From Paenibacillus sp. (GTDB lineage Bacteria; Bacteroidota; Bacteroidia; Bacteroidales; Muribaculaceae): a stretch of 64,000 nt of DNA. How positions within the stretch are numbered: position 1 is the stretch's first letter; the number at the start of each line of letters is the position of its first letter. Shown here piece after piece: positions 1 to 64,000 of the stretch. The stretch covers positions 115,886-179,885 of the forward strand of contig JAMPHR010000002.1 of assembly GCA_023663345.1 (NCBI GenBank). The letters run 5' to 3'. Below the pieces are notes generated by a model. The model was not told the origin of the DNA. It saw only the letters and a list, made by a program, of their open reading frames with translations, and ran no database searches. A program made the translations under genes and the position numbers.

Positions 1-447
1 GAGCAGATACACCCCCTGATCGGTGGCGGCAAACAGTGTGTCGCCCTGCAGGAGCAGTCCGTTGACCGGAAAGTTTATGCGGTTTCGGGCCATAGGGATA
101 ATGTCGCTCCCCCCGGCCGGCAGGCGGAACACCCCCTCGCCGTTGGCGATATACACTGTCCCGTCGCGTCCCGAGGTTATGTCGGTCACGCGCTTCAGGT
201 TTAGCCTTTCGCCCGGTATCGTGTACTTCTTCACCCTCACGCCGTCATATCGGTCGACGGTCTGCCCGGTGCCTATCCACACATATCCCGTGGCGTCGCG
301 GTGTATGGCGTTGACCAGCCGGTCCGATGTGCTCACCTGGCGGAATGTCTGCGCTCCTGCCGGCAGTGCCGTCAGGAGGATTATTGAAAATATAATATAT
401 AGGTATATCCCTTGGGTGCGTATGTAGTGCGTGTGTTGGCGGTACAT
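1..447 (-). CDS. Two-component-regulator propeller sensor, N-terminal part (runs off the left edge)
   Basis: The reading frame is open from an ATG at 447 down to base 1, giving 149 residues with no stop. Residues about 17-33 form a hydrophobic signal or membrane segment ending in PAGAQ. The mature part begins TFRQVSTSDRLVNAIHRD, then GYVWIGTG and DRYDGVRVKKY, the spacing typical of periplasmic regulator propeller (Reg_prop) blades that start Bacteroidetes hybrid two-component systems and related sensors. Only the first blades are present, so the output domain (histidine kinase, LuxR or AraC type) cannot be seen. It would bind a periplasmic ligand and control transcription. It faces away from the carbohydrate genes at 1.9-11.9 kb, so control of them is only a possibility. 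Confidence 0.75.
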   Translation of the reverse strand, partial: MYRQHTHYIRTQGIYLYIIFSIILLTALPAGAQTFRQVSTSDRLVNAIHRDATGYVWIGTGQTVDRYDGVRVKKYTIPGERLNLKRVTDITSGRDGTVYIANGEGVFRLPAGGSDIIPMARNRINFPVNGLLLQGDTLFAATDQGVYLL

Positions 448-493
448 GAGAAATAAGGCTGTTAAGTAGAGCGAGTGTTTTCACTGCGTCATG

Positions 494-526
494 CAAATTT
501 AATCATTGCACCCGCAACTATCCAAA
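494..526 (-). promoter_or_regulatory. Bacteroidetes-type promoter for the propeller sensor gene
   Basis: On the minus strand a -7 element TAAATTTG lies at 501-494 and a TTTG at 526-523, with a 21-nt spacer. Transcription would start near 487, giving a leader of about 40 nt before the ATG at 447. Assigned by motif only. Confidence 0.45.
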
Positions 527-681
527 AAAGCACCCATAAAAAATCACCGCCCGGGGAGTTTTATATGGACTTTTTTTGTAAGCCATATCCGGTAAGCCGG
601 TCATGCGCATCACAATGTGATAATAGCTGAAAAAATATATTAAAAATATGGCTATGAACATATTATTCAGAATATTAGTTG

Positions 682-689
682 TATATTTG
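682..689 (+). promoter_or_regulatory. -7 element for the Panacea-type operon
   Basis: TATATTTG matches the Bacteroidetes -7 consensus TAnnTTTG. It ends 23 nt before the ATG at 713. No clear -33 TTG is visible at the right distance, and the surrounding DNA is AT-rich. Confidence 0.35.
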
Positions 690-712
690 CATACTTTAAT
701 ACACATAAAGAT

Positions 713-1270
713 ATGAAGACTCCTCAACAGATAGCAAAGATTAAAGCGGTTCTGCTATACATCATGCAGAATTTCCATGACGGGGTTGATTATATAAAAC
801 TGTTCAAGATATTATATTTCGCACAGCAGGACCATCTTGTCAGATACGGCAAGGTCATAGTGGATGATTCGTTCCGGGCTTTGAAGCATGGACCGGTACC
901 GACTTACACATATAAGGCGCTCCAGATAGCGGAAGGAAAACCGCTTGAAGGAGATTTCGATGAATTTCTGAGCAATATATCGGTCAGGGACAAAAAGGTG
1001 TACACCACTGCGTTGCCTGACATGGATTATATATCGGGCGCCGACCGGAAATGCCTTGACGCGGCAATCGCCAAGTATAAGGATACCGACCCATATGATC
1101 TCTCCGACCTATCGCACGATGCGGCATGGATGGAAGCGATAAGCAGAGTCCAGGACGACCCGCAGAAGAATTTCATCACTCTGATAGATATTGCCCGGGC
1201 CGGATGTGCCTCGGAACCGATGGTCGACTATATCCGGGAAAAGCAGATAGTGAAGAATGCATTATCTTAG
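713..1270 (+). CDS. Panacea-domain (DUF4065, SocA-like) protein, putative antitoxin
   Basis: The 185-residue protein has the hallmarks of the Panacea domain: an N-terminal helix with a 'LLYIMQNF' segment, KLFKILYFAQQDHLVRYGK, and the FRALKHGPVPTYTY stretch that corresponds to the conserved F-x-A-x-x-x-GPV motif of SocA-type antitoxins. The domain fills nearly the whole protein and there is no added DNA-binding domain. Panacea proteins neutralise many unrelated toxins encoded next to them; that is known of the family. Here a 160-residue gene follows after 5 nt, which suggests an antitoxin-first toxin-antitoxin pair. No neutralisation can be shown from sequence. The base composition is more AT-rich than that of the neighbouring sugar genes, which fits a mobile module. 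Confidence 0.75.
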   Translation: MKTPQQIAKIKAVLLYIMQNFHDGVDYIKLFKILYFAQQDHLVRYGKVIVDDSFRALKHGPVPTYTYKALQIAEGKPLEGDFDEFLSNISVRDKKVYTTALPDMDYISGADRKCLDAAIAKYKDTDPYDLSDLSHDAAWMEAISRVQDDPQKNFITLIDIARAGCASEPMVDYIREKQIVKNALS

Positions 1271-1275
1271 AGATA

Positions 1276-1758
1276 ATGGAGGATAAAGACGGTGTATTAG
1301 CCAGATTGCAGGCACGGATTGCCGACGCTGAACTTGTGGATATGTCATCCGTCAGGATTGGCGACATTATCTATGTCCCGTTGGATGAGGATGACGGTCT
1401 GACCCTGACCGGCGGTTATGATACCCGTAAGAAATATATCGTGATCATAGGGTTCACCCCTGAGGGGATAGCTGTGGGCGCTTTGCTCATTAACTCGGAA
1501 ATAGACCCCTCCAAAAGATCTCAGGAAATGATGGATTGTCAATATCCTCTCTTGTTGAGGGATTATCGGGGCATATTGGACTATGACAGTTGGCTTGATT
1601 GCTCCGATATATTTGAATTATCAAAACAGAAGGTTGCTGAGCGGAAAGGTCGATTGAAGGGTCGGTTGATAGCTTCCGACAGGGAGCGGGTCATGCAATT
1701 CCTGAAAGAGACCGAGGTATTTGATAATGTGACGAAGAGAAGATATGGCCTGATTTGA
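1276..1758 (+). CDS. Putative toxin partner of the Panacea protein, MazF/PemK-like barrel suspected
   Basis: This 160-residue protein starts at the ATG at 1276, 5 nt after the Panacea gene; a longer in-frame start at 1126 lies inside that gene and is unlikely. I recognise no family with certainty. Residues about 27-75 have the feel of an SH3-like PemK/MazF barrel: RIGDIIYVPLD, a loop, then KKYIVIIGFTPEGIAVGALLIN. Near residue 105 comes the DSWLDCSDIFELS segment, then a basic GRLKGRLIASDRERVMQFLKE helix, an order also seen at the C-terminal end of PemK-like toxins. If so it would cut RNA in the cytoplasm. The tight coupling to a Panacea gene is the main support for a toxin role. Confidence 0.5.
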   Translation: MEDKDGVLARLQARIADAELVDMSSVRIGDIIYVPLDEDDGLTLTGGYDTRKKYIVIIGFTPEGIAVGALLINSEIDPSKRSQEMMDCQYPLLLRDYRGILDYDSWLDCSDIFELSKQKVAERKGRLKGRLIASDRERVMQFLKETEVFDNVTKRRYGLI

Positions 1759-1777
1759 ATTTGATTCATAATAATAT

Positions 1778-1812
1778 GACGGTCCCGGGGCATAGTATGT
1801 TCCGGGACCGTC
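1778..1812. terminator. Perfect 11-bp stem between convergent genes
   Basis: GACGGTCCCGG at 1778-1788 pairs exactly with CCGGGACCGTC at 1802-1812 around a 13-nt loop. It sits between the convergent ends of the toxin-like gene (stop 1758) and the GH43-GH35 gene (stop 1859). There is no T-run on either side, so it may be a bidirectional terminator or an mRNA end-protecting hairpin. Confidence 0.5.
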
Positions 1813-1858
1813 CGTTAGAGTGACTTCAGTTGCCAAAAATAGGGGACTGAATAGGAAT

Positions 1859-4800
1859 TTAGATCTTGAAGCGGGTGCTTTTCACGTACACGTTGAAATC
1901 CTTGATGGCGCCGGGTGCGCCTGACTCCATGCGGGGCAGATATTGGATCCCGCTCAGTGTGCGTTCGGCGCCGAGGTCTATCACTATGCTGTGGGGAAAC
2001 GGGGCGGTGCGCCTTGTGCTCCAGTAGGTTGACTCCTGGAGGTCAAACACCTTGTCGGCCGAGCAGTTGACTTTCGATACGTCCTCGCTGTCGGCATACA
2101 CCACCGTCCACGGTTCGCGTGAGAGTCTTTCCCCCTCGCCGTCGGTCACATACAGTTCGGCGATGGCCGTGTTGTTACCGCTGTTGATGCCGTTGAGCGA
2201 TTCCAGGCAGATGTACCGGCCTGTCACGGGGGTGTCGAATATCACCTCCTGCCAACCGTTTCCGGGCTTGAACGAGCCCGATGCCACCGGCTTTTCCCCG
2301 CTCAGATCGAGGGCCTCCCCCTCATTGCGGTGGGTGAGGGGTTTGGGTGACTGGAGCTTATCGATTATCGGCTCGGTCAGACCCTCGCTCACAGCCTCGC
2401 GCGGGCCGAGGATATCCACTACCAATATCTCGTTCTGCCCCTTTTTCAGCCAGCATCCCGGCATGTAGAGGGTCTGTTGCGGGCCTATCTCCCAGATACG
2501 TCCCATGGGATGGCCGTTGACATACACCAGTCCTTTGCCCCAGGTCTCGAAGTTCAGGAAAGTATCCGACGGCTTTTTCACCTCGAAAGTACCCCGGTAC
2601 ACGCCCCGTGGCAAACGCCCGTCCTCGCCGGGAGTGAACGCACCCAAAGGCAGATACTCCATCGAGTCGTAAAATTCCATCGAGTCGTCCAGATTGAATA
2701 CCTCCCAACCGCTCAGTCGGGTGTCAAACCGGTGTCCGTCGCAGCTCACGCTCACGGTCACATTGTCGGTGATCCCCTTGAAGTCCTTTATGGCGCGTCC
2801 GAAATTGATGCGGCCCATCGCCTCGACCAGAATATCGAGCCTGGCACCCTTTTCACAGGGGGGCAGTTTCACCGACTTTTCACCCAGGCGGCGGTCGATG
2901 GTGCCTATGTACAGGTCGTTGACAAATATCTGTCCGTAGTCGTGCAGGTCGTTGACAGTCAGCAGGCCACCGTCGGGGAGTGAGGGGAGGGTAGTGCGGT
3001 AGAGGATACTTCCGAATCCCTGGTCATACTCCTCCATTGTCTTTATATCTATCGAGCGTTTGGGCGCGGGCAGGTTGGCAAACAGCGGGGCCACCTCGGT
3101 AAGCTCAAACTTCTTGACCGCTATCGGCTTGATGGTCGCGGGGATGGCCGGGAGCTTCTTCCCGTCGTTGTATTTGGCCATCATTTCCCTGAGCTCGTGA
3201 TATTTGGGTGTCACCTGTCCCGACTCACTGATGGGTGCGTCGTAGTCGTAGGAGGTCACGTCGGGCGCGAATCCGGGCGAATTGGCTCCGGCCCAGTGGC
3301 CCCAGTTGGTGCCTCCGTGGGTCATGTAGAGGCTGAACGAGATCCCCTTGGAGAGCATTTCGTCCATGCCGGCCACCATGTCGGCTGCCGGACGGGTCTC
3401 ATGATTGGCTCCCCACTTGTCAAACCATCCGCTCCAGAACTCCGAACACATCAGCGGGGAGTTGGGCCGTGCTTTCTTGAGAGGGGCAAACTGCTGGTCG
3501 ATGTTGGCTCCGGTGCCGAAATTGATGGTCCATATCAGGTCGTGCAGACCGTTGTTGAGGAAATTGGACGACCAGTCACACTGGAACATGGTCACATCCT
3601 TCCCGAAATTCTTGCGCAACATGTCGCGGATGGTTCCCACATACTCCTTGTCGATGCCGTAGGATCCATACTCGTTTTCCACCTGTATCATCACTATGGG
3701 GCCACCCTTGTCGATGGTCATGTCGCCCACCTGAGCGGCCACAGCCTGCTGGAACTTGTCGACACGCTCCAGGAAATAGGGGTCGGATTCGCGCAGGCGT
3801 ATATCCTTCTTCTTGAGCAACCACCATGGCAGTCCGCCCATCTCCCACTCGGCACACACGTAGGGGCCGGGGCGCAGTATCACTTTCATGTCGTTGGCCT
3901 CGCACAGTCTCACGAACTCGGCCAGGTCGTTCTGTCCCGTGAAGTCAAATTCCCCCTCGCGCGGTTCATGGGCGTTCCAGAACACATAGAGACACACGGC
4001 ATTCATTCCCAGGGCCTTGCACAGCTTGATGCGCTGGTCCCAATAAGGGCGGGGGATGCGGGGATAGTGCAGCTCGGCCGCTTTCATCACGAAAGGCTCG
4101 CCGTTGAGCAGGAATGTCCCGTCGCCCGCCTCAAACCGCGGCTGATCCTCGAATTCATCCATGCTCCAGCTGTCACGCCAGGGGATCGAGATCTTTCCGT
4201 CCTCGAACGTTATGGGGAGCCACACGTAGCGCGAGTTCTCCAGGTCGGTCTTGTTCCAGCGGTCAAACATCGCCACGTAGCAATCCTTCTTCCCATACAC
4301 CGGTTGCACGTAGGTGCTCTGGGCATAAAATGTCTTGTCGGCATCCTTTCCCGTGCAGGGATTGCCTATCACGGTCCACGGTCCCATTATCGAGTCGGCC
4401 ATGGCCAGTTCGGCCTGGTTGGGGTCCCAGCCCGTGCAACCCGATGAGAGCATGTAGTATTTGCCTCCGTGCTTGAACACGGCGGGAGCCTCGCGGCTCA
4501 TACCGATGAAATTGCGGGTGAACCGTCCCGTGGGACGCAGATAGTCGTCGGTCAGTTCGTTGATATAGAGCGTGGCGTTGCTTTCGGATGATGCAAACTG
4601 GTAGGCCTTGCCGTCGTCGTCCACATACACCGTCTGGTCCCTGCTCATGGCATTATTGGGTCTGAAACTGCCCAGATATTTGAACGGGCCGGTGGGCGAG
4701 TCGCTCACGGCCACTCCGGCGGCGGCCTTGCTGTAGTCGGCGCTTTCGACGTGGGCCCACATCACGAATTTTCCTGTCTTGGCATTGTACACCACCTTGG

Positions 4801-5161
4801 GGCGTTCCAGCACCTTGCTCGGGTGCAGGTCGCTCGTCTCGTCATCGGGCTCGGCGGGGAGCACGATCCCCTCGAAAGTCCAGTTCACCATGTCGGGCGA
4901 CGAGTAGCACCCCACGCCGGTCACATCCGTGCGGTAGCACTCCCATGTGGCCCACTCGGGCAACACGGTCTTTCCCTTCTTGTATTCTCCATACCAGTAG
5001 TACTTGCCGTTGTGGTGCAGGATTCCGCCTCCATGGGCATTGATCGGCGCGCCCGAAGTGTCAAGCCATTCCGCCCCGGGGACAATGGTCACGTTCTTGG
5101 CCTCGGCCACTGAAGCCACGGCCAGCAATGCGAGAAGTAATGTGATAATTTTTGTTTTCAC
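1859..5161 (-). CDS. Three-domain glycosidase: GH43 (exo-galactanase type) + GH35 beta-galactosidase + CBM32-like
   Basis: This 1100-residue secreted enzyme has a signal peptide (1-21, ending VAEA). Residues about 24-335 are a GH43 domain with the NAHGGG signature of the exo-beta-1,3-galactanase/beta-galactosidase subfamilies (24/34). E119 (LERPKVV) and E224 (REAPAVF) match the known catalytic glutamates, and Q281 (YAQSTYV) stands where these enzymes carry Gln in place of the usual Asp base. Residues about 345-680 are a GH35 domain with acid/base E497 (ENEYGSYG) and nucleophile E574 (CSEFWSG), followed by jelly-roll modules. Residues about 960-1100 look like a discoidin/CBM32 module. The pairing suggests trimming of beta-galactans such as type II arabinogalactan. 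It is transcribed divergently from the GH43-GH97-GH127-BNR operon. Confidence 0.85.
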   Translation of the reverse strand: MKTKIITLLLALLAVASVAEAKNVTIVPGAEWLDTSGAPINAHGGGILHHNGKYYWYGEYKKGKTVLPEWATWECYRTDVTGVGCYSSPDMVNWTFEGIVLPAEPDDETSDLHPSKVLERPKVVYNAKTGKFVMWAHVESADYSKAAAGVAVSDSPTGPFKYLGSFRPNNAMSRDQTVYVDDDGKAYQFASSESNATLYINELTDDYLRPTGRFTRNFIGMSREAPAVFKHGGKYYMLSSGCTGWDPNQAELAMADSIMGPWTVIGNPCTGKDADKTFYAQSTYVQPVYGKKDCYVAMFDRWNKTDLENSRYVWLPITFEDGKISIPWRDSWSMDEFEDQPRFEAGDGTFLLNGEPFVMKAAELHYPRIPRPYWDQRIKLCKALGMNAVCLYVFWNAHEPREGEFDFTGQNDLAEFVRLCEANDMKVILRPGPYVCAEWEMGGLPWWLLKKKDIRLRESDPYFLERVDKFQQAVAAQVGDMTIDKGGPIVMIQVENEYGSYGIDKEYVGTIRDMLRKNFGKDVTMFQCDWSSNFLNNGLHDLIWTINFGTGANIDQQFAPLKKARPNSPLMCSEFWSGWFDKWGANHETRPAADMVAGMDEMLSKGISFSLYMTHGGTNWGHWAGANSPGFAPDVTSYDYDAPISESGQVTPKYHELREMMAKYNDGKKLPAIPATIKPIAVKKFELTEVAPLFANLPAPKRSIDIKTMEEYDQGFGSILYRTTLPSLPDGGLLTVNDLHDYGQIFVNDLYIGTIDRRLGEKSVKLPPCEKGARLDILVEAMGRINFGRAIKDFKGITDNVTVSVSCDGHRFDTRLSGWEVFNLDDSMEFYDSMEYLPLGAFTPGEDGRLPRGVYRGTFEVKKPSDTFLNFETWGKGLVYVNGHPMGRIWEIGPQQTLYMPGCWLKKGQNEILVVDILGPREAVSEGLTEPIIDKLQSPKPLTHRNEGEALDLSGEKPVASGSFKPGNGWQEVIFDTPVTGRYICLESLNGINSGNNTAIAELYVTDGEGERLSREPWTVVYADSEDVSKVNCSADKVFDLQESTYWSTRRTAPFPHSIVIDLGAERTLSGIQYLPRMESGAPGAIKDFNVYVKSTRFKI

Positions 5162-5464
5162 GGTCAGTGTGATAATGTATGATGATGAGATGTGGGTTTA
5201 CTGTATGCAAATATACGTATTCAGTGCCTCAATTTACTCATGTCAATAGTTCATTTAATGTATTTAAATCGTTCATTTCTGTCGTTTGACCGATTCAGCA
5301 CCCCTTTTTGAATGATTAATACCGCGTTTGCATGGTGGAATATTATAAATTTGCAATACCAAATTTTTGATGTTCATATTGTAATTAATAACAGGATTGG
5401 GTATTCTCAGTTTCCGTCAGGATGATTTCTCAGGGGAAAAAGATTGTGATTAGGCCTTCGTTTT

Positions 5465-5495
5465 TTTGAAACCCCGTGAATTAATACTATTTTTG
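5465..5495 (+). promoter_or_regulatory. Promoter of the GH43-GH97-GH127-BNR operon
   Basis: TTTG at 5465-5468 and TATTTTTG at 5488-5495 have a 19-nt spacer, within the Bacteroidetes range. Transcription would begin near 5502, about 40 nt before the ATG at 5543. Confidence 0.45.
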
Positions 5496-5524
5496 AAGCA
5501 TCGGAGATGTTTTCCCGATGCTTC
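5495..5524. promoter_or_regulatory. Perfect 10-bp inverted repeat over the predicted start site, possible operator
   Basis: GAAGCATCGG (5495-5504) is exactly mirrored by CCGATGCTTC (5515-5524) with a 10-nt gap. It begins at the last base of the -7 element and covers the predicted transcription start. That placement suits a dimeric regulator site better than an RNA hairpin, because the left arm would be mostly outside the transcript. The regulator is unknown. Confidence 0.4.
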
Positions 5525-5542
5525 GCGATAAAAGTAACTGCG

Positions 5543-6541
5543 ATGAACTGTATCAAGAGAGCCATATTGCTCATGATGATTATCTCCCCGCTGGCGGTTA
5601 TGGCCGGTGGTGGCAATCCCGTTCTGCCCGGTTTCCATGCCGATCCCGAGATACTCTACGCCGAAAAGACCGGTAAATACTACATTTATTCCACCACCGA
5701 CGGGTTCCATGGCTGGGGTGGCCATTATTTCCGCGCATACTCCTCCGACGATCTCTCCCGATGGACCGATTGTGGAATCATGCTTGACCTCAAAGGCCCT
5801 CAGGTGTCATGGGCTGTAGGAAATGCCTGGGCTCCGGCCATAATCGAGCGCAAGTACCCCGACGGATCCTATAAGTATTTCTTCTATTTCAGCGGACATT
5901 CGCCCGAGGCTAACCGCAAACAGATCGGCGTGGCTGTTGCCGACGATCCTGCCGGGCCGTTCCTCGATCTTGGCCATCCCATAGTGACCGATTCCCCGGT
6001 GGGACGCGGACAGCAGATCGATGTGGATGTGTTCCACGATCCCGTGTCGGGCAAATATTATCTCTATTGGGGCAACGGCTACATGGCCGGAGCCGAGCTT
6101 GTCGACGACATGACCTCCATAAAGCCAGAGACAATCACGGTTATGACTCCCGAAGGTGGCACTCTTGCTACCTACGCCTACCGGGAAGCTCCCTACGTGT
6201 TTTTCCGCAACGGCACCTACTATTTCATGTGGTCGGTCGACGATACCGGCTCCCCCAACTATCATGTGGCCTATGGCACATCCGATTCGCCCCTCGGCCC
6301 CATCAAGGTTGCCGACGACCCCATCGTGCTTATCCAGGATCCTGAAAAGCAGATCTACGGTCCGGCTCATAACTCGGTGATCAACCTTCCCGGCACCGAT
6401 GAATGGCTCATCGTGTATCACCGTATCAACAAGGACTACATCGAGCGCGACAAAGGCCCCGGATTCCACCGTGAGGTGTGCATCGACCGCCTCGAATTCA
6501 ACCCCGACGGAACCATCCGCCGTGTAACCCCAACCAAATAA
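5543..6541 (+). CDS. Secreted GH43-family glycosidase
   Basis: The chosen ATG at 5543 gives 332 residues beginning with a clean signal peptide (1-21). A further upstream in-frame ATG at 5507 would sit inside the inverted repeat and adds an unlikely polar stretch. The five-bladed GH43 propeller fills the mature chain: the catalytic base D34 in FHADPEILY, the pKa-modulating Asp at about 160-162 (QQIDVDVFHD), and the general acid E215 in YREAPYVF. It is short and has no accessory domain. Most GH43 enzymes act on arabinofuranosides, xylosides or galactosides; the neighbours favour an arabinose- or galactose-containing side chain, but the exact substrate cannot be read from sequence. First gene of a four-gene operon; the next gene starts 28 nt downstream. 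Confidence 0.85.
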   Translation: MNCIKRAILLMMIISPLAVMAGGGNPVLPGFHADPEILYAEKTGKYYIYSTTDGFHGWGGHYFRAYSSDDLSRWTDCGIMLDLKGPQVSWAVGNAWAPAIIERKYPDGSYKYFFYFSGHSPEANRKQIGVAVADDPAGPFLDLGHPIVTDSPVGRGQQIDVDVFHDPVSGKYYLYWGNGYMAGAELVDDMTSIKPETITVMTPEGGTLATYAYREAPYVFFRNGTYYFMWSVDDTGSPNYHVAYGTSDSPLGPIKVADDPIVLIQDPEKQIYGPAHNSVINLPGTDEWLIVYHRINKDYIERDKGPGFHREVCIDRLEFNPDGTIRRVTPTK

Positions 6542-6569
6542 TACCATACCTTTTAATTTTATACCGTTG

Positions 6570-8516
6570 ATGAAAGCTATATCTTGTCTGATACTGATGA
6601 TGGCACCATTGATGGCTGTGGCCGTCGAGCATAGTGTGGCCGGGCCCGACGGGCGCCTGGTACTTACCGTAAATGATGCCGGGGGAAACGGTGCTCCCAC
6701 CTATTCCATCACCTACGATGGAAAGGTGATGCTCTGTCCGTCTCCGCTCGGATTTAATTCCAGTCTGGGTGATTTTACCCGCGATCTCATAATGAAAAGC
6801 CACTCGGAGGCTCCTGCCGTGGTGGATTATTCGATCCCCCACATCAAGAAGTCTCATGTCACCGGTGGATACAACCGTCTGGTCACCGGCTGGACAGATG
6901 CTTCGGGGCGCCAGATAGAGATTGAGTTTATGGTGGGTGACAATGATGTCGCTTTCCGTTATGTGATCCCCAGGCATGGCGAGTGTGGAGCGGTGAGGAT
7001 ACTCAATGAGTCGACCGGATTCCGCCTGCCCGAGGGGACAACCACATTCCTCTCTCCCCAGAGTGATGCCATGATAGGATGGAAACGCACCAAGCCGAGC
7101 TATGAGGAGAAGTATAGGGCCGATGCTCCGATGGATACAGTGTCGCAGTATGGTCACGGTTATACTTTCCCGGCTCTGTTCCACACTCCCGGTGACGGTT
7201 GGGTACTCGTGAGCGAGACAGGTGTCGACAGTCATTACTGTGGCTCCCGTCTGAGCGATTTCAGCAACGGCCTTTATACTGTCGAGTTTCCTATGCCCGA
7301 GGAAAATAACGGCAATGGTACATCCGAGCCGGCTTTCGCGCTGCCCGGAGCTACTCCGTGGCGCACGGTCACTGTAGGATCCACGCTTGCGCCAGTAGTG
7401 GAGACTACCGTCACGTGGGACATGGTCGCTCCCGTCTATTCGACCGATAAGGCTTATAAGCCGGGTCGTGGCACATGGAGCTGGATCCTATGGCAGGACA
7501 ATAGTATAAACTATGATGATCAGGTGAAGTTTATCGACCTTGCCGCCGCCATGGGATATGAATATACTCTCATAGACAATTGGTGGGATACCCGTATAGG
7601 ACGGGAAGGTATAGAGAAGCTTGCCCGTTATGCCGCATCCAAGGGAGTCAGCCTCATAATGTGGTACAGCTCCAGTGGCTATTGGAACGATATAGAGCAG
7701 AGTCCCGTCAACCACATGGACAATTCCATAGTCCGCAAGCAGGAGATGAGATGGCTCCGGGACATAGGCGTGAAGGGTATAAAGGTCGATTTCTTCGGTG
7801 GCGACAAGCAGGAGACTATGCGCCTGTATGAGGAGATTCTGAGTGATGCCGATGACAATGGTCTCATGGTGATTTTCCACGGGTGTACTCTTCCTCGTGG
7901 TTGGGAACGCATGTTCCCCAACTATGTGGGCAGTGAGGCTGTGCTTGCATCCGAGAATATGGTGTTCAGTCAGCAGTCATGCGATGAAGAGGCATTCAAT
8001 GCGGCTCTTCACCCGTTCATACGAAATACCGTTGGTTGCATGGAATTTGGAGGCTCGTTTCTTAACAAGCGTCTCAACCGTGGCAACGATGGCGGGTCGC
8101 GTCGTGTGACCTCCGATGTGTTTCAGCTTGCCACAGCCGTTCTGTTCCAGAATCCGGTACAGAATTTCGCTCTCGCGCCCAATAATCTCACCGATGCTCC
8201 TGCCGTCAGCCTCGATTTCATGCGGGCCGTGCCTACAGTATGGGATGAGATCAGATTTATCGACGGATATCCCGGCAGGTATGTGGTGCTTGCGCGCCGA
8301 AGCGGGGCCACATGGTATGTGGCCGGTATAAATTCTACAGGTGAGCGACTGAGGCTGAAGACCGATCTGTCGTTTCTGGCCGGGAAGAAGGGTGACGTGT
8401 ACCTCGACGGAAAGGAGGGTGTCCCTGTAAGAAAGTCGGTTGAGATTCCGCGCAATGGTGCTGTGGAGCTTGATCTCGCTCCGGCCGGAGGAGTGGTGTA
8501 CGTGGTGGACAATTGA
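6570..8516 (+). CDS. Retaining GH97 glycosidase, probably alpha-galactosidase
   Basis: The protein has 648 residues from the ATG at 6570; the TTG three bases earlier is less likely. A signal peptide (1-18) is followed by an N-terminal beta-sandwich, the (beta/alpha)8 barrel starting near residue 300 (GTWSWILWQD), and a C-terminal beta domain. In GH97 the inverting SusB type uses glutamate bases, whereas the retaining alpha-galactosidase type uses an Asp nucleophile. Here D407 in GIKVDFFGGD is that Asp, and E462 lies 55 residues on, the same distance as in the retaining Bacteroides enzyme. So the retaining mechanism is well supported, and alpha-galactosidase activity is the likely but not only option. 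It probably acts in the periplasm on side-chain sugars. Confidence 0.87.
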   Translation: MKAISCLILMMAPLMAVAVEHSVAGPDGRLVLTVNDAGGNGAPTYSITYDGKVMLCPSPLGFNSSLGDFTRDLIMKSHSEAPAVVDYSIPHIKKSHVTGGYNRLVTGWTDASGRQIEIEFMVGDNDVAFRYVIPRHGECGAVRILNESTGFRLPEGTTTFLSPQSDAMIGWKRTKPSYEEKYRADAPMDTVSQYGHGYTFPALFHTPGDGWVLVSETGVDSHYCGSRLSDFSNGLYTVEFPMPEENNGNGTSEPAFALPGATPWRTVTVGSTLAPVVETTVTWDMVAPVYSTDKAYKPGRGTWSWILWQDNSINYDDQVKFIDLAAAMGYEYTLIDNWWDTRIGREGIEKLARYAASKGVSLIMWYSSSGYWNDIEQSPVNHMDNSIVRKQEMRWLRDIGVKGIKVDFFGGDKQETMRLYEEILSDADDNGLMVIFHGCTLPRGWERMFPNYVGSEAVLASENMVFSQQSCDEEAFNAALHPFIRNTVGCMEFGGSFLNKRLNRGNDGGSRRVTSDVFQLATAVLFQNPVQNFALAPNNLTDAPAVSLDFMRAVPTVWDEIRFIDGYPGRYVVLARRSGATWYVAGINSTGERLRLKTDLSFLAGKKGDVYLDGKEGVPVRKSVEIPRNGAVELDLAPAGGVVYVVDN

Positions 8517-8530
8517 ATATATCAGGATAT

Positions 8531-10549
8531 ATGAGAAGAATAGCTCTGGCAGTCATAGCCGCTGTTACCTGTGTGATACCGGTGTCATCTGCCGATAAAA
8601 GCACCGTGGGCCATCACGGCTATCCTATTAATCCCGTGCCGTTCACGGCTGTATCGGTCGACGATCCTTTCTGGTCGCCCCGCCTCGAGGCCGCCCGCAC
8701 TACCACTATCCCTCTCGCGTTCAGCAAGTGTGAGGAGACAGGCCGTTACGAGAATTTCAGGAAGGCCGCCCGCCCCGACACCACCTATGTGGTCGAGGGA
8801 TTCTCATTTGACGACACCGATGTCTACAAGACCATCGAGGGCGCAAGCTACATGCTCCAGACCTATCACGACTCCCGGATGGTGGCCTATATCGACAGTG
8901 TGCTCGACATTGTGGCCACTGCCCAGGAGCCTGACGGATACCTCAATACCGGTTTCACCATGAATCCCGTGCATCCCCATCAGTGGATGGGCCCCGGCCG
9001 TTGGGACCGCGTGGAGGAACTGAGCCATGAGTTCTACAACCTCGGCCACATGGTCGAGGGTGCGGTGGCCCATTGGCAGGCTACCGGAAGCCGAAAGTTT
9101 CTCGACATAGCCATACGCTACGCCGACTGTGTGTGCCGGTCCATCGGCGACGGCGAGGGGCAGGTGGCGCGTGTGCCGGGTCATCAGATTGCCGAGATGG
9201 CTCTTGCCAAACTCTATCTCGCCACCGGCGACCGCAAATATCTCGACCAGGCAAAATATTTCCTCGACAAGCGCGGCTACACCTCACGCAAGGACGCTTA
9301 CAGTCAGGCCCATAAGCCGGTGGTGGAGCAGGACGAGGCCGTGGGCCACGCCGTGAGAGCCGCCTACATGTATGCCGGCATGGCTGATGTGGCCGCCCTT
9401 ACAGGTGACTCAGCCTATATCCATGCCATCGACCGTATATGGGATAATATCGTAAGCAAGAAAATATACATCACCGGAGGCATCGGTGCCCGCCATAGCG
9501 GTGAGGCTTTCGGTGACAACTATGAGCTCCCCAACCACTCGGCCTATTGCGAGACCTGCGCTGCCATAGGCAATGTGTATGTCAACCATCGCCTTTTCCT
9601 CCTTCACGGCGGATCCAAGTATTACGACGTTCTCGAGCGCACCCTCTACAACGGCCTGATCTCGGGCATCTCGCTCGATGGCGGGGCGTTCTTCTACCCC
9701 AATCCCCTTGCGAGCGACGGCGGATATTCGCGCAAGCCGTGGTTTGGATGTGCGTGCTGTCCCTCCAACCTCGCCCGCTTCATCCCCTCGCTCCCGGGCT
9801 ACATCTACGCTGTCAACGGCGATGATCTCTATGTCAACCTCTATATCGGCAACAGCGCCGATCTCGATGTCAACGGCAAGGCCGTCAAGCTGGTACAGCA
9901 GGGCGACTATGCACGTGAGGGCCGGATGGACGTGACCGTAGCCGCCAACAAGGCCGGTCGCTTCACCATGCGCCTCCGTCTCCCCGGATGGGCCCAGGGC
10001 ACCCCGCTCCCCTCCGATCTCTACTCCTATGCCTCTCCGGCCACAGGCCAGGGCTTCACGGTCATGGTCAACGGCACCCCCGAGGAGGCTGTGATCGAGA
10101 ACGGTTACATCACCCTCGACCGCAAGTGGAGAAAGGGCGACCGCGTGTCACTGCAGTTCGACATGACTCCCCGCCTCGTCACCGCAAGCGACAAGGTGGT
10201 AGCCGACCGTGGCATGGTGGCCGTTGAGCGTGGCCCGCTCGTGTATTGCGCCGAGTGGTGCGACAACGAGGCCGATCTCTCATCGCTTATGATGAATCTC
10301 CATCCCGATTTCCGCGTCTCCTCCACCGATAAGCTCAACGGAGTGAGGCAGATCACGGCCAATGTCCAGTATGTGACCCTCGGTGACGATGGCATGGTCA
10401 CTTCGCGTCGCGGATCGGTCAATCTCATTCCCTACTATGCCTGGGCCAACCGTGGCGAGGGTAAGATGAAGGTATGGTTCCCAGCCACCCTTTCCTCCTT
10501 TGGCCGTGGATACAGCGCCGAGACCGAGAAGAATGAATTTGAGGACTGA
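8531..10549 (+). CDS. GH127 beta-L-arabinofuranosidase
   Basis: Translation from the ATG at 8531 (preceded by AGGA) gives 672 residues with a signal peptide (about 1-21). The (alpha/alpha)6 barrel carries the zinc-thiolate centre of GH127: E341 and C343 in YCETCAA, and C409 and C410 in FGCACCPSN, with C409 in the nucleophile position of HypBA1. E325 lies 16 residues before E341, as the acid/base does in that enzyme. All key residues are present. The enzyme releases beta-L-arabinofuranose, which caps arabinogalactan proteins, pectic arabinan and extensin-like glycans. It lies 14 nt after the GH97 gene and 30 nt before the BNR gene, so the four are very likely one transcript. Confidence 0.9.
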   Translation: MRRIALAVIAAVTCVIPVSSADKSTVGHHGYPINPVPFTAVSVDDPFWSPRLEAARTTTIPLAFSKCEETGRYENFRKAARPDTTYVVEGFSFDDTDVYKTIEGASYMLQTYHDSRMVAYIDSVLDIVATAQEPDGYLNTGFTMNPVHPHQWMGPGRWDRVEELSHEFYNLGHMVEGAVAHWQATGSRKFLDIAIRYADCVCRSIGDGEGQVARVPGHQIAEMALAKLYLATGDRKYLDQAKYFLDKRGYTSRKDAYSQAHKPVVEQDEAVGHAVRAAYMYAGMADVAALTGDSAYIHAIDRIWDNIVSKKIYITGGIGARHSGEAFGDNYELPNHSAYCETCAAIGNVYVNHRLFLLHGGSKYYDVLERTLYNGLISGISLDGGAFFYPNPLASDGGYSRKPWFGCACCPSNLARFIPSLPGYIYAVNGDDLYVNLYIGNSADLDVNGKAVKLVQQGDYAREGRMDVTVAANKAGRFTMRLRLPGWAQGTPLPSDLYSYASPATGQGFTVMVNGTPEEAVIENGYITLDRKWRKGDRVSLQFDMTPRLVTASDKVVADRGMVAVERGPLVYCAEWCDNEADLSSLMMNLHPDFRVSSTDKLNGVRQITANVQYVTLGDDGMVTSRRGSVNLIPYYAWANRGEGKMKVWFPATLSSFGRGYSAETEKNEFED

Positions 10550-10579
10550 TCCCCTCTAACCTATTCCCCCCATCCCGCC

Positions 10580-11893
10580 ATGAGATTACTCCGCCGACTC
10601 CTAATCATCCTGCCCTTTGCTTTTGCCACCGGACTTCAGCCTCGGGCCTCCATCGGCCATGAGGTGAGCTTCTCCCCTGTGGCCGAGGCCTATAGCGCGA
10701 CATCGGTCAACACCGCCGTGTTCCGCGCCAACTCCGTCACCACCGCGGGCGACACCCAGTACACCTGCTTCTACGACCCGGAGGGGTATGTCACCCTTGC
10801 GTCGCGCCCCCTCGGCACCGATGATTGGACGGTGAGCCGCACCCCCTATCGTGGCAAAGTTACCGATGCCCACAATGTCATATCCATGGCTGTTGACGGT
10901 GACGGGTACCTGCACGTGTCGTTCGACCACCACGGCGACCCTCTCCGTTATTGCCGTAGTGTCGCCCCCGGCTCGCTCACCCTCGGCCCGCTCGAACCCA
11001 TGACGGGGATAGGGGAGGAGGATGTGACCTATCCCGAGTTCCACACCCTCGCTTCGGGCGATCTCCTGTTTGTCTACCGTTCGGGCTATTCCGGCAAGGG
11101 CAATATGGTGATGAACCGTTACGACCGCTCCACCCGCCGGTGGACCCGCGTTCACGATGTCCTTATCGACGGCGAGGGTAAGCGCAACGCCTACTGGCAG
11201 TTGTGTGCCGACAGCCACGGCACCATCCACCTCTCGTGGGTGTGGCGCGAGACTTGGCTCGTTGAGACCAACCACGACCTCTGCTATGCCCGCTCCCGCG
11301 ACGGTGGTGTCACCTGGGAGCGCAGTGACGGCACCCCCTATCGCCTCCCCATCACCATGGCCGAGGCCGAGATTGCATGGCATGTTCCTCAGAACTCCGA
11401 GCTGATCAATCAGACTTCCATGGCCACCGATCCCGATGGACGGCCATTCATAGCTACATATTGGCGCGAGCAGGAGGATTCCGTGCCCCGGTTCCGCCTT
11501 GTGCGTCACGACGGTAGCGCATGGAGCATGGAGACGGTGGGTAGCCGTTCCACCCCGTTCTCCCTCTCGGGCGGAGGCACCAAGATGATCCCCATCTCCC
11601 GCCCGAGGGTAGTGGCCGACAACGACCACATATATTATATATACCGTGATGCCGAGCGTGGTAGCCGTGTCACCCTCGCCACCCGTCCCGTGCGTGGGGG
11701 AGTATGGGAGATGGCCGACCTCACCGATTTCAGCGTTGATGCCTGGGAGCCAACCCTCGACAATGATCTGTGGCGCACCCGTCATCTGCTTCACATCTAC
11801 GTCCAGCCCTCCTCCCAGGGCGACGGCGAGCGCGTCACCTCCGCACCCCCATCCACCCTCACCATCCTCCAGCTCCACCCCTCGGCGAAATAG
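10580..11893 (+). CDS. BNR-repeat propeller protein (BNR_4 type), possible rhamnosidase or rhamnose-glucuronate lyase
   Basis: The protein has 437 residues with a signal peptide (1-24, ending in PRAS). Repeated blade motifs are visible: VISMAVDGDGYLHVSFDHHG (about 98-117), CADSHGTIHLSWVWRET, ARSRDGGVTWERSDG (an Asp-box), TSMATDPDGRPFIATYW and RPRVVADNDHIYYIYRD. This order matches the BNR_4 propellers that include GH145 and the L-rhamnose-alpha-1,4-D-glucuronate lyase families of arabinogalactan-degrading loci. The HHGDP segment may hold an active-site His, but I cannot assign the catalytic class. Being last in an operon with GH43, GH97 and GH127 supports a role in removing rhamnose/glucuronate caps. 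Confidence 0.7.
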   Translation: MRLLRRLLIILPFAFATGLQPRASIGHEVSFSPVAEAYSATSVNTAVFRANSVTTAGDTQYTCFYDPEGYVTLASRPLGTDDWTVSRTPYRGKVTDAHNVISMAVDGDGYLHVSFDHHGDPLRYCRSVAPGSLTLGPLEPMTGIGEEDVTYPEFHTLASGDLLFVYRSGYSGKGNMVMNRYDRSTRRWTRVHDVLIDGEGKRNAYWQLCADSHGTIHLSWVWRETWLVETNHDLCYARSRDGGVTWERSDGTPYRLPITMAEAEIAWHVPQNSELINQTSMATDPDGRPFIATYWREQEDSVPRFRLVRHDGSAWSMETVGSRSTPFSLSGGGTKMIPISRPRVVADNDHIYYIYRDAERGSRVTLATRPVRGGVWEMADLTDFSVDAWEPTLDNDLWRTRHLLHIYVQPSSQGDGERVTSAPPSTLTILQLHPSAK

Positions 11894-11945
11894 AGGTAAT
11901 GCAGTGATTTTTCGTGAGAAAGCTAAATAGTTGGGAAATTTGTTA

Positions 11946-11953
11946 TATCTTTG
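11946..11953 (+). promoter_or_regulatory. -7 element for the small protein-GNAT pair
   Basis: TATCTTTG matches TAnnTTTG and lies 63 nt before the ATG at 12017. No clear -33 element is seen at the expected distance. Confidence 0.35.
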
Positions 11954-12016
11954 CAGACATGATAAAGTTCTTAAGGACTTACATATAGTGTTTAATTCAA
12001 AAAAACTCTCCAAGAT

Positions 12017-12175
12017 ATGGCACGACCGATAAAAGAAACTCCCGAATTGTTTGGAAAGGATGCCGAGCGTTTTGAAAAAATGATATCGCAGTCGCGTCCC
12101 GCCTCCGAGGAGGAAAGAGAAAGGGCCCGCAAAGCCTACGAAACTATGAAGTCCATCAGTAATTTTCAATGGTAA
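12017..12175 (+). CDS. Small 52-residue protein, putative antitoxin of the following GNAT
   Basis: Translation gives a 52-residue, highly charged, mostly helical protein beginning MARPIKETPELFGKDAERFE and ending KSISNFQW. It is abutted by the GNAT gene: its TAA is followed directly by the ATG, a strong sign of translational coupling. Small acidic/basic helical proteins of this type often precede GNAT genes in Bacteroidetes (recollection of the family). The arrangement is like GNAT toxin systems such as TacT and AtaT, but their antitoxins are usually ribbon-helix-helix proteins and I do not see that fold clearly here. A function as antitoxin is inferred from context only. Confidence 0.6.
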   Translation: MARPIKETPELFGKDAERFEKMISQSRPASEEERERARKAYETMKSISNFQW

Positions 12176-12712
12176 ATGGACTTCTCCCGCTTCTCCCAAT
12201 CTCTCCTCTCCACCGACACAAGAATTAGACCATTCAAATGTGCAGAGGCAGATTTGAATGGTTTTCTTTATGAGGATGCAAAGCATTTTCTATCGGAACT
12301 CATGGCCGTTACTTATCTGCTTGAGGATGTGGATGAGGATATTACGGTCGCTTATTTTAGCCTTTTAGCGGATAAAATATCCTTTAATCCCGATGAAAAA
12401 GGGATATGGAATAGATTGAACAGAAAAATTCCCAATCCCAAGCGTCGTCGGAGCTATCCGGCTATAAAGATTGGCCGGTTAGCGGTGAATGAGAGCTACT
12501 CAGGTAAGGGGATTGGTACTTTCCTATTGGATAATATAAAATATGCCTTCACTTCAGGTCGTCGTTTGGGATGTCGGTTCCTGACCGTTGACGCTCTCAA
12601 GTCAGCAATGCCCTTTTATGAAAGAAACGGTTTCCAATTCTTTTCAGAACTGGATAAAGATGAGGATACCCGTCTGATGTTCTATGATCTTAAAAACTTT
12701 TTGGGAGCCTGA
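12176..12712 (+). CDS. GNAT-family N-acetyltransferase, possible toxin of a TA pair
   Basis: The 178-residue protein has the GNAT core: the substrate-side helices near IRPFKCAEADLNGFL, the beta-4 strand plus acetyl-CoA pyrophosphate loop AIKIGRLAVNESYSGKGIGTFLL (residues about 98-120), and the C-terminal MPFYERNGF strand-helix with the usual Tyr. The KGIG loop fits the R/Q-x-x-G-x-G/A rule. Toxin GNATs acetylate charged tRNAs, while others modify small molecules or proteins; sequence alone does not decide. The zero-base junction with the 52-residue gene makes a toxin-antitoxin role reasonable. Codon use is more AT-rich than in the GH cluster next door. Confidence 0.75.
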   Translation: MDFSRFSQSLLSTDTRIRPFKCAEADLNGFLYEDAKHFLSELMAVTYLLEDVDEDITVAYFSLLADKISFNPDEKGIWNRLNRKIPNPKRRRSYPAIKIGRLAVNESYSGKGIGTFLLDNIKYAFTSGRRLGCRFLTVDALKSAMPFYERNGFQFFSELDKDEDTRLMFYDLKNFLGA

Positions 12713-12825
12713 TCGCTGATTCACGATGCTGTCCCTGTTGAGGTATTGTGAATGAAAATGGAATTGTCAGCTAACATCTCTGAACAAGTCCCTCTATATC
12801 CGTCAGGCTCTAAATGAATCATAGA

Positions 12826-12857
12826 TTTGCTCTTTAAATGGATTTTCATTAACTTTG
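12826..12857 (+). promoter_or_regulatory. Promoter of the DUF5106 gene
   Basis: TTTG (12826-12829) and TAACTTTG (12850-12857) are separated by exactly 20 nt, a very good Bacteroidetes promoter. The start would be near 12864, about 45 nt before the ATG at 12909. Confidence 0.65.
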
Positions 12858-12908
12858 TGATTGCATTATTGCGTCCTTAAGTAACTTAGATACACTCTAA
12901 AGCAAAGT

Positions 12909-13817
12909 ATGAAAATCAAATATCTCCTTATCTCCGTGCTGATGCTCGCCGGCATTGCCTTGCGTGGCAATGCTCAATCGGCCTCTGATCAGCCCACCAC
13001 ATACTTCCCTTATCCTATAGTTCCCGACTCCATATCCACTTTCCAGGCCCGTTGCAACTATCTGGCCGACCATTTCTGGGACTTCTGCGAGATGTCCAAG
13101 GCCTTCTCGGCCAAGCAGAAAATGGCCAAGGAGATGGAGATATACCTCACCCTCGTGTCTAATGCCGAACCGTCACGGGCTATTGCCGGTGTCAACGCCC
13201 TCATGAAGAAGCTCGAGAAGCAACCCAAGGACCAGGTGTTCATGGCCTCGATAGCCGAGGGGCGTCTCTACAGCGACACCGCCGAGGTGTGGATCGATGA
13301 GCTCTACCTCCCGTTTGCCGAGGCAGTGGCCTCCAACAAGCGCGTGAGCAAGGCCGAGAAAGCCCGTTTCGAGCAGCAGGCCGAGGTGTTGCGCAAATCG
13401 CTCGTAGGCAAGCCCGCCCCCTCGCTCCCTTATACCCGCCGTGACGGCTCGCAGGGCAACCTCATGAACGACTCGGCCGAGGTGGTGATAGTGTTCTTCA
13501 ACGACCCCGACTGCAGCGACTGCAACATGGCCCGCATACGCCTCGATGCCGACATCTCCATGACCGAACTCATTGCCGAGGGCAAGGTAAAGGTGGTGGC
13601 TATATCCGTGGCCGAGCCTGACGATGAGTGGCGCAAATCGGCCGAGAATTTCCCCTCCACATGGGAAGTGGGAGCCGCGCCCGATGCCGACCTCGAGATT
13701 GATCTCCGCTCCGGCACCCCCGATTTCTATATCATTGACCGGAAGCACAATATCCGTTACAAGCACCTCAATATAATCCAGGTGATCGACGTGGCCCGTC
13801 AGCTCAAGAAGCGTTAA
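12909..13817 (+). CDS. DUF5106 / thioredoxin-like periplasmic protein
   Basis: The 302-residue protein has a signal peptide (1-22, ending GNAQ). The N-terminal half (about 30-155) is the helical DUF5106 region found before redox domains in Bacteroidetes. The C-terminal half (about 160-300) is thioredoxin-like, with VVIVFFNDPDCSDCNMAR around a CSDC pair and a cis-Pro-like TPDFYII segment. It probably acts in the periplasm as a thiol-disulfide reductase or a redox-linked lipoprotein-like factor; the partner is unknown. It starts a run of same-strand genes (DoxX 55 nt later, then mnmA), which may be co-transcribed. Confidence 0.8.
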   Translation: MKIKYLLISVLMLAGIALRGNAQSASDQPTTYFPYPIVPDSISTFQARCNYLADHFWDFCEMSKAFSAKQKMAKEMEIYLTLVSNAEPSRAIAGVNALMKKLEKQPKDQVFMASIAEGRLYSDTAEVWIDELYLPFAEAVASNKRVSKAEKARFEQQAEVLRKSLVGKPAPSLPYTRRDGSQGNLMNDSAEVVIVFFNDPDCSDCNMARIRLDADISMTELIAEGKVKVVAISVAEPDDEWRKSAENFPSTWEVGAAPDADLEIDLRSGTPDFYIIDRKHNIRYKHLNIIQVIDVARQLKKR

Positions 13818-13872
13818 AGCCCGCTCACTCCCCGGAAACAGTACATAAACCATATATAAACGACACTACAGC

Positions 13873-14382
13873 ATGTCCTGGCACAATTCTCCGTTAGTCA
13901 ACATATTTCTCCGCCTCACGGGCTTCACCTATACCAACCTCGCCCGTCTCTTCATGCGCTTGTTTGTGGGTGTGATGCTGCTTCAGTTCGGCATCCGTCA
14001 CCTGGTCAACTATAACGAATTGTGTACCAATTTCCCCACGGTCTTCGACATGTCGTCGTCCACCTCGCTGGTGCTCATGATCATCATCGAGCTGGTATGC
14101 TCGCTCTTTATCATGGTGGGCTTCCTCACCCGTCTGAGCACCATCCCGCCCATCATCGCCATGTGTGCCGCCGAGTATTATATCCTGCACGACATGGTGC
14201 CCTATCTTCCCGTCTACGGCCTTGATTCCACCGACCCCGGCTATCTGCCCATCATGTTCATAGGCATATACATATATATGCTCCTTGCCGGGCCGGGCAA
14301 GATCTCGCTTGATTACTTCATTTCCCTCTATGTGATCAACCTCCGAGGCAAGGACGAGGAGGAGGAGCTCGAGGAGGTCTGA
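13873..14382 (+). CDS. DoxX-family inner-membrane protein
   Basis: This 169-residue protein has four hydrophobic segments (about 20-40, 62-84, 86-106, 118-138). The pattern LARLFMRLFVGVMLLQFGIRHL and IIELVCSLFIMVGFLTRL is typical of DoxX/TQO small-subunit-like proteins. The C-terminus is a strongly acidic cytosolic tail (KDEEEELEEV). DoxX proteins have been linked to redox or thiosulfate metabolism, but no specific reaction can be assigned. The neighbour with a thioredoxin domain supports a redox context. mnmA follows after 19 nt. Confidence 0.8.
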   Translation: MSWHNSPLVNIFLRLTGFTYTNLARLFMRLFVGVMLLQFGIRHLVNYNELCTNFPTVFDMSSSTSLVLMIIIELVCSLFIMVGFLTRLSTIPPIIAMCAAEYYILHDMVPYLPVYGLDSTDPGYLPIMFIGIYIYMLLAGPGKISLDYFISLYVINLRGKDEEEELEEV

Positions 14383-14401
14383 ATCATAAACCCCTTGTCA
14401 C

Positions 14402-15481
14402 ATGAGAATTGCGGTATTGATATCAGGAGGGGTCGACAGCGCCGTAGCTGTCCACCGTCTCGTCGAGCAGGGTCATGATCTGCACCTGTTCTACATACGC
14501 ATCGGTCTCGACACCGGCGAGGGCGACTGCTCCGCCGAGGAGGATATCGAGATGTGCCGTTACATTGCCGCCCGTTACGCCCTGCCGTTCGACGTGGTGT
14601 CGCTCCACGAGGAGTATTGGGAGAACGTGATGGAGTATGCCCTGCGCACCGTCCGCGAGGGATTGACCCCCAACCCCGACGTGATGTGCAACAAGATGAT
14701 AAAATTCGGATTCTTCGAGCAGCGCTGGGGCCGCGAGTTTGACCGCACGGCCACAGGCCATTACGCCACCACCCACGAGATCGACGGTCTCGTGTGGCTC
14801 GGCACCGGAGTGGATGCCGTGAAGGATCAGACCGACTTCCTGTGCCGCATCAGCTACGACCAGCTCTCGCACCTCATCTTCCCCATCGGCGATCTCCCCA
14901 AGGCCGAGGTGAGGCGCATAGCCATCGAGACCCGTATGCCCAACGCCTACAGGCGCGACAGCCAGGGTATATGCTTCCTCGGCAAGATCAATTACAACGA
15001 CTTCATACGCCGTCACCTCGGCGAGAAGTCCGGCCCCATCATCGAGCTGGAGACCGGACGCAAGCTCGGCGAGCACCGTGGATTCTGGTTCCACACCATA
15101 GGCCAGCGCAAGGGACTGGGACTCAGTGGCGGACCGTGGTATGTGGTGAAAAAGAATGTCCACGACAATGTGGTGTACGTCTCCCAGGGCTACAACACCG
15201 AGAAGCAGTATGGCCGTCACCTGCATCTCGACGAGATGCACTGGCTCACACGCGACCCGTGGCCCGAGGCTTGCGACGGCGTGGAGATCAGGTTCAAGAA
15301 CCGCCACACCCCAGATTTCCTCCCCGCCCGCCTCACCCGCCTTGCCGACGGCGAGTATCTCATCGACTCTTCAACCCCTGTCCAGGGCATAGCGCCGGGA
15401 CAGTTTGCAGTAATATATACCCCTGACCACCGCCTGTGCCTGGGCAGTGGCGTGATCACGGGGCGAAACGTCATGCTCTAA
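14402..15481 (+). CDS. mnmA: tRNA-specific 2-thiouridylase MnmA
   Basis: The 359-residue length fits the family. The PP-loop SGGVDSAV (8-15) binds ATP for adenylation. Catalytic cysteines are C96 (NPDVMCNKMIKF) and C191 (SQGICFLGK), and the TGHYAT motif is at 118-123. MnmA adds sulfur at position 2 of the wobble uridine of tRNA for Lys, Glu and Gln, in the cytoplasm, taking sulfur from a cysteine desulfurase relay. All motifs are intact. The C-terminal beta-barrel domain is complete, ending IAPGQFAVIY and LCLGSGVI. It is followed after 9 nt by the bifunctional nuclease gene. Confidence 0.95.
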   Translation: MRIAVLISGGVDSAVAVHRLVEQGHDLHLFYIRIGLDTGEGDCSAEEDIEMCRYIAARYALPFDVVSLHEEYWENVMEYALRTVREGLTPNPDVMCNKMIKFGFFEQRWGREFDRTATGHYATTHEIDGLVWLGTGVDAVKDQTDFLCRISYDQLSHLIFPIGDLPKAEVRRIAIETRMPNAYRRDSQGICFLGKINYNDFIRRHLGEKSGPIIELETGRKLGEHRGFWFHTIGQRKGLGLSGGPWYVVKKNVHDNVVYVSQGYNTEKQYGRHLHLDEMHWLTRDPWPEACDGVEIRFKNRHTPDFLPARLTRLADGEYLIDSSTPVQGIAPGQFAVIYTPDHRLCLGSGVITGRNVML

Positions 15482-15490
15482 ACGATCATT

Positions 15491-16204
15491 ATGGACAACG
15501 GTAACAACGATATATTCGACGGGCTCAACGTCAATGCCGGCAGCGGCGACGGCGGGGCGCGTGTGCGCCTGAGAGTGCTCGGGATATCCTACAGCCAGAT
15601 TCAGAACGGAGCCTATGCGCTGATTCTCGCCCAGGTGGGCGGCCCCTACCGCATCCCGGTGGTGATAGGGGGGAGCGAGGCCCAGTCGATAGCACTGAAG
15701 ATGGAGGGGATTATACCCCCGCGCCCGCTCACCCACGATCTCTTCACCAGCCTGGGCCACGCCTTCGGCATAGAGCTCACCGAGGTGTTCATCTACCGTT
15801 TCGAGGACGGGGTGTTCTACTCCGAACTCACTTTCACTGACGGCGAGCGCACAGTCACCCTCGATTCGCGCACCTCCGATGCCGTAGCCATAGCCATGCG
15901 TACCGGTGCACCCATATTCACCACCCCCGAGATACTGGCCGAGACAGGCTTTGAACTCGAGGACCTGGCCGGCAATGCCGTGGCTTCCGATCCCGACAGT
16001 GCCGACGATGATTCTACCGGCGAGCTTCGCGCCAAGGACGATGCCATCCCCGGCATAAGCCCCGTGCGCACCCCCAAGCTCGAGAATTATACGGTCGAGG
16101 AGCTTAAAAAGACCCTCCAGGAGCTCATTGACCGCGAGGAGTATGAGGAGGCCGCCCGCGTGGCCGAGATCATACGCCGCAAGGAGAATCCCGGCGCTGA
16201 ATAA
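15491..16204 (+). CDS. Bifunctional nuclease (BFN/DUF151) domain protein with UVR-like tail
   Basis: Residues about 25-155 form the BFN domain: IPVVIGGSEAQSIALKMEGI, PLTHDLFTSLGHAFG and TLDSRTSDAVAIAMRTGAPIF are its standard motifs. After an acidic low-complexity linker (about 160-190), the C-terminus TVEELKKTLQELIDREEYEEAARVAEIIRR is a UVR motif of the UvrB/UvrC interaction type. Family members have been reported to have nuclease activity, although the in vivo role in Bacteroidetes is unclear. The protein is cytosolic. The gene sits between mnmA and the nucleoside symporter, probably in one transcript. Confidence 0.88.
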   Translation: MDNGNNDIFDGLNVNAGSGDGGARVRLRVLGISYSQIQNGAYALILAQVGGPYRIPVVIGGSEAQSIALKMEGIIPPRPLTHDLFTSLGHAFGIELTEVFIYRFEDGVFYSELTFTDGERTVTLDSRTSDAVAIAMRTGAPIFTTPEILAETGFELEDLAGNAVASDPDSADDDSTGELRAKDDAIPGISPVRTPKLENYTVEELKKTLQELIDREEYEEAARVAEIIRRKENPGAE

Positions 16205-16265
16205 TCCATATAGCATATAATACCGTAGCATATAATAAGAGTCTCACTACCTTACAACTGATACA

Positions 16266-17594
16266 ATGTCAAAAATCCGACCCATACAAGTACGCCTCGC
16301 TTCGCTGTCATTCCTCGAGTTTGCAGTGTGGGGCGCTTATCTCATTTCCCTGGGCAATTACCTCGGATCAGTAGGTCTCGCCACCCACATCGGATGGTTC
16401 TATGCCGTTCAGGGTATCGTGTCGCTGTTCATGCCCGCCGTGGTGGGCATTGTGGCCGACCGCTGGATCCAGGCCCAGCGTATGCTCAGCCTGTGCCATC
16501 TGCTCGCCGGACTGTTCATGGGAGCTGCGGGAGTCTATGCTCTCACCGCCGATCAGGTGGAGTTTACCCCGCTTTTCGCGCTCTACACCTGCTCGGTGGC
16601 GTTCTTTATGCCCACAATCGGACTCAGCAATTCCGTGGCGTTCAATGCCTTGAACCGGGCCGGACTTGACACTGTTACCAATTTCCCACCTATCCGAGTG
16701 TTCGGCACTGTAGGTTTCATCTGCTCGATGCTGTTTGTCAACTTCACCCAGTTCCAGACCAACCCCTATCAGCTCATTACCTCGGCTGTGCTCAGTTTCA
16801 TCCTCGCCGCCTATGCGCTCACTATGCCCCAGTGCCCCGTCAACCGTGGATCCTCCGAAACTCTTGCCGACTCGCTCGGCCTCAAGGCGTTCAGTCTTTT
16901 CAAGGTGAAGCGCATGGCTATATTCTTCATTTTCAGCATGTGTCTGGGCGTGTCGTTGCAGATCACCAACAGCTACGGCAACATATTCATCACCTCGTTT
17001 GCCGACATCGCCTCCTATGCCGACACCTGGGGAGCACGCAACGCCAATGCCCTCATCTCGCTGTCGCAGATGAGCGAGACCCTCTGTATCCTCCTCATCC
17101 CGTTCTGCCTCAAGCGTTTCGGCATCAAGGGCGTGATGCTCATGTCGATGTTTGCCTGGGTGCTCCGCTTCGCCTTCTTCGGTCTCGGCGACACCGGTGG
17201 CGGACTGTGGCTGCTCATTCTCTCATGTATCGTCTATGGTGTGGCATTTGACTTCTTCAATGTCTCCGGAGGTCTCTATGTGGATCAGCAGACCGGCAAG
17301 GAGCTCCGCTCCAGTGCCCAGGGCCTTTTCATGATCATGACCAACGGCATCGGTGCCACCGTAGGCACCCTCGTGGCCCAGGCCATTGTAAATCACTTTG
17401 TATTCTCTCAGACCACCCCCGAGGCACAGCATGAAGGGTGGACCACTTCATGGTTCATCTTCGCTGCCTATTCACTCGTGGTGGCCGTCCTCTTCATATT
17501 CATATTCAAGAACACTCCCACCCCCACCAACGACGAGGAGCGCCGTCTCATCAAAGAGACCGATCCCGCCCCCGCCGACGGAATGGTGGATTGA
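16266..17594 (+). CDS. Nucleoside:H+ symporter (NupG-type MFS)
   Basis: The 442-residue protein has about 12 hydrophobic segments. The opening RPIQVRLASLSFLEFAVWGAYLISLGNYL and the loop FPPIRVFGTVGFICSML are typical of the nucleoside:proton symporter branch of the major facilitator superfamily. It would import nucleosides across the inner membrane using the proton gradient. Which nucleosides cannot be told. It lies 61 nt after the BFN gene and 27 nt before rsmE. Confidence 0.85.
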   Translation: MSKIRPIQVRLASLSFLEFAVWGAYLISLGNYLGSVGLATHIGWFYAVQGIVSLFMPAVVGIVADRWIQAQRMLSLCHLLAGLFMGAAGVYALTADQVEFTPLFALYTCSVAFFMPTIGLSNSVAFNALNRAGLDTVTNFPPIRVFGTVGFICSMLFVNFTQFQTNPYQLITSAVLSFILAAYALTMPQCPVNRGSSETLADSLGLKAFSLFKVKRMAIFFIFSMCLGVSLQITNSYGNIFITSFADIASYADTWGARNANALISLSQMSETLCILLIPFCLKRFGIKGVMLMSMFAWVLRFAFFGLGDTGGGLWLLILSCIVYGVAFDFFNVSGGLYVDQQTGKELRSSAQGLFMIMTNGIGATVGTLVAQAIVNHFVFSQTTPEAQHEGWTTSWFIFAAYSLVVAVLFIFIFKNTPTPTNDEERRLIKETDPAPADGMVD

Positions 17595-17621
17595 TGAGTG
17601 CGATTCCACAAAAGTGTCGAT

Positions 17622-18329
17622 ATGATCCAGTTCTACGCCCCCGATATAGCATCCACGCTCACTCTACCCGAGAGTGATTCGCGCCATGCCGTCAAGGTGC
17701 TCAGGCTCGCCGAGGGCGACACCCTGCAGGTGATCGATGGCCGGGGACATGTGTACACATGCACTCTGGTCGACGCCCACCCCAAGCGTGCCGCCGTCGA
17801 GATACTCGAGTGCCGTGACCAGGCTCTCCCGTGGACCTCTCAACTGGTGGTGGCAGTCGCCCCCACCAAGCACATGGACCGCATGGAATGGCTCGTGGAG
17901 AAAATGACCGAGATCGGCGTCAACCGCATCATCCCCATGCTATGCGACCGCAGTGAGCGTCGCGAGATCAAGACCGAACGCCTCGAGAAGATCGCGGTAT
18001 CGGCCATGAAGCAATCCCTTAAAGCCACCCTGCCTGTCATTGATGAGATGACACCGCTACGCAAGCTTGTCTCGCTCATGCCCGAGGCACAGCGTTTTGT
18101 GGGATATTGCGATCCGTCGGTCGAGCGCATCGACCTCGCCCGTGCCTACGTCCCCGGACGTGACACCGTGATATTCATTGGCCCCGAGGGAGATTTCTCG
18201 CCGGCCGAGATTTCATCGTTGCTCGAGTCGGGAGTCAGGCCCGTGACATTCGGCGAAAACCGTCTGCGCACCGAGACCGCCGCCCTCTACGCCCTCACAG
18301 CCTGCCACGTCCTCGATTCACTGCGATAA
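17622..18329 (+). CDS. rsmE: 16S rRNA (uracil-1498-N3)-methyltransferase RsmE
   Basis: The chosen ATG at 17622 gives 235 residues starting MIQFYAPDI, which matches where the family begins; a GTG eight codons earlier is open but less likely. The N-terminal PUA-like domain is followed by the SPOUT methyltransferase domain with VIFIGPEGDFSPAEI (about 180-194) and TFGENRLRTETAA (about 209-221), which form the knotted S-adenosylmethionine site. It methylates U1498 of 16S rRNA in the small subunit. All motifs are present. Confidence 0.93.
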   Translation: MIQFYAPDIASTLTLPESDSRHAVKVLRLAEGDTLQVIDGRGHVYTCTLVDAHPKRAAVEILECRDQALPWTSQLVVAVAPTKHMDRMEWLVEKMTEIGVNRIIPMLCDRSERREIKTERLEKIAVSAMKQSLKATLPVIDEMTPLRKLVSLMPEAQRFVGYCDPSVERIDLARAYVPGRDTVIFIGPEGDFSPAEISSLLESGVRPVTFGENRLRTETAALYALTACHVLDSLR

Positions 18330-18333
18330 TTAT

Positions 18334-18354
18334 GAGGTTGTTTTTAACGACCTC
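18334..18354. terminator. Hairpin after rsmE
   Basis: GAGGTTG (18334-18340) pairs with CGACCTC (18348-18354) with one G-T pair and a 7-nt loop. It lies 4 nt after the rsmE stop and only 6 nt before an ATG possible for kdsA. No T-run follows, so it may be a weak terminator or a leader hairpin. Confidence 0.35.
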
Positions 18355-18360
18355 TAAGTC

Positions 18361-19218
18361 ATGCTTTGGCATTATCCCCATTATTCGATAATATCTAATT
18401 CTCTCAAAGTGCTTTCTTTTAAAGAATTATCATCCCATCCCCAGTTTTTCCTCCTCGCCGGCCCCTGCGTCATTGAAGGAGAGGAAATGGCCCTCGACAT
18501 AGCCGAGCAGTGCGTGAAAATCACCACTGAACTCGGCATCCCCTACGTTTTCAAAGGCTCCTACCGCAAAGCCAACCGCTCGCGCATCGACTCATTCACC
18601 GGCATAGGCGATGAGAAGGCACTGAAAGTGCTTGCCAAGGTACGCGAGACATTCGGCGTGCCCGTAGTGACCGACATCCATTCGGCCTCTGAGGCAGCAA
18701 TGGCCGCCGAGTATGTCGACGTGCTCCAGATTCCGGCCTTCCTGTGCCGTCAGACCGACCTCCTCGTCGCGGCCGCCGAGACTGGCCGTGCCGTCAATAT
18801 CAAGAAAGGACAGTTCCTCTCGCCCGAGGCCATGCAGTTTGCGCTCCAGAAAGTGCGCGATGCCGGCAACGACAACGTTGCCCTCACCGAGCGCGGAGTC
18901 ACATTCGGCTATCAGGACCTGATCGTGGACTACCGTGGCATCCCCGAGATGCAACGCTTCGGCGCCCCGGTGATCCTTGATGTCACCCACTCCCTGCAGC
19001 AACCCAACCAGTCGCGCGGAGTCACCGGAGGCCGCCCTGACCTCATCGAGACCATAGCCCGCGCCGGCGTGGCAGTCGGAGTTGACGGTCTGTTCCTCGA
19101 GACCCACCGCGACCCGTCGGTAGCCAAGAGCGACGGTGCCAACATGCTTGCCCTCGACCGTCTCCCCATGCTCCTGCGCCACCTCACCGCCATCCGCTCG
19201 GCCATCAACACATTCTGA
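18361..19218 (+). CDS. kdsA: 3-deoxy-8-phosphooctulonate synthase KdsA
   Basis: KdsA condenses phosphoenolpyruvate with arabinose 5-phosphate to make Kdo-8-phosphate for lipopolysaccharide. The family core is intact: FLLAGPCVIEGEEM, FKGSYRKANRS, VDVLQIPAFLCRQTDLL, NIKKGQFLSPEAM and DVTHSLQQPN. The Cys in AGPC marks the metal-dependent type. The ATG at 18361 gives 285 residues, about 16 more than usual; a GTG at 18409 (giving VLSFKELSSHPQFF) would give the normal 269 residues and may be the real start. The extra N-terminal residues look non-conserved. Confidence 0.93.
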   Translation: MLWHYPHYSIISNSLKVLSFKELSSHPQFFLLAGPCVIEGEEMALDIAEQCVKITTELGIPYVFKGSYRKANRSRIDSFTGIGDEKALKVLAKVRETFGVPVVTDIHSASEAAMAAEYVDVLQIPAFLCRQTDLLVAAAETGRAVNIKKGQFLSPEAMQFALQKVRDAGNDNVALTERGVTFGYQDLIVDYRGIPEMQRFGAPVILDVTHSLQQPNQSRGVTGGRPDLIETIARAGVAVGVDGLFLETHRDPSVAKSDGANMLALDRLPMLLRHLTAIRSAINTF

Positions 19219-19401
19219 CCGTCACCGCGTTTCTTCCCCTCCGGTCACTGCCGAGGCCCGCATTGCTGTCGCCTTGCGAGAATTTGTGTGTTAAAAGTGG
19301 GCACACTCTTAAAACTTTTATGTAATTTTACACGATAAAATATTTTACAGGAGATAAGGTTGGCCACTGACACCGCAACCTGCTAATAACCGATCGTTTC
19401 A

Positions 19402-20997
19402 ATGAATATCAAATCACTCACCCTGTCGTTGCTCCTCTGCCTCGCCGCGATCCCCACGTGGGCCCAGTCGAGCTACGATGATCCTATGTCGCAGGCTCTC
19501 ATGCAGGCCTTCGACGAGCTCCTTGCCGAAGATCCCCGCGACCCCGAGACACTTGTGCGTCGCGCCGGTCTATACTATGCCCACCACGATTATGTAAAGG
19601 CTCTCGATGATGTCAACACCGCGATGAAATATTTCCCGGCCGATGATGACGAGGCCCGTTATCCGGCCTATCAGCTCCGCGCCAAGATATATCAGCGTCA
19701 GAAAAAGTATCAGGACGCCCTCGCCGATCTCAACGAGGTGCTCAAGGTGTCCCCCCAGGACTACGGCACCATCTATCAGCGTGCCGGAGTGCTCTATGAG
19801 CTTGGCCGTTACCCCGAGTCCAACGCCGACTATAACCTCATGCTCCGTCTCAACCCCCACAGCCAGGATGCCCTGCTCGGCAAGGCTAAGGTAGCCGTGA
19901 AGCAGAACAATCTCGGCACAGCAAGCGAGCTTGCCGACCGCGCCGTGTCCATCACCCCCAACCGTAGTGAGATCTACATAGGACGTGCATCTGTGCGCAA
20001 CCTCATGGGCAACCGCCAGGGAGCAGTCGAGGACTATATCTCGGCCATATCCATCGACAATGAGAGCACCGCACGCGCCCTGCAGCAGCTTGTGGCCCTC
20101 TCCCGCACCGACTATCCTGTAGTGATGGCCGGATTGTCGTCGGCCATCACCAAGGCTCCGCGCAACGGCATGTTCTACTTCATCCGCGCCATGATCGCCC
20201 AGGGTCACTGCAACTATCTGGCCGCCATAGCAGACTATGACAAGATCATCAACGAGAATCTCGACTCCTATCCCGGCCTCAACGGTGCGCTTGCCGAGTG
20301 CTACTACTACCTTGGCCGTTACGACCGCGCTCTGCTCAATGCCGACTACGCCATCAGCGCCACCGATGACAATGCCTTTTACTATGTGCTGAAATCGCGT
20401 ATCAAACGTGCCCAGGGCGACAACGAGGCAGCCCTCGATGCCGCTGAAAAAGCTCTCGAAAAGACCCCCGAATCTATCGATGCCCTTGAGGCCAAGGCGC
20501 TTGCCGAGGTAGCTCTCGGTCAGCCTGCCGGAGCCTCGGTGGCTCTCAGTGAGGCTGCTATGGTCAACCCAGAGAATCCCATGATACAGATTCTGCGCGG
20601 ATGGGTGCTCGGCGACTACCGCAAACAGAAGTCCAACTCGGAACGCGCCTACGAGATGGTGCTCGACATGGATTTCGACTTTGACAACGTGCAGTCGCTC
20701 CGTGGATTTGCCCTCCTCGCCCTCGACCGCAAGGAGCAGGCCGACAAGTGGATGGAACGTGTGCTCGACACAGCCGAGGACTATGACGGCGCCGTCAACT
20801 ACTACGCCACATGCTACTACGCTCAGTCGGATATGCCCGAGCGCGCTCTCCGTTGCATGGAGGCATCCCTCGAGAAAGGCTACGCCAACTATCACAACTG
20901 GACCAAGGCCACCGAGGCCAACGTCAACTGCTCACCCCTCCGCAACGATCCCCGCTTCACCGCCCTCCTCGACCGCTACTCCCATCTCTTTAAATAA
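19402..20997 (+). CDS. Secreted TPR-repeat protein
   Basis: The 531-residue protein has a signal peptide (1-21, WAQ) and then about a dozen tetratricopeptide repeats across nearly all of its length, for example QRQKKYQDALADLNEVLKVS, RAGVLYELGRYPESNADYNL and RIKRAQGDNEAALDAAEKAL. No catalytic domain is present. TPR solenoids bind proteins, so it probably acts as a periplasmic or outer-membrane scaffold. Its partner is not indicated by the neighbours. It stands alone, with 183 bp before it and an AT-rich insert after it. Confidence 0.8.
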   Translation: MNIKSLTLSLLLCLAAIPTWAQSSYDDPMSQALMQAFDELLAEDPRDPETLVRRAGLYYAHHDYVKALDDVNTAMKYFPADDDEARYPAYQLRAKIYQRQKKYQDALADLNEVLKVSPQDYGTIYQRAGVLYELGRYPESNADYNLMLRLNPHSQDALLGKAKVAVKQNNLGTASELADRAVSITPNRSEIYIGRASVRNLMGNRQGAVEDYISAISIDNESTARALQQLVALSRTDYPVVMAGLSSAITKAPRNGMFYFIRAMIAQGHCNYLAAIADYDKIINENLDSYPGLNGALAECYYYLGRYDRALLNADYAISATDDNAFYYVLKSRIKRAQGDNEAALDAAEKALEKTPESIDALEAKALAEVALGQPAGASVALSEAAMVNPENPMIQILRGWVLGDYRKQKSNSERAYEMVLDMDFDFDNVQSLRGFALLALDRKEQADKWMERVLDTAEDYDGAVNYYATCYYAQSDMPERALRCMEASLEKGYANYHNWTKATEANVNCSPLRNDPRFTALLDRYSHLFK

Positions 20998-21064
20998 TTC
21001 TCTGTAACATGGGATATTAAGTGTCTTATAAATATAAGATAAGGTGAAAAATCCTTTCCAATAA

Positions 21065-21117
21065 TTGCTCTGCGGGCTTGTCTTCGATCAGAGATCGGAG
21101 GCAAGCCCGCAGAGCAA
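21065..21117 (+). repeat. Long hairpin (25 bp, AGA loop) upstream of the outer-membrane barrel gene
   Basis: TTGCTCTGCGGGCTTG (21065-21080) pairs perfectly with CAAGCCCGCAGAGCAA (21102-21117). The inner bases 21081-21089 continue pairing with 21093-21101 with two T-G pairs, leaving a 3-nt loop. The T-G pairs are stable only as RNA read from the plus strand. Its inner part resembles the hairpin at 23371-23426, on the other side of the gene. Confidence 0.75.
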
Positions 21118-21154
21118 GAAATCCATAGAAACTCCACTCATTTACTATTGCAAG

Positions 21155-23275
21155 ATGGTAGCTATAGAAAATATCATAAAAAGGATACGATTTGTGTCAC
21201 ATATTGGAAAGGTTCTGGCTTTCTCAGCATTGTTGATTACATGTCAGGAAATAGTCGCACAAAGTCCGTCGACTCCTGACTCCACAAGTATGTCCGTCGG
21301 ACTCAAAGAGGTTGTAGTTAAGGCCGACGGATTGGTAGTTGGGCACGATAAGATGATGTTGAATGTGGATAAAAACCTGCGTAAACATTCCTATGACGGA
21401 TATTCATTGCTCAATGTCGCTATGATTCCGGGGCTTGATGTGAATCCGTTTGACCGCACCGTTCAGTCCGAGGGTCAAAGTGTGTTGCTCTGTATCAATG
21501 GTGTGGAGGCCAGCCAGGGAGACATAAGGACATTGAATCCTAAAGATGTGATGCGGATTGATTTCTATACCGGTTATGACCCGCGTCACCCCGACAGTCG
21601 TTTCACGCTCGATTTCATTGTGAAAATACGTGATTATGGCGGTGCCGTCGTTCTTGAGGCATCACAACATCTCAATAAACTCACAGGGTCGGAAATGGCC
21701 GACTGGCGCATGTATAAGGGCAAAACGGAGTTTGGAGTGAGGCTTGAGGAAAATTTCGACAGCTACGCCCAGGGACTGGCTGAAGAGGATGACTTATCCA
21801 TGGCTTTTGACCGTGGAGATGTGCTGATGTCCTCGAAAAGTTTCATTGACCGCAACCGCAATCAGTCTTTTCGAGCCAAACCATATCTTGTATATCACCG
21901 GAAAAACAGCACTCTTAAACTGACGTTTGCGCTTCAGCAACAACATGAACGTGAAAACACAACTGACCTCGAAAGATACGCACGCCACTCTGACGTGACA
22001 ACATCTGATGCCAAGATTTCGGAGCATAGCGACCGTCTGCTACCGTCAATGACCGGCATGTATCAGCATAAATTCAGCAAGACCCGATATCTCAGCATAT
22101 TTTTCAACGGAAATTATTCAAGGACAAATAAATCACGGGATTATTTATCGCTTGAGGATGTTATTGCCCGTACCCATGAGAATTTTTATGGCGGAAGTGC
22201 CACAGCTCAATATTCCTTTGGATTCACCGACACACAAAAAGGTTTCGTAACAGCCGGTGGTGGCGTCAATTACTCCAGGATTCATTATGATGAAAATGAA
22301 TCCTCATCCATCTCACGGCTCGTAACCAAAAAATTCCGATTTGCCATAGGTGACAACTGGCGCGTGTGTAGATCGTTGAGCCTTAACCTGATGCTTGGAG
22401 GAGAGATTGAGAACATCGACAATTTCAATTCAAAATCCACGCAATTCACTTTCATTCCCAATCTGCGGGCCAATTGGACTATCTCCAATGGAAATACGCT
22501 TAATTATAATTTCAGCATCCGCAGCAAGCGTCCGCCAATGAGCTATTATTCACCCGATGAGAAGTGGGTGATGCCATATCTCAGAGTGACCGGTAATCCC
22601 GATCTGAAAATGTCGAGGGAAATCAATACGTATATCACATACCGCAATGTAAAGAAATGGGGGTATATGGAATTATTCGGTACATATACTGGCGTGTCAC
22701 GCTCAGTGTATTATGATTTCCGTTGCGACAATTCACGGGATGTGTATATCCAGACATTCCGTAATGGCCGGACTTTTCATGACATCTTAGCCGGACCTCG
22801 TGTTCAGTTTAATATCGTTCCACAGCATCTGATTCTTCTCCTCGGTGGCGAATGGAATTATGTACGCACCGTCACATACGCGTCGCTCCATCGTCACACA
22901 TTCTCGGCTAATGCCAATCTCATGTTCATGGCAGGAGGTTTCACCGCGAATCTGGCATGTTCAACTCCGGCCAAGCGTCTAAGTGAGCTTGGTAATATAA
23001 GTTATGTGCCGTGGGGTCTGCAACTGGCGGTCAACTATTCGATCAATAACTTGACAATGGGTGCGACTGTCAGAAATCCGTTCATGACTGACCAGACATG
23101 GTCGAGAGCAGTTCTTCCCGGCATCAATACCTCAAGCAGGTTCTATTCTCCGCGTACACTCTACAACATGGTGGTACTCTCCATCGGATACCGATTCAGC
23201 TACGGTAAGCCCAAAAAGATATATGAGGATGTAAGGTTGGAGGAAAATGAAAATTCAGCGATTTTAGGCCTTTGA
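21155..23275 (+). CDS. TonB-receptor-like outer-membrane beta-barrel protein
   Basis: The chosen ATG at 21155 gives 706 residues; an upstream open stretch runs through the hairpin and is not likely coding. A signal peptide ends near IVAQ. A plug-like region follows (VGLKEVVVKADGLVVGHDKM through LNPKDVMRIDFYTGYDPRHP), then a long series of alternating beta-strands ending SIGYRFSYGKPKK, as in the OMP_b-brl_3 group. There is no N-terminal carboxypeptidase-like domain and no SusD partner. The substrate is unknown. The gene is AT-rich compared with its neighbours and is enclosed by two related hairpins, which suggests transfer as a unit. Confidence 0.75.
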   Translation: MVAIENIIKRIRFVSHIGKVLAFSALLITCQEIVAQSPSTPDSTSMSVGLKEVVVKADGLVVGHDKMMLNVDKNLRKHSYDGYSLLNVAMIPGLDVNPFDRTVQSEGQSVLLCINGVEASQGDIRTLNPKDVMRIDFYTGYDPRHPDSRFTLDFIVKIRDYGGAVVLEASQHLNKLTGSEMADWRMYKGKTEFGVRLEENFDSYAQGLAEEDDLSMAFDRGDVLMSSKSFIDRNRNQSFRAKPYLVYHRKNSTLKLTFALQQQHERENTTDLERYARHSDVTTSDAKISEHSDRLLPSMTGMYQHKFSKTRYLSIFFNGNYSRTNKSRDYLSLEDVIARTHENFYGGSATAQYSFGFTDTQKGFVTAGGGVNYSRIHYDENESSSISRLVTKKFRFAIGDNWRVCRSLSLNLMLGGEIENIDNFNSKSTQFTFIPNLRANWTISNGNTLNYNFSIRSKRPPMSYYSPDEKWVMPYLRVTGNPDLKMSREINTYITYRNVKKWGYMELFGTYTGVSRSVYYDFRCDNSRDVYIQTFRNGRTFHDILAGPRVQFNIVPQHLILLLGGEWNYVRTVTYASLHRHTFSANANLMFMAGGFTANLACSTPAKRLSELGNISYVPWGLQLAVNYSINNLTMGATVRNPFMTDQTWSRAVLPGINTSSRFYSPRTLYNMVVLSIGYRFSYGKPKKIYEDVRLEENENSAILGL

Positions 23276-23370
23276 TTTCTTGTATAAAACCATGCCTTTG
23301 CCGAACCCATTCAAGCATAATTGATGCCCCCGGTTTTTATAACATCACATAGCAGGAAGTCCCCTGCGCC

Positions 23371-23426
23371 ATACTCACTGTAGGCCTGTCCTCCGATTCC
23401 CTATCGGCGACAGGCCTACGGAGTAT
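23371..23426. repeat. Second long hairpin, downstream of the barrel gene
   Basis: GTAGGCCTGTC (23380-23390) pairs with GACAGGCCTAC (23409-23419), extended outside by ATACTC/GAGTAT and inside by CCGAT/ATCGG. It shares the order GGC-YTGTC-CGAT-ATCGG with the 21065-21117 hairpin. It may act as a terminator or be a REP-like element. Confidence 0.65.
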
Positions 23427-23514
23427 CTCCAAGAGGGTGGGCAAAATGATTTATGACAACTATTAGTGTGCTAAAGATGTTTTGATATCAGGTGTATATA
23501 TCAAAATAAATCAT

Positions 23515-23522
23515 TATTTTTG
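23515..23522 (+). promoter_or_regulatory. -7 element for the 142-aa / RelE-like pair
   Basis: TATTTTTG fits TAnnTTTG, 25 nt before the ATG at 23548. There is no clear -33 element. Confidence 0.35.
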
Positions 23523-23547
23523 TGGGGATTAATAAATTGAATTAAAT

Positions 23548-23976
23548 ATGTGTCAGGCAGGATTGATTTCAAATAACATTGTAAAACTGAGCAGACGGTC
23601 GTTCAATCAGCGGTTGGATATCGTATCTTCCAATAGTTACAATGTGGATAGGTTGGTGAGGCTTAATAAGGAGCTTGACAGTTTCTATGAGCTATTGTAC
23701 AGTCAGTGGTCAACGGTGACTGAGGCTGATTATAATATTTTCGGAGAGCAACTCAATATAATGCTCCGGACAATAAAGGATCTGCTTGCCACATGCAGGA
23801 AGTTGTCGAAGAAAATGTCGTTTGGCGATGAGGTCGCCAAACTGGATATGAACTATTCTGCTCTGTCGGAAGTCAATAGCGATATTATCAATTTCAGGAT
23901 CAAGATGCCTAAGGACGAGGAGATTAAGGATCTGTTCAAACGTGCTTCCATTGTCTCTAAAAACCTCATGTCATGA
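23548..23976 (+). CDS. Unknown helical protein, possible antitoxin partner
   Basis: The protein has 142 residues, is rich in Leu, Lys, Ser and Asn, and is predicted by eye to be all helical (LVRLNKELDSFYELLYSQW, QLNIMLRTIKDLLATCRKLS). There is no signal peptide, membrane segment or recognisable DNA-binding motif. I recognise no family. It overlaps the following RelE-like gene by 4 nt (ATGA), so the two are surely translated together. The pair organisation suggests an antitoxin or accessory role. It is AT-rich and probably acquired. Confidence 0.65.
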   Translation: MCQAGLISNNIVKLSRRSFNQRLDIVSSNSYNVDRLVRLNKELDSFYELLYSQWSTVTEADYNIFGEQLNIMLRTIKDLLATCRKLSKKMSFGDEVAKLDMNYSALSEVNSDIINFRIKMPKDEEIKDLFKRASIVSKNLMS

Positions 23977-24377
23977 TTTCCTTCTTTAGTATCTCAACGT
24001 TTCGCAAGCGATTGGATAGTTTGCTTAATGTAAAGCGAAAAGTTTATGCCGGTGTTGCGGGAGAATTGAGTAAAGAATTTAAAGGTAAAAGTATTGAGCA
24101 GATTCGACAGAATAATGACATGATTCTCATTGAGGGGGATATCATAGTCATAAAGTTGAGACTGCCGGATAAAAAGCAGAGGCTTTCAAAGAGGGATGGA
24201 TTTCGACTGATGTATTTAGTGTCTAAGGTGGACGAGCTGGTGGTTTTCCTGGATATATACCCAAAAAATGGGCCATCCCAACAATTGGATATCGACGATG
24301 TAGAGATAAAAAGGCTTGTATCGGAGTTTATTGAGGAGGGAGCAAGCAACTCGCTTGAATCATATTCCATAGAGTAA
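23973..24377 (+). CDS. RelE/ParE-like protein, putative toxin
   Basis: The protein has 134 residues. The segment IIVIKLRLPDKKQRLSKRDGFRLMYLV then ELVVFLDIYPKNG (residues about 50-95) has the beta-strand order of RelE-superfamily toxins: a basic strand, a GFRxxYxV core strand, and a final LLxIYxKs strand, followed by an EIKRLVSEFIEE helix. The N-terminal 40 residues, FRKRLDSLLNVKRKVYAGVAGELSKEF, are helical. RelE proteins cut mRNA in the ribosome. The pattern is clear but catalytic residues vary in this family, so activity is not proven. It overlaps its upstream partner by 4 nt. Confidence 0.6.
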   Translation: MISFFSISTFRKRLDSLLNVKRKVYAGVAGELSKEFKGKSIEQIRQNNDMILIEGDIIVIKLRLPDKKQRLSKRDGFRLMYLVSKVDELVVFLDIYPKNGPSQQLDIDDVEIKRLVSEFIEEGASNSLESYSIE

Positions 24378-24390
24378 TTGCAGAAAGTTA

Positions 24391-24416
24391 GGGAATATAA
24401 GTAACCCTATATTCCC
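24391..24416. terminator. 9-bp hairpin after the RelE-like gene
   Basis: GGGAATATA (24391-24399) pairs exactly with TATATTCCC (24408-24416), 14 nt after the stop at 24377. It has no T-run and merges into the repeat at 24415-24481. Confidence 0.4.
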
Positions 24417-24481
24417 ATAACCTTATAACCTTCAGCTCTGCTGAATTATAACCTAATAACCTTCAGCTCGTCAGAGCTGAA
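24415..24481 (-). repeat. Two tandem 'hairpin + GGTTAT' units
   Basis: On the minus strand, TTCAGCTC-TGAC-GAGCTGAA (24481-24462) is followed by GGTTATTAGGTTAT, then TTCAGC-AGA-GCTGAA (24445-24431) and GGTTATAAGGTTATGGG. The first hairpin overlaps the last codons of the SGNH gene. The same layout occurs at 50161 and 54361. Confidence 0.75.
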
Positions 24482-25301
24482 TGACACGTCCGGGGAGGGT
24501 GGAGAGTTGATAGAGGAGGGTGAGGGCCAGGCGATAGTGGCCGGCTGTGTTGGGATGCAGGCGGTCGGTGGCGCCATCGGTGAAATATTGGGCGTAGGCA
24601 TCGTCCATGGGGTAGAGACCCGAGAGTGAGTAGGTGTCGATCACCGGAACCGACCATATAGCAGACGCCTCCTTCACAGCATCCACGTAATCGGAAATGT
24701 ACAGACCCAGACGATTGGCATAGCACTCGGCAGGTTGCCAGTTGGTATCGCTACGCAGAAATCCCGCGCGGTGGATAGGGGTGAGCAACACGATCTGCTT
24801 TTCAGGATAACGGCTCTTGAGCATTGACAGAGCATTGTTGATGCGCCCCTTGAAAGTGGATTGGTCCATGTTCAGAGTCCTCTTTTTCAGCACAGCGGCA
24901 CGTTTCGGCTCGCCGAGGGCAAACTCGGTCTTTTCGGCCGTCTCGGTGTACCATTCTCCCATAGCCGTGTCATGGATATAATCGTTGGTACCCATGAATA
25001 TCATTATCGCATCGAAATCGGTGCCATGTTCCTTGTCGAGCAGACCGGCCTGGCGCTCCAGATCGTCCCACTGCCGACCCGAACGTGCATACACGTAGGG
25101 GGTGATCCCGAGCCACTCGGCAAGCCACTGCCAATACTTTGTGGTCGACGGTGAGTTTCTCGGATCGGTGATTGAGTCGCCCAGATAGGCTACTTTCAGA
25201 TTCTTCCAGGGGTGATAGGGTGATACCTCGGGGGCCGAGGCGGTGGCACCGAATGTCATGGCCACCAGCATGAGTATTGCTATGAGTTTCTTGTTTATCA
25301 T
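24471..25301 (-). CDS. SGNH/GDSL-family secreted esterase
   Basis: The ATG at 25301 gives 276 residues with a signal peptide (1-23); a longer upstream frame reads into the preceding gene and is rejected. The SGNH blocks are intact: VAYLGDSITDP with Ser43, GTND in IMIFMGTNDYIHD, and the catalytic Asp-His pair in DGATDRLHPNTAGH. Family members deacetylate glycans or hydrolyse short esters. The pectate lyase-pectin methylesterase fusion ends 26 nt upstream, so pectin or rhamnogalacturonan acetylesterase is a reasonable guess. Its stop codon lies within the hairpin of the downstream repeat. Confidence 0.82.
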   Translation of the reverse strand: MINKKLIAILMLVAMTFGATASAPEVSPYHPWKNLKVAYLGDSITDPRNSPSTTKYWQWLAEWLGITPYVYARSGRQWDDLERQAGLLDKEHGTDFDAIMIFMGTNDYIHDTAMGEWYTETAEKTEFALGEPKRAAVLKKRTLNMDQSTFKGRINNALSMLKSRYPEKQIVLLTPIHRAGFLRSDTNWQPAECYANRLGLYISDYVDAVKEASAIWSVPVIDTYSLSGLYPMDDAYAQYFTDGATDRLHPNTAGHYRLALTLLYQLSTLPGRVIQL

Positions 25302-25327
25302 GATGATTATCTTGTAAATAGGAGTAT

Positions 25328-27538
25328 TCAGTATTCCACAACGTGCCACAGGTCGCGTATGCGTTGCTCGGGGTCCCATTTTCCGTCAAAAGTCCATTGA
25401 GCCGTCACCGTGTGATACTCCGGAGCGCCTTTCGCGCTTTTCATGTTGTCGGCGAGCCAACCTCCGTGTCCGCCTTCCCTCACACATCCGTTGTAATAGA
25501 CCCTGTGGCCCCACGGGCAGGGATCCACGGTCTTCCCGGCCGACAGATTCGGCTGAGCTCTGTAGGCATGGTCGATGTCAGCATCAATGATATTCTTGGA
25601 CAGCCGGCAGTTGAGCAGATAGAATTGCGAGTCGTGATGGTAACGCCCGAGCGGAGTGGGCTTTATGGCGTCAAATTCCGAGTCCTTGACCACAAATTTG
25701 TTGTCGATGTCACGGCTTCCGTCGTGCCACAGTATGGCCCGGGTATCGCCGAGAAAACGGCAACGGGTGGCGTAGCATGTGCCACGCGGACAGATGAAAT
25801 CGACTCCGGGACAACGGATGAAGAGATCGGCATGATAGTACATGCCGCCTTTGCCGTCCTCCCCTTTTCCCCAGAGCGAGAGTGCGTCGTTGCCGTCGGA
25901 CACTATGTTGCTGTTGAGGATGATGGTCCTCGTGCCCTTGCCATACACTGCAAACTGGTGGGTGGTGGTGTTGGTGACCGTGCTACCGTAATTATTGATG
26001 ACTGTGAGTCCGCTCAGGAGGCAATCGTTGCCCTCCTCGGTGATGCACACAATGCCGGCATGGATCTTTTTACCGCGATACTCGCTCACCATCATGGTCT
26101 CGCGGGCCTCGGCGCCAACTATGATACAGCTGTCGCGGTTCTCGCCCACAAGCACTATGTTGGGGCGGTCGATAATGACTTTCTGATTGTACAGACCTTT
26201 CTTTATGAGTATCTTGAATGGCTCGGTGCCGTTCTCGGGAGCCTTTTCGATTGCGGCCTGTATACTCTCGCCACGGTTGACTACCGCATCAAAATCCTTT
26301 TCATCCACTTGAGGGATCACCCCGAGCGTGAGGGTGCCGTTCTCGTTGGCCCCCTTGGTGTCGAGGCTTATGTCGATTTTGTTCTTGGGATCGTAGCGGT
26401 CGGCCCACTCGTTGTACATCTCATACAGCTCGGACGGACGGCCTGAATACCAGGCATATCCATTACGGCGCTCCTTGCCTATGTCGGCCAACCGGCGACG
26501 GGGTATGCCGTCACGGTCACACACAAACGGGGTATTGTTCTCCAGATCATAGTATCTGGCCCACAGCGGAGTGTGGTTGGCGGGATCATCCACCAGCTCG
26601 GCCTCCCAGTTGCCGTCAATCAGCACACGGCGGTAGGAGATGCCGGTGAGTTTATATCTGTCAAACCATGCCATGGCTCCATGCACGGCCCTTTTCACCT
26701 TTTTATCGGGGTTGGGGATCTGCATGAGCATCCGTACTATCGACGCGCTCTCCTGCGAGCAGTAGGAGGGGAGCTCGTAGGCACGGGCCTTGGCGGGAGC
26801 CAATGTCACATGATCGTGTTGCTGACACCATACAGTTGGCTTGCCGTCGGCCATGATCTGGGTGGCGAGTATGCACTCCACACCTTTGTCAAAGGCGCGT
26901 TTCATCCTCGATTTCTGCGACTTGTCGCACAGGTCACCGCCGTATGGAGCCACGCCGTCGTGAATGTCACGTATCATCTCCATGGTGTTGACCATCGCAT
27001 CGTCGTTGTAGGTGATGTGGGGCTGATAGTCCCTCTGCTCGGGCCAGAACTGGGGCCAACCGCCGTTGTCATACTGGCCTGAGAGCAGATACTCCACCCC
27101 CTTGCGGAAACTGTCGCGGTAACGGGTGTCACCGGTGGCTGCATACAGCCGGGCCAGAAAGCCGAGTTGCAGGTTGGTGGCATCATTGTCGGTGGTGGAG
27201 TCGTCGCGCCGGCTCTTGTCGGCAAGCACACTGGCTTTCTTCTCCTCGCTCATGGGCGACACCATGTCGACATTCTTGGGCCAACCGCCCGTGTCGCGTT
27301 GCCACAGGAGCACCTGCTCGCCTATACGGCGGGCCTCCTCGGTCTTGAAAAACTCGGGGTTCTCCTCACGGAGTATCCGTTTGTGAGACTTCTTCTTGTC
27401 AGCCTTCCCTTTATTGGCGGGGCGGGCTTTTCCGGTCACGGTAGCTGTTTCACCGCCAGCCACCGGGCGCGGATCTCTCTCAGTGGCGTTGATATTGAAC
27501 GTGAAGGCCAACGCCAGGGCTATGGAAAGTAGTTTCAT
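25328..27538 (-). CDS. Pectate lyase (PL10) fused to pectin methylesterase (CE8)
   Basis: The 736-residue secreted protein has a signal peptide (1-18) and a basic low-complexity linker (about 30-55). The PL10 (alpha/alpha) domain covers about 60-385, with LLWQRDTGGWPKN, DNDATNLQLGFLARLY, QYDNGGWPQFWP, WCQQHDHVTLAPAKARAYELP and ARYYDLENNTPFVCDRDG. The CE8 beta-helix covers about 415-736: RGESIQAAIEKAP, D551 (DGNDALSLWG), D580 (GVDFICPRG) and R632 (LGRYHH), which fit the two Asp and one Arg of pectin methylesterases although the surrounding motif differs from plant enzymes. One chain could both demethylate and cut homogalacturonan. Operon with the SGNH esterase. Confidence 0.88.
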   Translation of the reverse strand: MKLLSIALALAFTFNINATERDPRPVAGGETATVTGKARPANKGKADKKKSHKRILREENPEFFKTEEARRIGEQVLLWQRDTGGWPKNVDMVSPMSEEKKASVLADKSRRDDSTTDNDATNLQLGFLARLYAATGDTRYRDSFRKGVEYLLSGQYDNGGWPQFWPEQRDYQPHITYNDDAMVNTMEMIRDIHDGVAPYGGDLCDKSQKSRMKRAFDKGVECILATQIMADGKPTVWCQQHDHVTLAPAKARAYELPSYCSQESASIVRMLMQIPNPDKKVKRAVHGAMAWFDRYKLTGISYRRVLIDGNWEAELVDDPANHTPLWARYYDLENNTPFVCDRDGIPRRRLADIGKERRNGYAWYSGRPSELYEMYNEWADRYDPKNKIDISLDTKGANENGTLTLGVIPQVDEKDFDAVVNRGESIQAAIEKAPENGTEPFKILIKKGLYNQKVIIDRPNIVLVGENRDSCIIVGAEARETMMVSEYRGKKIHAGIVCITEEGNDCLLSGLTVINNYGSTVTNTTTHQFAVYGKGTRTIILNSNIVSDGNDALSLWGKGEDGKGGMYYHADLFIRCPGVDFICPRGTCYATRCRFLGDTRAILWHDGSRDIDNKFVVKDSEFDAIKPTPLGRYHHDSQFYLLNCRLSKNIIDADIDHAYRAQPNLSAGKTVDPCPWGHRVYYNGCVREGGHGGWLADNMKSAKGAPEYHTVTAQWTFDGKWDPEQRIRDLWHVVEY

Positions 27539-27588
27539 GATATATGTTACAGATCAGGTATTTAGGTGTCAGAGGATATTGCCCCCTC

Positions 27589-29079
27589 TCAGCGTCGCGA
27601 GGGGATGAGCGAGCGCAGGGACACGCGCTCGATGCGGACCACCATGTAGACGTAGAGTACCAGCAGGGGTGTGCGCAGTGCCATGGTGATCCACGGATGA
27701 GCCTCGATGGCTATGAGCTCGCCCACTATCCACAGCGCCAGTCCGGCGAAGAAGTAGAGCGCGAGGCGGGGCACATTGTAGCCGATGGGGTAGTGGACAC
27801 GTCCGGCCACGTAGCTCGCCACCATCATCACGCCGTAGCATCCGAGGGCAGCCCAGGCGCATCCCATGTAGCCATACAGAGGCACGAGCCACACGTTGAG
27901 CACCACGGTCACGGCCAGGCCGAGGAGTGACAGCCACATTCCCCACATGGTCTTGTCGGTGAGCTTGTACCACAGTGACAGGTTGAAGAATATGCCGAAG
28001 AACAGCTCGGCTATCATCAGCACCGGCACCACCTTGAGTCCGCTGAAATAGGACGCGGCGATGAAATGGCGCAGGATGTCGAGATAATACATCACCCCGA
28101 GGAATATGAGCATCGCGAAGATCACAAACCACCGCATGGCGTCGCGGTAGCTCTGCAGTTTGTCGTCGCCCTGCTCCTTGGAACGGGCGAAGATGAACGG
28201 CTCGTAGGCGAATCGGAAGGCCTGGATGAACATCACCATCACGATGGCTATCTTGTAGTTGGCTCCGTAGATACCAACGTCGTTGATGGCCTGGGCCTTG
28301 TCGGCATACAGCATCGGCATGAGCAGTGTGCCGAGGGTCTGGTTCATGATACCGGCGATGCCGAGCACAAGCAGGGGGGCAGAGTAGGCCAGCATCTCGC
28401 GCCACAGGGCCGGATTGAACCGCCAGCGGAAGCCGGTGAGCTCGGGGATGAGCAGGAGCAGATTGACGGCCGAGGAGATGAAATTGGCCAGGAATATGTA
28501 GCCTATGCCGAAATCGGGGTCATAGAACCATGCTATCCATCCCGGAGCGTTCTCCCACAGCCAGGGGCAGATGAGGATGAAGAAGAGGTTGAGCCCGATG
28601 TTGAGGGCTATGTTCACCAGGCGCAGTGAGGCAAAGCGCAACGGTCTCTTGGCATAGCGCAGATAGCTGAACGGCAATGCCGTGAACGCGTCGAGCGCCA
28701 CTGTGACTATCATCAGCACGATGTAGATGTGATGGTCGGGGGCATGGAGGGCGGCCGACACCGGGCCGATGAACGCGAGCATCAGCGCCACGAAAGCCGT
28801 GGAGCTGACTCCGAGCGAGATGAGCCCCGTGGAATAGACCTCCATGGGATCCTTGTAGCGGTCATGGTTGGCAAACCTGAAGAAGCCTGTCTCCATGCCG
28901 TAGGTGAGTATGATAAGCGCCAGGGCTACAGCCGAGTACACGTAGGTGACCACGCCGTATTCCTGGGCGGGAAACATCTGGGTGTACAGCGGCACCAGGC
29001 ACCAGTTGAGGAAACGGCCTATGATGCTGCTGAGACCGTAGATAGCGGTATCCTTGGCGAGTGATTTTATTCCGGCCAT
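27589..29079 (-). CDS. Polysaccharide flippase (Wzx/MATE-like)
   Basis: This 496-residue protein has about 12-14 membrane segments and begins [29 protein letters not shown], a typical start for oligosaccharide flippases of the MOP superfamily. The [30 protein letters not shown] region is also typical. It would move lipid-linked glycans across the inner membrane. Its substrate (capsule, O-antigen or other) is unknown because no glycosyltransferases are near. The start overlaps the end of ruvB by 13 nt, so it is translated from the ruvB transcript. Confidence 0.85.
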
Positions 29080-30089
29080 AGACTGCCTTGATGAGTGGGT
29101 GGATTGATTTTCAGATGATTGTAGGCAAGCGATGTCACCTCGCGTCCGCGGGGTGTGCGGCGCAGGAAGCCCTCCATGATCAGGAACGGCTCATACACCT
29201 CCTCGATCGTGTCCTGCTCCTCGCCTATGGCGGTGGCTATGGTGGAGAGACCCACGGGACCGCCGTTGAACTTGTTGATCATCGTGAGCAGGAGTTTGTG
29301 GTCCATCTCGTCGAGTCCGTAACGGTCGATGTTGAGGGCTTCGAGGGCAAAGCGGGCTATCTCGGGGTCGATGTCGCCCGTGCCCTTCACCTGCGCGAAA
29401 TCGCGCACGCGCCTGAGCAGGGCGTTGGCTATACGTGGGGTTCCTCGCGAGCGCATGGCTATCTCGTGGGCTGCCTCGGGGGTGATCTTCACCTTGAGCA
29501 GAGCCGCCGAGCGGGCTATGATGCGCTCAAGCACCTCGTGGCTATAGTATTCCAGGTGGCAGTTGATGCCAAATCGGGCGCGCATCGGGGCTGTGAGCAT
29601 TCCCGAACGGGTGGTGGCGCCCACGAGCGTGAACGGCGACAGCGACAGCTGCACCGAGCGCGCGCCCGGGCCCTTGTCGATCATTATGTCGATGCGGTAA
29701 TCCTCCATGGCCGAGTAGAGATACTCCTCGACCACACGGCTCAGGCGGTGTATCTCGTCGATGAACAGCACATCGTTCTCGCCCAGCGAGGTGAGTATTC
29801 CCGCCAGGTCGCCCGGCTTGTCGAGCACCGGACCCGAGGTGACCTTGAAGTTGACCCCCAGCTCGTTGGCGATGATGCCGGCGAGGGTGGTCTTGCCGAG
29901 TCCCGGAGGGCCGAAGAGCAGCAGATGGTCCAGGGCCTCCCCGCGCATACGGGCCGCCTGGACAAACACCTTGAGGTTCTCAACGATCTTCTCCTGACCG
30001 TTGAACGCGTCAAAGAACGACGGCCTCAACGCCCGCTCAAAGTCCTTGTCGACATTCTCGTTATTGCGTATATCGAAATCAGTTTCCAT
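29067..30089 (-). CDS. ruvB: Holliday junction branch-migration helicase RuvB
   Basis: The ATG at 30089 (METDFDIRN) gives 340 residues; a TTG two codons earlier is also possible. Walker [10 protein letters not shown] is at about 60-68 and Walker [10 protein letters not shown] at 107-115. [19 protein letters not shown] is the sensor 1 and arginine-finger region, and the winged-helix C-terminus includes [12 protein letters not shown]. With RuvA it pumps DNA through Holliday junctions in recombinational repair. ruvA and ruvC are not in the window. A -7 element TACCTTTG lies at 30106-30099, very close to the start codon. Confidence 0.95.
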
Positions 30090-30185
30090 TTTCAATCACA
30101 AAGGTAATGAAAAATCTCCGTATCTCAGAGCGTTTTCATGCAACCTGTGACATTAGGAATTGATGAAATCACGCCGGGCAGTGCA

Positions 30186-33158
30186 TCACCGCTTCTCGGG
30201 CTGGACGCTGAAACGGTACTGGACCGAGGCGAGGATATAGCGCGGGAGGGTATTGGTGTAGGTGACGGTGCGTCCGGTGGCCGTGACGGCATACTGCACG
30301 TTGGACAGGCGGTGGAGCAGGTCGAAACCGTCGACCATTATCACCCATTGTCCCCCCTTGGGACGGTAGGAGAGGCGGGCGTTCCACACGGCATCGGTGC
30401 TGTCAAGCTCGGGCACGCCGTAGCCCCGGCGGGTGAACATCCTGAAATCGGTGCTCAGGCCGAATCCGGCGGGGAGGGTGAAGGTGCCCGAGAGGCCATA
30501 GTTGTAATGGGTGGCATCGATGGTGGCGAATCCCTCGCGCGACGAGGTGGTGTGGCGGTCGGTTACTGATCCGTTGACCGAGATTGTGTGCCCCCCTATC
30601 TGCCACGACAGTCGCAGATCCTCGCTCAGTGTACGGGTGTCGACCCTCGACGGTGACGGGTCCACTCCGTCGGTGCCCACCATGTCCACGCTGTGGATGT
30701 TGGCCGCCCCGGTCGTTGACATGAGTGTGAACTGCTTGCGCCGGCCAAACTGCAGGCTGAAGGTGTTTTCGGCCGTGAGGCTGTTGTTGCCGTGTACATT
30801 GTAGGTGCGGTTGTATCTCACACCGGTTGTGCGGTCATAGTAGTATCCCCTCACCAAGGCATTGTTGGTCTTGGCGAAATTCACGGTGAGCCCGTTGCGT
30901 ATCGAGGTGCCATGTGGCATCACCATGTAGAAAAGCCCGTAGGTGTTGGTGTAGGAGTTGCGCAGGCCGGCGTTGCCGAGCGAGATGTTGAGGGGATCGG
31001 AAGTGTTGGTCACGTCCACCAGGTGGAGCAGGTCGGGCGTGTCGGTGGCGAGGCGGTATTTCAGTGTGATTATGTGCATCGAGGTACCGTTGCGTGGGCC
31101 TCCGCACTGGTAGCGCACAGATGCGCCTATGTCGGAGGTGTAGAACAGTGCCGTGCTCCTCCTCACGGGATATGTGGTCCCGTCGCTGAAATAGTTGAGA
31201 TGGCTGTGCTGAAGTGCCACGCAGGGGTATGCCCCTATCTGGAGATTGCCTCCGCCGTCAAAAGTCCGGTCGTATCTCAGAGAGGTCGACAGCTCATGCT
31301 TGTTCTCATACAGGCGCGACACATAGCTGTTGCCGGCATCGAGTGTCGACAGGTATCCGGCGGGCAGAGAGCCGAACACGCCCATATCCTCGCCCAGACG
31401 GTCGAGGGCATACATGTAGGAATCCCTGTCGCGGTTGAGGAACGAATATTTGTAGGCCACATTTCCGTTAAACTTGCCGAGTGTCCACGAATAGCTGGTC
31501 GAGGCCGTGAGGTTCAGGGTGCGGTTGGGGGAATTGTCGGTGAAGTTGCGTCGTTTCGATGTGGCCACGGGGTTGTTGCCGTAATTGATGGCGTAGTCCT
31601 GCCAGGTCTCGGCTTTCTCGGTGGTGTACTGAGCCGATACGGAGGCTGAAATCCTGTCGGGGGAATTGGGGATGACATACGAGGCCGTCACCCCGCCGTT
31701 GAGATTGGTGCGGCGCGTGAAGCCGTCGCCACGGGTCGACGAGCGGTTGATTATCGAGGCCAACTGCTCGGGCGATCCGGTGGTGTTGATGGTCTCCAGG
31801 GCTTGGAGCGAGAGTGTGGTCTGCTCGTCGTTGAAGCTCGCCGAGAGGCCCGAGTTGGTGTTGTCGGTGCGGGAGAACTGTCCGGCCACATTGCCCGAGA
31901 GGCTCACGTCTCCCACCATGCTTCCTGCTACATGTCGGGTGTTGATGGCGAAATCCCTGTAGCGGCGGGAGTTGTGGGTGTAGTCGTAGGTATTGCCCGA
32001 GGAGAAGAAGTTGGTGCGGTCGGTGTAGCTCAGGTGATTTAGCCTGTTGGCCGTGTAGGTGACATTGCCCGTGGCGAAAGCCATGGAGGCATCGGGCGAA
32101 TTGTAATTATAGTTCAGTCCCGCCATCTGGTACCGGCGGGTGCCTGTTGGCATACGGTCGGGGCTCCACGAATCGTTTTTGCCCGGCTCGCGGTTGTCGT
32201 TGAGGTTGTTGAAGTTGGCCACCAGCGCCACCTCGGTCGTCGAGGTGAACCTGGCCCCGAAGAGCCGGCCCATATAGCGGTTCTCGCTTCCGTATCCGCC
32301 CTGGGCGTTGACTATGGTGCCGATGGAGTATTCGCGCTTGAGCTTCACATCCATGGTGAGGTGTTTGGGCCCTGAGATGTCGCCGTGGAACTTCTGCATT
32401 TGGGAGTGTCCGCGATACACCTCCACGTTCTTCACCGTGTAGGCTCCGATATTGTTGAGCATCACCTCCTTATTGCCGTCGAAGAACTGCTTGCCGTTGA
32501 GCAGGAGCGATTCCACAAACTCGCCGTTGACTGTGATGCGTCCCCCGTCCTTCAGTTCCACTCCGGGCAGCTGGGCTATGAGCGCGTCGAGCATCGATCC
32601 CTCGGCCAGCTGAAAGGCATCGGCGTTGTACACCACAGTGTCGCCACGGTGATAGAACTTCACCTTCGAGGCTGTCACCTGCACCTCCTTGAGTCGGTGG
32701 GGTTCACGCTCGAGATACACTACGGGTATTGAGCGGTAGGTCTCGCGCGATCCGGCACCTTTCACCTCGTAGACTACTGTCTGTGGCAGGTAGCCCTTGC
32801 AACCGACCTCAAACACATACACCGAGTCTCTCCGGTCCACCATCAGCGAGAACTCCGATCTTTCGGTGTTCATCAGCAGTCCGGTGGCCATAAAGCTCTG
32901 GATGCTGCCTACCTTGAGCGAGTCGCAACGGTTGCCGTCGCCGTCGATGGTATAGACCCAGGCATCGGGCAGATCGTTCTTGAACACCGCCTCCTTCACC
33001 CTTCCGGCCAGCCTCAGTGACTTTTCCTGTCCCGAGGCACACACGGCTGTCGCCACCGTCAGCACTCCGGAGGCAGTCAACGCGGTCAGAGCCGTCATCA
33101 CGGCCACCGCCACCCTCATCACCGGCCTCCATCCGAGACCCCTCAAGTTTATGTCCAT
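30186..33158 (-). CDS. Large TonB-receptor-like outer-membrane beta-barrel protein
   Basis: The 990-residue protein has a signal sequence that probably begins at the internal Met14 (MRVAVAVMTALTALTASG). Residues about 45-155 form a carboxypeptidase-regulatory/CarboxypepD-like domain. A plug-like domain (about 160-270: LKEVQVTASKVKFYHRGDTVVYNADAF, LLNGKQFFDGNKEVMLNNI) and a barrel of about 700 residues follow, ending SVQYRFSVQPEKR. It belongs to the OMP_b-brl_3 group rather than to SusC, and has no SusD next to it. The substrate is unknown. A 186-residue relative that keeps only its two ends lies at 41113-41673. Confidence 0.8.
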   Translation of the reverse strand: MDINLRGLGWRPVMRVAVAVMTALTALTASGVLTVATAVCASGQEKSLRLAGRVKEAVFKNDLPDAWVYTIDGDGNRCDSLKVGSIQSFMATGLLMNTERSEFSLMVDRRDSVYVFEVGCKGYLPQTVVYEVKGAGSRETYRSIPVVYLEREPHRLKEVQVTASKVKFYHRGDTVVYNADAFQLAEGSMLDALIAQLPGVELKDGGRITVNGEFVESLLLNGKQFFDGNKEVMLNNIGAYTVKNVEVYRGHSQMQKFHGDISGPKHLTMDVKLKREYSIGTIVNAQGGYGSENRYMGRLFGARFTSTTEVALVANFNNLNDNREPGKNDSWSPDRMPTGTRRYQMAGLNYNYNSPDASMAFATGNVTYTANRLNHLSYTDRTNFFSSGNTYDYTHNSRRYRDFAINTRHVAGSMVGDVSLSGNVAGQFSRTDNTNSGLSASFNDEQTTLSLQALETINTTGSPEQLASIINRSSTRGDGFTRRTNLNGGVTASYVIPNSPDRISASVSAQYTTEKAETWQDYAINYGNNPVATSKRRNFTDNSPNRTLNLTASTSYSWTLGKFNGNVAYKYSFLNRDRDSYMYALDRLGEDMGVFGSLPAGYLSTLDAGNSYVSRLYENKHELSTSLRYDRTFDGGGNLQIGAYPCVALQHSHLNYFSDGTTYPVRRSTALFYTSDIGASVRYQCGGPRNGTSMHIITLKYRLATDTPDLLHLVDVTNTSDPLNISLGNAGLRNSYTNTYGLFYMVMPHGTSIRNGLTVNFAKTNNALVRGYYYDRTTGVRYNRTYNVHGNNSLTAENTFSLQFGRRKQFTLMSTTGAANIHSVDMVGTDGVDPSPSRVDTRTLSEDLRLSWQIGGHTISVNGSVTDRHTTSSREGFATIDATHYNYGLSGTFTLPAGFGLSTDFRMFTRRGYGVPELDSTDAVWNARLSYRPKGGQWVIMVDGFDLLHRLSNVQYAVTATGRTVTYTNTLPRYILASVQYRFSVQPEKR

Positions 33159-33499
33159 AGCAGAATGTGGTTATTATTGCAAAAACAGGCCGAAAGCTTA
33201 AAAGATAAAGATTTCAACCACCGCAAAGTTATTCAAAAAACAAAATAAGGTCAATACTCATAATTGATTAGCATCTCAATATCTATTACCTACTTTATAG
33301 TATTGACATTGTATCAATAGTTTTATACTGAAACAAAAAATTCCGCATCCTTGCCTTTCGCAAAGATACGGAATCTATAGTGCAGGATCAATGCGATAAT
33401 GTCGCATTGTGTTGGGTTATTTCGGGATCGGCACTTTCTCCGTTAGTCTTTATCCTCTATACTTTAATCTCTATACTCTATACTAAAAGGTCTCTATAC
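33159..33499. other. Intergenic region with promoter, two hairpins and short repeats
   Basis: This 341-bp gap contains the barrel-gene promoter, a hairpin at 33340-33374 (ATTCCGCATC with GATACGGAAT, one mismatch), a perfect 8-bp hairpin at 33389-33409 (CAATGCGA/TCGCATTG), and the start of the CTCTATACT repeat. No coding potential is seen. Confidence 0.6.
33224..33254 (-). promoter_or_regulatory. Promoter of the 990-residue barrel gene
   Basis: On the minus strand TTG at 33254-33252 and TAACTTTG at 33231-33224 are 20 nt apart. The start would be near 33217, about 58 nt before the ATG at 33158. Confidence 0.65.
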
Positions 33500-33530
33500 T
33501 TAAGAAACACCTTTATCCTCTATACTAACA
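33443..33530. repeat. Irregular tandem copies of CTCTATACT
   Basis: Five copies of CTCTATACT (one shares its first bases with the next) occur in 88 bp, with spacers such as TTTAAT and AAAAGGT, and TTTATC before the first and last. The last copies run into the 3' end of the ABC permease gene, whose stop is at 33500. It is too irregular for CRISPR. Confidence 0.7.
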
Positions 33531-34720
33531 CCCGCAGTACTGAGCCGAGGTTGCTTATCCCGGCGGGGGGTGAGGTAGAGGCGGAGCAGGAGGGCGGTGA
33601 CGAAATAGAGTCCCACGAGGGCCCACAGGCTCCAGTAGTAGCGGGCAACATCGGGGAGGGTGGCGCCGTTGCCGTTGATGCGGATAAAGCCCTCAACGCC
33701 CCAGGTGGCCGGAATGAAGTCGGACACCATGATCCAGAATTTGCTGAACGCGTAGCGCGGCCATGTGAGGCCCGAGAGGAACAGGAACACGAGCGAAGTG
33801 AATACCACCACGAGCAGAGAAGTCTCCCTCTCTCTCACGAACACCTGAATGGTCTGTCCGAGGAAAGTGGTTGCCAGCAACATCACGAAGACAAACGGCA
33901 TATAGTCCCTCACATTGCCCACATGAGGCAGGGCAAACATCTCGGGCACTATGTGGAGTATATAGTAGCTCATGGGGATATATATCATCATGTAGCATAG
34001 GCTTTTGCCAAGCAGGGTAGCCACAGGGCCGGCCTCGTACTCGTAGGGGTCACGTCCGCGGTTGCGTCGGCGACGGTCGGCTGCCGTTCCGGCTATCATG
34101 GTGATGCCCAAGAGCATACTCTGCTGGAGTATCAGCACCACTATGCCCGGCATGATGAAGGAGGCAAATCCCTGGGTGGGGTCGCCCATGCACACGGGGC
34201 GCGTATCGACCGGAAGCCCGTTGACCTGGGTTACAAGTCCTCCGCCCAGCGTGGCCACACGCTCGGCAGTGAGCTTGGTGACCTCGTGCATCTGCACGTC
34301 GGTAAGGGCAAACAGATACTGGCGGAAGCGTATCAGGAGCGACATGTCGTTGTAGAACGATATCACGGCCTGCTCTCCGCGCCCTACCTTGCGGGCGTAG
34401 TCGGCCGGAATCTCGATTATGCCGTAACACTTTTTCTCGCCGAAGGCCCGACGGGCCTCGGACATGTCGGCGGCATATCCCGTGATGTGTATTCCCTCGG
34501 TGGCATCGAGCGTGCGTGCCAGTTCGCGGCTCTCGGCCGTGCGTGAGTGGTCCACCACCACGGTGGAGATCTCCTTCACCACCTCGGGGTTGTATATGAG
34601 GGTGTAGACGATGGGATAGCCGATGGGAAGCCCGAAGAAGAACAGCAGCACGCCCACATCGGTGAACACTAACCATGTCTCCCTACGCCATACACGAAAC
34701 AGACTGAGAAACCATTTCAT
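33500..34720 (-). CDS. ABC-2 type export permease (second of two)
   Basis: The 406-residue protein has an N-terminal membrane helix (VFTDVGVLLFFFGLPIGYPIVYTLIY), a large extracytoplasmic domain (about 45-190), then five C-terminal membrane segments including GFASFIMPGIVVLILQQSM and FTSLVFLFLSGLTWP. This is the YhhJ/YbhR layout of ABC-2 exporters. The C-terminal tail runs into the CTCTATACT repeat, which encodes its last residues (LSTAGVSIEDKGVS), so the end may be recently changed. It would work with the permease 12 nt upstream, HlyD-like adaptor and TolC. No ATPase gene accompanies them. Confidence 0.82.
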   Translation of the reverse strand: MKWFLSLFRVWRRETWLVFTDVGVLLFFFGLPIGYPIVYTLIYNPEVVKEISTVVVDHSRTAESRELARTLDATEGIHITGYAADMSEARRAFGEKKCYGIIEIPADYARKVGRGEQAVISFYNDMSLLIRFRQYLFALTDVQMHEVTKLTAERVATLGGGLVTQVNGLPVDTRPVCMGDPTQGFASFIMPGIVVLILQQSMLLGITMIAGTAADRRRRNRGRDPYEYEAGPVATLLGKSLCYMMIYIPMSYYILHIVPEMFALPHVGNVRDYMPFVFVMLLATTFLGQTIQVFVRERETSLLVVVFTSLVFLFLSGLTWPRYAFSKFWIMVSDFIPATWGVEGFIRINGNGATLPDVARYYWSLWALVGLYFVTALLLRLYLTPRRDKQPRLSTAGVSIEDKGVS

Positions 34721-34732
34721 AACATTTGGAAT

Positions 34733-35884
34733 TTATGGTACATATACCGGATTCATGCAATGACGGCGCAGACGGCGCAACCCAAGCAGAGGGGTGAGCA
34801 GCATGGCGAGCATGGCGATATAGTAGAAGCGTGAATAATACAGCGGAAGTCCGTTGAGGGCCTGGTCGGCATAGATCAGGAAGTAATAGCGGATGGGCAT
34901 GAGGTAGGAGAATATACCCACGGCGCCATACATCTTGTCGACCGGAAACGAGAATCCGGCCACCGAGAAGCACAGGATGCCGATGAGGCTGCACAGGCTC
35001 ATCGAGAGCCTGAGGTTAGGTACGATCTCCACCACCACCAGAGCGAACGCCTGGCACGAGAGCACCAGAAGCACCATGGCGAGCACCATGTGCCATGCCG
35101 GGCAGTTGAGCGGAAAATGGAGATAGTTGAACATCACCGACTGGATGGCCACACCCACCGAGATGAACACCACGCTCTGGGGCAACAGTTTGCCAAGCAG
35201 TGCCTTCGACATGCTCCCGCCCGCTATGGCGAGCCACCGGGGCGAGGTCCCCGCCTTGATCTCCTGACAGATGGTGAACGTTGTCACCGTGAGCACCAGC
35301 AGGGCTATCAGTCCCGCCAGGAACGATTGCGAGAGGTAGATCGAATAGTTGGTCCACGGGTTGCCTATGGGGTGATTGTCGGTGCGCAGGGGCATTATGA
35401 GGTTGCTCGCCAGGTCGGAGTCCACACCCACGCTCGACAGCGTGGTCTGCACTATACCGCCCGAGGTGGTTACGGCTATGGTCTTGAACCCCTTGTAGGA
35501 GAGCGATCCGGGCACGAAGATGGTCATGTTGGAGTAGAACGACAGTGTGGGGGTTCTTCCGCTCAGTGCCTTCTCCTGAAATCCCTGGGGGATGTAGAAG
35601 AATCCGAATATCTCGCCTCCTCTCACACGGTCTATCGCCTTGTTGTAGCTCTCGATATCCTCGGTGATCTCGGTGAGTTCGCTCGCGTTGAGTGCGCGTC
35701 CAATGTTGCGCGACATCGAGGAATGGTCCATGTCCACCATTCCCACGGGGATCTTGAGCGGCAACCCCTCGTGCATGAGATTGAGGAAAAAGAAGGCACA
35801 GAACGCCGGCACGATCACCATCATGAACAGATAGATCCTGCGCGAGCCGAGTGTCGCTATGCCGTGTCGTAATGAGGGAAGCAT
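34733..35884 (-). CDS. ABC-2 type export permease (first of two)
   Basis: This 383-residue protein has the same layout as its neighbour: a first membrane helix (RIYLFMMVIVPAFCAFFFLNLM), an extracytoplasmic domain with the VGMVDMDHSSMSRNIGRALNAS segment, and five C-terminal membrane segments with the conserved SLIGILCFSVAGFSFPVDKM loop. It is a YbhS/YbhR-like permease. It lies 73 nt after the HlyD-like gene and 12 nt before the second permease. Exported substrates of such pumps include drugs and lipids; nothing here selects one. Confidence 0.82.
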   Translation of the reverse strand: MLPSLRHGIATLGSRRIYLFMMVIVPAFCAFFFLNLMHEGLPLKIPVGMVDMDHSSMSRNIGRALNASELTEITEDIESYNKAIDRVRGGEIFGFFYIPQGFQEKALSGRTPTLSFYSNMTIFVPGSLSYKGFKTIAVTTSGGIVQTTLSSVGVDSDLASNLIMPLRTDNHPIGNPWTNYSIYLSQSFLAGLIALLVLTVTTFTICQEIKAGTSPRWLAIAGGSMSKALLGKLLPQSVVFISVGVAIQSVMFNYLHFPLNCPAWHMVLAMVLLVLSCQAFALVVVEIVPNLRLSMSLCSLIGILCFSVAGFSFPVDKMYGAVGIFSYLMPIRYYFLIYADQALNGLPLYYSRFYYIAMLAMLLTPLLGLRRLRRHCMNPVYVP

Positions 35885-35957
35885 TTCTATTAGGGATTAT
35901 GGGTTATTTGGCCGGCTTGCCGGTGGTCGGCGTGCCGGGAATTGCTGGGAGGGTATT

Positions 35958-36986
35958 CTAATTGTCGAAATAAACCACGGTCATGCCGGGGCGCAGTTCG
36001 GGCAGAGCCTCGAGCGGACGGGCCTTGATCTCGAATGTCTTGCTGTCCCACTGGCCTGTGGCCTTGGTGGCCTGCCATGTGGCATAGCTGCCCAGGTCGC
36101 GCGAATAGAATATCTTGGCTTTCACCTTCTTCTTGTCGAGCGCGGGTATCATTATCTCGATCTCACCGCCCAAGGGCATATCCTTGAGCAGATCCTCGCG
36201 CACATTGAATGTCACCCACTTGTCGTCGGTCTTCAGGATGCTCATTATCGGAGCGCCGAGCATCACCAGCTCGCTCTCCTCGGGGTAGATCTGATCTACC
36301 TGTCCGTCGCAGGGAGCCATCAGGTACTGGTCCTCGAGCACGCTCTGCACTTCGGCCACGCCACCCTTGGCCACATTCACCATGGCGGCGGCGCTCTCCT
36401 TGTCCTCCTTCTGCGCACCCTGCTTGGCCAGTTCATACTGGCTCTTGGCGGCGTCGCGTCCGGCTACGGCGGCATCGTAGGCTGCCTTGGCCTCATCGCG
36501 TTTCTGCTCCGACACCACCCCCTCGTTGTATAGGTTCTGCAGGCGGTCGTAAGTCTTTTTGGTTATGGTCACTGCAGCCTCGGCCTGGGTCACAAGGTCT
36601 CGGGCGGCATTGATGATCTGTATGCGTGTGCCGGCATCGATCTTGCGGTCCTGGGTGCGGGCCACGGTCTCCATCCCCTCGGCCTGCATCAGCTTGGCCT
36701 CGGCGAGCGACGAGTGGATGTGTACGAGCGTGTCGCCGGCCTTCACCATGTCTCCCTCGCTCACATATATCTCCATCACGCGCCCAGGCAGTTTGCCCGA
36801 CACACGCACCGAGGTGGCGTCGGCCTGCCCCTCCACTATATCGGCGGGCTTGTCGAGGAATACGAATCCTATTATTGACAGCACTATACATGCTACCACT
36901 ACTACCGAGAGGGCCACAAGCAGGGCCTTGTTCTCTTTCTGCTCCGGAGTGGGGGTCGGGCTGGTTGAAACGTTTGAGGTTGACAT
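35958..36986 (-). CDS. HlyD/EmrA-family membrane fusion protein
   Basis: The 342-residue protein has a short cytosolic N-terminus, one membrane helix (about 22-46) and the biotinyl-lipoyl half motif VSGKLPGRVMEIYVSEGDMVKAGDTL (about 61-86). A long alpha-hairpin (about 95-205, AEAAVTITKKTYDRLQNLYNEG) follows, then the second lipoyl half around LMAPCDGQVDQIYPEESELV. It bridges the inner-membrane permeases to TolC across the periplasm. It lies 39 nt after the TolC-like gene. Confidence 0.88.
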   Translation of the reverse strand: MSTSNVSTSPTPTPEQKENKALLVALSVVVVACIVLSIIGFVFLDKPADIVEGQADATSVRVSGKLPGRVMEIYVSEGDMVKAGDTLVHIHSSLAEAKLMQAEGMETVARTQDRKIDAGTRIQIINAARDLVTQAEAAVTITKKTYDRLQNLYNEGVVSEQKRDEAKAAYDAAVAGRDAAKSQYELAKQGAQKEDKESAAAMVNVAKGGVAEVQSVLEDQYLMAPCDGQVDQIYPEESELVMLGAPIMSILKTDDKWVTFNVREDLLKDMPLGGEIEIMIPALDKKKVKAKIFYSRDLGSYATWQATKATGQWDSKTFEIKARPLEALPELRPGMTVVYFDN

Positions 36987-37025
36987 GGCAATCGTATTGT
37001 TTTTTATTGGATATTTTCAGTTTGT

Positions 37026-38516
37026 TCACTTGTTGATGTTCACGGGGGCCTGGAGGGTGCCCATCACCTTGGAGAGATACACGTCACAGAGATATACGTC
37101 GATCTTGGCATCGATATTCTCGCTGTGGGCCTTGAGCCAGGCGGTCTGAGCCTCCATCACGTTGTCCACGGTCATCACGCCGTTGCGGAATCCCAGGTCG
37201 GCGCATCTCAGGTTCTCGTCGGCCTTGGCCAGATTGGTCTCGGTCATCTCGCGGGTCTTCAGCGCCTCCGATGCCTTGTAGGAGGCCTGGCGCACCTGCA
37301 GGTCTATCAGCTCGCGTGCATTGGCCAGCTCCCAGCGCATGGCCTCGGTCTGGGCCTTGGCGGCGCGGTGCTTGTTGTAGTTCCCGCCCCAGTGCCACAG
37401 GGGGATGGTGAGCATGGCGCCCACCGAGAACTGTCCGTTGAATTTCTTCTTGAATCCGTCAAAGAGGTTGGGGTTGGAGAACGAGTAAGCTCCCACGAGC
37501 GCCAGATTGGGCATCATCGACGCGCGGGCCACATTGGCCTTCTGCTCAAATATCTTCACGCCCAGTTCGAGCGACCTCAGGTCGTCGCGGCGGTCATACA
37601 CCTCCTGCATGTCTATCTGGCGGTCGTCGGCCAGAGCCGAGGGCATCACCGAGAGGTCGTTGTCCTCGTCGGCCAGGCGGAAATCGCTGTTGATGGGCAT
37701 TCCGCACACCTGGGCCAGCGCCATGCGCGAGAGCACCAGGCCGTTGTTCACCTTGGTGAGGTCCACCTGGGCCGAGTTGAGCTTCACGTCCACCGTGAGC
37801 TGGTCACTGCGGGTGGCCACCCCCTCCTTTATCATGAGCGCCACGTTGTGGCTCAGGGTGTCGAGCAGATTCACATAGCTTTCGGCCAGCTTCTGCTTGG
37901 CCTTGAGCGACACCACCTGCCAGTAGGCCGCGTCCACGGCATACACCACGTCGCGGGCCGCGCCGTTGAGCTTGCGCTTGGCCAGCTCCTCGGCATACCC
38001 CGTGATCTTGTTCATGGCCACGATCTTGCCCCCCATGAATATGGGTTGGGTGAGCGTCACGGCTCCGAAAAATACGTTGTGGATATCATACTCCAGCGCC
38101 TCCTTGGGCAGATAGGCCACCTGCTCGGGCACCGGCTGTCCGTTCACTATTATGGGTTCGCCCGTCATGGGGTTCTTCACCACATTGAACTCATAGCCCT
38201 TGGTCTCGAGGTTGAAGCTCTTGATCGGCAACAGCTGGTCGGAGTCAAACATCGAGATCTGCTTCTGATTGTACATATACCCTCCGGCAAAGTCGATGGC
38301 CGGCAGATAGGCTGCGAATGCCTCGTCCTTCTGATAGCTGGCCGCACGCACCTGTTCGGCGCCTTGGCGCAGATTCTTGTTATTGGAGAGGGCCAGGTCG
38401 CGGCACTGTTCGAGCGTGAGAGTCGAGCCGTCGGCTACTGTCCCGTCGGGGCTCTGAGCCATGCCCGGAAGCATCCCGGCCAATATTACGGATACTACTG
38501 AAAGTCGCAATCTCAT
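37026..38516 (-). CDS. TolC-family outer-membrane efflux protein
   Basis: The 496-residue protein has a signal peptide (1-20) and the duplicated OEP domain: LTLEQCRDLALSNNKNLRQG at the start of repeat one and VYDRRDDLRSLELGVKIFEQKANVARASMMPNLALVGAYSF in repeat two. It would form the trimeric outer-membrane channel of the exporter encoded by the three genes that follow. First gene of the operon tolC-like, hlyD-like, permease, permease. Confidence 0.88.
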   Translation of the reverse strand: MRLRLSVVSVILAGMLPGMAQSPDGTVADGSTLTLEQCRDLALSNNKNLRQGAEQVRAASYQKDEAFAAYLPAIDFAGGYMYNQKQISMFDSDQLLPIKSFNLETKGYEFNVVKNPMTGEPIIVNGQPVPEQVAYLPKEALEYDIHNVFFGAVTLTQPIFMGGKIVAMNKITGYAEELAKRKLNGAARDVVYAVDAAYWQVVSLKAKQKLAESYVNLLDTLSHNVALMIKEGVATRSDQLTVDVKLNSAQVDLTKVNNGLVLSRMALAQVCGMPINSDFRLADEDNDLSVMPSALADDRQIDMQEVYDRRDDLRSLELGVKIFEQKANVARASMMPNLALVGAYSFSNPNLFDGFKKKFNGQFSVGAMLTIPLWHWGGNYNKHRAAKAQTEAMRWELANARELIDLQVRQASYKASEALKTREMTETNLAKADENLRCADLGFRNGVMTVDNVMEAQTAWLKAHSENIDAKIDVYLCDVYLSKVMGTLQAPVNINK

Positions 38517-38839
38517 TGTGGTGTGGGCTATAAATAGTTGAATAATGCGTGAATGTTGAGGGCATCCCGGCGGAATACTCTCTGCAAAAATAACTCCTTT
38601 TCGCTATAAAAAGTTTATATTTTATCACTTTTAATTGGAGTGGTTTCGCTCTCTTGTTGGTCAGTTTTTCCTATCGCGCGCCTCTTATATATATTATAAT
38701 GTGAAAATTGTCGACCTTTTTTACATAAAACTAATAAAATTGTTTGCATAACTATAAAATTAGTCATACCTTTGCCCGTGACAACTAATAAATACGTTGG
38801 AGGGCGCTCCGGCCCCTCCGTAACCTCAGCATCAAGTCT
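38517..38839. other. Divergent regulatory region between exporter operon and blaI-like gene
   Basis: This 323-bp AT-rich region carries a leftward -7 TATTTTTG (38592-38585) for the exporter and a strong rightward promoter (separate entry). A GGAGGG...CCCTCC hairpin lies at 38799-38819 in the leader of the blaI-like gene. No gene is seen. Confidence 0.5.
38743..38774 (+). promoter_or_regulatory. Promoter of the BlaI-M56 pair
   Basis: TTTG (38743-38746) and TACCTTTG (38767-38774) have a 20-nt spacer. The start would be near 38781, leaving a leader of about 60 nt with a GC-rich hairpin. Confidence 0.65.
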
Positions 38840-39265
38840 ATGAAACCGGGAAGAAAACCCACCGAACTGCTCACCGAGAAGGAGATGGTGATCATGACCA
38901 TGCTATGGGACCGCGGGCCCATGTTTGTCCGCGAGATGCTCGCCCTCTACCCCGACCCCAAGCCCCACGTCAACACCGTCTCCACCCTCGTGCGCATCCT
39001 CGAGGAGAAGGGGCGCGTGGCCCACGAGACCTTCGGCTCCACCCACCGCTATTATGCCCTCACCCCCCGCGAGGAGATGCGCGACCGCTCACTCAGGCAA
39101 GTGATTTCCAACTACTTCAACAATTCCTACAAGAGCGCCGTCTCCGCACTGGTGCAGGAGGAGAAAATCTCACTCGACGAGCTCAAGGAAATCATCCGCA
39201 TGGTCGAATCCTCCACCCCCGCCTCCGACGGGGAAAATAATCAACCCTCCGACCGGGAAAAATAA
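38840..39265 (+). CDS. BlaI/MecI/CopY-family repressor
   Basis: The 141-residue protein has the winged helix of the BlaI family: LTEKEMVIMTMLWDRGPMFVREML, PHVNTVSTLVRILEEKGRVAHETFGSTHRYYAL (about 14-75). Its helical dimerisation tail includes the YKSAVSALVQEEKISLDELKEIIRMVE segment. It probably represses its own operon and is inactivated by the M56 protein encoded 7 nt downstream, as in BlaR1/BlaI. The extra Ser/Asp-rich tail is not conserved. Target genes other than its own cannot be identified. Confidence 0.9.
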   Translation: MKPGRKPTELLTEKEMVIMTMLWDRGPMFVREMLALYPDPKPHVNTVSTLVRILEEKGRVAHETFGSTHRYYALTPREEMRDRSLRQVISNYFNNSYKSAVSALVQEEKISLDELKEIIRMVESSTPASDGENNQPSDREK

Positions 39266-39272
39266 TCCTCCG

Positions 39273-40979
39273 ATGTTCGCCTACTCTCTTTCCAGTTCCC
39301 TGCTCCTGGCCGTCATGTACATGGCCTACAAGTGGATGCTTGCCTCCGAGCGACAGCATGCCTTCAACCGCGTCATCCTCTGGAGCATATATATCGTGGC
39401 CCTCACCGCCGTGCCCCTGGCCGGAGCCATCCCGTCACTGCTCCGGCCCGAGTCTCAGGCGCTCATCCCCGTGGTCGAGATCGACATGTCGGAGTTCGCC
39501 GTCATCCCCGTCGACGTGCCCTCCGAGCCCTCCATTGGCCACACCATAGCCCGCATCCTCCTCATCACCTATCTTGTAGGAGTCATTGCCGTCACTGCCC
39601 ATACCCTCATGGTGGCCCTGCGCCTCGCCATGATAGTGAGGCAGGGCGAGAGCCTCGTTATCGGAGGCCGTCGTGTGCGCCTCATCTCCTCCACCTCCAT
39701 CGCCCCGTTCAGCGTCATGAATGTGATAGTCATGTCGCGGCGCGACTTTGCCGAGGCCGGCCCCATGATCCTTGCCCACGAGTGCTGCCACGTGCGTCTC
39801 CGCCACTGGATCGACCTGCTCATGGCCCAGCTTGTGGCCATATTCCAGTGGTACAACCCTGCCTCATGGCTCATGCGCGAGGAGATGAAAGCTGTCCACG
39901 AGTATCAGGCCGATGCCGGAGTGATAGCCTCGGGGGCCGATGTGAAGCAATATCAGATGCTATTGATCAAAAAGGCTGTTGGCGCGAGATTCCCGTCACT
40001 TGCCAACAGCCTGAATCACAGTAAACTTAAAAAACGTATCACTATGATGTACAATTCCAGGACATCGCGTGTGCGCCGTCTGCGCGCGCTCGCCATCATC
40101 CCCGCATTGGGGACAGCCCTCTTCGTGACCAATCTCCCCGCTGTGGCCGATGTGCTCGACACAGCCTCACGGGCCTCGCTGGTCATTCCTGACAGCAAAG
40201 TTACTCAAAATCCCGCTAATGAGCAACTTCCCGCCGATTTTACCGCCCCCGTTCAGGCCGACACTCCTGCCGCAGCTGCCGGTCCCGATTCCACCGTCGA
40301 GGTGGTCTCAGTCTCCACCATGCCCTCCAAGAATCTGGACGAGGTGACTGTGGTTGCTTATTCAGGCTGTGCCCCTACCAAACCCTCCACCCCGAAGACC
40401 GATAAGACCGAAAAGACCCGTGAGGCCACTCCCGCCACCGCCTCGGGCGACCGCGTGTATGACGTGGTGGAGCACCGTCCCAAGTACAGCGGAGGCGAGG
40501 AAGCGCTCTTCCGCTACATTGCCGAGAATGTCCGTTATCCCGAGGATGCCCGGCGCGACAGCATCCAGGGGCGCGTAATACTCCGCTTCGTAGTCACCCC
40601 CGAAGGCAAGGTCTCCGATCCCACCATCCTGCGTGGCGTGTCCCCCTCCATCGATGCCGAGGCCATCAGGCTCGTATCAGCCATCCCTGAGCACTTCGTT
40701 CCCGGCACATTAAAGGGTGAGCCAGTGGCGGTCAATTATCACCTCCCCATCGTATTCAAGCTAAATTCAAGCTCCAAGGCCCCCAAGACTGTCCCCGAGA
40801 AACCCTCCGGCAAAAAGCCGTCGGTTTACATCAATGGCCGTCTCGCCGGCAACACTGATATCCTCCCGAGCATCGACGAGAATACTATCAAAAGCGTCGA
40901 CGTCCTCAAGCCCGGCAATGAGGAATATCCCGACGGAGCCATCATGATTACCCTTAAGGACACCAACCCCGCCGAATAA
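39273..40979 (+). CDS. M56 (BlaR1-like) metallopeptidase with TonB C-terminal domain and plug-like tail
   Basis: The 568-residue protein has membrane segments near 5-20, 34-54, 92-118 and about 283-303. The zinc site is H169-E170-C-C-H173 in LAHECCHVRLRHW, with the downstream Glu in EYQADA. After a Pro/Thr/Ala-rich linker (about 320-400) a TonB C-terminal domain (about 403-507: YPEDARRDSIQGRVILRFVV) is present. The last 40 residues, SVYINGRLAGNTDILPSIDE and IKSVDVLKPG, look like a receptor plug fragment. It probably senses envelope signals and cleaves the partner repressor. The TonB and plug modules suggest contact with outer-membrane transport. Confidence 0.87.
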   Translation: MFAYSLSSSLLLAVMYMAYKWMLASERQHAFNRVILWSIYIVALTAVPLAGAIPSLLRPESQALIPVVEIDMSEFAVIPVDVPSEPSIGHTIARILLITYLVGVIAVTAHTLMVALRLAMIVRQGESLVIGGRRVRLISSTSIAPFSVMNVIVMSRRDFAEAGPMILAHECCHVRLRHWIDLLMAQLVAIFQWYNPASWLMREEMKAVHEYQADAGVIASGADVKQYQMLLIKKAVGARFPSLANSLNHSKLKKRITMMYNSRTSRVRRLRALAIIPALGTALFVTNLPAVADVLDTASRASLVIPDSKVTQNPANEQLPADFTAPVQADTPAAAAGPDSTVEVVSVSTMPSKNLDEVTVVAYSGCAPTKPSTPKTDKTEKTREATPATASGDRVYDVVEHRPKYSGGEEALFRYIAENVRYPEDARRDSIQGRVILRFVVTPEGKVSDPTILRGVSPSIDAEAIRLVSAIPEHFVPGTLKGEPVAVNYHLPIVFKLNSSSKAPKTVPEKPSGKKPSVYINGRLAGNTDILPSIDENTIKSVDVLKPGNEEYPDGAIMITLKDTNPAE

Positions 40980-40988
40980 CGCTTAATG

Positions 40989-41015
40989 CACGTCCACTCT
41001 CCGTGGGTGGACGTG
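40989..41015. terminator. Perfect 9-bp hairpin after the M56 gene
   Basis: CACGTCCAC (40989-40997) pairs with GTGGACGTG (41007-41015), 10 nt after the stop at 40979. It is followed by TATTATA rather than a T-run. Confidence 0.55.
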
Positions 41016-41112
41016 TATTATACCGTACCCCGGGCAATATTTCCGGTTTGCAGGGCGTTGTATTTACTAATACCATTTTAGATAGTTTCTTAGATACACC
41101 TAAATCTAATAT

Positions 41113-41673
41113 ATGTTTTCACGTTTCATCCTCACACTCCTCATGCTCCTGTCGCTGTCTCTCTCAGCCATGGCCGAGCGCACCGACTCCCTCTGGGTCT
41201 CAGGTCGTGTCAAGGATGCAATCACCAACGAAGATCTCACCGAAGCTTTCGTGTTCCGCTATAGAAGCGACGGAAGCCTCATCGACTCCATCCCGGCCAA
41301 CCGTGGAATCATGGTCAGGAACGGCGAGCCTGTACCCTTGGCCATCTTCGGTTACTATGTGCCCCGGTGCGACTCCACCTATGTGTTCGATGTCAAGGCC
41401 CCCGGCTACCGCTTACGACACCTCTACCGGTGTGCGCCGCACAGGGAGCTCGACACCACCGATGCCATCTGGAACATGCGTCTCACCTACACCCCGCGCG
41501 GTGGACGGTGGGTATTCATGCTCGACGGCTTCGACATGCTCCATCAGCTCTCCAACGTCAACTACGCCATCAACGCCTCAGGCCGCACCGTCACCTACAC
41601 CAACGCCCTCCCGCGCTATATCATGCTCTCGTTGCAGTACCGTCTCAACATCCAGCCCAAGAAACGCCGGTAG
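41113..41673 (+). CDS. Internally deleted receptor remnant: signal peptide, N-domain and last barrel strands
   Basis: The open frame encodes 186 residues. Residues 1-21 are a signal peptide. Residues 24-99 align with residues 47-123 of the 990-residue barrel protein (SLWVSGRVKDAITNEDL against SLRLAGRVKEAVFKNDL; STYVFDVKAPGY against SVYVFEVGCKGY). Residues 112-186 align with its last 74 (ELDTTDAIWNMRLTY, VTYTNALPRYIMLSLQYR). About 790 residues, meaning the plug and most of the barrel, are missing, yet the frame is intact. It could be a decaying pseudogene or a kept short outer-membrane protein. It lies 133 bp after the M56 gene. Confidence 0.75.
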   Translation: MFSRFILTLLMLLSLSLSAMAERTDSLWVSGRVKDAITNEDLTEAFVFRYRSDGSLIDSIPANRGIMVRNGEPVPLAIFGYYVPRCDSTYVFDVKAPGYRLRHLYRCAPHRELDTTDAIWNMRLTYTPRGGRWVFMLDGFDMLHQLSNVNYAINASGRTVTYTNALPRYIMLSLQYRLNIQPKKRR

Positions 41674-41712
41674 GCTCCCTCCTTGCCCGTCAAGAGGCGT
41701 ACAAATATTTAC

Positions 41713-41747
41713 TCCTGTAACAGTTTATATTAAGCAGTTACAGGGGT
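41713..41747. terminator. Hairpin between convergent genes
   Basis: CCTGTAAC (41715-41722) pairs with GTTACAGG (41738-41745), extended by CT/GG bases. It sits between the receptor remnant (stop 41673) and the leftward 129-residue lipoprotein gene (stop 41770). It probably ends both transcripts. Confidence 0.5.
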
Positions 41748-41769
41748 TAAAATATCTATTCTTGCATCA

Positions 41770-42159
41770 CTATTTGTCAATATTGTGTTGGTTATGTAAT
41801 TCAGCACGGAAATCAGGTAGATTTGGAGTCATGCCTTTTGCTATATCCTCCTTGATTGCCTCATTGACATTTTTGATTTGGTTTAAGGCTTCGTGATAGT
41901 ATTCTCGTGACACTCCGAGCAATACGGCTTCATCTTCCGAAATTTCTAACGCGTATGTCGTGCTATCGAGTCGTAGGTATTCAACTAATATTTTATTTTG
42001 GCGTAGAATCTCTTTCTCTGCCATGCGGGAACTGTCCTCTTGAATATTTTGCTTTACTCCGATGTCCTCTTTGCTGGAATTGCTGGATACGCATGACAAT
42101 ACGTTGAGAGACATCAATATTGCTACAATCACATAAAGCAGTCTTAGATATCCATTCAT
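41770..42159 (-). CDS. Short lipoprotein of the three-member paralogous family (member 3)
   Basis: The 129-residue protein has a lipobox at LNVLSC (Cys23). Apart from the leader it consists mostly of the shared domain: KILVEYLRLDSTTYALEISE, DEAVLLGVSREYYHEALNQI and NVNEAIKEDI, matching the proteins encoded at 42186-42968 and 43071-43781. After the domain only about 25 residues remain, so this is the minimal member. Function unknown; anchored to a membrane by lipid. It lies 26 nt after the previous gene and may share its transcript. AT-rich. Confidence 0.7.
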   Translation of the reverse strand: MNGYLRLLYVIVAILMSLNVLSCVSSNSSKEDIGVKQNIQEDSSRMAEKEILRQNKILVEYLRLDSTTYALEISEDEAVLLGVSREYYHEALNQIKNVNEAIKEDIAKGMTPNLPDFRAELHNQHNIDK

Positions 42160-42185
42160 AATAAATGAAACATAATATTAGTACG

Positions 42186-42968
42186 TTAATACATACAAAC
42201 CCATCCGCAGTATCCACCATTCGGGTCAGAAGTACTAAAACCAAGTTTAGCCCAAATATCTCCACATGCTGCTAACGGAACAATGATCTTCGTACTTACA
42301 GTGCTTGATCCGGTTCCACGTTCATACCGTTCTTGACCAAATGTCGAGGTCATGCATGTATAGTGTGCAACAAGAGCGACGTTAGCCTTACACTGAAAAC
42401 TCACATTTACTTGTGTATATCCAGTGACAAAGCCGTCATACCCCATTCCCGTACTCGATGTAGTGATACTACCAGAACTACAATTAGGGGTCGGTTGAGA
42501 CTTTGTGGCTTGTTGTGCCTTAAGTATTTTTATTTCCTGCCTTATATCGCATAAATCTATATTGATATCATTTTTATTCGCTGACTCTATGAAATCATTT
42601 GTTGTTTTGATATCATTAAGAAAACGATTATACAGCTCAGAGTCTATACCCAATAGATCATTTGCATCGTCCTTGGATATTGTTAAGGAATATTTCCCGT
42701 TTTCCAACAAGAGATATTCAGAGATGAGAATTGTTTTTCGTCTGGTTTCTCTCTCTCCTAGAGAGAGTTCTCGTAGTTCTTCTACGTTTAATAGTAATTC
42801 TTGAGCTTCGCATTTTTCAAAAATAGAAACTTGGTCAGATGATGCATCTGATGACATTTCGACATCCCTAAAAAGGCTATCAGTTTGCTCTTCTTGATTT
42901 GAGCAAGAACATATCGTACACAATAATGCACATGATATGCATGAGATAAATAGTTGTTTGACTTTCAT
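42186..42968 (-). CDS. Lipoprotein of the three-member paralogous family with a Cys-rich C-terminal domain (member 2)
   Basis: The 260-residue protein has a lipobox ending TICSC (Cys22). Residues about 60-145 hold the shared domain (LNVEELRELSLGERETRRKT, ILISEYLLLENGKYSLTISK, LLGIDSELYNRFLNDI). Residues about 160-260 form a separate module rich in Gly/Ser/Thr with cysteines in NCSSG, FQCKA, YTCMT, AACGD, and CGWVC near the end. This module looks like a small secreted beta-rich domain held by disulfides; I recognise no family. It has its own promoter inside the terminator of the gene before it. AT-rich compared with member 1. Confidence 0.65.
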   Translation of the reverse strand: MKVKQLFISCISCALLCTICSCSNQEEQTDSLFRDVEMSSDASSDQVSIFEKCEAQELLLNVEELRELSLGERETRRKTILISEYLLLENGKYSLTISKDDANDLLGIDSELYNRFLNDIKTTNDFIESANKNDINIDLCDIRQEIKILKAQQATKSQPTPNCSSGSITTSSTGMGYDGFVTGYTQVNVSFQCKANVALVAHYTCMTSTFGQERYERGTGSSTVSTKIIVPLAACGDIWAKLGFSTSDPNGGYCGWVCMY

Positions 42969-42993
42969 AATGTTGTTTTTATGTTAGGTTTTG

Positions 42994-43025
42994 CAAAAAT
43001 AAACGCAAAATATAAAAACTCCAAA
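42994..43025 (-). promoter_or_regulatory. Promoter of lipoprotein member 2
   Basis: On the minus strand TTTG (43025-43022) and TATTTTTG (43001-42994) have a 20-nt spacer. The -33 TTTG lies inside the right-hand arm of the hairpin at 43018-43058. Confidence 0.6.
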
Positions 43026-43058
43026 TATTTTGATAAAAATTATTAAAATATTTGGAGT
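43018..43058 (-). terminator. Perfect 14-bp hairpin ending member 1, overlapping the next promoter
   Basis: ACTCCAAATATTTT (43018-43031) pairs exactly with AAAATATTTGGAGT (43045-43058) around 13 nt. Read on the minus strand it follows the stop at 43071 by 12 nt and is followed by TTTTTATATTTT, as an intrinsic terminator. Confidence 0.7.
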
Positions 43059-43070
43059 GTAGTTAACTAT

Positions 43071-43781
43071 TTATTCCATCGCTTCGATATACGGCTTTCC
43101 GTCCTTCACCGTCCCTTTGAAACGGTGTAAGCCGTCCTTGCCTCCGTCGGTGAACGATACCAGATACCAATCCTCCTGGCCGTCCTCCTCGAAAATATGA
43201 TTCACCTTGGAGCCGTCTCTCGCTCCGGCTTGCGCCTCCTTGATCAACAGTTCGAGCACCTCGGGAGCGAAACATTCCTTGATCTCATCGAGATTACCTC
43301 CGCCAAACACATATTTGCCGTAAAGGTCAGATAGAAACTCCCTCACCACAATGCTCTGCGGGAAACGCTCCTTCATCTTCAGGAACTCCCCGTAGACATC
43401 CACCATTTCCACGGTGTCACCGGCCTCAATCTGTTCGGCTATCATCTTGTTGGCGGCCTCGATCTGTGCCACACACTCGCGGAAACCTTCGGGATTCACG
43501 CCGAGCTCGCCGGCCTTCTCCTCAGTGATGTCCAGGAAATACCGCATACCATCGCGCTTCACATACTCGCTCAGAAGCACACTGTTTTTCCTTGCCTCCC
43601 TCACCTCGGGAGCCATTGCCTCATATTCGGCTACAGTCATATACAGCTCATGAGCCTTGTCGGCAACAGAGAGGGTATCCTCCTGCGGAGTCTCGTTAGT
43701 CTTGCTCGCCGACGTGCATCCGGCCATGCCTGTGGCCATGATCAGCGCCGAGGCGATAGCTACCATACATCTCGTTCTCAT
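43071..43781 (-). CDS. Lipoprotein of the three-member paralogous family (member 1)
   Basis: The ATG at 43781 gives 236 residues; a TTG ten codons earlier overlaps the promoter and is rejected. The lipobox is MAGC (Cys21). The shared domain covers about 45-135 (MTVAEYEAMAPEVREARKNS, SVLLSEYVKRDGMRYFLDIT, LGVNPEGFRECVAQIEAANK). The C-terminal part (about 140-236) is a different module: a helical stretch followed by strands ending EDWYLVSFTDGGKDG and FKGTVKDGKPYIEAME. Function is unknown. More GC-rich than the other two members, so it may be the older copy. Confidence 0.7.
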   Translation of the reverse strand: MRTRCMVAIASALIMATGMAGCTSASKTNETPQEDTLSVADKAHELYMTVAEYEAMAPEVREARKNSVLLSEYVKRDGMRYFLDITEEKAGELGVNPEGFRECVAQIEAANKMIAEQIEAGDTVEMVDVYGEFLKMKERFPQSIVVREFLSDLYGKYVFGGGNLDEIKECFAPEVLELLIKEAQAGARDGSKVNHIFEEDGQEDWYLVSFTDGGKDGLHRFKGTVKDGKPYIEAME

Positions 43782-43808
43782 AAATTCGTTGATTTGGTTT
43801 TTGTTCGG

Positions 43809-43839
43809 CAAATATACTCATATCTAAAGCCAAAGTCAA
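43809..43839 (-). promoter_or_regulatory. Promoter of lipoprotein member 1
   Basis: TTG (43839-43837) and TATATTTG (43816-43809) on the minus strand with a 20-nt spacer. The start would be near 43802, 21 nt before the ATG. Confidence 0.65.
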
Positions 43840-43903
43840 GACCCGGATATAACATTTTTCACCCTACGCGACATTATCGCACCAATTATGAGAATTCCTG
43901 AGG

Positions 43904-43911
43904 TAACTTTG
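43904..43911 (+). promoter_or_regulatory. -7 element for the 228-residue unknown gene
   Basis: TAACTTTG, 22 nt before the ATG at 43934. A -33 element is not clear. Confidence 0.45.
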
Positions 43912-43933
43912 CCGATGTAAGAAAACTATTGTT

Positions 43934-44620
43934 ATGACATCATCCACCATCAACGCTAAAGAGCTTTCAGCTCCTCCCGCTCCGGCTTCAGTGCCTAAGA
44001 TCAGCTATCCGCCGTCGCTACCCATCTCGCGCAAAGCCTACCGGCGATTCATCGACCGTATCAATGAGGTCTACTCCACCGACCTGCCGGTGGCCCGCCT
44101 CATGGTAAGCGTCCTCGACGTATATCTTCTCGGCGACCGTCGTCTCGCCGGCTCCATGCTCGAAGGTAGCGATCATAAGCACGCATTTTCATTTCTCTGT
44201 CAGGATGTCGACATGGCCATAGAGCGATCCCGCCGTGCCCGTCAGCAGGCCCTCGCCCGTCGCCTCGCCCGTCAACAGGCCGAAGCAATCGTTCCGACAG
44301 CTTCCTCCTCGGTAATCTCAACTATTCCGTCCACCTCAGCACTATCCGTCTCCTCGGCTTCCTCCGACAACAACGACAATATCCCCGAAGAATCCCATTC
44401 GGACCTAACGAAAGCCGAATCAGCCATCCTATCCGGGCAGGAGATCGGTGGTCACGAAGTTTGGTCAGGTCGTCGGGTCAACGACATGAGCCGTATCCCC
44501 ATGTTCAGCTCCTTGTTGAATCCCGTGGTCAACACCATAGTCCGCACCCGAGCCGAGCGGCGCGCCCAGGAACAAACCCTAAAACGCAAGCTCAAATCCC
44601 GCAACCGCCCCCTCACCTGA
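43934..44620 (+). CDS. Unknown 228-residue basic protein
   Basis: I recognise no family. After a Pro/Ala-rich start (residues 1-30) comes a helical, well-packed part (SRKAYRRFIDRINEVYSTDL, VARLMVSVLDVYLLGD, about 32-70) followed by CQDVDMAIERSRRARQQALARRLARQQ, a very basic helix. The middle (about 118-150) is Ser/Thr-rich and disordered. A last part has the GHEVWSGRRVND segment and a basic tail RTRAERRAQEQTLKRKLKSR. There is no signal peptide. The charge suggests nucleic-acid binding, which is a guess. It has its own -7 element and stands alone between the lipoproteins and rnfA. Confidence 0.6.
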   Translation: MTSSTINAKELSAPPAPASVPKISYPPSLPISRKAYRRFIDRINEVYSTDLPVARLMVSVLDVYLLGDRRLAGSMLEGSDHKHAFSFLCQDVDMAIERSRRARQQALARRLARQQAEAIVPTASSSVISTIPSTSALSVSSASSDNNDNIPEESHSDLTKAESAILSGQEIGGHEVWSGRRVNDMSRIPMFSSLLNPVVNTIVRTRAERRAQEQTLKRKLKSRNRPLT

Positions 44621-44630
44621 CCAATCCCCA

Positions 44631-44669
44631 CCTTTAAACCCTCTGGCCCTATGGTCTAAACAATAATCC
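44631..44669 (-). repeat. TAGACCATAGGGCC repeat, distant copy
   Basis: Read on the minus strand this is GGATTATTGTTTAGACCATA, then GGGCCAGAGGGTTTAAAGG. The same sequence with few changes occurs at 62243-62282 and 62661-62700 on the plus strand, 18 kb away. It lies between the unknown gene and rnfA, both of which end here. Confidence 0.8.
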
Positions 44670-44734
44670 AAAAAAAATTAGCAACCGCCACAATGACGAT
44701 TGCTAATAATATCATAAAAACCTGTTATATGTAC

Positions 44735-45316
44735 TTATCCGATCTTAATTCCCGAGAAACCCATGAACGCCATGGCCAGGAGACCCGCACAAATCAATGC
44801 GATAGGCACACCGCGCATCGCCTCAGGCACATCCGTGCGTGCCAACTGCTCGCGGATACCCGCAAAAATCGAAATCGCCATGGTGAAACCGACGGCGGTA
44901 GCCACCGCATACACCAGACTCTCGCCCAGGTTCATATTCTTCTGAACCACGGTAATAGCCACGCCGAGCACGGCACAGTTGGTAGTGATAAGCGGGAGGA
45001 ACACACCCAACGCACTGTACAGCACCGGAGCTATCTTCTTGAGGATAATCTCGAGCATCTGCACCAGCGCGGCGATCACGAGGATAAATACTATGGTCTG
45101 CATGAAGCCCAGGCCGAAAGGTGTCAGCACCAGATCCTGGAGCAGCCAGGTGATGGCCGTGGCCAGCACCATGACAAAGGTCACGGCCGCACCCATACCT
45201 GTCGCGCTCGAAAGCTTGCGCGACACACCGATAAACGGGCAAATGCCGAGGAATTGGGCAAATACAATGTTGTTGACAAAGATTGCCGTGATGATGATGG
45301 AAATATATTCGAGCAT
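44735..45316 (-). CDS. rnfA: Ion-translocating oxidoreductase subunit RnfA
   Basis: The 193-residue membrane protein has six hydrophobic segments and the family motifs VNNIVFAQFLGICPFIGVS (13-31) and LPLITTNCAVLGVAI (about 107-121). RnfA and RnfE form the inverted pair that holds an iron-sulfur cluster between them with the Cys of each CPF/CPT and NC motif; C26 and the Cys in TTNC are present. The Rnf complex links ferredoxin:NAD oxidoreduction to Na+ or H+ pumping. Last gene of rnfDGEA. Confidence 0.95.
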   Translation of the reverse strand: MLEYISIIITAIFVNNIVFAQFLGICPFIGVSRKLSSATGMGAAVTFVMVLATAITWLLQDLVLTPFGLGFMQTIVFILVIAALVQMLEIILKKIAPVLYSALGVFLPLITTNCAVLGVAITVVQKNMNLGESLVYAVATAVGFTMAISIFAGIREQLARTDVPEAMRGVPIALICAGLLAMAFMGFSGIKIG

Positions 45317-45348
45317 CTGATTATTCGTTTAATTGATGAACTGGTGAT

Positions 45349-45939
45349 TTACTTAGCGGCACGGAGCTTGGTGAAAAGAGCTATCAGCAGGCCAAGGGCG
45401 ATGAACGCACCCGGAGCGAGCACAAACACCAGCGAGCCATACTGCTCGGGATATATCGTGGCGTCAAAGATCTTGCCTGTGCCCAGGAACTCGCGCACGG
45501 CACCGAGCAGTGTCAGCGCTATGGTGAAGCCCAGACCGATGCCCACGCCGTCGAGACAGCTGTCAAACACATTGTGGCGCGAAGCGAAAGCCTCGGCACG
45601 GCCAAGCACGATACAGTTTACCACGATAAGGGGAATGAAGATACCGAGCGTGGCGTAGAGCGAAGGCACGTAGGCCTCCATCACCAGCTGGAGCACCGAC
45701 ACAAACGCCGCGATCACGACGATGTAGGCCGGGATGCGCACCTTGGAGGGCACGAAGTTCTTGATCAGGGATATTACCACATTGGAGCAGATGAGCACTG
45801 CCATGGTGGCGAGGCCCATGCTCATGCCGTTGATAGCACTGCCGGTGGTGCCCAGCGTGGGACACATACCCAGCATCAGCACGAATGTGGGATTCTCGGC
45901 AATGATGCCGTTGAAGAGTATTCTGAGTTTATCGTTCAT
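45349..45939 (-). CDS. rnfE: Ion-translocating oxidoreductase subunit RnfE
   Basis: The 196-residue six-helix membrane protein is homologous to RnfA: ENPTFVLMLGMCPTLGTT (15-32) and LGIFIPLIVVNCIVLGRAEAFAS (about 98-120) carry the cluster-ligand cysteines in CPT and VNC. It starts 9 nt after rnfG and is followed by rnfA after 32 nt. All family motifs are intact. Confidence 0.95.
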   Translation of the reverse strand: MNDKLRILFNGIIAENPTFVLMLGMCPTLGTTGSAINGMSMGLATMAVLICSNVVISLIKNFVPSKVRIPAYIVVIAAFVSVLQLVMEAYVPSLYATLGIFIPLIVVNCIVLGRAEAFASRHNVFDSCLDGVGIGLGFTIALTLLGAVREFLGTGKIFDATIYPEQYGSLVFVLAPGAFIALGLLIALFTKLRAAK

Positions 45940-45948
45940 GGCTTGAGG

Positions 45949-46527
45949 TTATTGCTGGGCAGTGAATTGATCAAAGGCTTGGTTGGCGAGGGTGAGTGCG
46001 CGCAGGAAAGCTCTCGACGAGATGGTGGCGGCGGTGATGGCGTCGACATCGCCTCCGTCCTTGCTCACGGTGAGATTGGAGCTCTTGGCGTTCAGTCCCA
46101 CGATGCTGTGGGCCGGATCGCAGAACCATTCTCCCATCTTCGAGCCCAGACCCGGAGTCTCGGCGTGCTGCATCACGGCATATCCGGTGATGTCGCCGGC
46201 CTCGTTGAAGCCATACATTACGGTGATGAGGCCCGAGAAGCCGTTGTTGTCATGGCTCTCAACGGCGGTGCCGGTGAGCTGGCCGTCCTTGCGGGCGGGG
46301 AACACGGTCACGGTCTCGCCGTCGATGGTGACTTCCACAGCCTCCTCGGCCGGATTGTTGTTGAACTCTATGCCGGGCAGCACCTGTCCTATGGCATCCT
46401 GCTGCTTCTGGGCCTTGGCCTGGGCGATAGGCTCCATGGTCATGCTGTACACGCCTGCGAGAGCGGCCGCGGCCACTACTGTGATGATGCCGAGTGAGAG
46501 CACCATGTTTACGAGTGTCGATTTCAT
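45949..46527 (-). CDS. rnfG: Ion-translocating oxidoreductase subunit RnfG
   Basis: The 192-residue protein has one N-terminal membrane helix (7-29) and an FMN-binding domain. The covalent flavin site is DVDAITAATISSRAF near the C-terminus: the threonine in AAT-I-S-S fits the S/T-G-A-T attachment motif, here with Ala instead of Gly. Another conserved part is HAETPGLGSKMGEWF (about 127-141). It passes electrons between RnfD and RnfE/A. It overlaps rnfD by 4 nt. Confidence 0.93.
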   Translation of the reverse strand: MKSTLVNMVLSLGIITVVAAAALAGVYSMTMEPIAQAKAQKQQDAIGQVLPGIEFNNNPAEEAVEVTIDGETVTVFPARKDGQLTGTAVESHDNNGFSGLITVMYGFNEAGDITGYAVMQHAETPGLGSKMGEWFCDPAHSIVGLNAKSSNLTVSKDGGDVDAITAATISSRAFLRALTLANQAFDQFTAQQ

Positions 46528-47480
46528 GCTACTGCCCTCCCTTCTCCGAATTTACGTGGTTTCATATAGCGGTTGATCAGCGGTGTCAGACCGTTCATGA
46601 TGAGGATTGCAAACGACATGCCCTCGGGATAGGCACCCCACTGGCGTATCACCAGTGTGATGATGCCGATCATCACTCCATACAGGAGCATACCTGAACG
46701 GCTCATGGGCGAGGTCACATAGTCGGTGGCCATGAAGATGGCGCCGAGGAGCAGACCGCCCGAGAGGATCTCCACTCCCACCGGTGCGCCGATGCACAGC
46801 GAGAAGAGTGCTACCGTGCCCACGATGGCCACAGGGATATGCCAGGTGATCACCTTGAAGCACAGCAGATAGATGAAGCCGAGCACAAGGGCTATGGCGC
46901 CCACCTCGCCCATCGATCCGCCTATGTTGCCCAGGGCGGCGTCAACGAGGCTGATGTCCGAGGCATTGACAAGCCCCATCTTCAGCTCGCTCAGGATGGT
47001 GGCGCCGGTGGTGGCGTCGGTGTAGGCCATGCGGTTGACTATAGGCTCGGGCCAGGTGGTCATGGCCACGGGGAATGACAGGAGCAGGAACACTCGGCCC
47101 ACAAGCGCGGGGTTGAAGATGTTGCATCCGAGGCCTCCGAAAGTCATCTTTCCGATGCCGATGGCTACGACACAACCTATCAGCACCATCCACACCGGGA
47201 TGTTGGACGGCAGGTTGAGCGCTAAGAGCAGGCCGGTGAGTACGGCCGACAGATTCCCTATCGAGGGCTTCTGGCCAAGCATGTAGCGTGTGATTAGATA
47301 CTCGGCGGCTACGCATCCCACTATCGAGGTGACGATGACGATGGCCGCTCCTAACCCGAAGTAGTAGAGGGCCACAAGCACTGCGGGCACAAGCGCGATG
47401 ATCACATGGAGCATCAGCTTCGTCACAGTGGTGGGCGTCTGCGCGTGGGGCGACGGCGAAATGGTGATTAAATTGTCCAT
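46524..47480 (-). CDS. rnfD: Ion-translocating oxidoreductase subunit RnfD
   Basis: The 318-residue protein has about nine hydrophobic segments. The family signature LGCNIFNPALVGRVFLL (about 122-138) and the covalent FMN site TDATTGATIL (Thr of the TGAT motif) are present, as is GAIFMATDYVTSPMS. It is the membrane flavoprotein that takes electrons from RnfC/RnfB side subunits. In most bacteria rnfB and rnfC precede it; here the upstream gene is a Ca/Na antiporter, and neither rnfB nor rnfC is in the window. Confidence 0.95.
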   Translation of the reverse strand: MDNLITISPSPHAQTPTTVTKLMLHVIIALVPAVLVALYYFGLGAAIVIVTSIVGCVAAEYLITRYMLGQKPSIGNLSAVLTGLLLALNLPSNIPVWMVLIGCVVAIGIGKMTFGGLGCNIFNPALVGRVFLLLSFPVAMTTWPEPIVNRMAYTDATTGATILSELKMGLVNASDISLVDAALGNIGGSMGEVGAIALVLGFIYLLCFKVITWHIPVAIVGTVALFSLCIGAPVGVEILSGGLLLGAIFMATDYVTSPMSRSGMLLYGVMIGIITLVIRQWGAYPEGMSFAILIMNGLTPLINRYMKPRKFGEGRAVA

Positions 47481-47573
47481 TACTGTATAAGAAACCGTGA
47501 TGAATGTTGGGCTGACTCACCTGTATTTGAGTCGATTTGTCAGCTCAATGGTTTAGAATATAAGGATTTTGTG

Positions 47574-47581
47574 CAAAATTA
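47574..47581 (-). promoter_or_regulatory. -7 element for rnfDGEA
   Basis: TAATTTTG on the minus strand, about 94 nt before the rnfD start. The leader contains overlapping short inverted repeats (GCTGAC/GTCAGC and GACTCA/TGAGTC share bases), which could form alternative hairpins. No good -33 match is seen. Confidence 0.35.
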
Positions 47582-47684
47582 CACATTTTTTATGGTAAAT
47601 CGGTCACTTTCCCCCATATTTTTTAGAGGATGCCCGACATTTGTTGTCAGACACCCTCATATATCATACCGTATGTGGCATTGC

Positions 47685-48689
47685 TCACGACGGCAGGTTG
47701 AGATACAGATATATTATGTAGGCCACGTAGCAGGCGAGCATCAGTGCGCCCTCGGCACGGGTGATGGTGCGGCGCTTGTAGAACCAGCCGAACAGCCAGA
47801 ACAGCAGGCTCGCTACGGTGAGCACGCCCAGGTCGGTCAGCCCGATTCCTCCAAACGAGAGCGGGGTGATGGTGGCGGTGGCTCCGAGCACCAGGAAGAT
47901 ATTGAAGATGTTGGAGCCTATCACATTGCCGAGACACATGCCGGGAAATCCCTTGGTTGCCGCCACTATCGAGGTGGCGAGCTCGGGGAGCGAGGTGCCG
48001 GCGGCCAGGATGGTGAGGCCGATAAGTCCCTCCGACCAGCCAAGTCCGCGGGCAATGCCCGAGGCTCCGTCGACAAACCATTGTCCGCCCACGATCAGCC
48101 CGACAAGTCCGCCCAGGGTGATGAGTATGGCCTTCCACATCGGCATCGGCCCCTTGGCAGTGGCCTCCGCGGGAACTCCTGCTCCGGATGCGGATACCTC
48201 GGTGGCCGGACCTTCAGGCGCCTTGCGGGCCGAACTGATGGTGTAGCGCATGAATATCACGAAGAATATCAACAGCAGTATGCCGTCCACACGGGTTATC
48301 GTCATCGGACCTCCGTCGAGCCACGGCGAGCATCCCATCACCAGCAGCACCACCGACGAGAGTATCACCAGCGGTATCTCGTTGATGAGTATCCCTTGCG
48401 TAACCCCTATGGGCTTGATCATGGCCGTGAGTCCCACGATCACAAGGATGTTGAATATGTTACTGCCCACGATGTTGCCTATGGCCATCTCGGGCGAGGC
48501 ATTGATGGCCGAGGTGATCGACACCACAAGCTCGGGCGCGCTGGTCATCATCGCCACGATGGTCAGGCCGATGATGAAGTCCGACATGCCGAAACGCTTG
48601 GCTATGCCCACCGAGCCGTCGGTCATGTAGTTGGCTCCGGCCAGTATCAGCACCAGCCCAACGATCAATAATCCTATATCAAGTAGCAT
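47685..48689 (-). CDS. Calcium/sodium antiporter (CaCA family, YrbG-like)
   Basis: The 334-residue protein has two homologous halves of five helices each. The alpha repeats are TIVAMMTSAPELVVSITSAINASPEMAIGNIVGSNIFNIL (about 43-82) and TILAAGTSLPELATSIVAATKGFPGMCLGNVIGSNIFNIF (about 225-264), with the conserved P-E-L and G-N-x-x-G-S-N cation-site motifs. It exchanges Ca2+ for Na+ across the inner membrane. It has no obvious functional link to the Rnf genes other than the shared sodium gradient. Confidence 0.9.
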   Translation of the reverse strand: MLLDIGLLIVGLVLILAGANYMTDGSVGIAKRFGMSDFIIGLTIVAMMTSAPELVVSITSAINASPEMAIGNIVGSNIFNILVIVGLTAMIKPIGVTQGILINEIPLVILSSVVLLVMGCSPWLDGGPMTITRVDGILLLIFFVIFMRYTISSARKAPEGPATEVSASGAGVPAEATAKGPMPMWKAILITLGGLVGLIVGGQWFVDGASGIARGLGWSEGLIGLTILAAGTSLPELATSIVAATKGFPGMCLGNVIGSNIFNIFLVLGATATITPLSFGGIGLTDLGVLTVASLLFWLFGWFYKRRTITRAEGALMLACYVAYIIYLYLNLPS

Positions 48690-48747
48690 GGAAATATCAA
48701 TTAGTATATGTATGAATGAGAATGTGGATACGCTTTCGGGTCACTGC

Positions 48748-49356
48748 TCATCGCTCCGGGATGATGCCGGCGTGCCTGAGAAGTGTGGCGTAGTATTCGG
48801 CCTTCTTCTCGAGGGCGAGCGGATAGGCCCGCGAGGTGGATGGCATACGCCAGATGTCGAGCGGGAGGCTCACCCCTTTGCGAGGTTCGCCGTCGGGCCA
48901 GGCGGTCATGAGGGTGTGATCTCCCATGCGAGGTGGCTCGGTGCCGGTGATACTGGCTATGACCCCGGCTGCTTTCTCGCCGGTGGTGGCTATGGTGTGG
49001 CACGATGGGACCTGAGCCAGGAGATCAAAGAGGGGCACCGGGGTGACGATCTCGAGAAACTTGTCGGAGGCGTTGTCCTTCAGCCGACGCACCTCGCGCC
49101 CGGTATCGTGGAGCGCGATGCCACAGCGGTCGAGTGTCTCGCGGATGAGCGGGAGGTTGAACGACCTGGTTGCGGGATCGTAAAGATAGTCCTTGTCACC
49201 GTAGATGAGGAGCCCTATTATGCGCCAGAAGTCGTTGGTGCGGTTGGGGTAGTAGAACTCCATGGCCCAGCGGTGGGGCTGGGGCGGAAATGTGCCCATG
49301 ATGAGTACGCGGGCGTTATCGGGCAGATAGGGTGTGAAAGGATGGGTCTCGGTCAC
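48748..49356 (-). CDS. Uracil-DNA glycosylase superfamily protein
   Basis: The 202-residue protein starts its domain at NARVLIMGTFPPQPHRWAMEFYYPN, which fits the Mug/TDG-like motif 1 position (G-x-x-P), and has NDFWRIIG nearby, then GIALHDTGREVRR, a core strand, and LMTAWPDGEPRKG with LPSTS-like MPSTSRAY at the end. Members remove damaged or mismatched bases from DNA; the typical motif-2 His is not clearly seen, so the exact base is unknown. It is a stand-alone gene. Confidence 0.7.
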   Translation of the reverse strand: MTETHPFTPYLPDNARVLIMGTFPPQPHRWAMEFYYPNRTNDFWRIIGLLIYGDKDYLYDPATRSFNLPLIRETLDRCGIALHDTGREVRRLKDNASDKFLEIVTPVPLFDLLAQVPSCHTIATTGEKAAGVIASITGTEPPRMGDHTLMTAWPDGEPRKGVSLPLDIWRMPSTSRAYPLALEKKAEYYATLLRHAGIIPER

Positions 49357-49516
49357 GGCGTGAGGGTGTTGGATTTTTCTGTCGATTGTGTTGTCTCGGA
49401 GACAGCTCCAAGAGTTGTAAGTGCTTTAGTGGTCCGTACATTCGCACGGCTTACTTTTATTAACCTGTCGGTCATGCGGTTTGTTTACATTCCTGCGGGA
49501 AATCAGGGCGCGGGTC

Positions 49517-49563
49517 ATAAAAAATCAAAGCCACAGGATTGCCGGTGGCTCTCCTGTAGCTTT
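49517..49563 (-). terminator. Intrinsic terminator of efp
   Basis: Read on the minus strand, AAAGC-T-ACAGGA pairs with TCCTGT-G-GCTTT (49563-49527), then GATTTTTTAT follows. It lies 24 nt after the efp stop. One of the clearest terminators in the window. Confidence 0.8.
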
Positions 49564-49587
49564 GTATTTTCATTGGCGTGGGATGGA

Positions 49588-50154
49588 TTATTCCTTTACG
49601 CGCTCCTTGTAAGAACCGTCGCGGGTGTCGATCACTACCTTGTCGCCGATGTTGCAGAAAAGGGGTACGCGCACCTCGGCACCGGTCTCGAGAGTAGCGG
49701 GCTTGAGGGTGTTGGTGGCGGTATCGCCCTTGATGCCGGGCTCGGTGTAGGTGATCTCGAGGATTACCGAGGTGGGCATCTCGCAGGTGAGGATGGTCTC
49801 GCTGGCGGCGTGTACCATGGCCTCGCAGATGTCGCCGTCCTTAAGGAACTGTACGCCTTCGATGCTTTCGCCGGGGATGATTACCTCTTCCCAGGTCTCG
49901 GTGTGGAGGAAGTGGTAGCCCATATCGTCCTTGTAGCTGTACTGGTAGGGACGACGCTCGATGCGCACTTCGTTGACTTTCACGCCCGAGTTCCAGGTCT
50001 TGTCAAGGATGCGGCCTGTCTGTACGTTCTTGAGCTTGGTGCGAACGAAAGCGGGGCCTTTGCCGGGTTTAACATGGAGGAATTCTACGATGAAGTAGTA
50101 CTGGCCGTCGATGTCGAGGCACATGCCGTTTTTGAAATCTGCAGTTGTTGCCAT
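49588..50154 (-). CDS. efp: Elongation factor P
   Basis: The 188-residue length is standard. The N-terminal KOW-like domain has the loop [17 protein letters not shown] with K32 at the tip position that is modified in many bacteria. Two OB domains follow ([29 protein letters not shown] is the classic second OB motif). EF-P relieves ribosome stalling on polyproline. No epmA-like gene is near. It is preceded by a hairpin-GGTTAT repeat, which lies between slyD-like and efp. Confidence 0.96.
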
Positions 50155-50160
50155 TGTATA

Positions 50161-50213
50161 TTAAGCTTCGCTTAAGGTTATGGGGTTATTAAGTTTATGA
50201 GGTTATTGGGGGG
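50161..50213 (+). repeat. 'Hairpin + GGTTAT' repeat, second locus
   Basis: TTAAGC-TTC-GCTTAA (50161-50175) is followed by GGTTATGGGGTTATTAAG, TTTATGAGGTTATTGGGG. It starts 7 nt upstream of the efp start codon, in the slyD-efp gap. Confidence 0.75.
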
Positions 50214-50228
50214 TAAAGAAGTGGGGGA

Positions 50229-50810
50229 TCAGTTGCAGCCTCCGCAGCAGCCGCCTCCACACGAGGAGTCGTCGCTGTCGCCACAACCGCCTCCGCATCC
50301 TCCGCAACCGCCTCCGCAACGGGAGGGGTGGAGCTCCTCGGGGGTGGCGTCGCGCACGGTCACTACCTTGCCGTTGGCAAAGTGGAGCGAGTGGCCCACG
50401 AGGGGGTGGTTGAAGTCCATCTTCACATGATCGGGGGTGACTTCGAGCACGGTGCCTGTGATCTGGAAGCCGTCGGCTGTGAACATGGGGACTTTGGCTC
50501 CGGCCTTGATGCGCGAGTCGAGCTTGCCGTTGTCGTCAAGGAAGAGGTCGCGGCCGAGGGTGGCTACATCGTCGGGATTGAAGGGGATGGCCTGGTCGGC
50601 GGGGACTTCAACGTCGAACGATTCGCCCTGGGCGAGCCCGTCGAGGGCAGCGGCGAGGGCGGGGATGAGTCCGGGGGTGACGCCGTATATGAAGCGCTCG
50701 GGTTCGGAGGCCTCTACGGTGTGTACCTGGGTCTCGGGCTGGCCGGGGAGGGATGCATAGAGGTCATAGGCGATCTCTACGTATTTTCCGGGTTGTATCT
50801 TTTCCATCAT
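50229..50810 (-). CDS. SlyD-type FKBP prolyl isomerase with Cys/Gly-rich metal-binding tail
   Basis: The 193-residue protein has the split FKBP domain with an IF insert: YVEIAYDLYAS, RFIYGVTPGLIPALAAALDGLAQGE, VTPDHVKMDFNHPLVGHSLHFANGKVVTVRDATPEEL, the last being diagnostic of SlyD. Residues about 163-193 are a tail of eight cysteines spaced by glycine, replacing the His-rich tail of E. coli SlyD. It is probably a chaperone and nickel/zinc-binding protein. A second ATG one codon later is possible. It lies 33 nt after the zinc-ribbon gene. Confidence 0.88.
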   Translation of the reverse strand: MMEKIQPGKYVEIAYDLYASLPGQPETQVHTVEASEPERFIYGVTPGLIPALAAALDGLAQGESFDVEVPADQAIPFNPDDVATLGRDLFLDDNGKLDSRIKAGAKVPMFTADGFQITGTVLEVTPDHVKMDFNHPLVGHSLHFANGKVVTVRDATPEELHPSRCGGGCGGCGGGCGDSDDSSCGGGCCGGCN

Positions 50811-50843
50811 TAGGTGGAGGGGGGATTAGTGGGTGAGGGGGGA

Positions 50844-51620
50844 TTAGGGCTGGTCGTTGGTTACGCCGGCGAGTTCGGGGTCGATCATGATGCGGCCGCA
50901 GTATTCGCACACGATGATTTTCTTGTGCATCTTGATCTCCATCTGCTTCTGGGGCGGGATGCGGTTGAAGCAGCCGCCACAGGCGTTACGCTGGATGTAG
51001 ACCACGCCGAGGCCGTTGCGGGCGTTCTTGCGGATGCGCTTGAAGGCGGCGAGAGTGCGGGGATCGTCGATGCGGGCCTCGAGGTCCTTGGCGTTGGCGC
51101 GGAGGATCTCTTCATCCTTCTTGGTCTCGGAGATGATCTCCTCGAGCTGCTGACGCTTGTCGGCGAGGATGTGGTTGCGGTCGGTGAGGTTCTCCTCGGC
51201 CGATGCGATCTCGGCGGTCTTGGTGTCGATCTCGCGGGCATACTGGCCGATGCGTTTTTCGGAGAGCTGGATCTCGAGGGTCTGGTACTCGATCTCTTTA
51301 GAGAGGAGGTCAAACTCGCGGTTGTTTCTCACGTTGTCGAGCTGGGTCTTGTAGGTTGCGATCTGCTCCTGGGCTACCTGGATCTTGTTCTGCTCCTGAG
51401 CCGAGAGTGAGCGGAGCTCCTCGATCTCATGGTTGTACTTGTCGATGCGGGTGTGGAGTCCGGCGATTACGTCCTCGAGGTCACGTACTTCCTCGGGGAG
51501 CTCTCCGCGGATGGTGCGGATGCGGTCGATCTCGGAGAGGATTGTCTGCAGCTCGTAGAGCGAGCGGAGACGGTGCTCTACCGAGTTAGCCTGGTCGATT
51601 TTTGCTTGATCTTTGGCCAT
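50844..51620 (-). CDS. Coiled-coil zinc-ribbon protein (C4-type)
   Basis: The 258-residue protein has a long antiparallel coiled coil (about 15-185) and a C-terminal zinc ribbon with CGGC (about 213-216) and CEYCGR (about 236-241). This is the conserved bacterial zinc ribbon protein that in Bacteroidetes usually follows a Nif3-like gene, as here. Its function is not well known; related proteins have been linked to RNA or flagellar processes in other phyla. Cytosolic. Confidence 0.88.
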   Translation of the reverse strand: MAKDQAKIDQANSVEHRLRSLYELQTILSEIDRIRTIRGELPEEVRDLEDVIAGLHTRIDKYNHEIEELRSLSAQEQNKIQVAQEQIATYKTQLDNVRNNREFDLLSKEIEYQTLEIQLSEKRIGQYAREIDTKTAEIASAEENLTDRNHILADKRQQLEEIISETKKDEEILRANAKDLEARIDDPRTLAAFKRIRKNARNGLGVVYIQRNACGGCFNRIPPQKQMEIKMHKKIIVCEYCGRIMIDPELAGVTNDQP

Positions 51621-51679
51621 ATATTTGTGATAGTTGTTTTGATTCCTTTAGCTTTGTGAGGAGAAAGGCGGGATGGCGT

Positions 51680-52513
51680 TCACACGTACTGCACGGGCGG
51701 GTGCTCGCATGTGGCCATATGGACTGCAAAGTTAGGAAATTTTTGGGAAATTATGTGCGAAAAAATTGATTTAGTGCATATTTCGCTTTCGAAGTGGCCG
51801 GTGTCGACGATGATGATGTCGCGGCAATGGTCGAGGAAGTCGTGATAGCGGACGTCGGAGGTGATGTAGGCGTCGGCTCCGGCGCTGATGGCATCGGGAA
51901 TGAATTCGCCTCCCGATCCGCTGCACAGGGCCACGGTGCGGATGAGCGGGGAGGCCACGTCGGTGGCGGGGCTGAGGGCGGGGTCGCACGCGGGTCCGGG
52001 GGTGACGCGGAGGGCGGGCTGGCGGTAGACCTGCTTTACGAGGTCGATGAGGGCGGGGAGGGTGATGCCAGGGCCGGGGAGGGTGCCGATGACGCCGAGT
52101 CCGGCCGACGGGTCGGCTTGGGAGGGGGAGAGGGGACGCATGTCGGTGAGACCGAGGAGGGTGCCGAGGTGGTGGCTCACTCCGCCGGGGGCGCTGTCGA
52201 GGGCTGTGTGGGATGAGTAGACGGCTATGCCGGCACGGATGGCGTCGACAAGGGCGCGCTGGCCGGGGGTGGAGCCGTCGATGGTACGGGGCCCGCGGAA
52301 CAGGAGGGGGTGGTGGGAGATGATGAGGTTGCAACCGCGCGACCGGGCTTCGGCCACTACGGCGGGGGTGACGTCAAGACACAACATTACCCCCGAGCAT
52401 TGGCCCGAGGTGACGGCCTGAGGGGAGATCTGCCACCCCGTGTTGTCCCAGGATTCCTGGAGCGCACGGGGGGCGTATTCCTCCACAGCCTGTACGATGG
52501 CTGTTATTGTCAT
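51680..52513 (-). CDS. Nif3-like dinuclear metal-centre protein
   Basis: The 277-residue protein has all metal-binding motifs: NLIISHHPLLF (about 61-71), VYSSHTALDSAPGG (about 97-110) and the C-terminal DTGHFESE (about 239-246). It lacks the PII-like insert of longer members. Nif3/YbgI proteins form toroidal hexamers; GTP cyclohydrolase activity is reported for some. It overlaps aspS by one nucleotide (TAATG), and the zinc ribbon gene follows. Confidence 0.9.
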   Translation of the reverse strand: MTITAIVQAVEEYAPRALQESWDNTGWQISPQAVTSGQCSGVMLCLDVTPAVVAEARSRGCNLIISHHPLLFRGPRTIDGSTPGQRALVDAIRAGIAVYSSHTALDSAPGGVSHHLGTLLGLTDMRPLSPSQADPSAGLGVIGTLPGPGITLPALIDLVKQVYRQPALRVTPGPACDPALSPATDVASPLIRTVALCSGSGGEFIPDAISAGADAYITSDVRYHDFLDHCRDIIIVDTGHFESEICTKSIFSHIISQKFPNFAVHMATCEHPPVQYV

Positions 52514-54273
52514 TATTCCTTTTCCTTGAGGTCGAGCTTGATCTGAAGTTCGTCGAGCTGGGTGTCGTCGATGGATGAGGGGGCATCGATCATCATGTCA
52601 CGGCCTGAGTTGTTCTTGGGGAATGCGATGACGTCGCGGATGGAGTCGAGGCCGGCGAGGATGGATACGAAGCGGTCGAAGCCGAAAGCGAGTCCGCCGT
52701 GAGGGGGCGCTCCATACTTGAAGGCGTTCATGAGGAAGCCGAATTTGTACTGCGCATCCTCTTCGGAGAGACCGAGGAGGCGGAACATCTTGTCCTGGAG
52801 TGTGGCTTCGTGGATACGGATGGAGCCTCCGCCGAGCTCGTTGCCGTTAACCACCATGTCGTAGGCGGTGGCGCGCACGGCTCCGGTGTCGGAGTCGAGG
52901 AGGTGTATGTCGTCGGGGTTGGGGGCGGTGAAGGGGTGGTGCATCGCGTAGTAGCGCTGGGTCTCGTCGTCCCACTCGAAGAGGGGGAAGTCCACCACCC
53001 AGAGGCAAGAGAAGTTCTGGGGATCGCGGAGGCCGAGGCGTGAGCCCATCTCGAGACGGAGCTCGCAGAGCTGCTTGCGGGTCTTCATCGTGGGGCCGGC
53101 GAGGATGAGCATGAGGTCGCCGGGCTGTGCTCCGGCACGGTCGGTCCAGGCGCGGAGGTCGTCCTCGGAGTAGAATTTGGATACTGACGACTTGATGGAT
53201 CCGTCCTGTTCGATCTTGACCCACATCATGCCTTTGGCTCCGATCTGGGGACGCTTCACGAAGTCGGTGAGCTGGTCGAGCTGCTTGCGGGTGTAGGCGG
53301 CGCATCCGGGGGCTACGATGGCTCCGACATACTCGGCGTCGTCGAGGACTGAGAAGTTGTGGCCGGTGGTGAGGTCCTTGAGCTCTACAAACTCCATTCC
53401 GAAGCGTGTGTCGGGCTTGTCGGATCCGTAGAGTCGCATTGCGTCGGCCCATGTCATGCGGGGGAAGGGCTCAGTGAAGTCGATGTTCTTGACGTAACGG
53501 AAGATGTGTTTAACGAGTCCCTCGAACATCTGGAGGACGTCTTCCTGGGTCACGAACGACATCTCGCAGTCGATCTGGGTGAACTCGGGCTGGCGGTCGG
53601 CGCGGAGGTCCTCGTCGCGGAAGCATTTCACGATCTGGAAGTAGCGGTCAAATCCGCTGACCATGAGGAGCTGTTTGAATGTCTGGGGCGACTGGGGGAG
53701 TGCGTAGAATTGTCCGGGGTTCATGCGGGAGGGCACCACGAAGTCGCGTGCTCCCTCGGGGGTTGACTTGATGAGGACGGGGGTCTCGACTTCGAGGAAT
53801 CCTTTGGAGTCGAGGTAGCGGCGTATCTCGAATGCCATGCGATGGCGCAGCTCGAGGTTGGAGCGCACGCATGAACGGCGCAGGTCGAGGTAGCGGTATT
53901 TCATGCGCAGGTCGTCGCCTCCGTCGGTGTCGTCTTCGATGGTGAAGGGGGGGACTTCGCTACGGTTGAGTACCTTGAGGTCGGTGGCGATGATTTCGAT
54001 GTCGCCTGTGGGGAGGTTGGGGTTTTTGCTTGTGCGCTCGGCTACGTTGCCTGTCACCTGGATTACGAATTCGCGTCCGAGGTGGTTGGCCGCGTCGCAG
54101 AGGTCGGCGTTGTTGTCGCTTTCGAATACGACCTGGGTGATGCCGTAGCGGTCGCGAATGTCGACGAATGTCATGCCTCCCATTTTACGGGTGCGCTGTA
54201 CCCATCCGGCGAGTGTAACCTGCTTGCCGGCGTCGCTGAGGCGGAGTTCTCCGCATGTATTTGTCCTGTACAT
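52513..54273 (-). CDS. aspS: Aspartyl-tRNA synthetase
   Basis: The 586-residue bacterial-type enzyme has the OB anticodon domain ([26 protein letters not shown]), class II motif 1-2 region ([58 protein letters not shown]), the GAD insert (about 290-420) and motif 3 ([13 protein letters not shown]). It charges tRNA-Asp. All catalytic motifs are complete. First gene of aspS-nif3-zinc ribbon-slyD-efp. Confidence 0.96.
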
Positions 54274-54298
54274 AGATTCTGAGGTTGCTTTTAAAGTG

Positions 54299-54306
54299 CA
54301 AAATTA
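54299..54306 (-). promoter_or_regulatory. -7 element for aspS
   Basis: TAATTTTG on the minus strand, 25 nt before the ATG at 54273. No clear -33. Confidence 0.4.
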
Positions 54307-54360
54307 TAAAGTTTTGGCGAAACGGCGGGGATTTTGGCGGATTTTTTTATTGAGTTTTAT

Positions 54361-54484
54361 TCAGCTCCGCCCAGCGGAGCTGATGGTTATGGGGTTTATG
54401 AGGTTATGGGGTTTATGAGGTTTAAGGGTTTAATGGTTTATGAGGTTTAAGGGTTTAAGGGTTTATGGGTTTATGAGTTTAGGG
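54361..54484 (+). repeat. Hairpin followed by an array of GGTTAT / GGTTTATGA / GGTTTAAGG units
   Basis: TCAGCTCCGC-CCA-GCGGAGCTGA (54361-54383, 10-bp perfect stem) is followed by about 100 bp of G(G)GTTTATGA, GGTTTAAGG and GGGTTTAT units, roughly a dozen in all. The start matches the repeats at 24.4 and 50.2 kb, and the array is their expanded form. It superficially resembles a telomere repeat. Confidence 0.8.
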
Positions 54485-54604
54485 GAGTATGGATATGGCA
54501 GAGGGCCGGGGGGATTCGCATCCCGGCCCGGCCCACAACCAAAAAGGAGTTGAGCATGAGTGCTCAGAGGTTTGTATAAAACAAGAAGTTGTCAGTGTGT
54601 CAAA

Positions 54605-56212
54605 TTAGGGGTGTTCGCGATAGGTTACGTCGACTACTTCCTCTCCGAAACCTGAGAATTCTTCGTGAAGAGAGGCTTTACCTTGTTCGGAGATATAATA
54701 GAAGCGAACCTTACCACCATTTTCCTGTCCGTTTCCAGAGCATACGATCAGTTCGTACTGACGGTCCTCAATCTCCTTAAGTGAAGGAACATTTGCAGCG
54801 TTGTTCTGGAATAGGTTGAATTTAGTGCAGGTGACGTTTTCTGTGGCATCGAGGGTGATCTCATCGGTAACAGCCTGGGTCATCAGATTGTAGCAGTATA
54901 CCTTGTTGCCATAGCTGTAGAACATGAGGGGGAATTGAGAATGGAAGGCGTAATGAGTGGCTTCATTGAAATTGGGAGCTGTGATACCGGTGTACAGAGC
55001 TTCCTGAGTAGGATTGCCCCAACCTGACATATTGATTGCATAGACATGGCGAAGGCGGTTGGCATCCTGAAGAACGTTATAAACTACGTTACTAGAAAAC
55101 TTGGTGCCTTCCATGTGTATGAGATCCATGCCGGTCTGGAATGAGAATTTCTTGTTCTCGGCGGGATCAACACATGCTGTGAGGGCTTCGGAGTTGTATA
55201 CATACCAATACATGAAACGTTTGTTGGTCTCATCGTAAAGAAGCGCAGTGTATCCCGAGGGGCGTCCCATGCCGGCGCCGATGAACGGTGCGACCTTATA
55301 AGTGGCAGGATTGCCGACCATGTCGGTGTTGCGCAGATATTCGAAGCTCGCACCTGCACCTGACTGGTTGATCATATAGAAGTCACCGTTGTCGGTAACA
55401 AGAGCTTTTCCACCAGCACTCGTCGTATAGACATATACATTAGCCATGGCTACCGGTTCGCCAGGGACTTTAGCCGGATCACCGTAGATAAATTCAAGAG
55501 TCTTGATATTGTAGGATGGCTGGGTGAGAAGTGTGGTGTTGTGCAAACGGTAAGATCCCGAATGGCTCAAGAGATATACAGCCTCACGTTTTCCAAACTG
55601 ATCGGATGTCGAGAAGATACTGGGATAAAAATGGAGCCCAACGCCATCGGTAATATTGGGGGCGTCCGCGCCAAGGAGGTTATAGGCGCATCGAGGTTTG
55701 CCCTCAGAATCGTTGAAGATAATGTCGAGGCGACATTTCTTATCGGCACCGTTATTGCTGAGAACCATCCAACCGGCATAAGTGGTAGACCCTACGCTAA
55801 CTTTGCCCTCGGCATTATAGGTGACGCCAGTTTTTTTGTTAGTAACGGAGTACCATAGAGTGTAATCGGCAGCGGGTAGATCAGCGAAATATTTTACCGA
55901 AAGTTTCTTGTCTTCGTTGATGTCAAGCCAATGAACAGTCTCGTTGTTCTCATTTCTATGAGAGTAGTTGATTTTTGCACCGAATTCATAGTCAGGGTTA
56001 GCATCGGTGATCTCTCCATCGAAACGTGAAACTACAGTGGGAGTAAATTCTATATATTCAGATTTGGAGAGCGCGGCGATTTTTTCGGGAAGTGTGATGG
56101 TCACTTCATCAAGTTCACCATAGGTGTAGTTGCCCTTGTCCTCATAACAAGATGTCAGGAACATTGGAGCCACCGCAATGGAAACAATGAGTTTATATAA
56201 TCGGGTATTCAT
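54605..56212 (-). CDS. PKD-like lipoprotein of a Sus-type operon
   Basis: The 535-residue lipoprotein has a lipobox at LTSC (Cys22) and then CYEDKGNYTYGELDEVTI, a start typical of PKD-like (PKD_2 family) proteins. A first Ig/PKD-type module spans about 35-145, and the rest looks like a beta-propeller-like or repeated-strand domain (GWMVLSNNG, VYLLSHSGSYRL). In Bacteroidetes this gene regularly follows SusC, SusD and DUF4843 genes, as here. It probably lies on the cell surface and binds the imported substrate. Nature of the substrate unknown; no glycosidase is in the operon. Confidence 0.8.
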   Translation of the reverse strand: MNTRLYKLIVSIAVAPMFLTSCYEDKGNYTYGELDEVTITLPEKIAALSKSEYIEFTPTVVSRFDGEITDANPDYEFGAKINYSHRNENNETVHWLDINEDKKLSVKYFADLPAADYTLWYSVTNKKTGVTYNAEGKVSVGSTTYAGWMVLSNNGADKKCRLDIIFNDSEGKPRCAYNLLGADAPNITDGVGLHFYPSIFSTSDQFGKREAVYLLSHSGSYRLHNTTLLTQPSYNIKTLEFIYGDPAKVPGEPVAMANVYVYTTSAGGKALVTDNGDFYMINQSGAGASFEYLRNTDMVGNPATYKVAPFIGAGMGRPSGYTALLYDETNKRFMYWYVYNSEALTACVDPAENKKFSFQTGMDLIHMEGTKFSSNVVYNVLQDANRLRHVYAINMSGWGNPTQEALYTGITAPNFNEATHYAFHSQFPLMFYSYGNKVYCYNLMTQAVTDEITLDATENVTCTKFNLFQNNAANVPSLKEIEDRQYELIVCSGNGQENGGKVRFYYISEQGKASLHEEFSGFGEEVVDVTYREHP

Positions 56213-56217
56213 GTTGA

Positions 56218-57054
56218 TTATTCGTTGTCGGGATTGATGTATGCGGAGTAGTTGACCTCAAATTTGGAAGCGAGTTGCATGTAAGAACCGTCCTCGTCAA
56301 TAAGTGGAGTTCCGGCATCGGCCTTGGCCTGGAGGTATTTACGGAATTCCTTAGTCCAGAACTCGGAAGCTCCATAGTTGTAACGGGTGTTGAAGTCGTC
56401 AACTGTCCAGTTCATAGCTGACAGGAAAGCAAGGTATTTTGTGGCTGTGAACTTTCCAAGTTTGTCGGCGCCATACCAGCTCCAGTAAAGAGGCTCGGTG
56501 TATTCCTCACTGAAAACCACCTTATAAGTAGTGGCGGGTTTCATAGGCCCGTCGACATTCCATGCGGATGAATTCTTATATTCAGAGATGGGGGTCTCGA
56601 AATGCTCGTTGGGAACGATACGGACTTTTACCCAGATTTTGCCTTGGCGGAGTTTCGGGGTGCGTATCATCTGTATATAGAAGTTGTCAGTGGCTTCTCC
56701 TGCTTTAATCATGGAGGCATTTTGGCTTATGTTGAAGTCCTCACCCTCAATGGCAGTACTTTCTTCCTTGATGACTTCTACACGATAAGGGCGATCGTAG
56801 TCAACCACGTTGCCCATGGCACGGACAACAAAGCGTGTGTTGAATGTGGTTACATCCTCGGTGTAGGAGCTAAATGAGAATGCGGTGGAATCACGATAGC
56901 TGAGGGGGTTGCCGTATTGGTCAGTCGTGTACACATCCTGGATGAATATGCCGGCCTTAACACCTGAATAGGTCTCGATCTCCTCGGTTGAACATGATGT
57001 GATCGAGGCCACAATGCCGATGGCTGATAATATGATATATGCGAATCTTTTCAT
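56218..57054 (-). CDS. DUF4843 lipoprotein
   Basis: The 278-residue protein has a lipobox ITSC (Cys21) and the DUF4843 pattern: YSGVKAGIFIQDVYTT, FSFSSYTEDVTTFNTRFVVRAMGNVVDYDRPYRVEV, EGEDFNI and RQGKIWVKVRIVPNEHFE. This family accompanies SusCD pairs with PKD lipoproteins. It is predicted to be surface- or periplasm-exposed. Lies 12 nt after susD and 5 nt before the PKD gene. Confidence 0.85.
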   Translation of the reverse strand: MKRFAYIILSAIGIVASITSCSTEEIETYSGVKAGIFIQDVYTTDQYGNPLSYRDSTAFSFSSYTEDVTTFNTRFVVRAMGNVVDYDRPYRVEVIKEESTAIEGEDFNISQNASMIKAGEATDNFYIQMIRTPKLRQGKIWVKVRIVPNEHFETPISEYKNSSAWNVDGPMKPATTYKVVFSEEYTEPLYWSWYGADKLGKFTATKYLAFLSAMNWTVDDFNTRYNYGASEFWTKEFRKYLQAKADAGTPLIDEDGSYMQLASKFEVNYSAYINPDNE

Positions 57055-57066
57055 GATTTACTGAAA

Positions 57067-58575
57067 TTAATAGGTTTCACCTGATGGGATGGGGACATTG
57101 TAGCGATTGGCTTTTGATGGACTGTCAGTGCCCATCTCTGCTGACGCATTGAGGTGAGATTTGTTGGGGTTGTAGTAGATGCCTACATTGCAGTTGTAGC
57201 GTTTGAGCTGGAAGAAGTTCTGTCCTTCGCCACGAAGTTCGCGAGCATACTCAAGCTCGATTTCTTTCTGCAAATTAGCGGTAGTGGTATTGTCAGCCAA
57301 TGCCGGGACACCACGCGCTTCAAGAACCTTGTTGAGATAAGAAATGGATGTGGGAGTGTCATTAAGATTGAGAGCACTTTCAGACGCGATGTAGTAGGCT
57401 TCGGAAATGCGGAGAAGTCCGTAGAAAGTAGCCCAAAAATCGGGATTATTGCTATTGGTGGTAAAGCTCTTGTACTTGACAAATTCAAATCCTCCAGTCA
57501 ATGAAGAATTGGCTACCCATTGAGATTGGTAACGGTAGTCGGCGGTACGGGCTGAGAACAGCACGTCACTAACATATCCTTTCACAGGCTGAAGCAGGGT
57601 GGACTGCTGAAGGGCGGAACTGAAATAGTTCTGGTAAATATCGGACATTGAGTTGTTGTAGAATCCGAACAGACACTCGGTAGAGAAGATGCGGTCGGGA
57701 TTAGTGCTGTTGCCCAAAAGACGGTTGGAAACTACCCAGGGGAATGTTTCAGCCACCTTGGGAGAATCGGTAATCTTTTTTGCTTCAGCAAGAGCTGAGG
57801 TGTAGTCGGCCAACCACATATATGCGCGGGCTTTAAGGAGGATTACCGCGTAGTAGTTGAGGCGGAGCTGGCGGTAGCGGGACCAGTTGTCGGCTGTGGT
57901 CTCGCCACTTGAATTAAGCACGCCATCGGTGAGAATGGGATCGTATTTGGCGAGAATTTCTTCAGCACGGGAAAGGTCGCGGAGAACATAGTCCTTGATG
58001 AGAACATCGGCGGGAAGACGGTCGCGCTTCACTACATCGGACGACTCGGCATATGGAACAGCGAGGCCTGAAATGTTTGTGGCCGGAATTGGTCCGAAGA
58101 TGCGAGTGAGATCTAAGTGGAGATAAGCGCGAAGGGCGAGCATCTCGGCTTCGATTATGCTGGCATCGGATTCGGATAGTACACCTGGGAATTCATCGAT
58201 CGCTTCGATAACGAGGTTGGCATTGAGGATGGTCTTATAGGCTGTGCTCCATATATTGGTGAGAATAGATGAAGCGTAGTTGCCGGTATAAGTGGCATTA
58301 CGGCACTCGTACATAGCGCCTGCACTATTGGATATGTTGTAGCTGAGACCCATAGCCTCAATGGGGCCATAGGAGAGGTTGTATCCATACAGAGCATTGC
58401 TTGTGAGGGTATTGTATATGCCATTGACTGTGGTGTGAAAGCCGGTCTCGGTAGAAAATATCTGCTCATAGGACTGCTTGTCCTTCGGTGTATAATCCAA
58501 CCAGTCGGAGCATCCGGTCATTGCAGAGCCAATGGCAAGAGATGCGGCAATGGTGAGAGATTTATATAATTTCAT
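57067..58575 (-). CDS. SusD/RagB-family surface lipoprotein
   Basis: The 502-residue protein has a lipobox MTGC (Cys22), the N-terminal SusD-like motif DYTPKDKQSYEQIFSTETGFHTTVNGIYNTL, TPR-like helices and the C-terminal RagB/SusD domain with the ELRGEGQNFFQLKRYN signature near residue 445. SusD closes the SusC barrel like a lid and delivers ligand. It is 12 nt downstream of susC. Since its production is not in the phase-switched frame, it would be made even when SusC is out of frame, apart from polar effects. Confidence 0.92.
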   Translation of the reverse strand: MKLYKSLTIAASLAIGSAMTGCSDWLDYTPKDKQSYEQIFSTETGFHTTVNGIYNTLTSNALYGYNLSYGPIEAMGLSYNISNSAGAMYECRNATYTGNYASSILTNIWSTAYKTILNANLVIEAIDEFPGVLSESDASIIEAEMLALRAYLHLDLTRIFGPIPATNISGLAVPYAESSDVVKRDRLPADVLIKDYVLRDLSRAEEILAKYDPILTDGVLNSSGETTADNWSRYRQLRLNYYAVILLKARAYMWLADYTSALAEAKKITDSPKVAETFPWVVSNRLLGNSTNPDRIFSTECLFGFYNNSMSDIYQNYFSSALQQSTLLQPVKGYVSDVLFSARTADYRYQSQWVANSSLTGGFEFVKYKSFTTNSNNPDFWATFYGLLRISEAYYIASESALNLNDTPTSISYLNKVLEARGVPALADNTTTANLQKEIELEYARELRGEGQNFFQLKRYNCNVGIYYNPNKSHLNASAEMGTDSPSKANRYNVPIPSGETY

Positions 58576-58587
58576 GAGATTGTCGTT

Positions 58588-61500
58588 TTAGAGTGAGAAT
58601 GAAAGGGCGAATGTGTAGCTTCGGGCGAATGGATAGGCTGTACCGCGCTCGAGTTTGATGGATGTGAGCCAGAACACATCGTTAGCGTAGAAGTTGAGGC
58701 GCAGAGATTCAAGTCCAATCTTGTGAGCTACCTGATAGAAGTCATATCCGAGCTGAAGAGACTGGAGAGTCAGTGAATTGTTACGCTGAACGAAGCGGGA
58801 GGACATAGGAGAGTTGGAGGTGCTTGCGATGTTCTTGAACTGGGCGATATCACCGGGTTTCTGCCAGCGATCATAGAGGGCGCGACGGTCCTGGTTGTAG
58901 TTGAGCTGGGAACCGGAGATGTTTTCTACCTTGTTGAAGAGGTCGGTGTTATAGGCTTTGCCGCCCCATTTGTAATTGAAGTTCATGCCAAGCGTGAACC
59001 CTTTGTAAGTGAGATTGGTACCGAATGAACCTTCGATCTTTGAGCGGGTCTTACCAACTATTACTTCATCATCGGGATTGTAGTCGTAGGTGTATGAGCC
59101 GTCCTTCTTGATGAATAGCTCGCGGCCGTTGGCGGGGTCGATACCGGCTGAACGGACTGCCCAGATGGCATCGGGATCGGCCCCGTCGTAGTAGCGCTTG
59201 GTGTCGGTGGTCTTGGCTGTCTCGTTAAGATCGTCGAGTGCTCCGCTGAGGTTTAGGAGTTTTATGTTTTCGTGACGGAGTGTGCCACGGACGCTCCAAG
59301 TGAAACGGTCGGCCATATTGCGAAGAATATAATAGCTTGCTGAAGCGAGGACACCTTTAGATTTTTGTTTTCCGAGGTTGGTGTTCCAAAGTCCGGTCAG
59401 ACCTGTTGATAGGGGTACAGAAATGCTTATGAGAAGCGGGTCGGTAGTCTTGTCATAGTAGTCAACTTCAACTGACCAACGGTCGGTAGAGAAATCGATA
59501 CCAACGTTGTAGTCGCGTGTGGTCTGCCAACGGAGGTTGCGGTTTCCGAGAGTCTGTAATATTGTGGAGTTGCCGAAGTAGTTGAAGCTATCGAACATGA
59601 ACCTATAGGTGATGAGCGACATGGCTGATGAGAAGTCCTGGTTACCGGGGTTACCATAAGATCCACGAATCTTAAGCATGGATACATTGGGGAATGCTTC
59701 GCGGAAGAAGCGCTCGTTCATAATGTTCCAGCCGATACCTACCGACCATGTGTCGATGAATTTCTTATTTGAGCCGAATACTGATGAGCCGCTGATGTTG
59801 TAGTTGAGGTCAAGGAGGTAACGGTTGTCAAAAGCGTAGTTGAGGGTGCCGAGAAGGCTTGCGGAACGGTAGACTGTCTCGTAATAAGTGGGAGTACCGC
59901 CTTCGGGGTATCCATTGGCAAATGAGGGATAGGTGTAGTCGCCTTCGGGGAAGCCTACGACTGAATATCCTTGGGCAAGGGACTTGTTTTGCGAGAGGCT
60001 TGCATTTACGGCAAGATTGATGCGGTTTTTGCCAAATACATCGCCGTAGATAGCGGTAAGGGCTCCATTGTAAGATGTGGATTTGGTGTTGGATGAAACG
60101 AATGATCCCTTGCGGGTAGCATCGGTATTGGTGTATCGGGTATCAAGGGGAGAGATGAAGTTCTCGCTATTGTCGGTGGAGTGGGTTAATCCGAACTTGG
60201 CACGCAGACGGATCTGGTGGATGGGATTGTACTCAGCGATAAAGTAGTTGGTGAGAAGGAGGGTATTGGCATTATTGCGCGAGTTCAGAGATGCATTGTA
60301 CAGGGGGTTTGCTGCCTGTGCAAAATCGTTGTTCTCGAGCCAGGGAGTGATTTTGCCATTCTCGTCGGTTTTCTTGTAATAGGGGTTGGCGCTGGCGTAC
60401 TGGCTGAAGTCGACGATGGGATTCTTGGTATCAGTGTAGAGAACGGAGAGTTGATCGGAGAACAGAAGTTTGCCAAGACGGTAGGTGAGATCTAGGTTGC
60501 CGCCGTAGCTGTCGCGGGAACTGCCTTTCATCACGCCTTCCTGACCGCTATAGTTGCCACCAAGTCCGAACATAAAGCCTCCGGAACCACCATCGATATA
60601 GACGTTGTGTTTCTGGGTGTAGCCTGTGCGGAGAGGTGCGCTAAGCCAATAGGTGTCAACGCCACTGGCGATGTCGGCTGCACGCTGGTTGTAAATGTTA
60701 GAATAAAGGATCTCTTTTTCAGGTGTCCAGGTGCCTGAGTTGAGCGTATAGCGACCTGCGAGACGCTCGAATTCGAGCTTCTCGGCCGAGTTCATGAGGT
60801 TGTAAGAGCTGAGATCGGGGGTGGAGAGTGCGATAGACCCGTTGTAAGAGAGGCGGAGCTTGCCAGCCTTTGGTTTAACGGTCTCGACAACTACAACGCC
60901 GTTGGCGGCTTTGGAGCCGTAGATGGCTGTGGAGGCGGCGTCCTTAAGGATGGTCATAGACTCGATGCGGTTGATGTCGAGGTTGTAGACAGCCTCGAGG
61001 GTGGATTCGAATCCGTCGACGATGAAAAGGGGCTGATTGGGGTCATTGACTGCTTCATCACGCTGGCCTATGACTGATGATTTACCGCGGATGTTGATGT
61101 CGGGGAGTGTATTTGGGTCAGATCCGGCCAGGTCGTTGGTGAGGACATTGAAGGCGGGGTCAAGCGCTGCAAGAGATGTGATGGGGTTTTGTACGCCGAT
61201 CATGCGGAGTTCGTCGCCTGAGAATGTAGATGCCGATCCAGTGAAGGATGTTTTGTCTTTGGTGACGATACCGGTGACTACGACGTCCTTGAGGGTGTTG
61301 GCGTCGTCCTCGAGTGTTATGATGAGGGGTTTACCGGGTTCGGCTTTGATTTCTTTGGGCTTTTTGCCGATGTAGGAGATTTCGAGTTTTGAGGCTCCGT
61401 TAGGTTTGATTGAGAAGGCTCCGTTTACGTCGGTGGCTGTGGCTGATTTGCCAAGGCGTACTGTGGCTCCGATGAGTGGCTCGCCTTCGGTGTCGAAGAT

Positions 61501-61645
61501 GTGGCCGGAGATTACATTGGAGTTCGATCCAGGTTGAGTGCTGCTAACTACCCCCCCCCTTAGATGCTTGAGCGACAGCGCTTTGGGCGAATGGCAAGAG
61601 GGCCAGCATAAATAGCACGAAGTAGCCTATGCTTTTTCTTTTCAT
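58588..61645 (-). CDS. SusC-family TonB-dependent transporter, frame broken by a G9 tract
   Basis: The ATG at 61645 starts a signal peptide (MKRKSIGYFVLFMLALLPFA...AVAQA). Nine G follow at 61559-61551, after which the frame ends at TAG: product 33 residues. Removing one G (or adding two) joins it to a frame open to 58588. The sum is 3058 nt, that is 1019 codons plus one base. The rest is normal SusC: carboxypeptidase-regulatory domain (VISGHIFDTEGEPLIGATVRLG), the LKDVVVTGIVTKDK region, plug (LFIVDGFES, ILKDAASTAIYGSKAANGVVVV) and barrel ending FALSFSL. No other damage is visible, so the gene looks either phase-variable (present state OFF) or misassembled. Confidence 0.85.
61551..61559 (-). 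repeat. G9 homopolymer in susC
   Basis: Nine consecutive C on the plus strand (G on the coding strand), just after codon 28. G8 or G11 gives the full frame; G9 and G10 stop at once. Apart from the intergenic G10 listed below, the longest G or C runs I noticed elsewhere in the window are six to seven. Confidence 0.85.
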
Positions 61646-61799
61646 GAATCTGGCTGGTTTATTATTAATAAAAATGTGATAATGTACGTAGAATTAGGTC
61701 GTGACGGGTGCTATGGTGAGCGGGGTGATTGGTATTCTGTGCATTCTCCCGAATGGGGTGGATGCTTAACAATTATTGAGTATGTTAAATGCTTTTTTG

Positions 61800-61830
61800 C
61801 AAAAGTATATTAAGTGTTTTAATTATGCAA
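61800..61830 (-). promoter_or_regulatory. Promoter of the susC operon
   Basis: On the minus strand TTG (61830-61828) and TACTTTTG (61807-61800), 20-nt spacer. The start would be near 61793, giving a leader of about 150 nt. Confidence 0.65.
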
Positions 61831-61914
61831 CAGTTTTTGGGATATTTTTTATGTTTTACAACATATTTGTTGATTTTTGTGGATTTTTGTCAGGTTTGGC
61901 GGGGTGATGGGGTG

Positions 61915-61932
61915 TTTTTTTTGGGGGGGGGG
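61915..61932 (+). repeat. T8G10 homopolymer tract
   Basis: Eight T then ten G, 85 bp upstream of the susC -33 element and immediately before TAGACCAGAGGGCCAGAGG, a variant of the TAGACCATAGGGCC repeat. Confidence 0.85.
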
Positions 61933-61976
61933 TAGACCAGAGGGCCAGAGGTTTTTTAAGGAGGGTAGTTGAGGAT

Positions 61977-62193
61977 GGGATTATAGGACGTCTTCGACGC
62001 CCAGGTGGGTATGGGTTTCGTTTTCCCCATGCCTCCCGGTCGGGCAAATCTGCCCTGACGTGCGATTTGCTCCGCCCGGTCGTGATGGGGCTATAATTAC
62101 ATCGCCCTTTCAGGACTTGATGGGTAGCCTGCGGGGGATTTGCGTGTCTGGTTGGTAGGGGTGGGTACATCACGCTGGCGGTTTAGAGAAGAG
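61977..62193 (+). repeat. REP-like 217-bp direct repeat, copy 1
   Basis: Begins GGGATTATAGGACGTCTTCG and ends GGTTTAGAGAAGAG. Contains inverted segments (CCGGTCGGGCAAAT..., CCGCCCGGTCGTGATGGGGC). On the minus strand CCTGAAAGGGCGATGTAATT followed by ATAGCCCC resembles REP elements linked to TnpA-REP transposases in Bacteroidetes (from memory). Confidence 0.75.
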
Positions 62194-62242
62194 GTCCGAA
62201 GGTTTTTTAAGGGCGGAGATTTGGTATGGTGGGGTGGTGGGG

Positions 62243-62282
62243 GGATTATTGTTTAGACCATAGGGCCAAAGGGCTTTTAAGG
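62243..62282 (+). repeat. TAGACCATAGGGCC repeat, copy at 62.2 kb
   Basis: GGATTATTGTTTAGACCATA followed by GGGCCAAAGGGCTTTTAAGG. Identical over 40 bp to 62661-62700 and nearly identical to the minus-strand copy at 44631-44669. The 30 bp before it (GGAGATTTGGTATGGTGGGG) is shared with the 62.6-kb copy too. Confidence 0.85.
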
Positions 62283-62301
62283 GGGGATTATAGGGGGCGC
62301 A

Positions 62302-62520
62302 GGGATTATAGGACGTCTTCGACGCCCAGGTGGGTATGGGTTTCGTTTTCCCCATGCCTCCCGGTCGGGCAAATTTGCCCTGCGGGCAATTTGCATCTCC
62401 GCCCGGTCGTGATGGGGCTATAATTACATCGCTCTTTCAGGGCTTGATGGGTAGCCTGCGGGGGATTTGCGTGCCTGGTTGGCAGGGGTGGTTGCATCAC
62501 GCTGGTGGTTTAGAGAAGAG
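62302..62520 (+). repeat. REP-like direct repeat, copy 2
   Basis: About 90 percent identical by eye to 61977-62193 over the whole length. In this copy GGGCAAATTTGCCC is a perfect 14-bp palindrome; copy 1 has one changed base there. Confidence 0.75.
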
Positions 62521-62660
62521 TTGTTGTGGCTCTTGCAGTGCCAGCTTGCGGTAAAATAACAGGGGAGACATTGATCAAGGGATCTACGCAATATACAATT
62601 GTTATATGATAGGGCTAGAGGTTTTTAAGGGGCGGAGATTTGGTATGGTGGGGTGGTGGG

Positions 62661-62700
62661 GGATTATTGTTTAGACCATAGGGCCAAAGGGCTTTTAAGG
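62661..62700 (+). repeat. TAGACCATAGGGCC repeat, copy at 62.7 kb
   Basis: Identical to 62243-62282 and preceded by the same GGAGATTTGGTATGGTGGGG segment, so the shared unit is about 80 bp. Confidence 0.85.
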
Positions 62701-62894
62701 GGGGATTTGATATGGTGGGGCGCCGAGGGTGGTTGCGTGGCGTAAGGCCCGGGGATGAGGGAGTTGGATTGGGAGAGTTGTGTGGGGAAGATGGATGGGG
62801 TAGTGGGCAGGGATGGATGGGGTGGACGGGGATGGGTGGAGTGGGGTGAATTTCTGGTGGGTTGGGTGGTGTGGAGAAAAAATTTCTGTGAATA

Positions 62895-62927
62895 TTTGGA
62901 TTGTTTGGGAGATATGGGCTATATTTG
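62895..62927 (+). promoter_or_regulatory. Promoter of the lrp-like gene
   Basis: TTTG (62895-62898) and TATATTTG (62920-62927), 21-nt spacer. Leader of about 120 nt. Confidence 0.5.
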
Positions 62928-63055
62928 TATGTCTTTTCATCGTTGTTGTCTCTGATGGGGCCGTTTGTGCTGTCGGGACCGTTGGATGGAAGGATGATGG
63001 CATTTTTTTGAGAGTGTTTTTTATCTAATGTAATTTCTTATTATAATAAGGTGTT

Positions 63056-63529
63056 ATGGCTTCTTCTTCAGAACGTCTCGATGATATTGATATAAAGATT
63101 CTCCGTCTGCTTCAGCAGAATGCGCGTCTGACGCTTAAGGAGATCGGTTCGCAGGTGAATCTTTCGTCCACTCCGGTGTATGAGCGGTTCAGGCGTCTTG
63201 AGCGTGAGGGTTATATCAAGAAGTATGTGGCTGTGCTTGATGAGGAGAAGCTGAATATGGGGCTTACGGTGTATTGCAGCGTGAAGCTTAAGCAGCAGAC
63301 TCTGGAGCAGAGCGAGATGTTTGCGAATGTGATCAGGGGTGTGAGGGAGGTCACGGAGTGCTATAATATCTCGGGGCAGAATGATTTTCTGCTGAAGATC
63401 CAGGCTGCGAATATGATGGCTTACCGGGAGTTTGTGTTGCATGTGCTTGGGAGCATGGAGCAGGTGTGGGCGTATGAGTCGACATTTGTGATGGATACCG
63501 TGAAGCATGATTATGGGCTGACGATATAG
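63056..63529 (+). CDS. Lrp/AsnC-family transcription regulator
   Basis: The 157-residue protein has the N-terminal winged helix (LDDIDIKILRLLQQNARLTLKEIGSQVNLSSTPVYERFRRLEREGYI, about 8-55) and the RAM ligand-binding/oligomerisation domain (about 70-150), with VREVTECYNISGQNDFLLKI. Length and layout are standard. Such regulators respond to amino acids and form octamers. No target is evident; it may regulate itself or genes elsewhere. It lies just right of the repeat-rich region. Confidence 0.92.
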   Translation: MASSSERLDDIDIKILRLLQQNARLTLKEIGSQVNLSSTPVYERFRRLEREGYIKKYVAVLDEEKLNMGLTVYCSVKLKQQTLEQSEMFANVIRGVREVTECYNISGQNDFLLKIQAANMMAYREFVLHVLGSMEQVWAYESTFVMDTVKHDYGLTI

Positions 63530-63854
63530 CGGGCCGGGCTGCGGAGAGATGACGGCGGGTGAGTGGCGCTCACGTGGCTGTTTCTTTCGGGCGTGCGAAA
63601 TGTGGTTTCTTCTCATGTGCTGTTCCCTCTTATATAATTAAGGTGTAGGGGAGGGGGTAATGGGGTGCCGGTGGTGGTGATGCACATTTTGCGACTGGTG
63701 CTAAGTGGCGGGCTGTCAATGGGATTGGCTGTGGGATGATAAAAAAGATGTAATTTTTTTGCTGAAATATTTGCATAGTAAAAATATTCATCGTAATTTT
63801 GCATCGCAATTGAGAGACAGAGTTGCTCGAAGTTGCTGAGAACATAGAATTATT
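63530..63854. other. Gap between the lrp-like gene and tRNA-Thr
   Basis: 325 bp with the tRNA promoter at its right end. No gene or clear terminator is seen in the left part. Confidence 0.5.
63770..63801 (+). promoter_or_regulatory. Promoter of the tRNA genes
   Basis: TTTG (63770-63773) and TAATTTTG (63794-63801) with an exact 20-nt spacer. Start near 63808, 47 nt before tRNA-Thr. Confidence 0.65.
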
Positions 63855-63928
63855 GCCTCTTTAGCTCAGTTGGCCAGAGCACGTGATTTGTAATCTCGGG
63901 GTCGTTGGTTCGAATCCGACAAGAGGCT
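63855..63928 (+). tRNA. tRNA-Thr (anticodon TGT)
   Basis: GCCTCTT pairs with AAGAGGC (acceptor), GCTC/GAGC (D stem), GTTGG/CCGAC with TTCGAAT (T arm). The anticodon loop is TTTGTAA, so it reads ACA. The anticodon stem CGTGA/TCTCG has one T-T mismatch in the middle. CCA is not encoded. Confidence 0.93.
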
Positions 63929-63951
63929 CAACTAAACTAATAATGAAATAA

Positions 63952-64000
63952 GGGCGAATACCAGAGTGGCCAAATGGGGCAGACTGTAAATCTGCTGGTT
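63952..64000 (+). tRNA. tRNA-Tyr (anticodon GTA), 5' part
   Basis: GGGCGAA acceptor strand, D arm, and anticodon arm GCAGA-CTGTAAA-TCTGC with GTA. The long variable arm begins at the window end. The gene is cut by the edge. It lies 23 nt after tRNA-Thr, so both probably come from one transcript. Confidence 0.88.

What the first reader, a model, noticed from the sequence alone, without database searches (positions are those of the whole stretch)
58588..61645. SusC transporter with a G9 tract that puts it out of frame: candidate slipped-strand phase variation
Seen: the signal-peptide frame from 61645 hits TAG right after nine G; from the tract to 58588 a second frame is fully open, and the lengths differ by exactly one base. 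G8 or G11 would restore the whole SusC. Known: runs of 8-11 G in the 5' part of surface genes are phase switches in Campylobacter and Neisseria. In Bacteroidales, SusC switching is known mainly by DNA inversion. A homopolymer switch of a nutrient transporter, positioned just after the signal peptide, would be a different way to vary the cell surface. The alternative is a sequencing or assembly error.
Basis: partly seen in the sequence, partly recalled or inferred. Interest (0 to 1): 0.88.

Follow-up and report, generated by a model that had tools for sequence, protein, structure and literature searches.

The report
Poly-G switches on SusC transporter genes
A gut bacterium carries a run of nine Gs that puts a nutrient-transporter gene out of frame, and the same kind of run recurs at many of its transporter genes and in related species, which points to a built-in on/off switch driven by copying slips rather than a one-off error.

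Summary
In detail: G9 at 61551-61559 (minus strand) separates a signal-peptide start (ATG 61645) from an intact SusC body ending at 58588; G8 or G11 joins them. It is no lone accident. All 14 runs of G>=9 in this genome are followed by TA and 12 of 14 lie at SusC 5' ends. Ten of 40 SusC genes have a G/C run >=8 in their 5' coding part: nine OFF, each by one base too many, one ON. A homolog in another species (83% identical) has the same run as G8 and is ON. The OFF body is under strong constraint, dN/dS 0.086. In relatives, runs also sit in methylase, acyltransferase and other genes and in promoters, often at set distances from the -7 box. Best reading: slipped-strand phase variation, used widely in this Bacteroidales family. 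No reads were available, so switching within a population is inferred. Unexplained: the TA beside long runs, in genes and promoters and on either strand.

The parts
61551..61559 (-). G9 run, the proposed length switch (OFF at 9, ON at 8 or 11)
61549..61550 (-). TA directly 3' of the G run, shared by all 14 runs >=9 of the genome
61544..61546 (-). TAG stop reached in the OFF (G9) frame, codon 34
61562..61645 (-). start codon and signal-peptide-like N-terminus (MKRKSIGYFVLFMLALLPFAQSAVAQAS) of the SusC gene; named by eye, no signal-peptide program was run
58588..61548 (-). SusC/RagA body, fully open in the second frame (CarboxypepD_reg, Plug, TonB beta-barrel)
61800..61807 (-). -7 box TAnnTTTG (TACTTTTG) of the SusC promoter; TTG at 61828-61830, 20 bases upstream, fits a -33 element (Bacteroidetes consensus recalled)
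57067..58575 (-). SusD partner lipoprotein
56218..57054 (-). DUF4843 protein, next gene downstream
54605..56212 (-). PKD_2 protein, next gene downstream
61923..61932 (+). second run, G10 followed by TAG, on the other strand, inside a 50-nt intergenic repeat; no -7 box 10-30 bases from it; role unclear

Best explanation
The G9 run is a contingency switch. During DNA replication the run gains or loses a G by slipped-strand mispairing. At G8 the signal peptide is in frame with the SusC body and the transporter is made; at G9 translation stops after 33 residues and no SusC is made. The genome holds many such runs, mostly at SusC genes: some inside the 5' coding part (frame switch), some upstream, where in this genome and its relatives many sit at one of two usual distances from a -7 box (promoter switch). 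A population would then contain cells with different sets of surface transporters. Shown: the sequence anatomy, the frame arithmetic, recurrence at many SusC genes, length and state differences between species, constraint on the OFF body. Inferred: that length changes occur within a population, that they are reversible, and that they alter protein.
For: Frames. Recurrence: 10 of 40 SusC genes have a 5' coding run >=8, from 21-28 to 241 nt after the start, as G or as C in the coding strand, so several origins (inference); 9 OFF, 1 ON. Four more have a run >=8 within 450 nt upstream. The other two runs >=9 lie in the 5' part of an acyltransferase-like gene (C10, OFF) and at the 3' end of a glycosyltransferase-like gene (both names are my reading, the family search of L062 failed). 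Control: 30 of 30 SusC genes without a 5' coding run have an in-frame ATG; by the same test 5 of the 9 OFF genes have none. Homolog at 83% identity: same site, G8, ON. Two homologs at 72% have no coding run but a G8 run in a promoter. dN/dS 0.086 over 985 codons. Homologous DNA methylase genes of two species (57% identical): G9 ON, G10 OFF. Promoters: of 131 distinct runs >=7 in held loci, 16 have a -7 box at exactly 19 bases; 16 of 21 with spacing 18-20 and 9 of 9 with spacing 11-14 have tandem TTAA repeats upstream, against 17 of the other 101.
Against: No reads or isolates of this species were available, so no length mixture was seen. All nine OFF SusC genes err in the same direction (one base too many); unbiased slippage would also give losses. 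The genome is a draft (86.6% complete, 22 contigs). One apparent G9/G10 pair in a relative looks like assembly noise. Four of the nine OFF genes keep an in-frame ATG near the run, which might allow a product without a whole signal peptide. MutS1 is present, so slippage may be slow. G8 words are not in excess by composition in the window. 13 of 23 homologs read have no G/C run >=7 in the 500 nt upstream.
Confidence: 0.87

Rival explanations
1. Sequencing or assembly error: the true run is G8 here and perhaps at the other SusC genes, and the genes are simply intact. (Not exclusive of the best reading for the other runs.)
For: All nine OFF SusC runs are exactly one base too long; a draft genome; homopolymers are hard to call; a relative's contig shows single-base indels.
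Against: Even then the clustering of runs at SusC starts (12 of 14), their placement in rare GGG codons, the TA context and the promoter layout need explaining. 11 runs of the genome are called as 8, one of them ON (L012) and one itself OFF (L014, C8), so a general overcall from 8 to 9 does not fit. A methylase differs in state between two species.
Confidence: 0.12
2. The gene is a decaying pseudogene fixed OFF.
For: The OFF frame cannot give a transporter.
Against: The body has no stop in 986 codons and dN/dS is 0.086 (the dN/dS is for the whole divergence and would not show a very recent loss). Nine SusC genes with open bodies of 718-1026 codons that are out of frame only at the run would be an odd decay.
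Confidence: 0.02
3. The G9 gene is expressed by programmed slippage of RNA polymerase or the ribosome, so G9 is not truly OFF.
For: Nine of ten runs sit in the same state, one base too long, as a recoding signal would.
Against: The run falls in different codon phases and is a C run in L014, L018 and L029, which speaks against one ribosomal signal; in-frame G8 copies exist; other runs lie in promoters. Polymerase slippage is not excluded.
Confidence: 0.07
4. DNA inversion switch: 61548-61559 and 61924-61935 are inverted repeats flanking a 364-bp segment with the promoter and signal peptide.
For: A perfect 12-bp inverted pair; a SusC/SusD invertase is known in Bacteroides fragilis (Nakayama-Imaohji 2009, seen only as a reference in PMC11868660).
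Against: The arms are only G run plus TAG; the nearest of 4 tyrosine recombinases (PF00589) is about 47 kb away; the homolog L139 has no second run; no other pair among the 25 runs lies inverted within 5 kb. Serine recombinases were not searched.
Confidence: 0.02

Closest known systems
Poly-G/poly-C contingency loci of Campylobacter and Neisseria, incl. the TonB-dependent haemoglobin receptors HmbR/HpuAB (PMC3786947, PMC4965091, PMC3352162: search listings and abstract starts only)
   Same: G or C run of seven or more inside a surface gene, frame ON/OFF by one-base change; TonB-dependent receptors as targets in Neisseria
   Different: Here in Bacteroidales; the target family is SusC; most SusC runs here are 9 with ON at 8; long runs are followed by TA (not compared with Campylobacter or Neisseria here); promoters have another layout
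Bifidobacterium breve pilus G-tract replication slippage (PMC9187656, abstract and outline read)
   Same: Gut commensal, intragenic G tract, production depends on slippage, measured by maximum-depth sequencing
   Different: Gram-positive, two pilus clusters; here 14 of 40 SusC genes carry runs, plus others
SusC/SusD inversion phase variation in Bacteroides fragilis (Nakayama-Imaohji 2009; paper not held; seen in the reference list of PMC11868660)
   Same: Same target family and same kind of outcome
   Different: Site-specific DNA inversion; here homopolymer length
Spacer-length phase-variable promoter of nadA with repressor NadR in meningococcus (PMC2791445, search listing and abstract start)
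   Same: Repeat length between regulatory elements sets promoter activity
   Different: Here a G run between tandem TTAA repeats and a TAnnTTTG box; activity untested

Membership tests
Homopolymer (SSR) phase-variable locus | Homopolymer >=7 in 5' coding part or promoter | tested here: met
   G9 at 61551-61559, codons 29-32
Homopolymer (SSR) phase-variable locus | One run length gives a full intact product, neighbouring lengths do not | tested here: met
Homopolymer (SSR) phase-variable locus | Run length differs between relatives at the same site | tested here: met
   G9 here, G8 in L139/L202; between species, not strains
Homopolymer (SSR) phase-variable locus | Length mixture within a clonal population, high-rate and reversible | not testable with these tools
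   no reads or isolates
Homopolymer (SSR) phase-variable locus | Expression changes with length | not testable with these tools
   needs a protein assay
SusC/RagA TonB-linked transporter | CarboxypepD_reg + Plug + TonB barrel and adjacent SusD | tested here: met
   solved SusC and RagA homologs match
Invertible SusC switch | Inverted repeats with a nearby site-specific recombinase | tested here: not met
   only a 12-bp G-run pair; nearest PF00589 about 47 kb away; serine recombinases not tested

The most novel reading that the evidence does not exclude
The switch element is not a bare G run but a composite, G(8-12)-TA, read by a dedicated factor (for example a protein that binds or nicks at the run end and promotes or blocks repair of slips). 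It would be used across this Bacteroidales family as a common switch module for SusC transporters, surface-sugar enzymes, methylases and small RNAs, in genes and promoters and on either strand.
Probability: 0.2. Interest if true: 0.92.

Novelty: new variant of a known kind. Interest (0 to 1): 0.8.

Why it matters
SusC transporters decide which glycans and peptides a gut Bacteroidales cell can take up and are exposed on its surface (recalled). In Bacteroidales their switching is known mainly by DNA inversion. A homopolymer system touching 14 of 40 SusC genes in one genome would mean that metagenome-assembled genomes of this family record snapshots of a shifting surface, that many 'frameshifted' SusC genes are live, and that tools built for inversions miss it. 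It can be tested in existing reads.

Tried and rejected
Rejected as evidence: L110 and L111 (G001:C2) show the same flanks with G9 and G10, but the two stretches align over 2,796 columns with 0 mismatches and 7 single-base gaps, some in A runs or plain bases; this looks like an assembly overlap with indel noise.

Rejected: inversion by the paired runs. Rejected: that TA is kept because it makes stop codons, since C runs in the coding strand and promoter runs have it too. TA is not universal outside this genome: the G10 copy in L079 is followed by AT and a G11 in L118 by AA. Rfam matches to L116 are far below the gathering scores. The match to BT_2264 (5fq6) is weaker than to other SusC structures and the PKD_2 protein has no solved relative at E<=1, so the substrate is left open. 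No near match in phage records.

One search treated minus-strand genes wrongly (these loci are not turned); redone. The 40 SusC genes are those of 63 matches that reach the N-terminal part of one query; remoter SusC genes may be missing. The nearest named record is a MAG called Bacteroides sp. isolate Mgla_MAG_5-bin_19, whose stretch contains L202 of G008 letter for letter. Prior art was sought (open-access library; 194, 25, 960, 22, 29, 14 and 6 papers held the terms, at most 20 listed each); no listed title or abstract start describes homopolymer switching of SusC or in Bacteroidales. That is no proof of absence.

Full report
The observation. The minus strand carries G9 at 61551-61559. From ATG 61645 the frame gives a signal-peptide-like start and stops at TAG 61546-61544. 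A second frame is open to 58588 and encodes a 986-residue SusC/RagA body, followed by SusD, DUF4843 and PKD_2 genes. G8 or G11 joins start and body. A -7 box lies at 61807-61800, so the start is placed sensibly.

Is it more than chance? In the window G8 words are at the number expected from composition (5 against 4.42). In the whole genome there are 25 distinct runs of G>=8 (45 words), of which 15 lie at SusC 5' ends; for runs >=9 it is 12 of 14. With 40 SusC genes and an interval of 550 bp, 0.8% of the genome, the binomial chance is about 1e-23 for runs >=9. The interval was chosen after looking, but the margin is large.

State of the SusC genes. Of 40 SusC genes with a matched N-terminal part, 10 have a G or C run >=8 in the 5' coding part. 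Eight are at 9 and need 8, one (L014) is C8 and needs 7, and one (L012) is G8 and ON. The run begins between 21-28 and 241 nt after the start: before, inside or after the signal peptide, or in the CarboxypepD_reg domain (L018). L011, L016 and L012 are alike around the run; the rest are not. Control: all 30 SusC genes without a 5' coding run have an in-frame ATG; of the nine OFF genes, five have none and four (L011, L016, L021, L029) keep one near the run that would leave the protein without a whole signal peptide (and inference). Four of the 30 have a run >=8 upstream (L003, L005, L026, L071).

Relatives. The homolog in L139 (83% identity; it contains L202 of G008, same genus, letter for letter) has G8 and is ON, with GGGGGGGGTAGTTA kept while the signal peptide around it changed. 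Synonymous change is near saturation (dS 1.26) and dN/dS is 0.086 over 985 codons. GGG makes up 9 of 228 Gly codons in six window genes, so the run seems kept as DNA rather than as protein. Besides the window's own, read 23 homologs: four have a coding run >=7 (L202 G8 ON; L221 G7 OFF; L224 G9 OFF; L219 G7 ON, not followed by TA), six have a G7-G9 run upstream (L203, L204, L212, L213, L222, L225), and 13 have none.

Other genes. Families found next to or over the runs in the genus include acyltransferases (L084, L085, L117, L123), a Branch glycosyltransferase (L082), a sulfatase (L095), an N6/N4 DNA methylase (L096), SusC (L102), DUF3575 (L083), an AraC-type regulator (L080), an M16 peptidase, DUF4114 proteins, a transposase and others; of 30 proteins scanned nine had no family at E<=0.001 (for intergenic runs a neighbour was taken, so some links may be accidental). 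The methylase is ON at G9 in G020 and its homolog OFF at G10 in G021 (57% identity). In 23 rows of relatives with a TA run, an upstream ATG and a body of at least 180 aa, 3 were ON by the most upstream ATG and 20 OFF; in three of the 20 the next ATG is in frame. These starts are guesses.

Promoter runs. Of 131 distinct runs >=7 in held loci, 40 have TAnnTTTG 10 to 30 bases downstream, 16 of them at exactly 19. Of 21 with spacing 18-20, 16 have tandem TTAA repeats about one helical turn apart upstream of the run; of 9 with spacing 11-14, all 9; of the other 101, 17; random windows of the same loci 0.45%, though AT-rich intergenic DNA will have more. The loci were gathered partly by searching G9TA, so these counts describe the set and not the genomes. 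Three of this genome's runs >=8 are of this kind: L003 (SusC), L055 and L063. The upstream runs of L005, L026 and L071 have no such -7 box by this strict pattern.

The TA. In the held stretches of this genome, chosen for SusC genes and runs, runs of 3 to 7 G are followed by TA in 387 of 6,446 (0-8% by length), runs of 8 in 4 of 11, runs >=9 in 13 of 13 distinct contexts; genome-wide 14 of 14 for >=9. In the 27 genomes of the genus it is 73 of 155 (59 of 141 without this genome), in one genome from each of 29 other genera of the family 124 of 222, and in 58 genomes of other families of the order 75 of 281. So outside this genome about half of long runs in the family lack TA. The reversed pattern ATG9 gives 23 in the genus, 45 in the 29, and in 195 genomes of other families 110 against 189. 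The bias is strongest here, strong in the family and weaker in the order. It holds for runs in genes, on either coding strand, and in promoters, so neither codon use nor promoter layout alone explains it. I have no tested explanation.

Mechanism. Slipped-strand mispairing at the run is the simplest cause and is reported for G tracts in other bacteria, including a gut commensal (PMC9187656, abstract). MutS1 is present. The uniform direction of the nine OFF SusC genes is unexplained; G9 may be the favoured resting length, or part of it may be a calling bias.

Prior art. Seven searches (up to 20 titles seen in each) list no paper on homopolymer phase variation in Bacteroidales. In the 2025 review PMC11868660 the passages shown (12 of 17) mention Bacteroides with inversion or without a mechanism, not with homopolymers. 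PMC2831843 on homopolymeric tracts holds no word beginning with Bacteroid. The library is open-access only.

Noticed in passing
L063 (G000:C16:207396-207403, minus), L079, L080, L116, L127, L137: Short transcripts without a long ORF (core GTCAACTAAAAAGTTAGGTTAAA or close, ending in a hairpin with TGTGAAGTT or close in its loop and a T run) sit behind G-run promoters; in L079 three copies 308 bp apart carry G10, G9 and G7. No Rfam family reached its gathering score for them (L080 and L127 were not). Candidate phase-variable small RNAs.
   Followed up: partly
L096 and L097: Homologous DNA methylases (57% identical), G9 ON in one species and G10 OFF in the other: candidate phasevarion in Bacteroidales.
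   Followed up: partly
L121, L100, L101: Regions with two or three G8/G9-TA runs within about 1.5 kb; reading frames seem to change near the runs and no Pfam family is clear.
   Followed up: no
window 61919-62731: G-rich intergenic repeats of 50 to 124 nt in several copies between the SusC gene and the gene at 63056; the G10 run at 61923 is part of one copy.
   Followed up: partly
L079 1140-1900: The G9 and G7 copies share 74 of 80 flanking bases, a possible record of run-length change within one genome if the assembly is right; the G10 copy is followed by AT, not TA.
   Followed up: partly
G000:C11:190294-201351 (L011, L016): Two neighbouring SusC genes share almost identical sequence around the run, which suggests recent duplication or gene conversion.
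   Followed up: no
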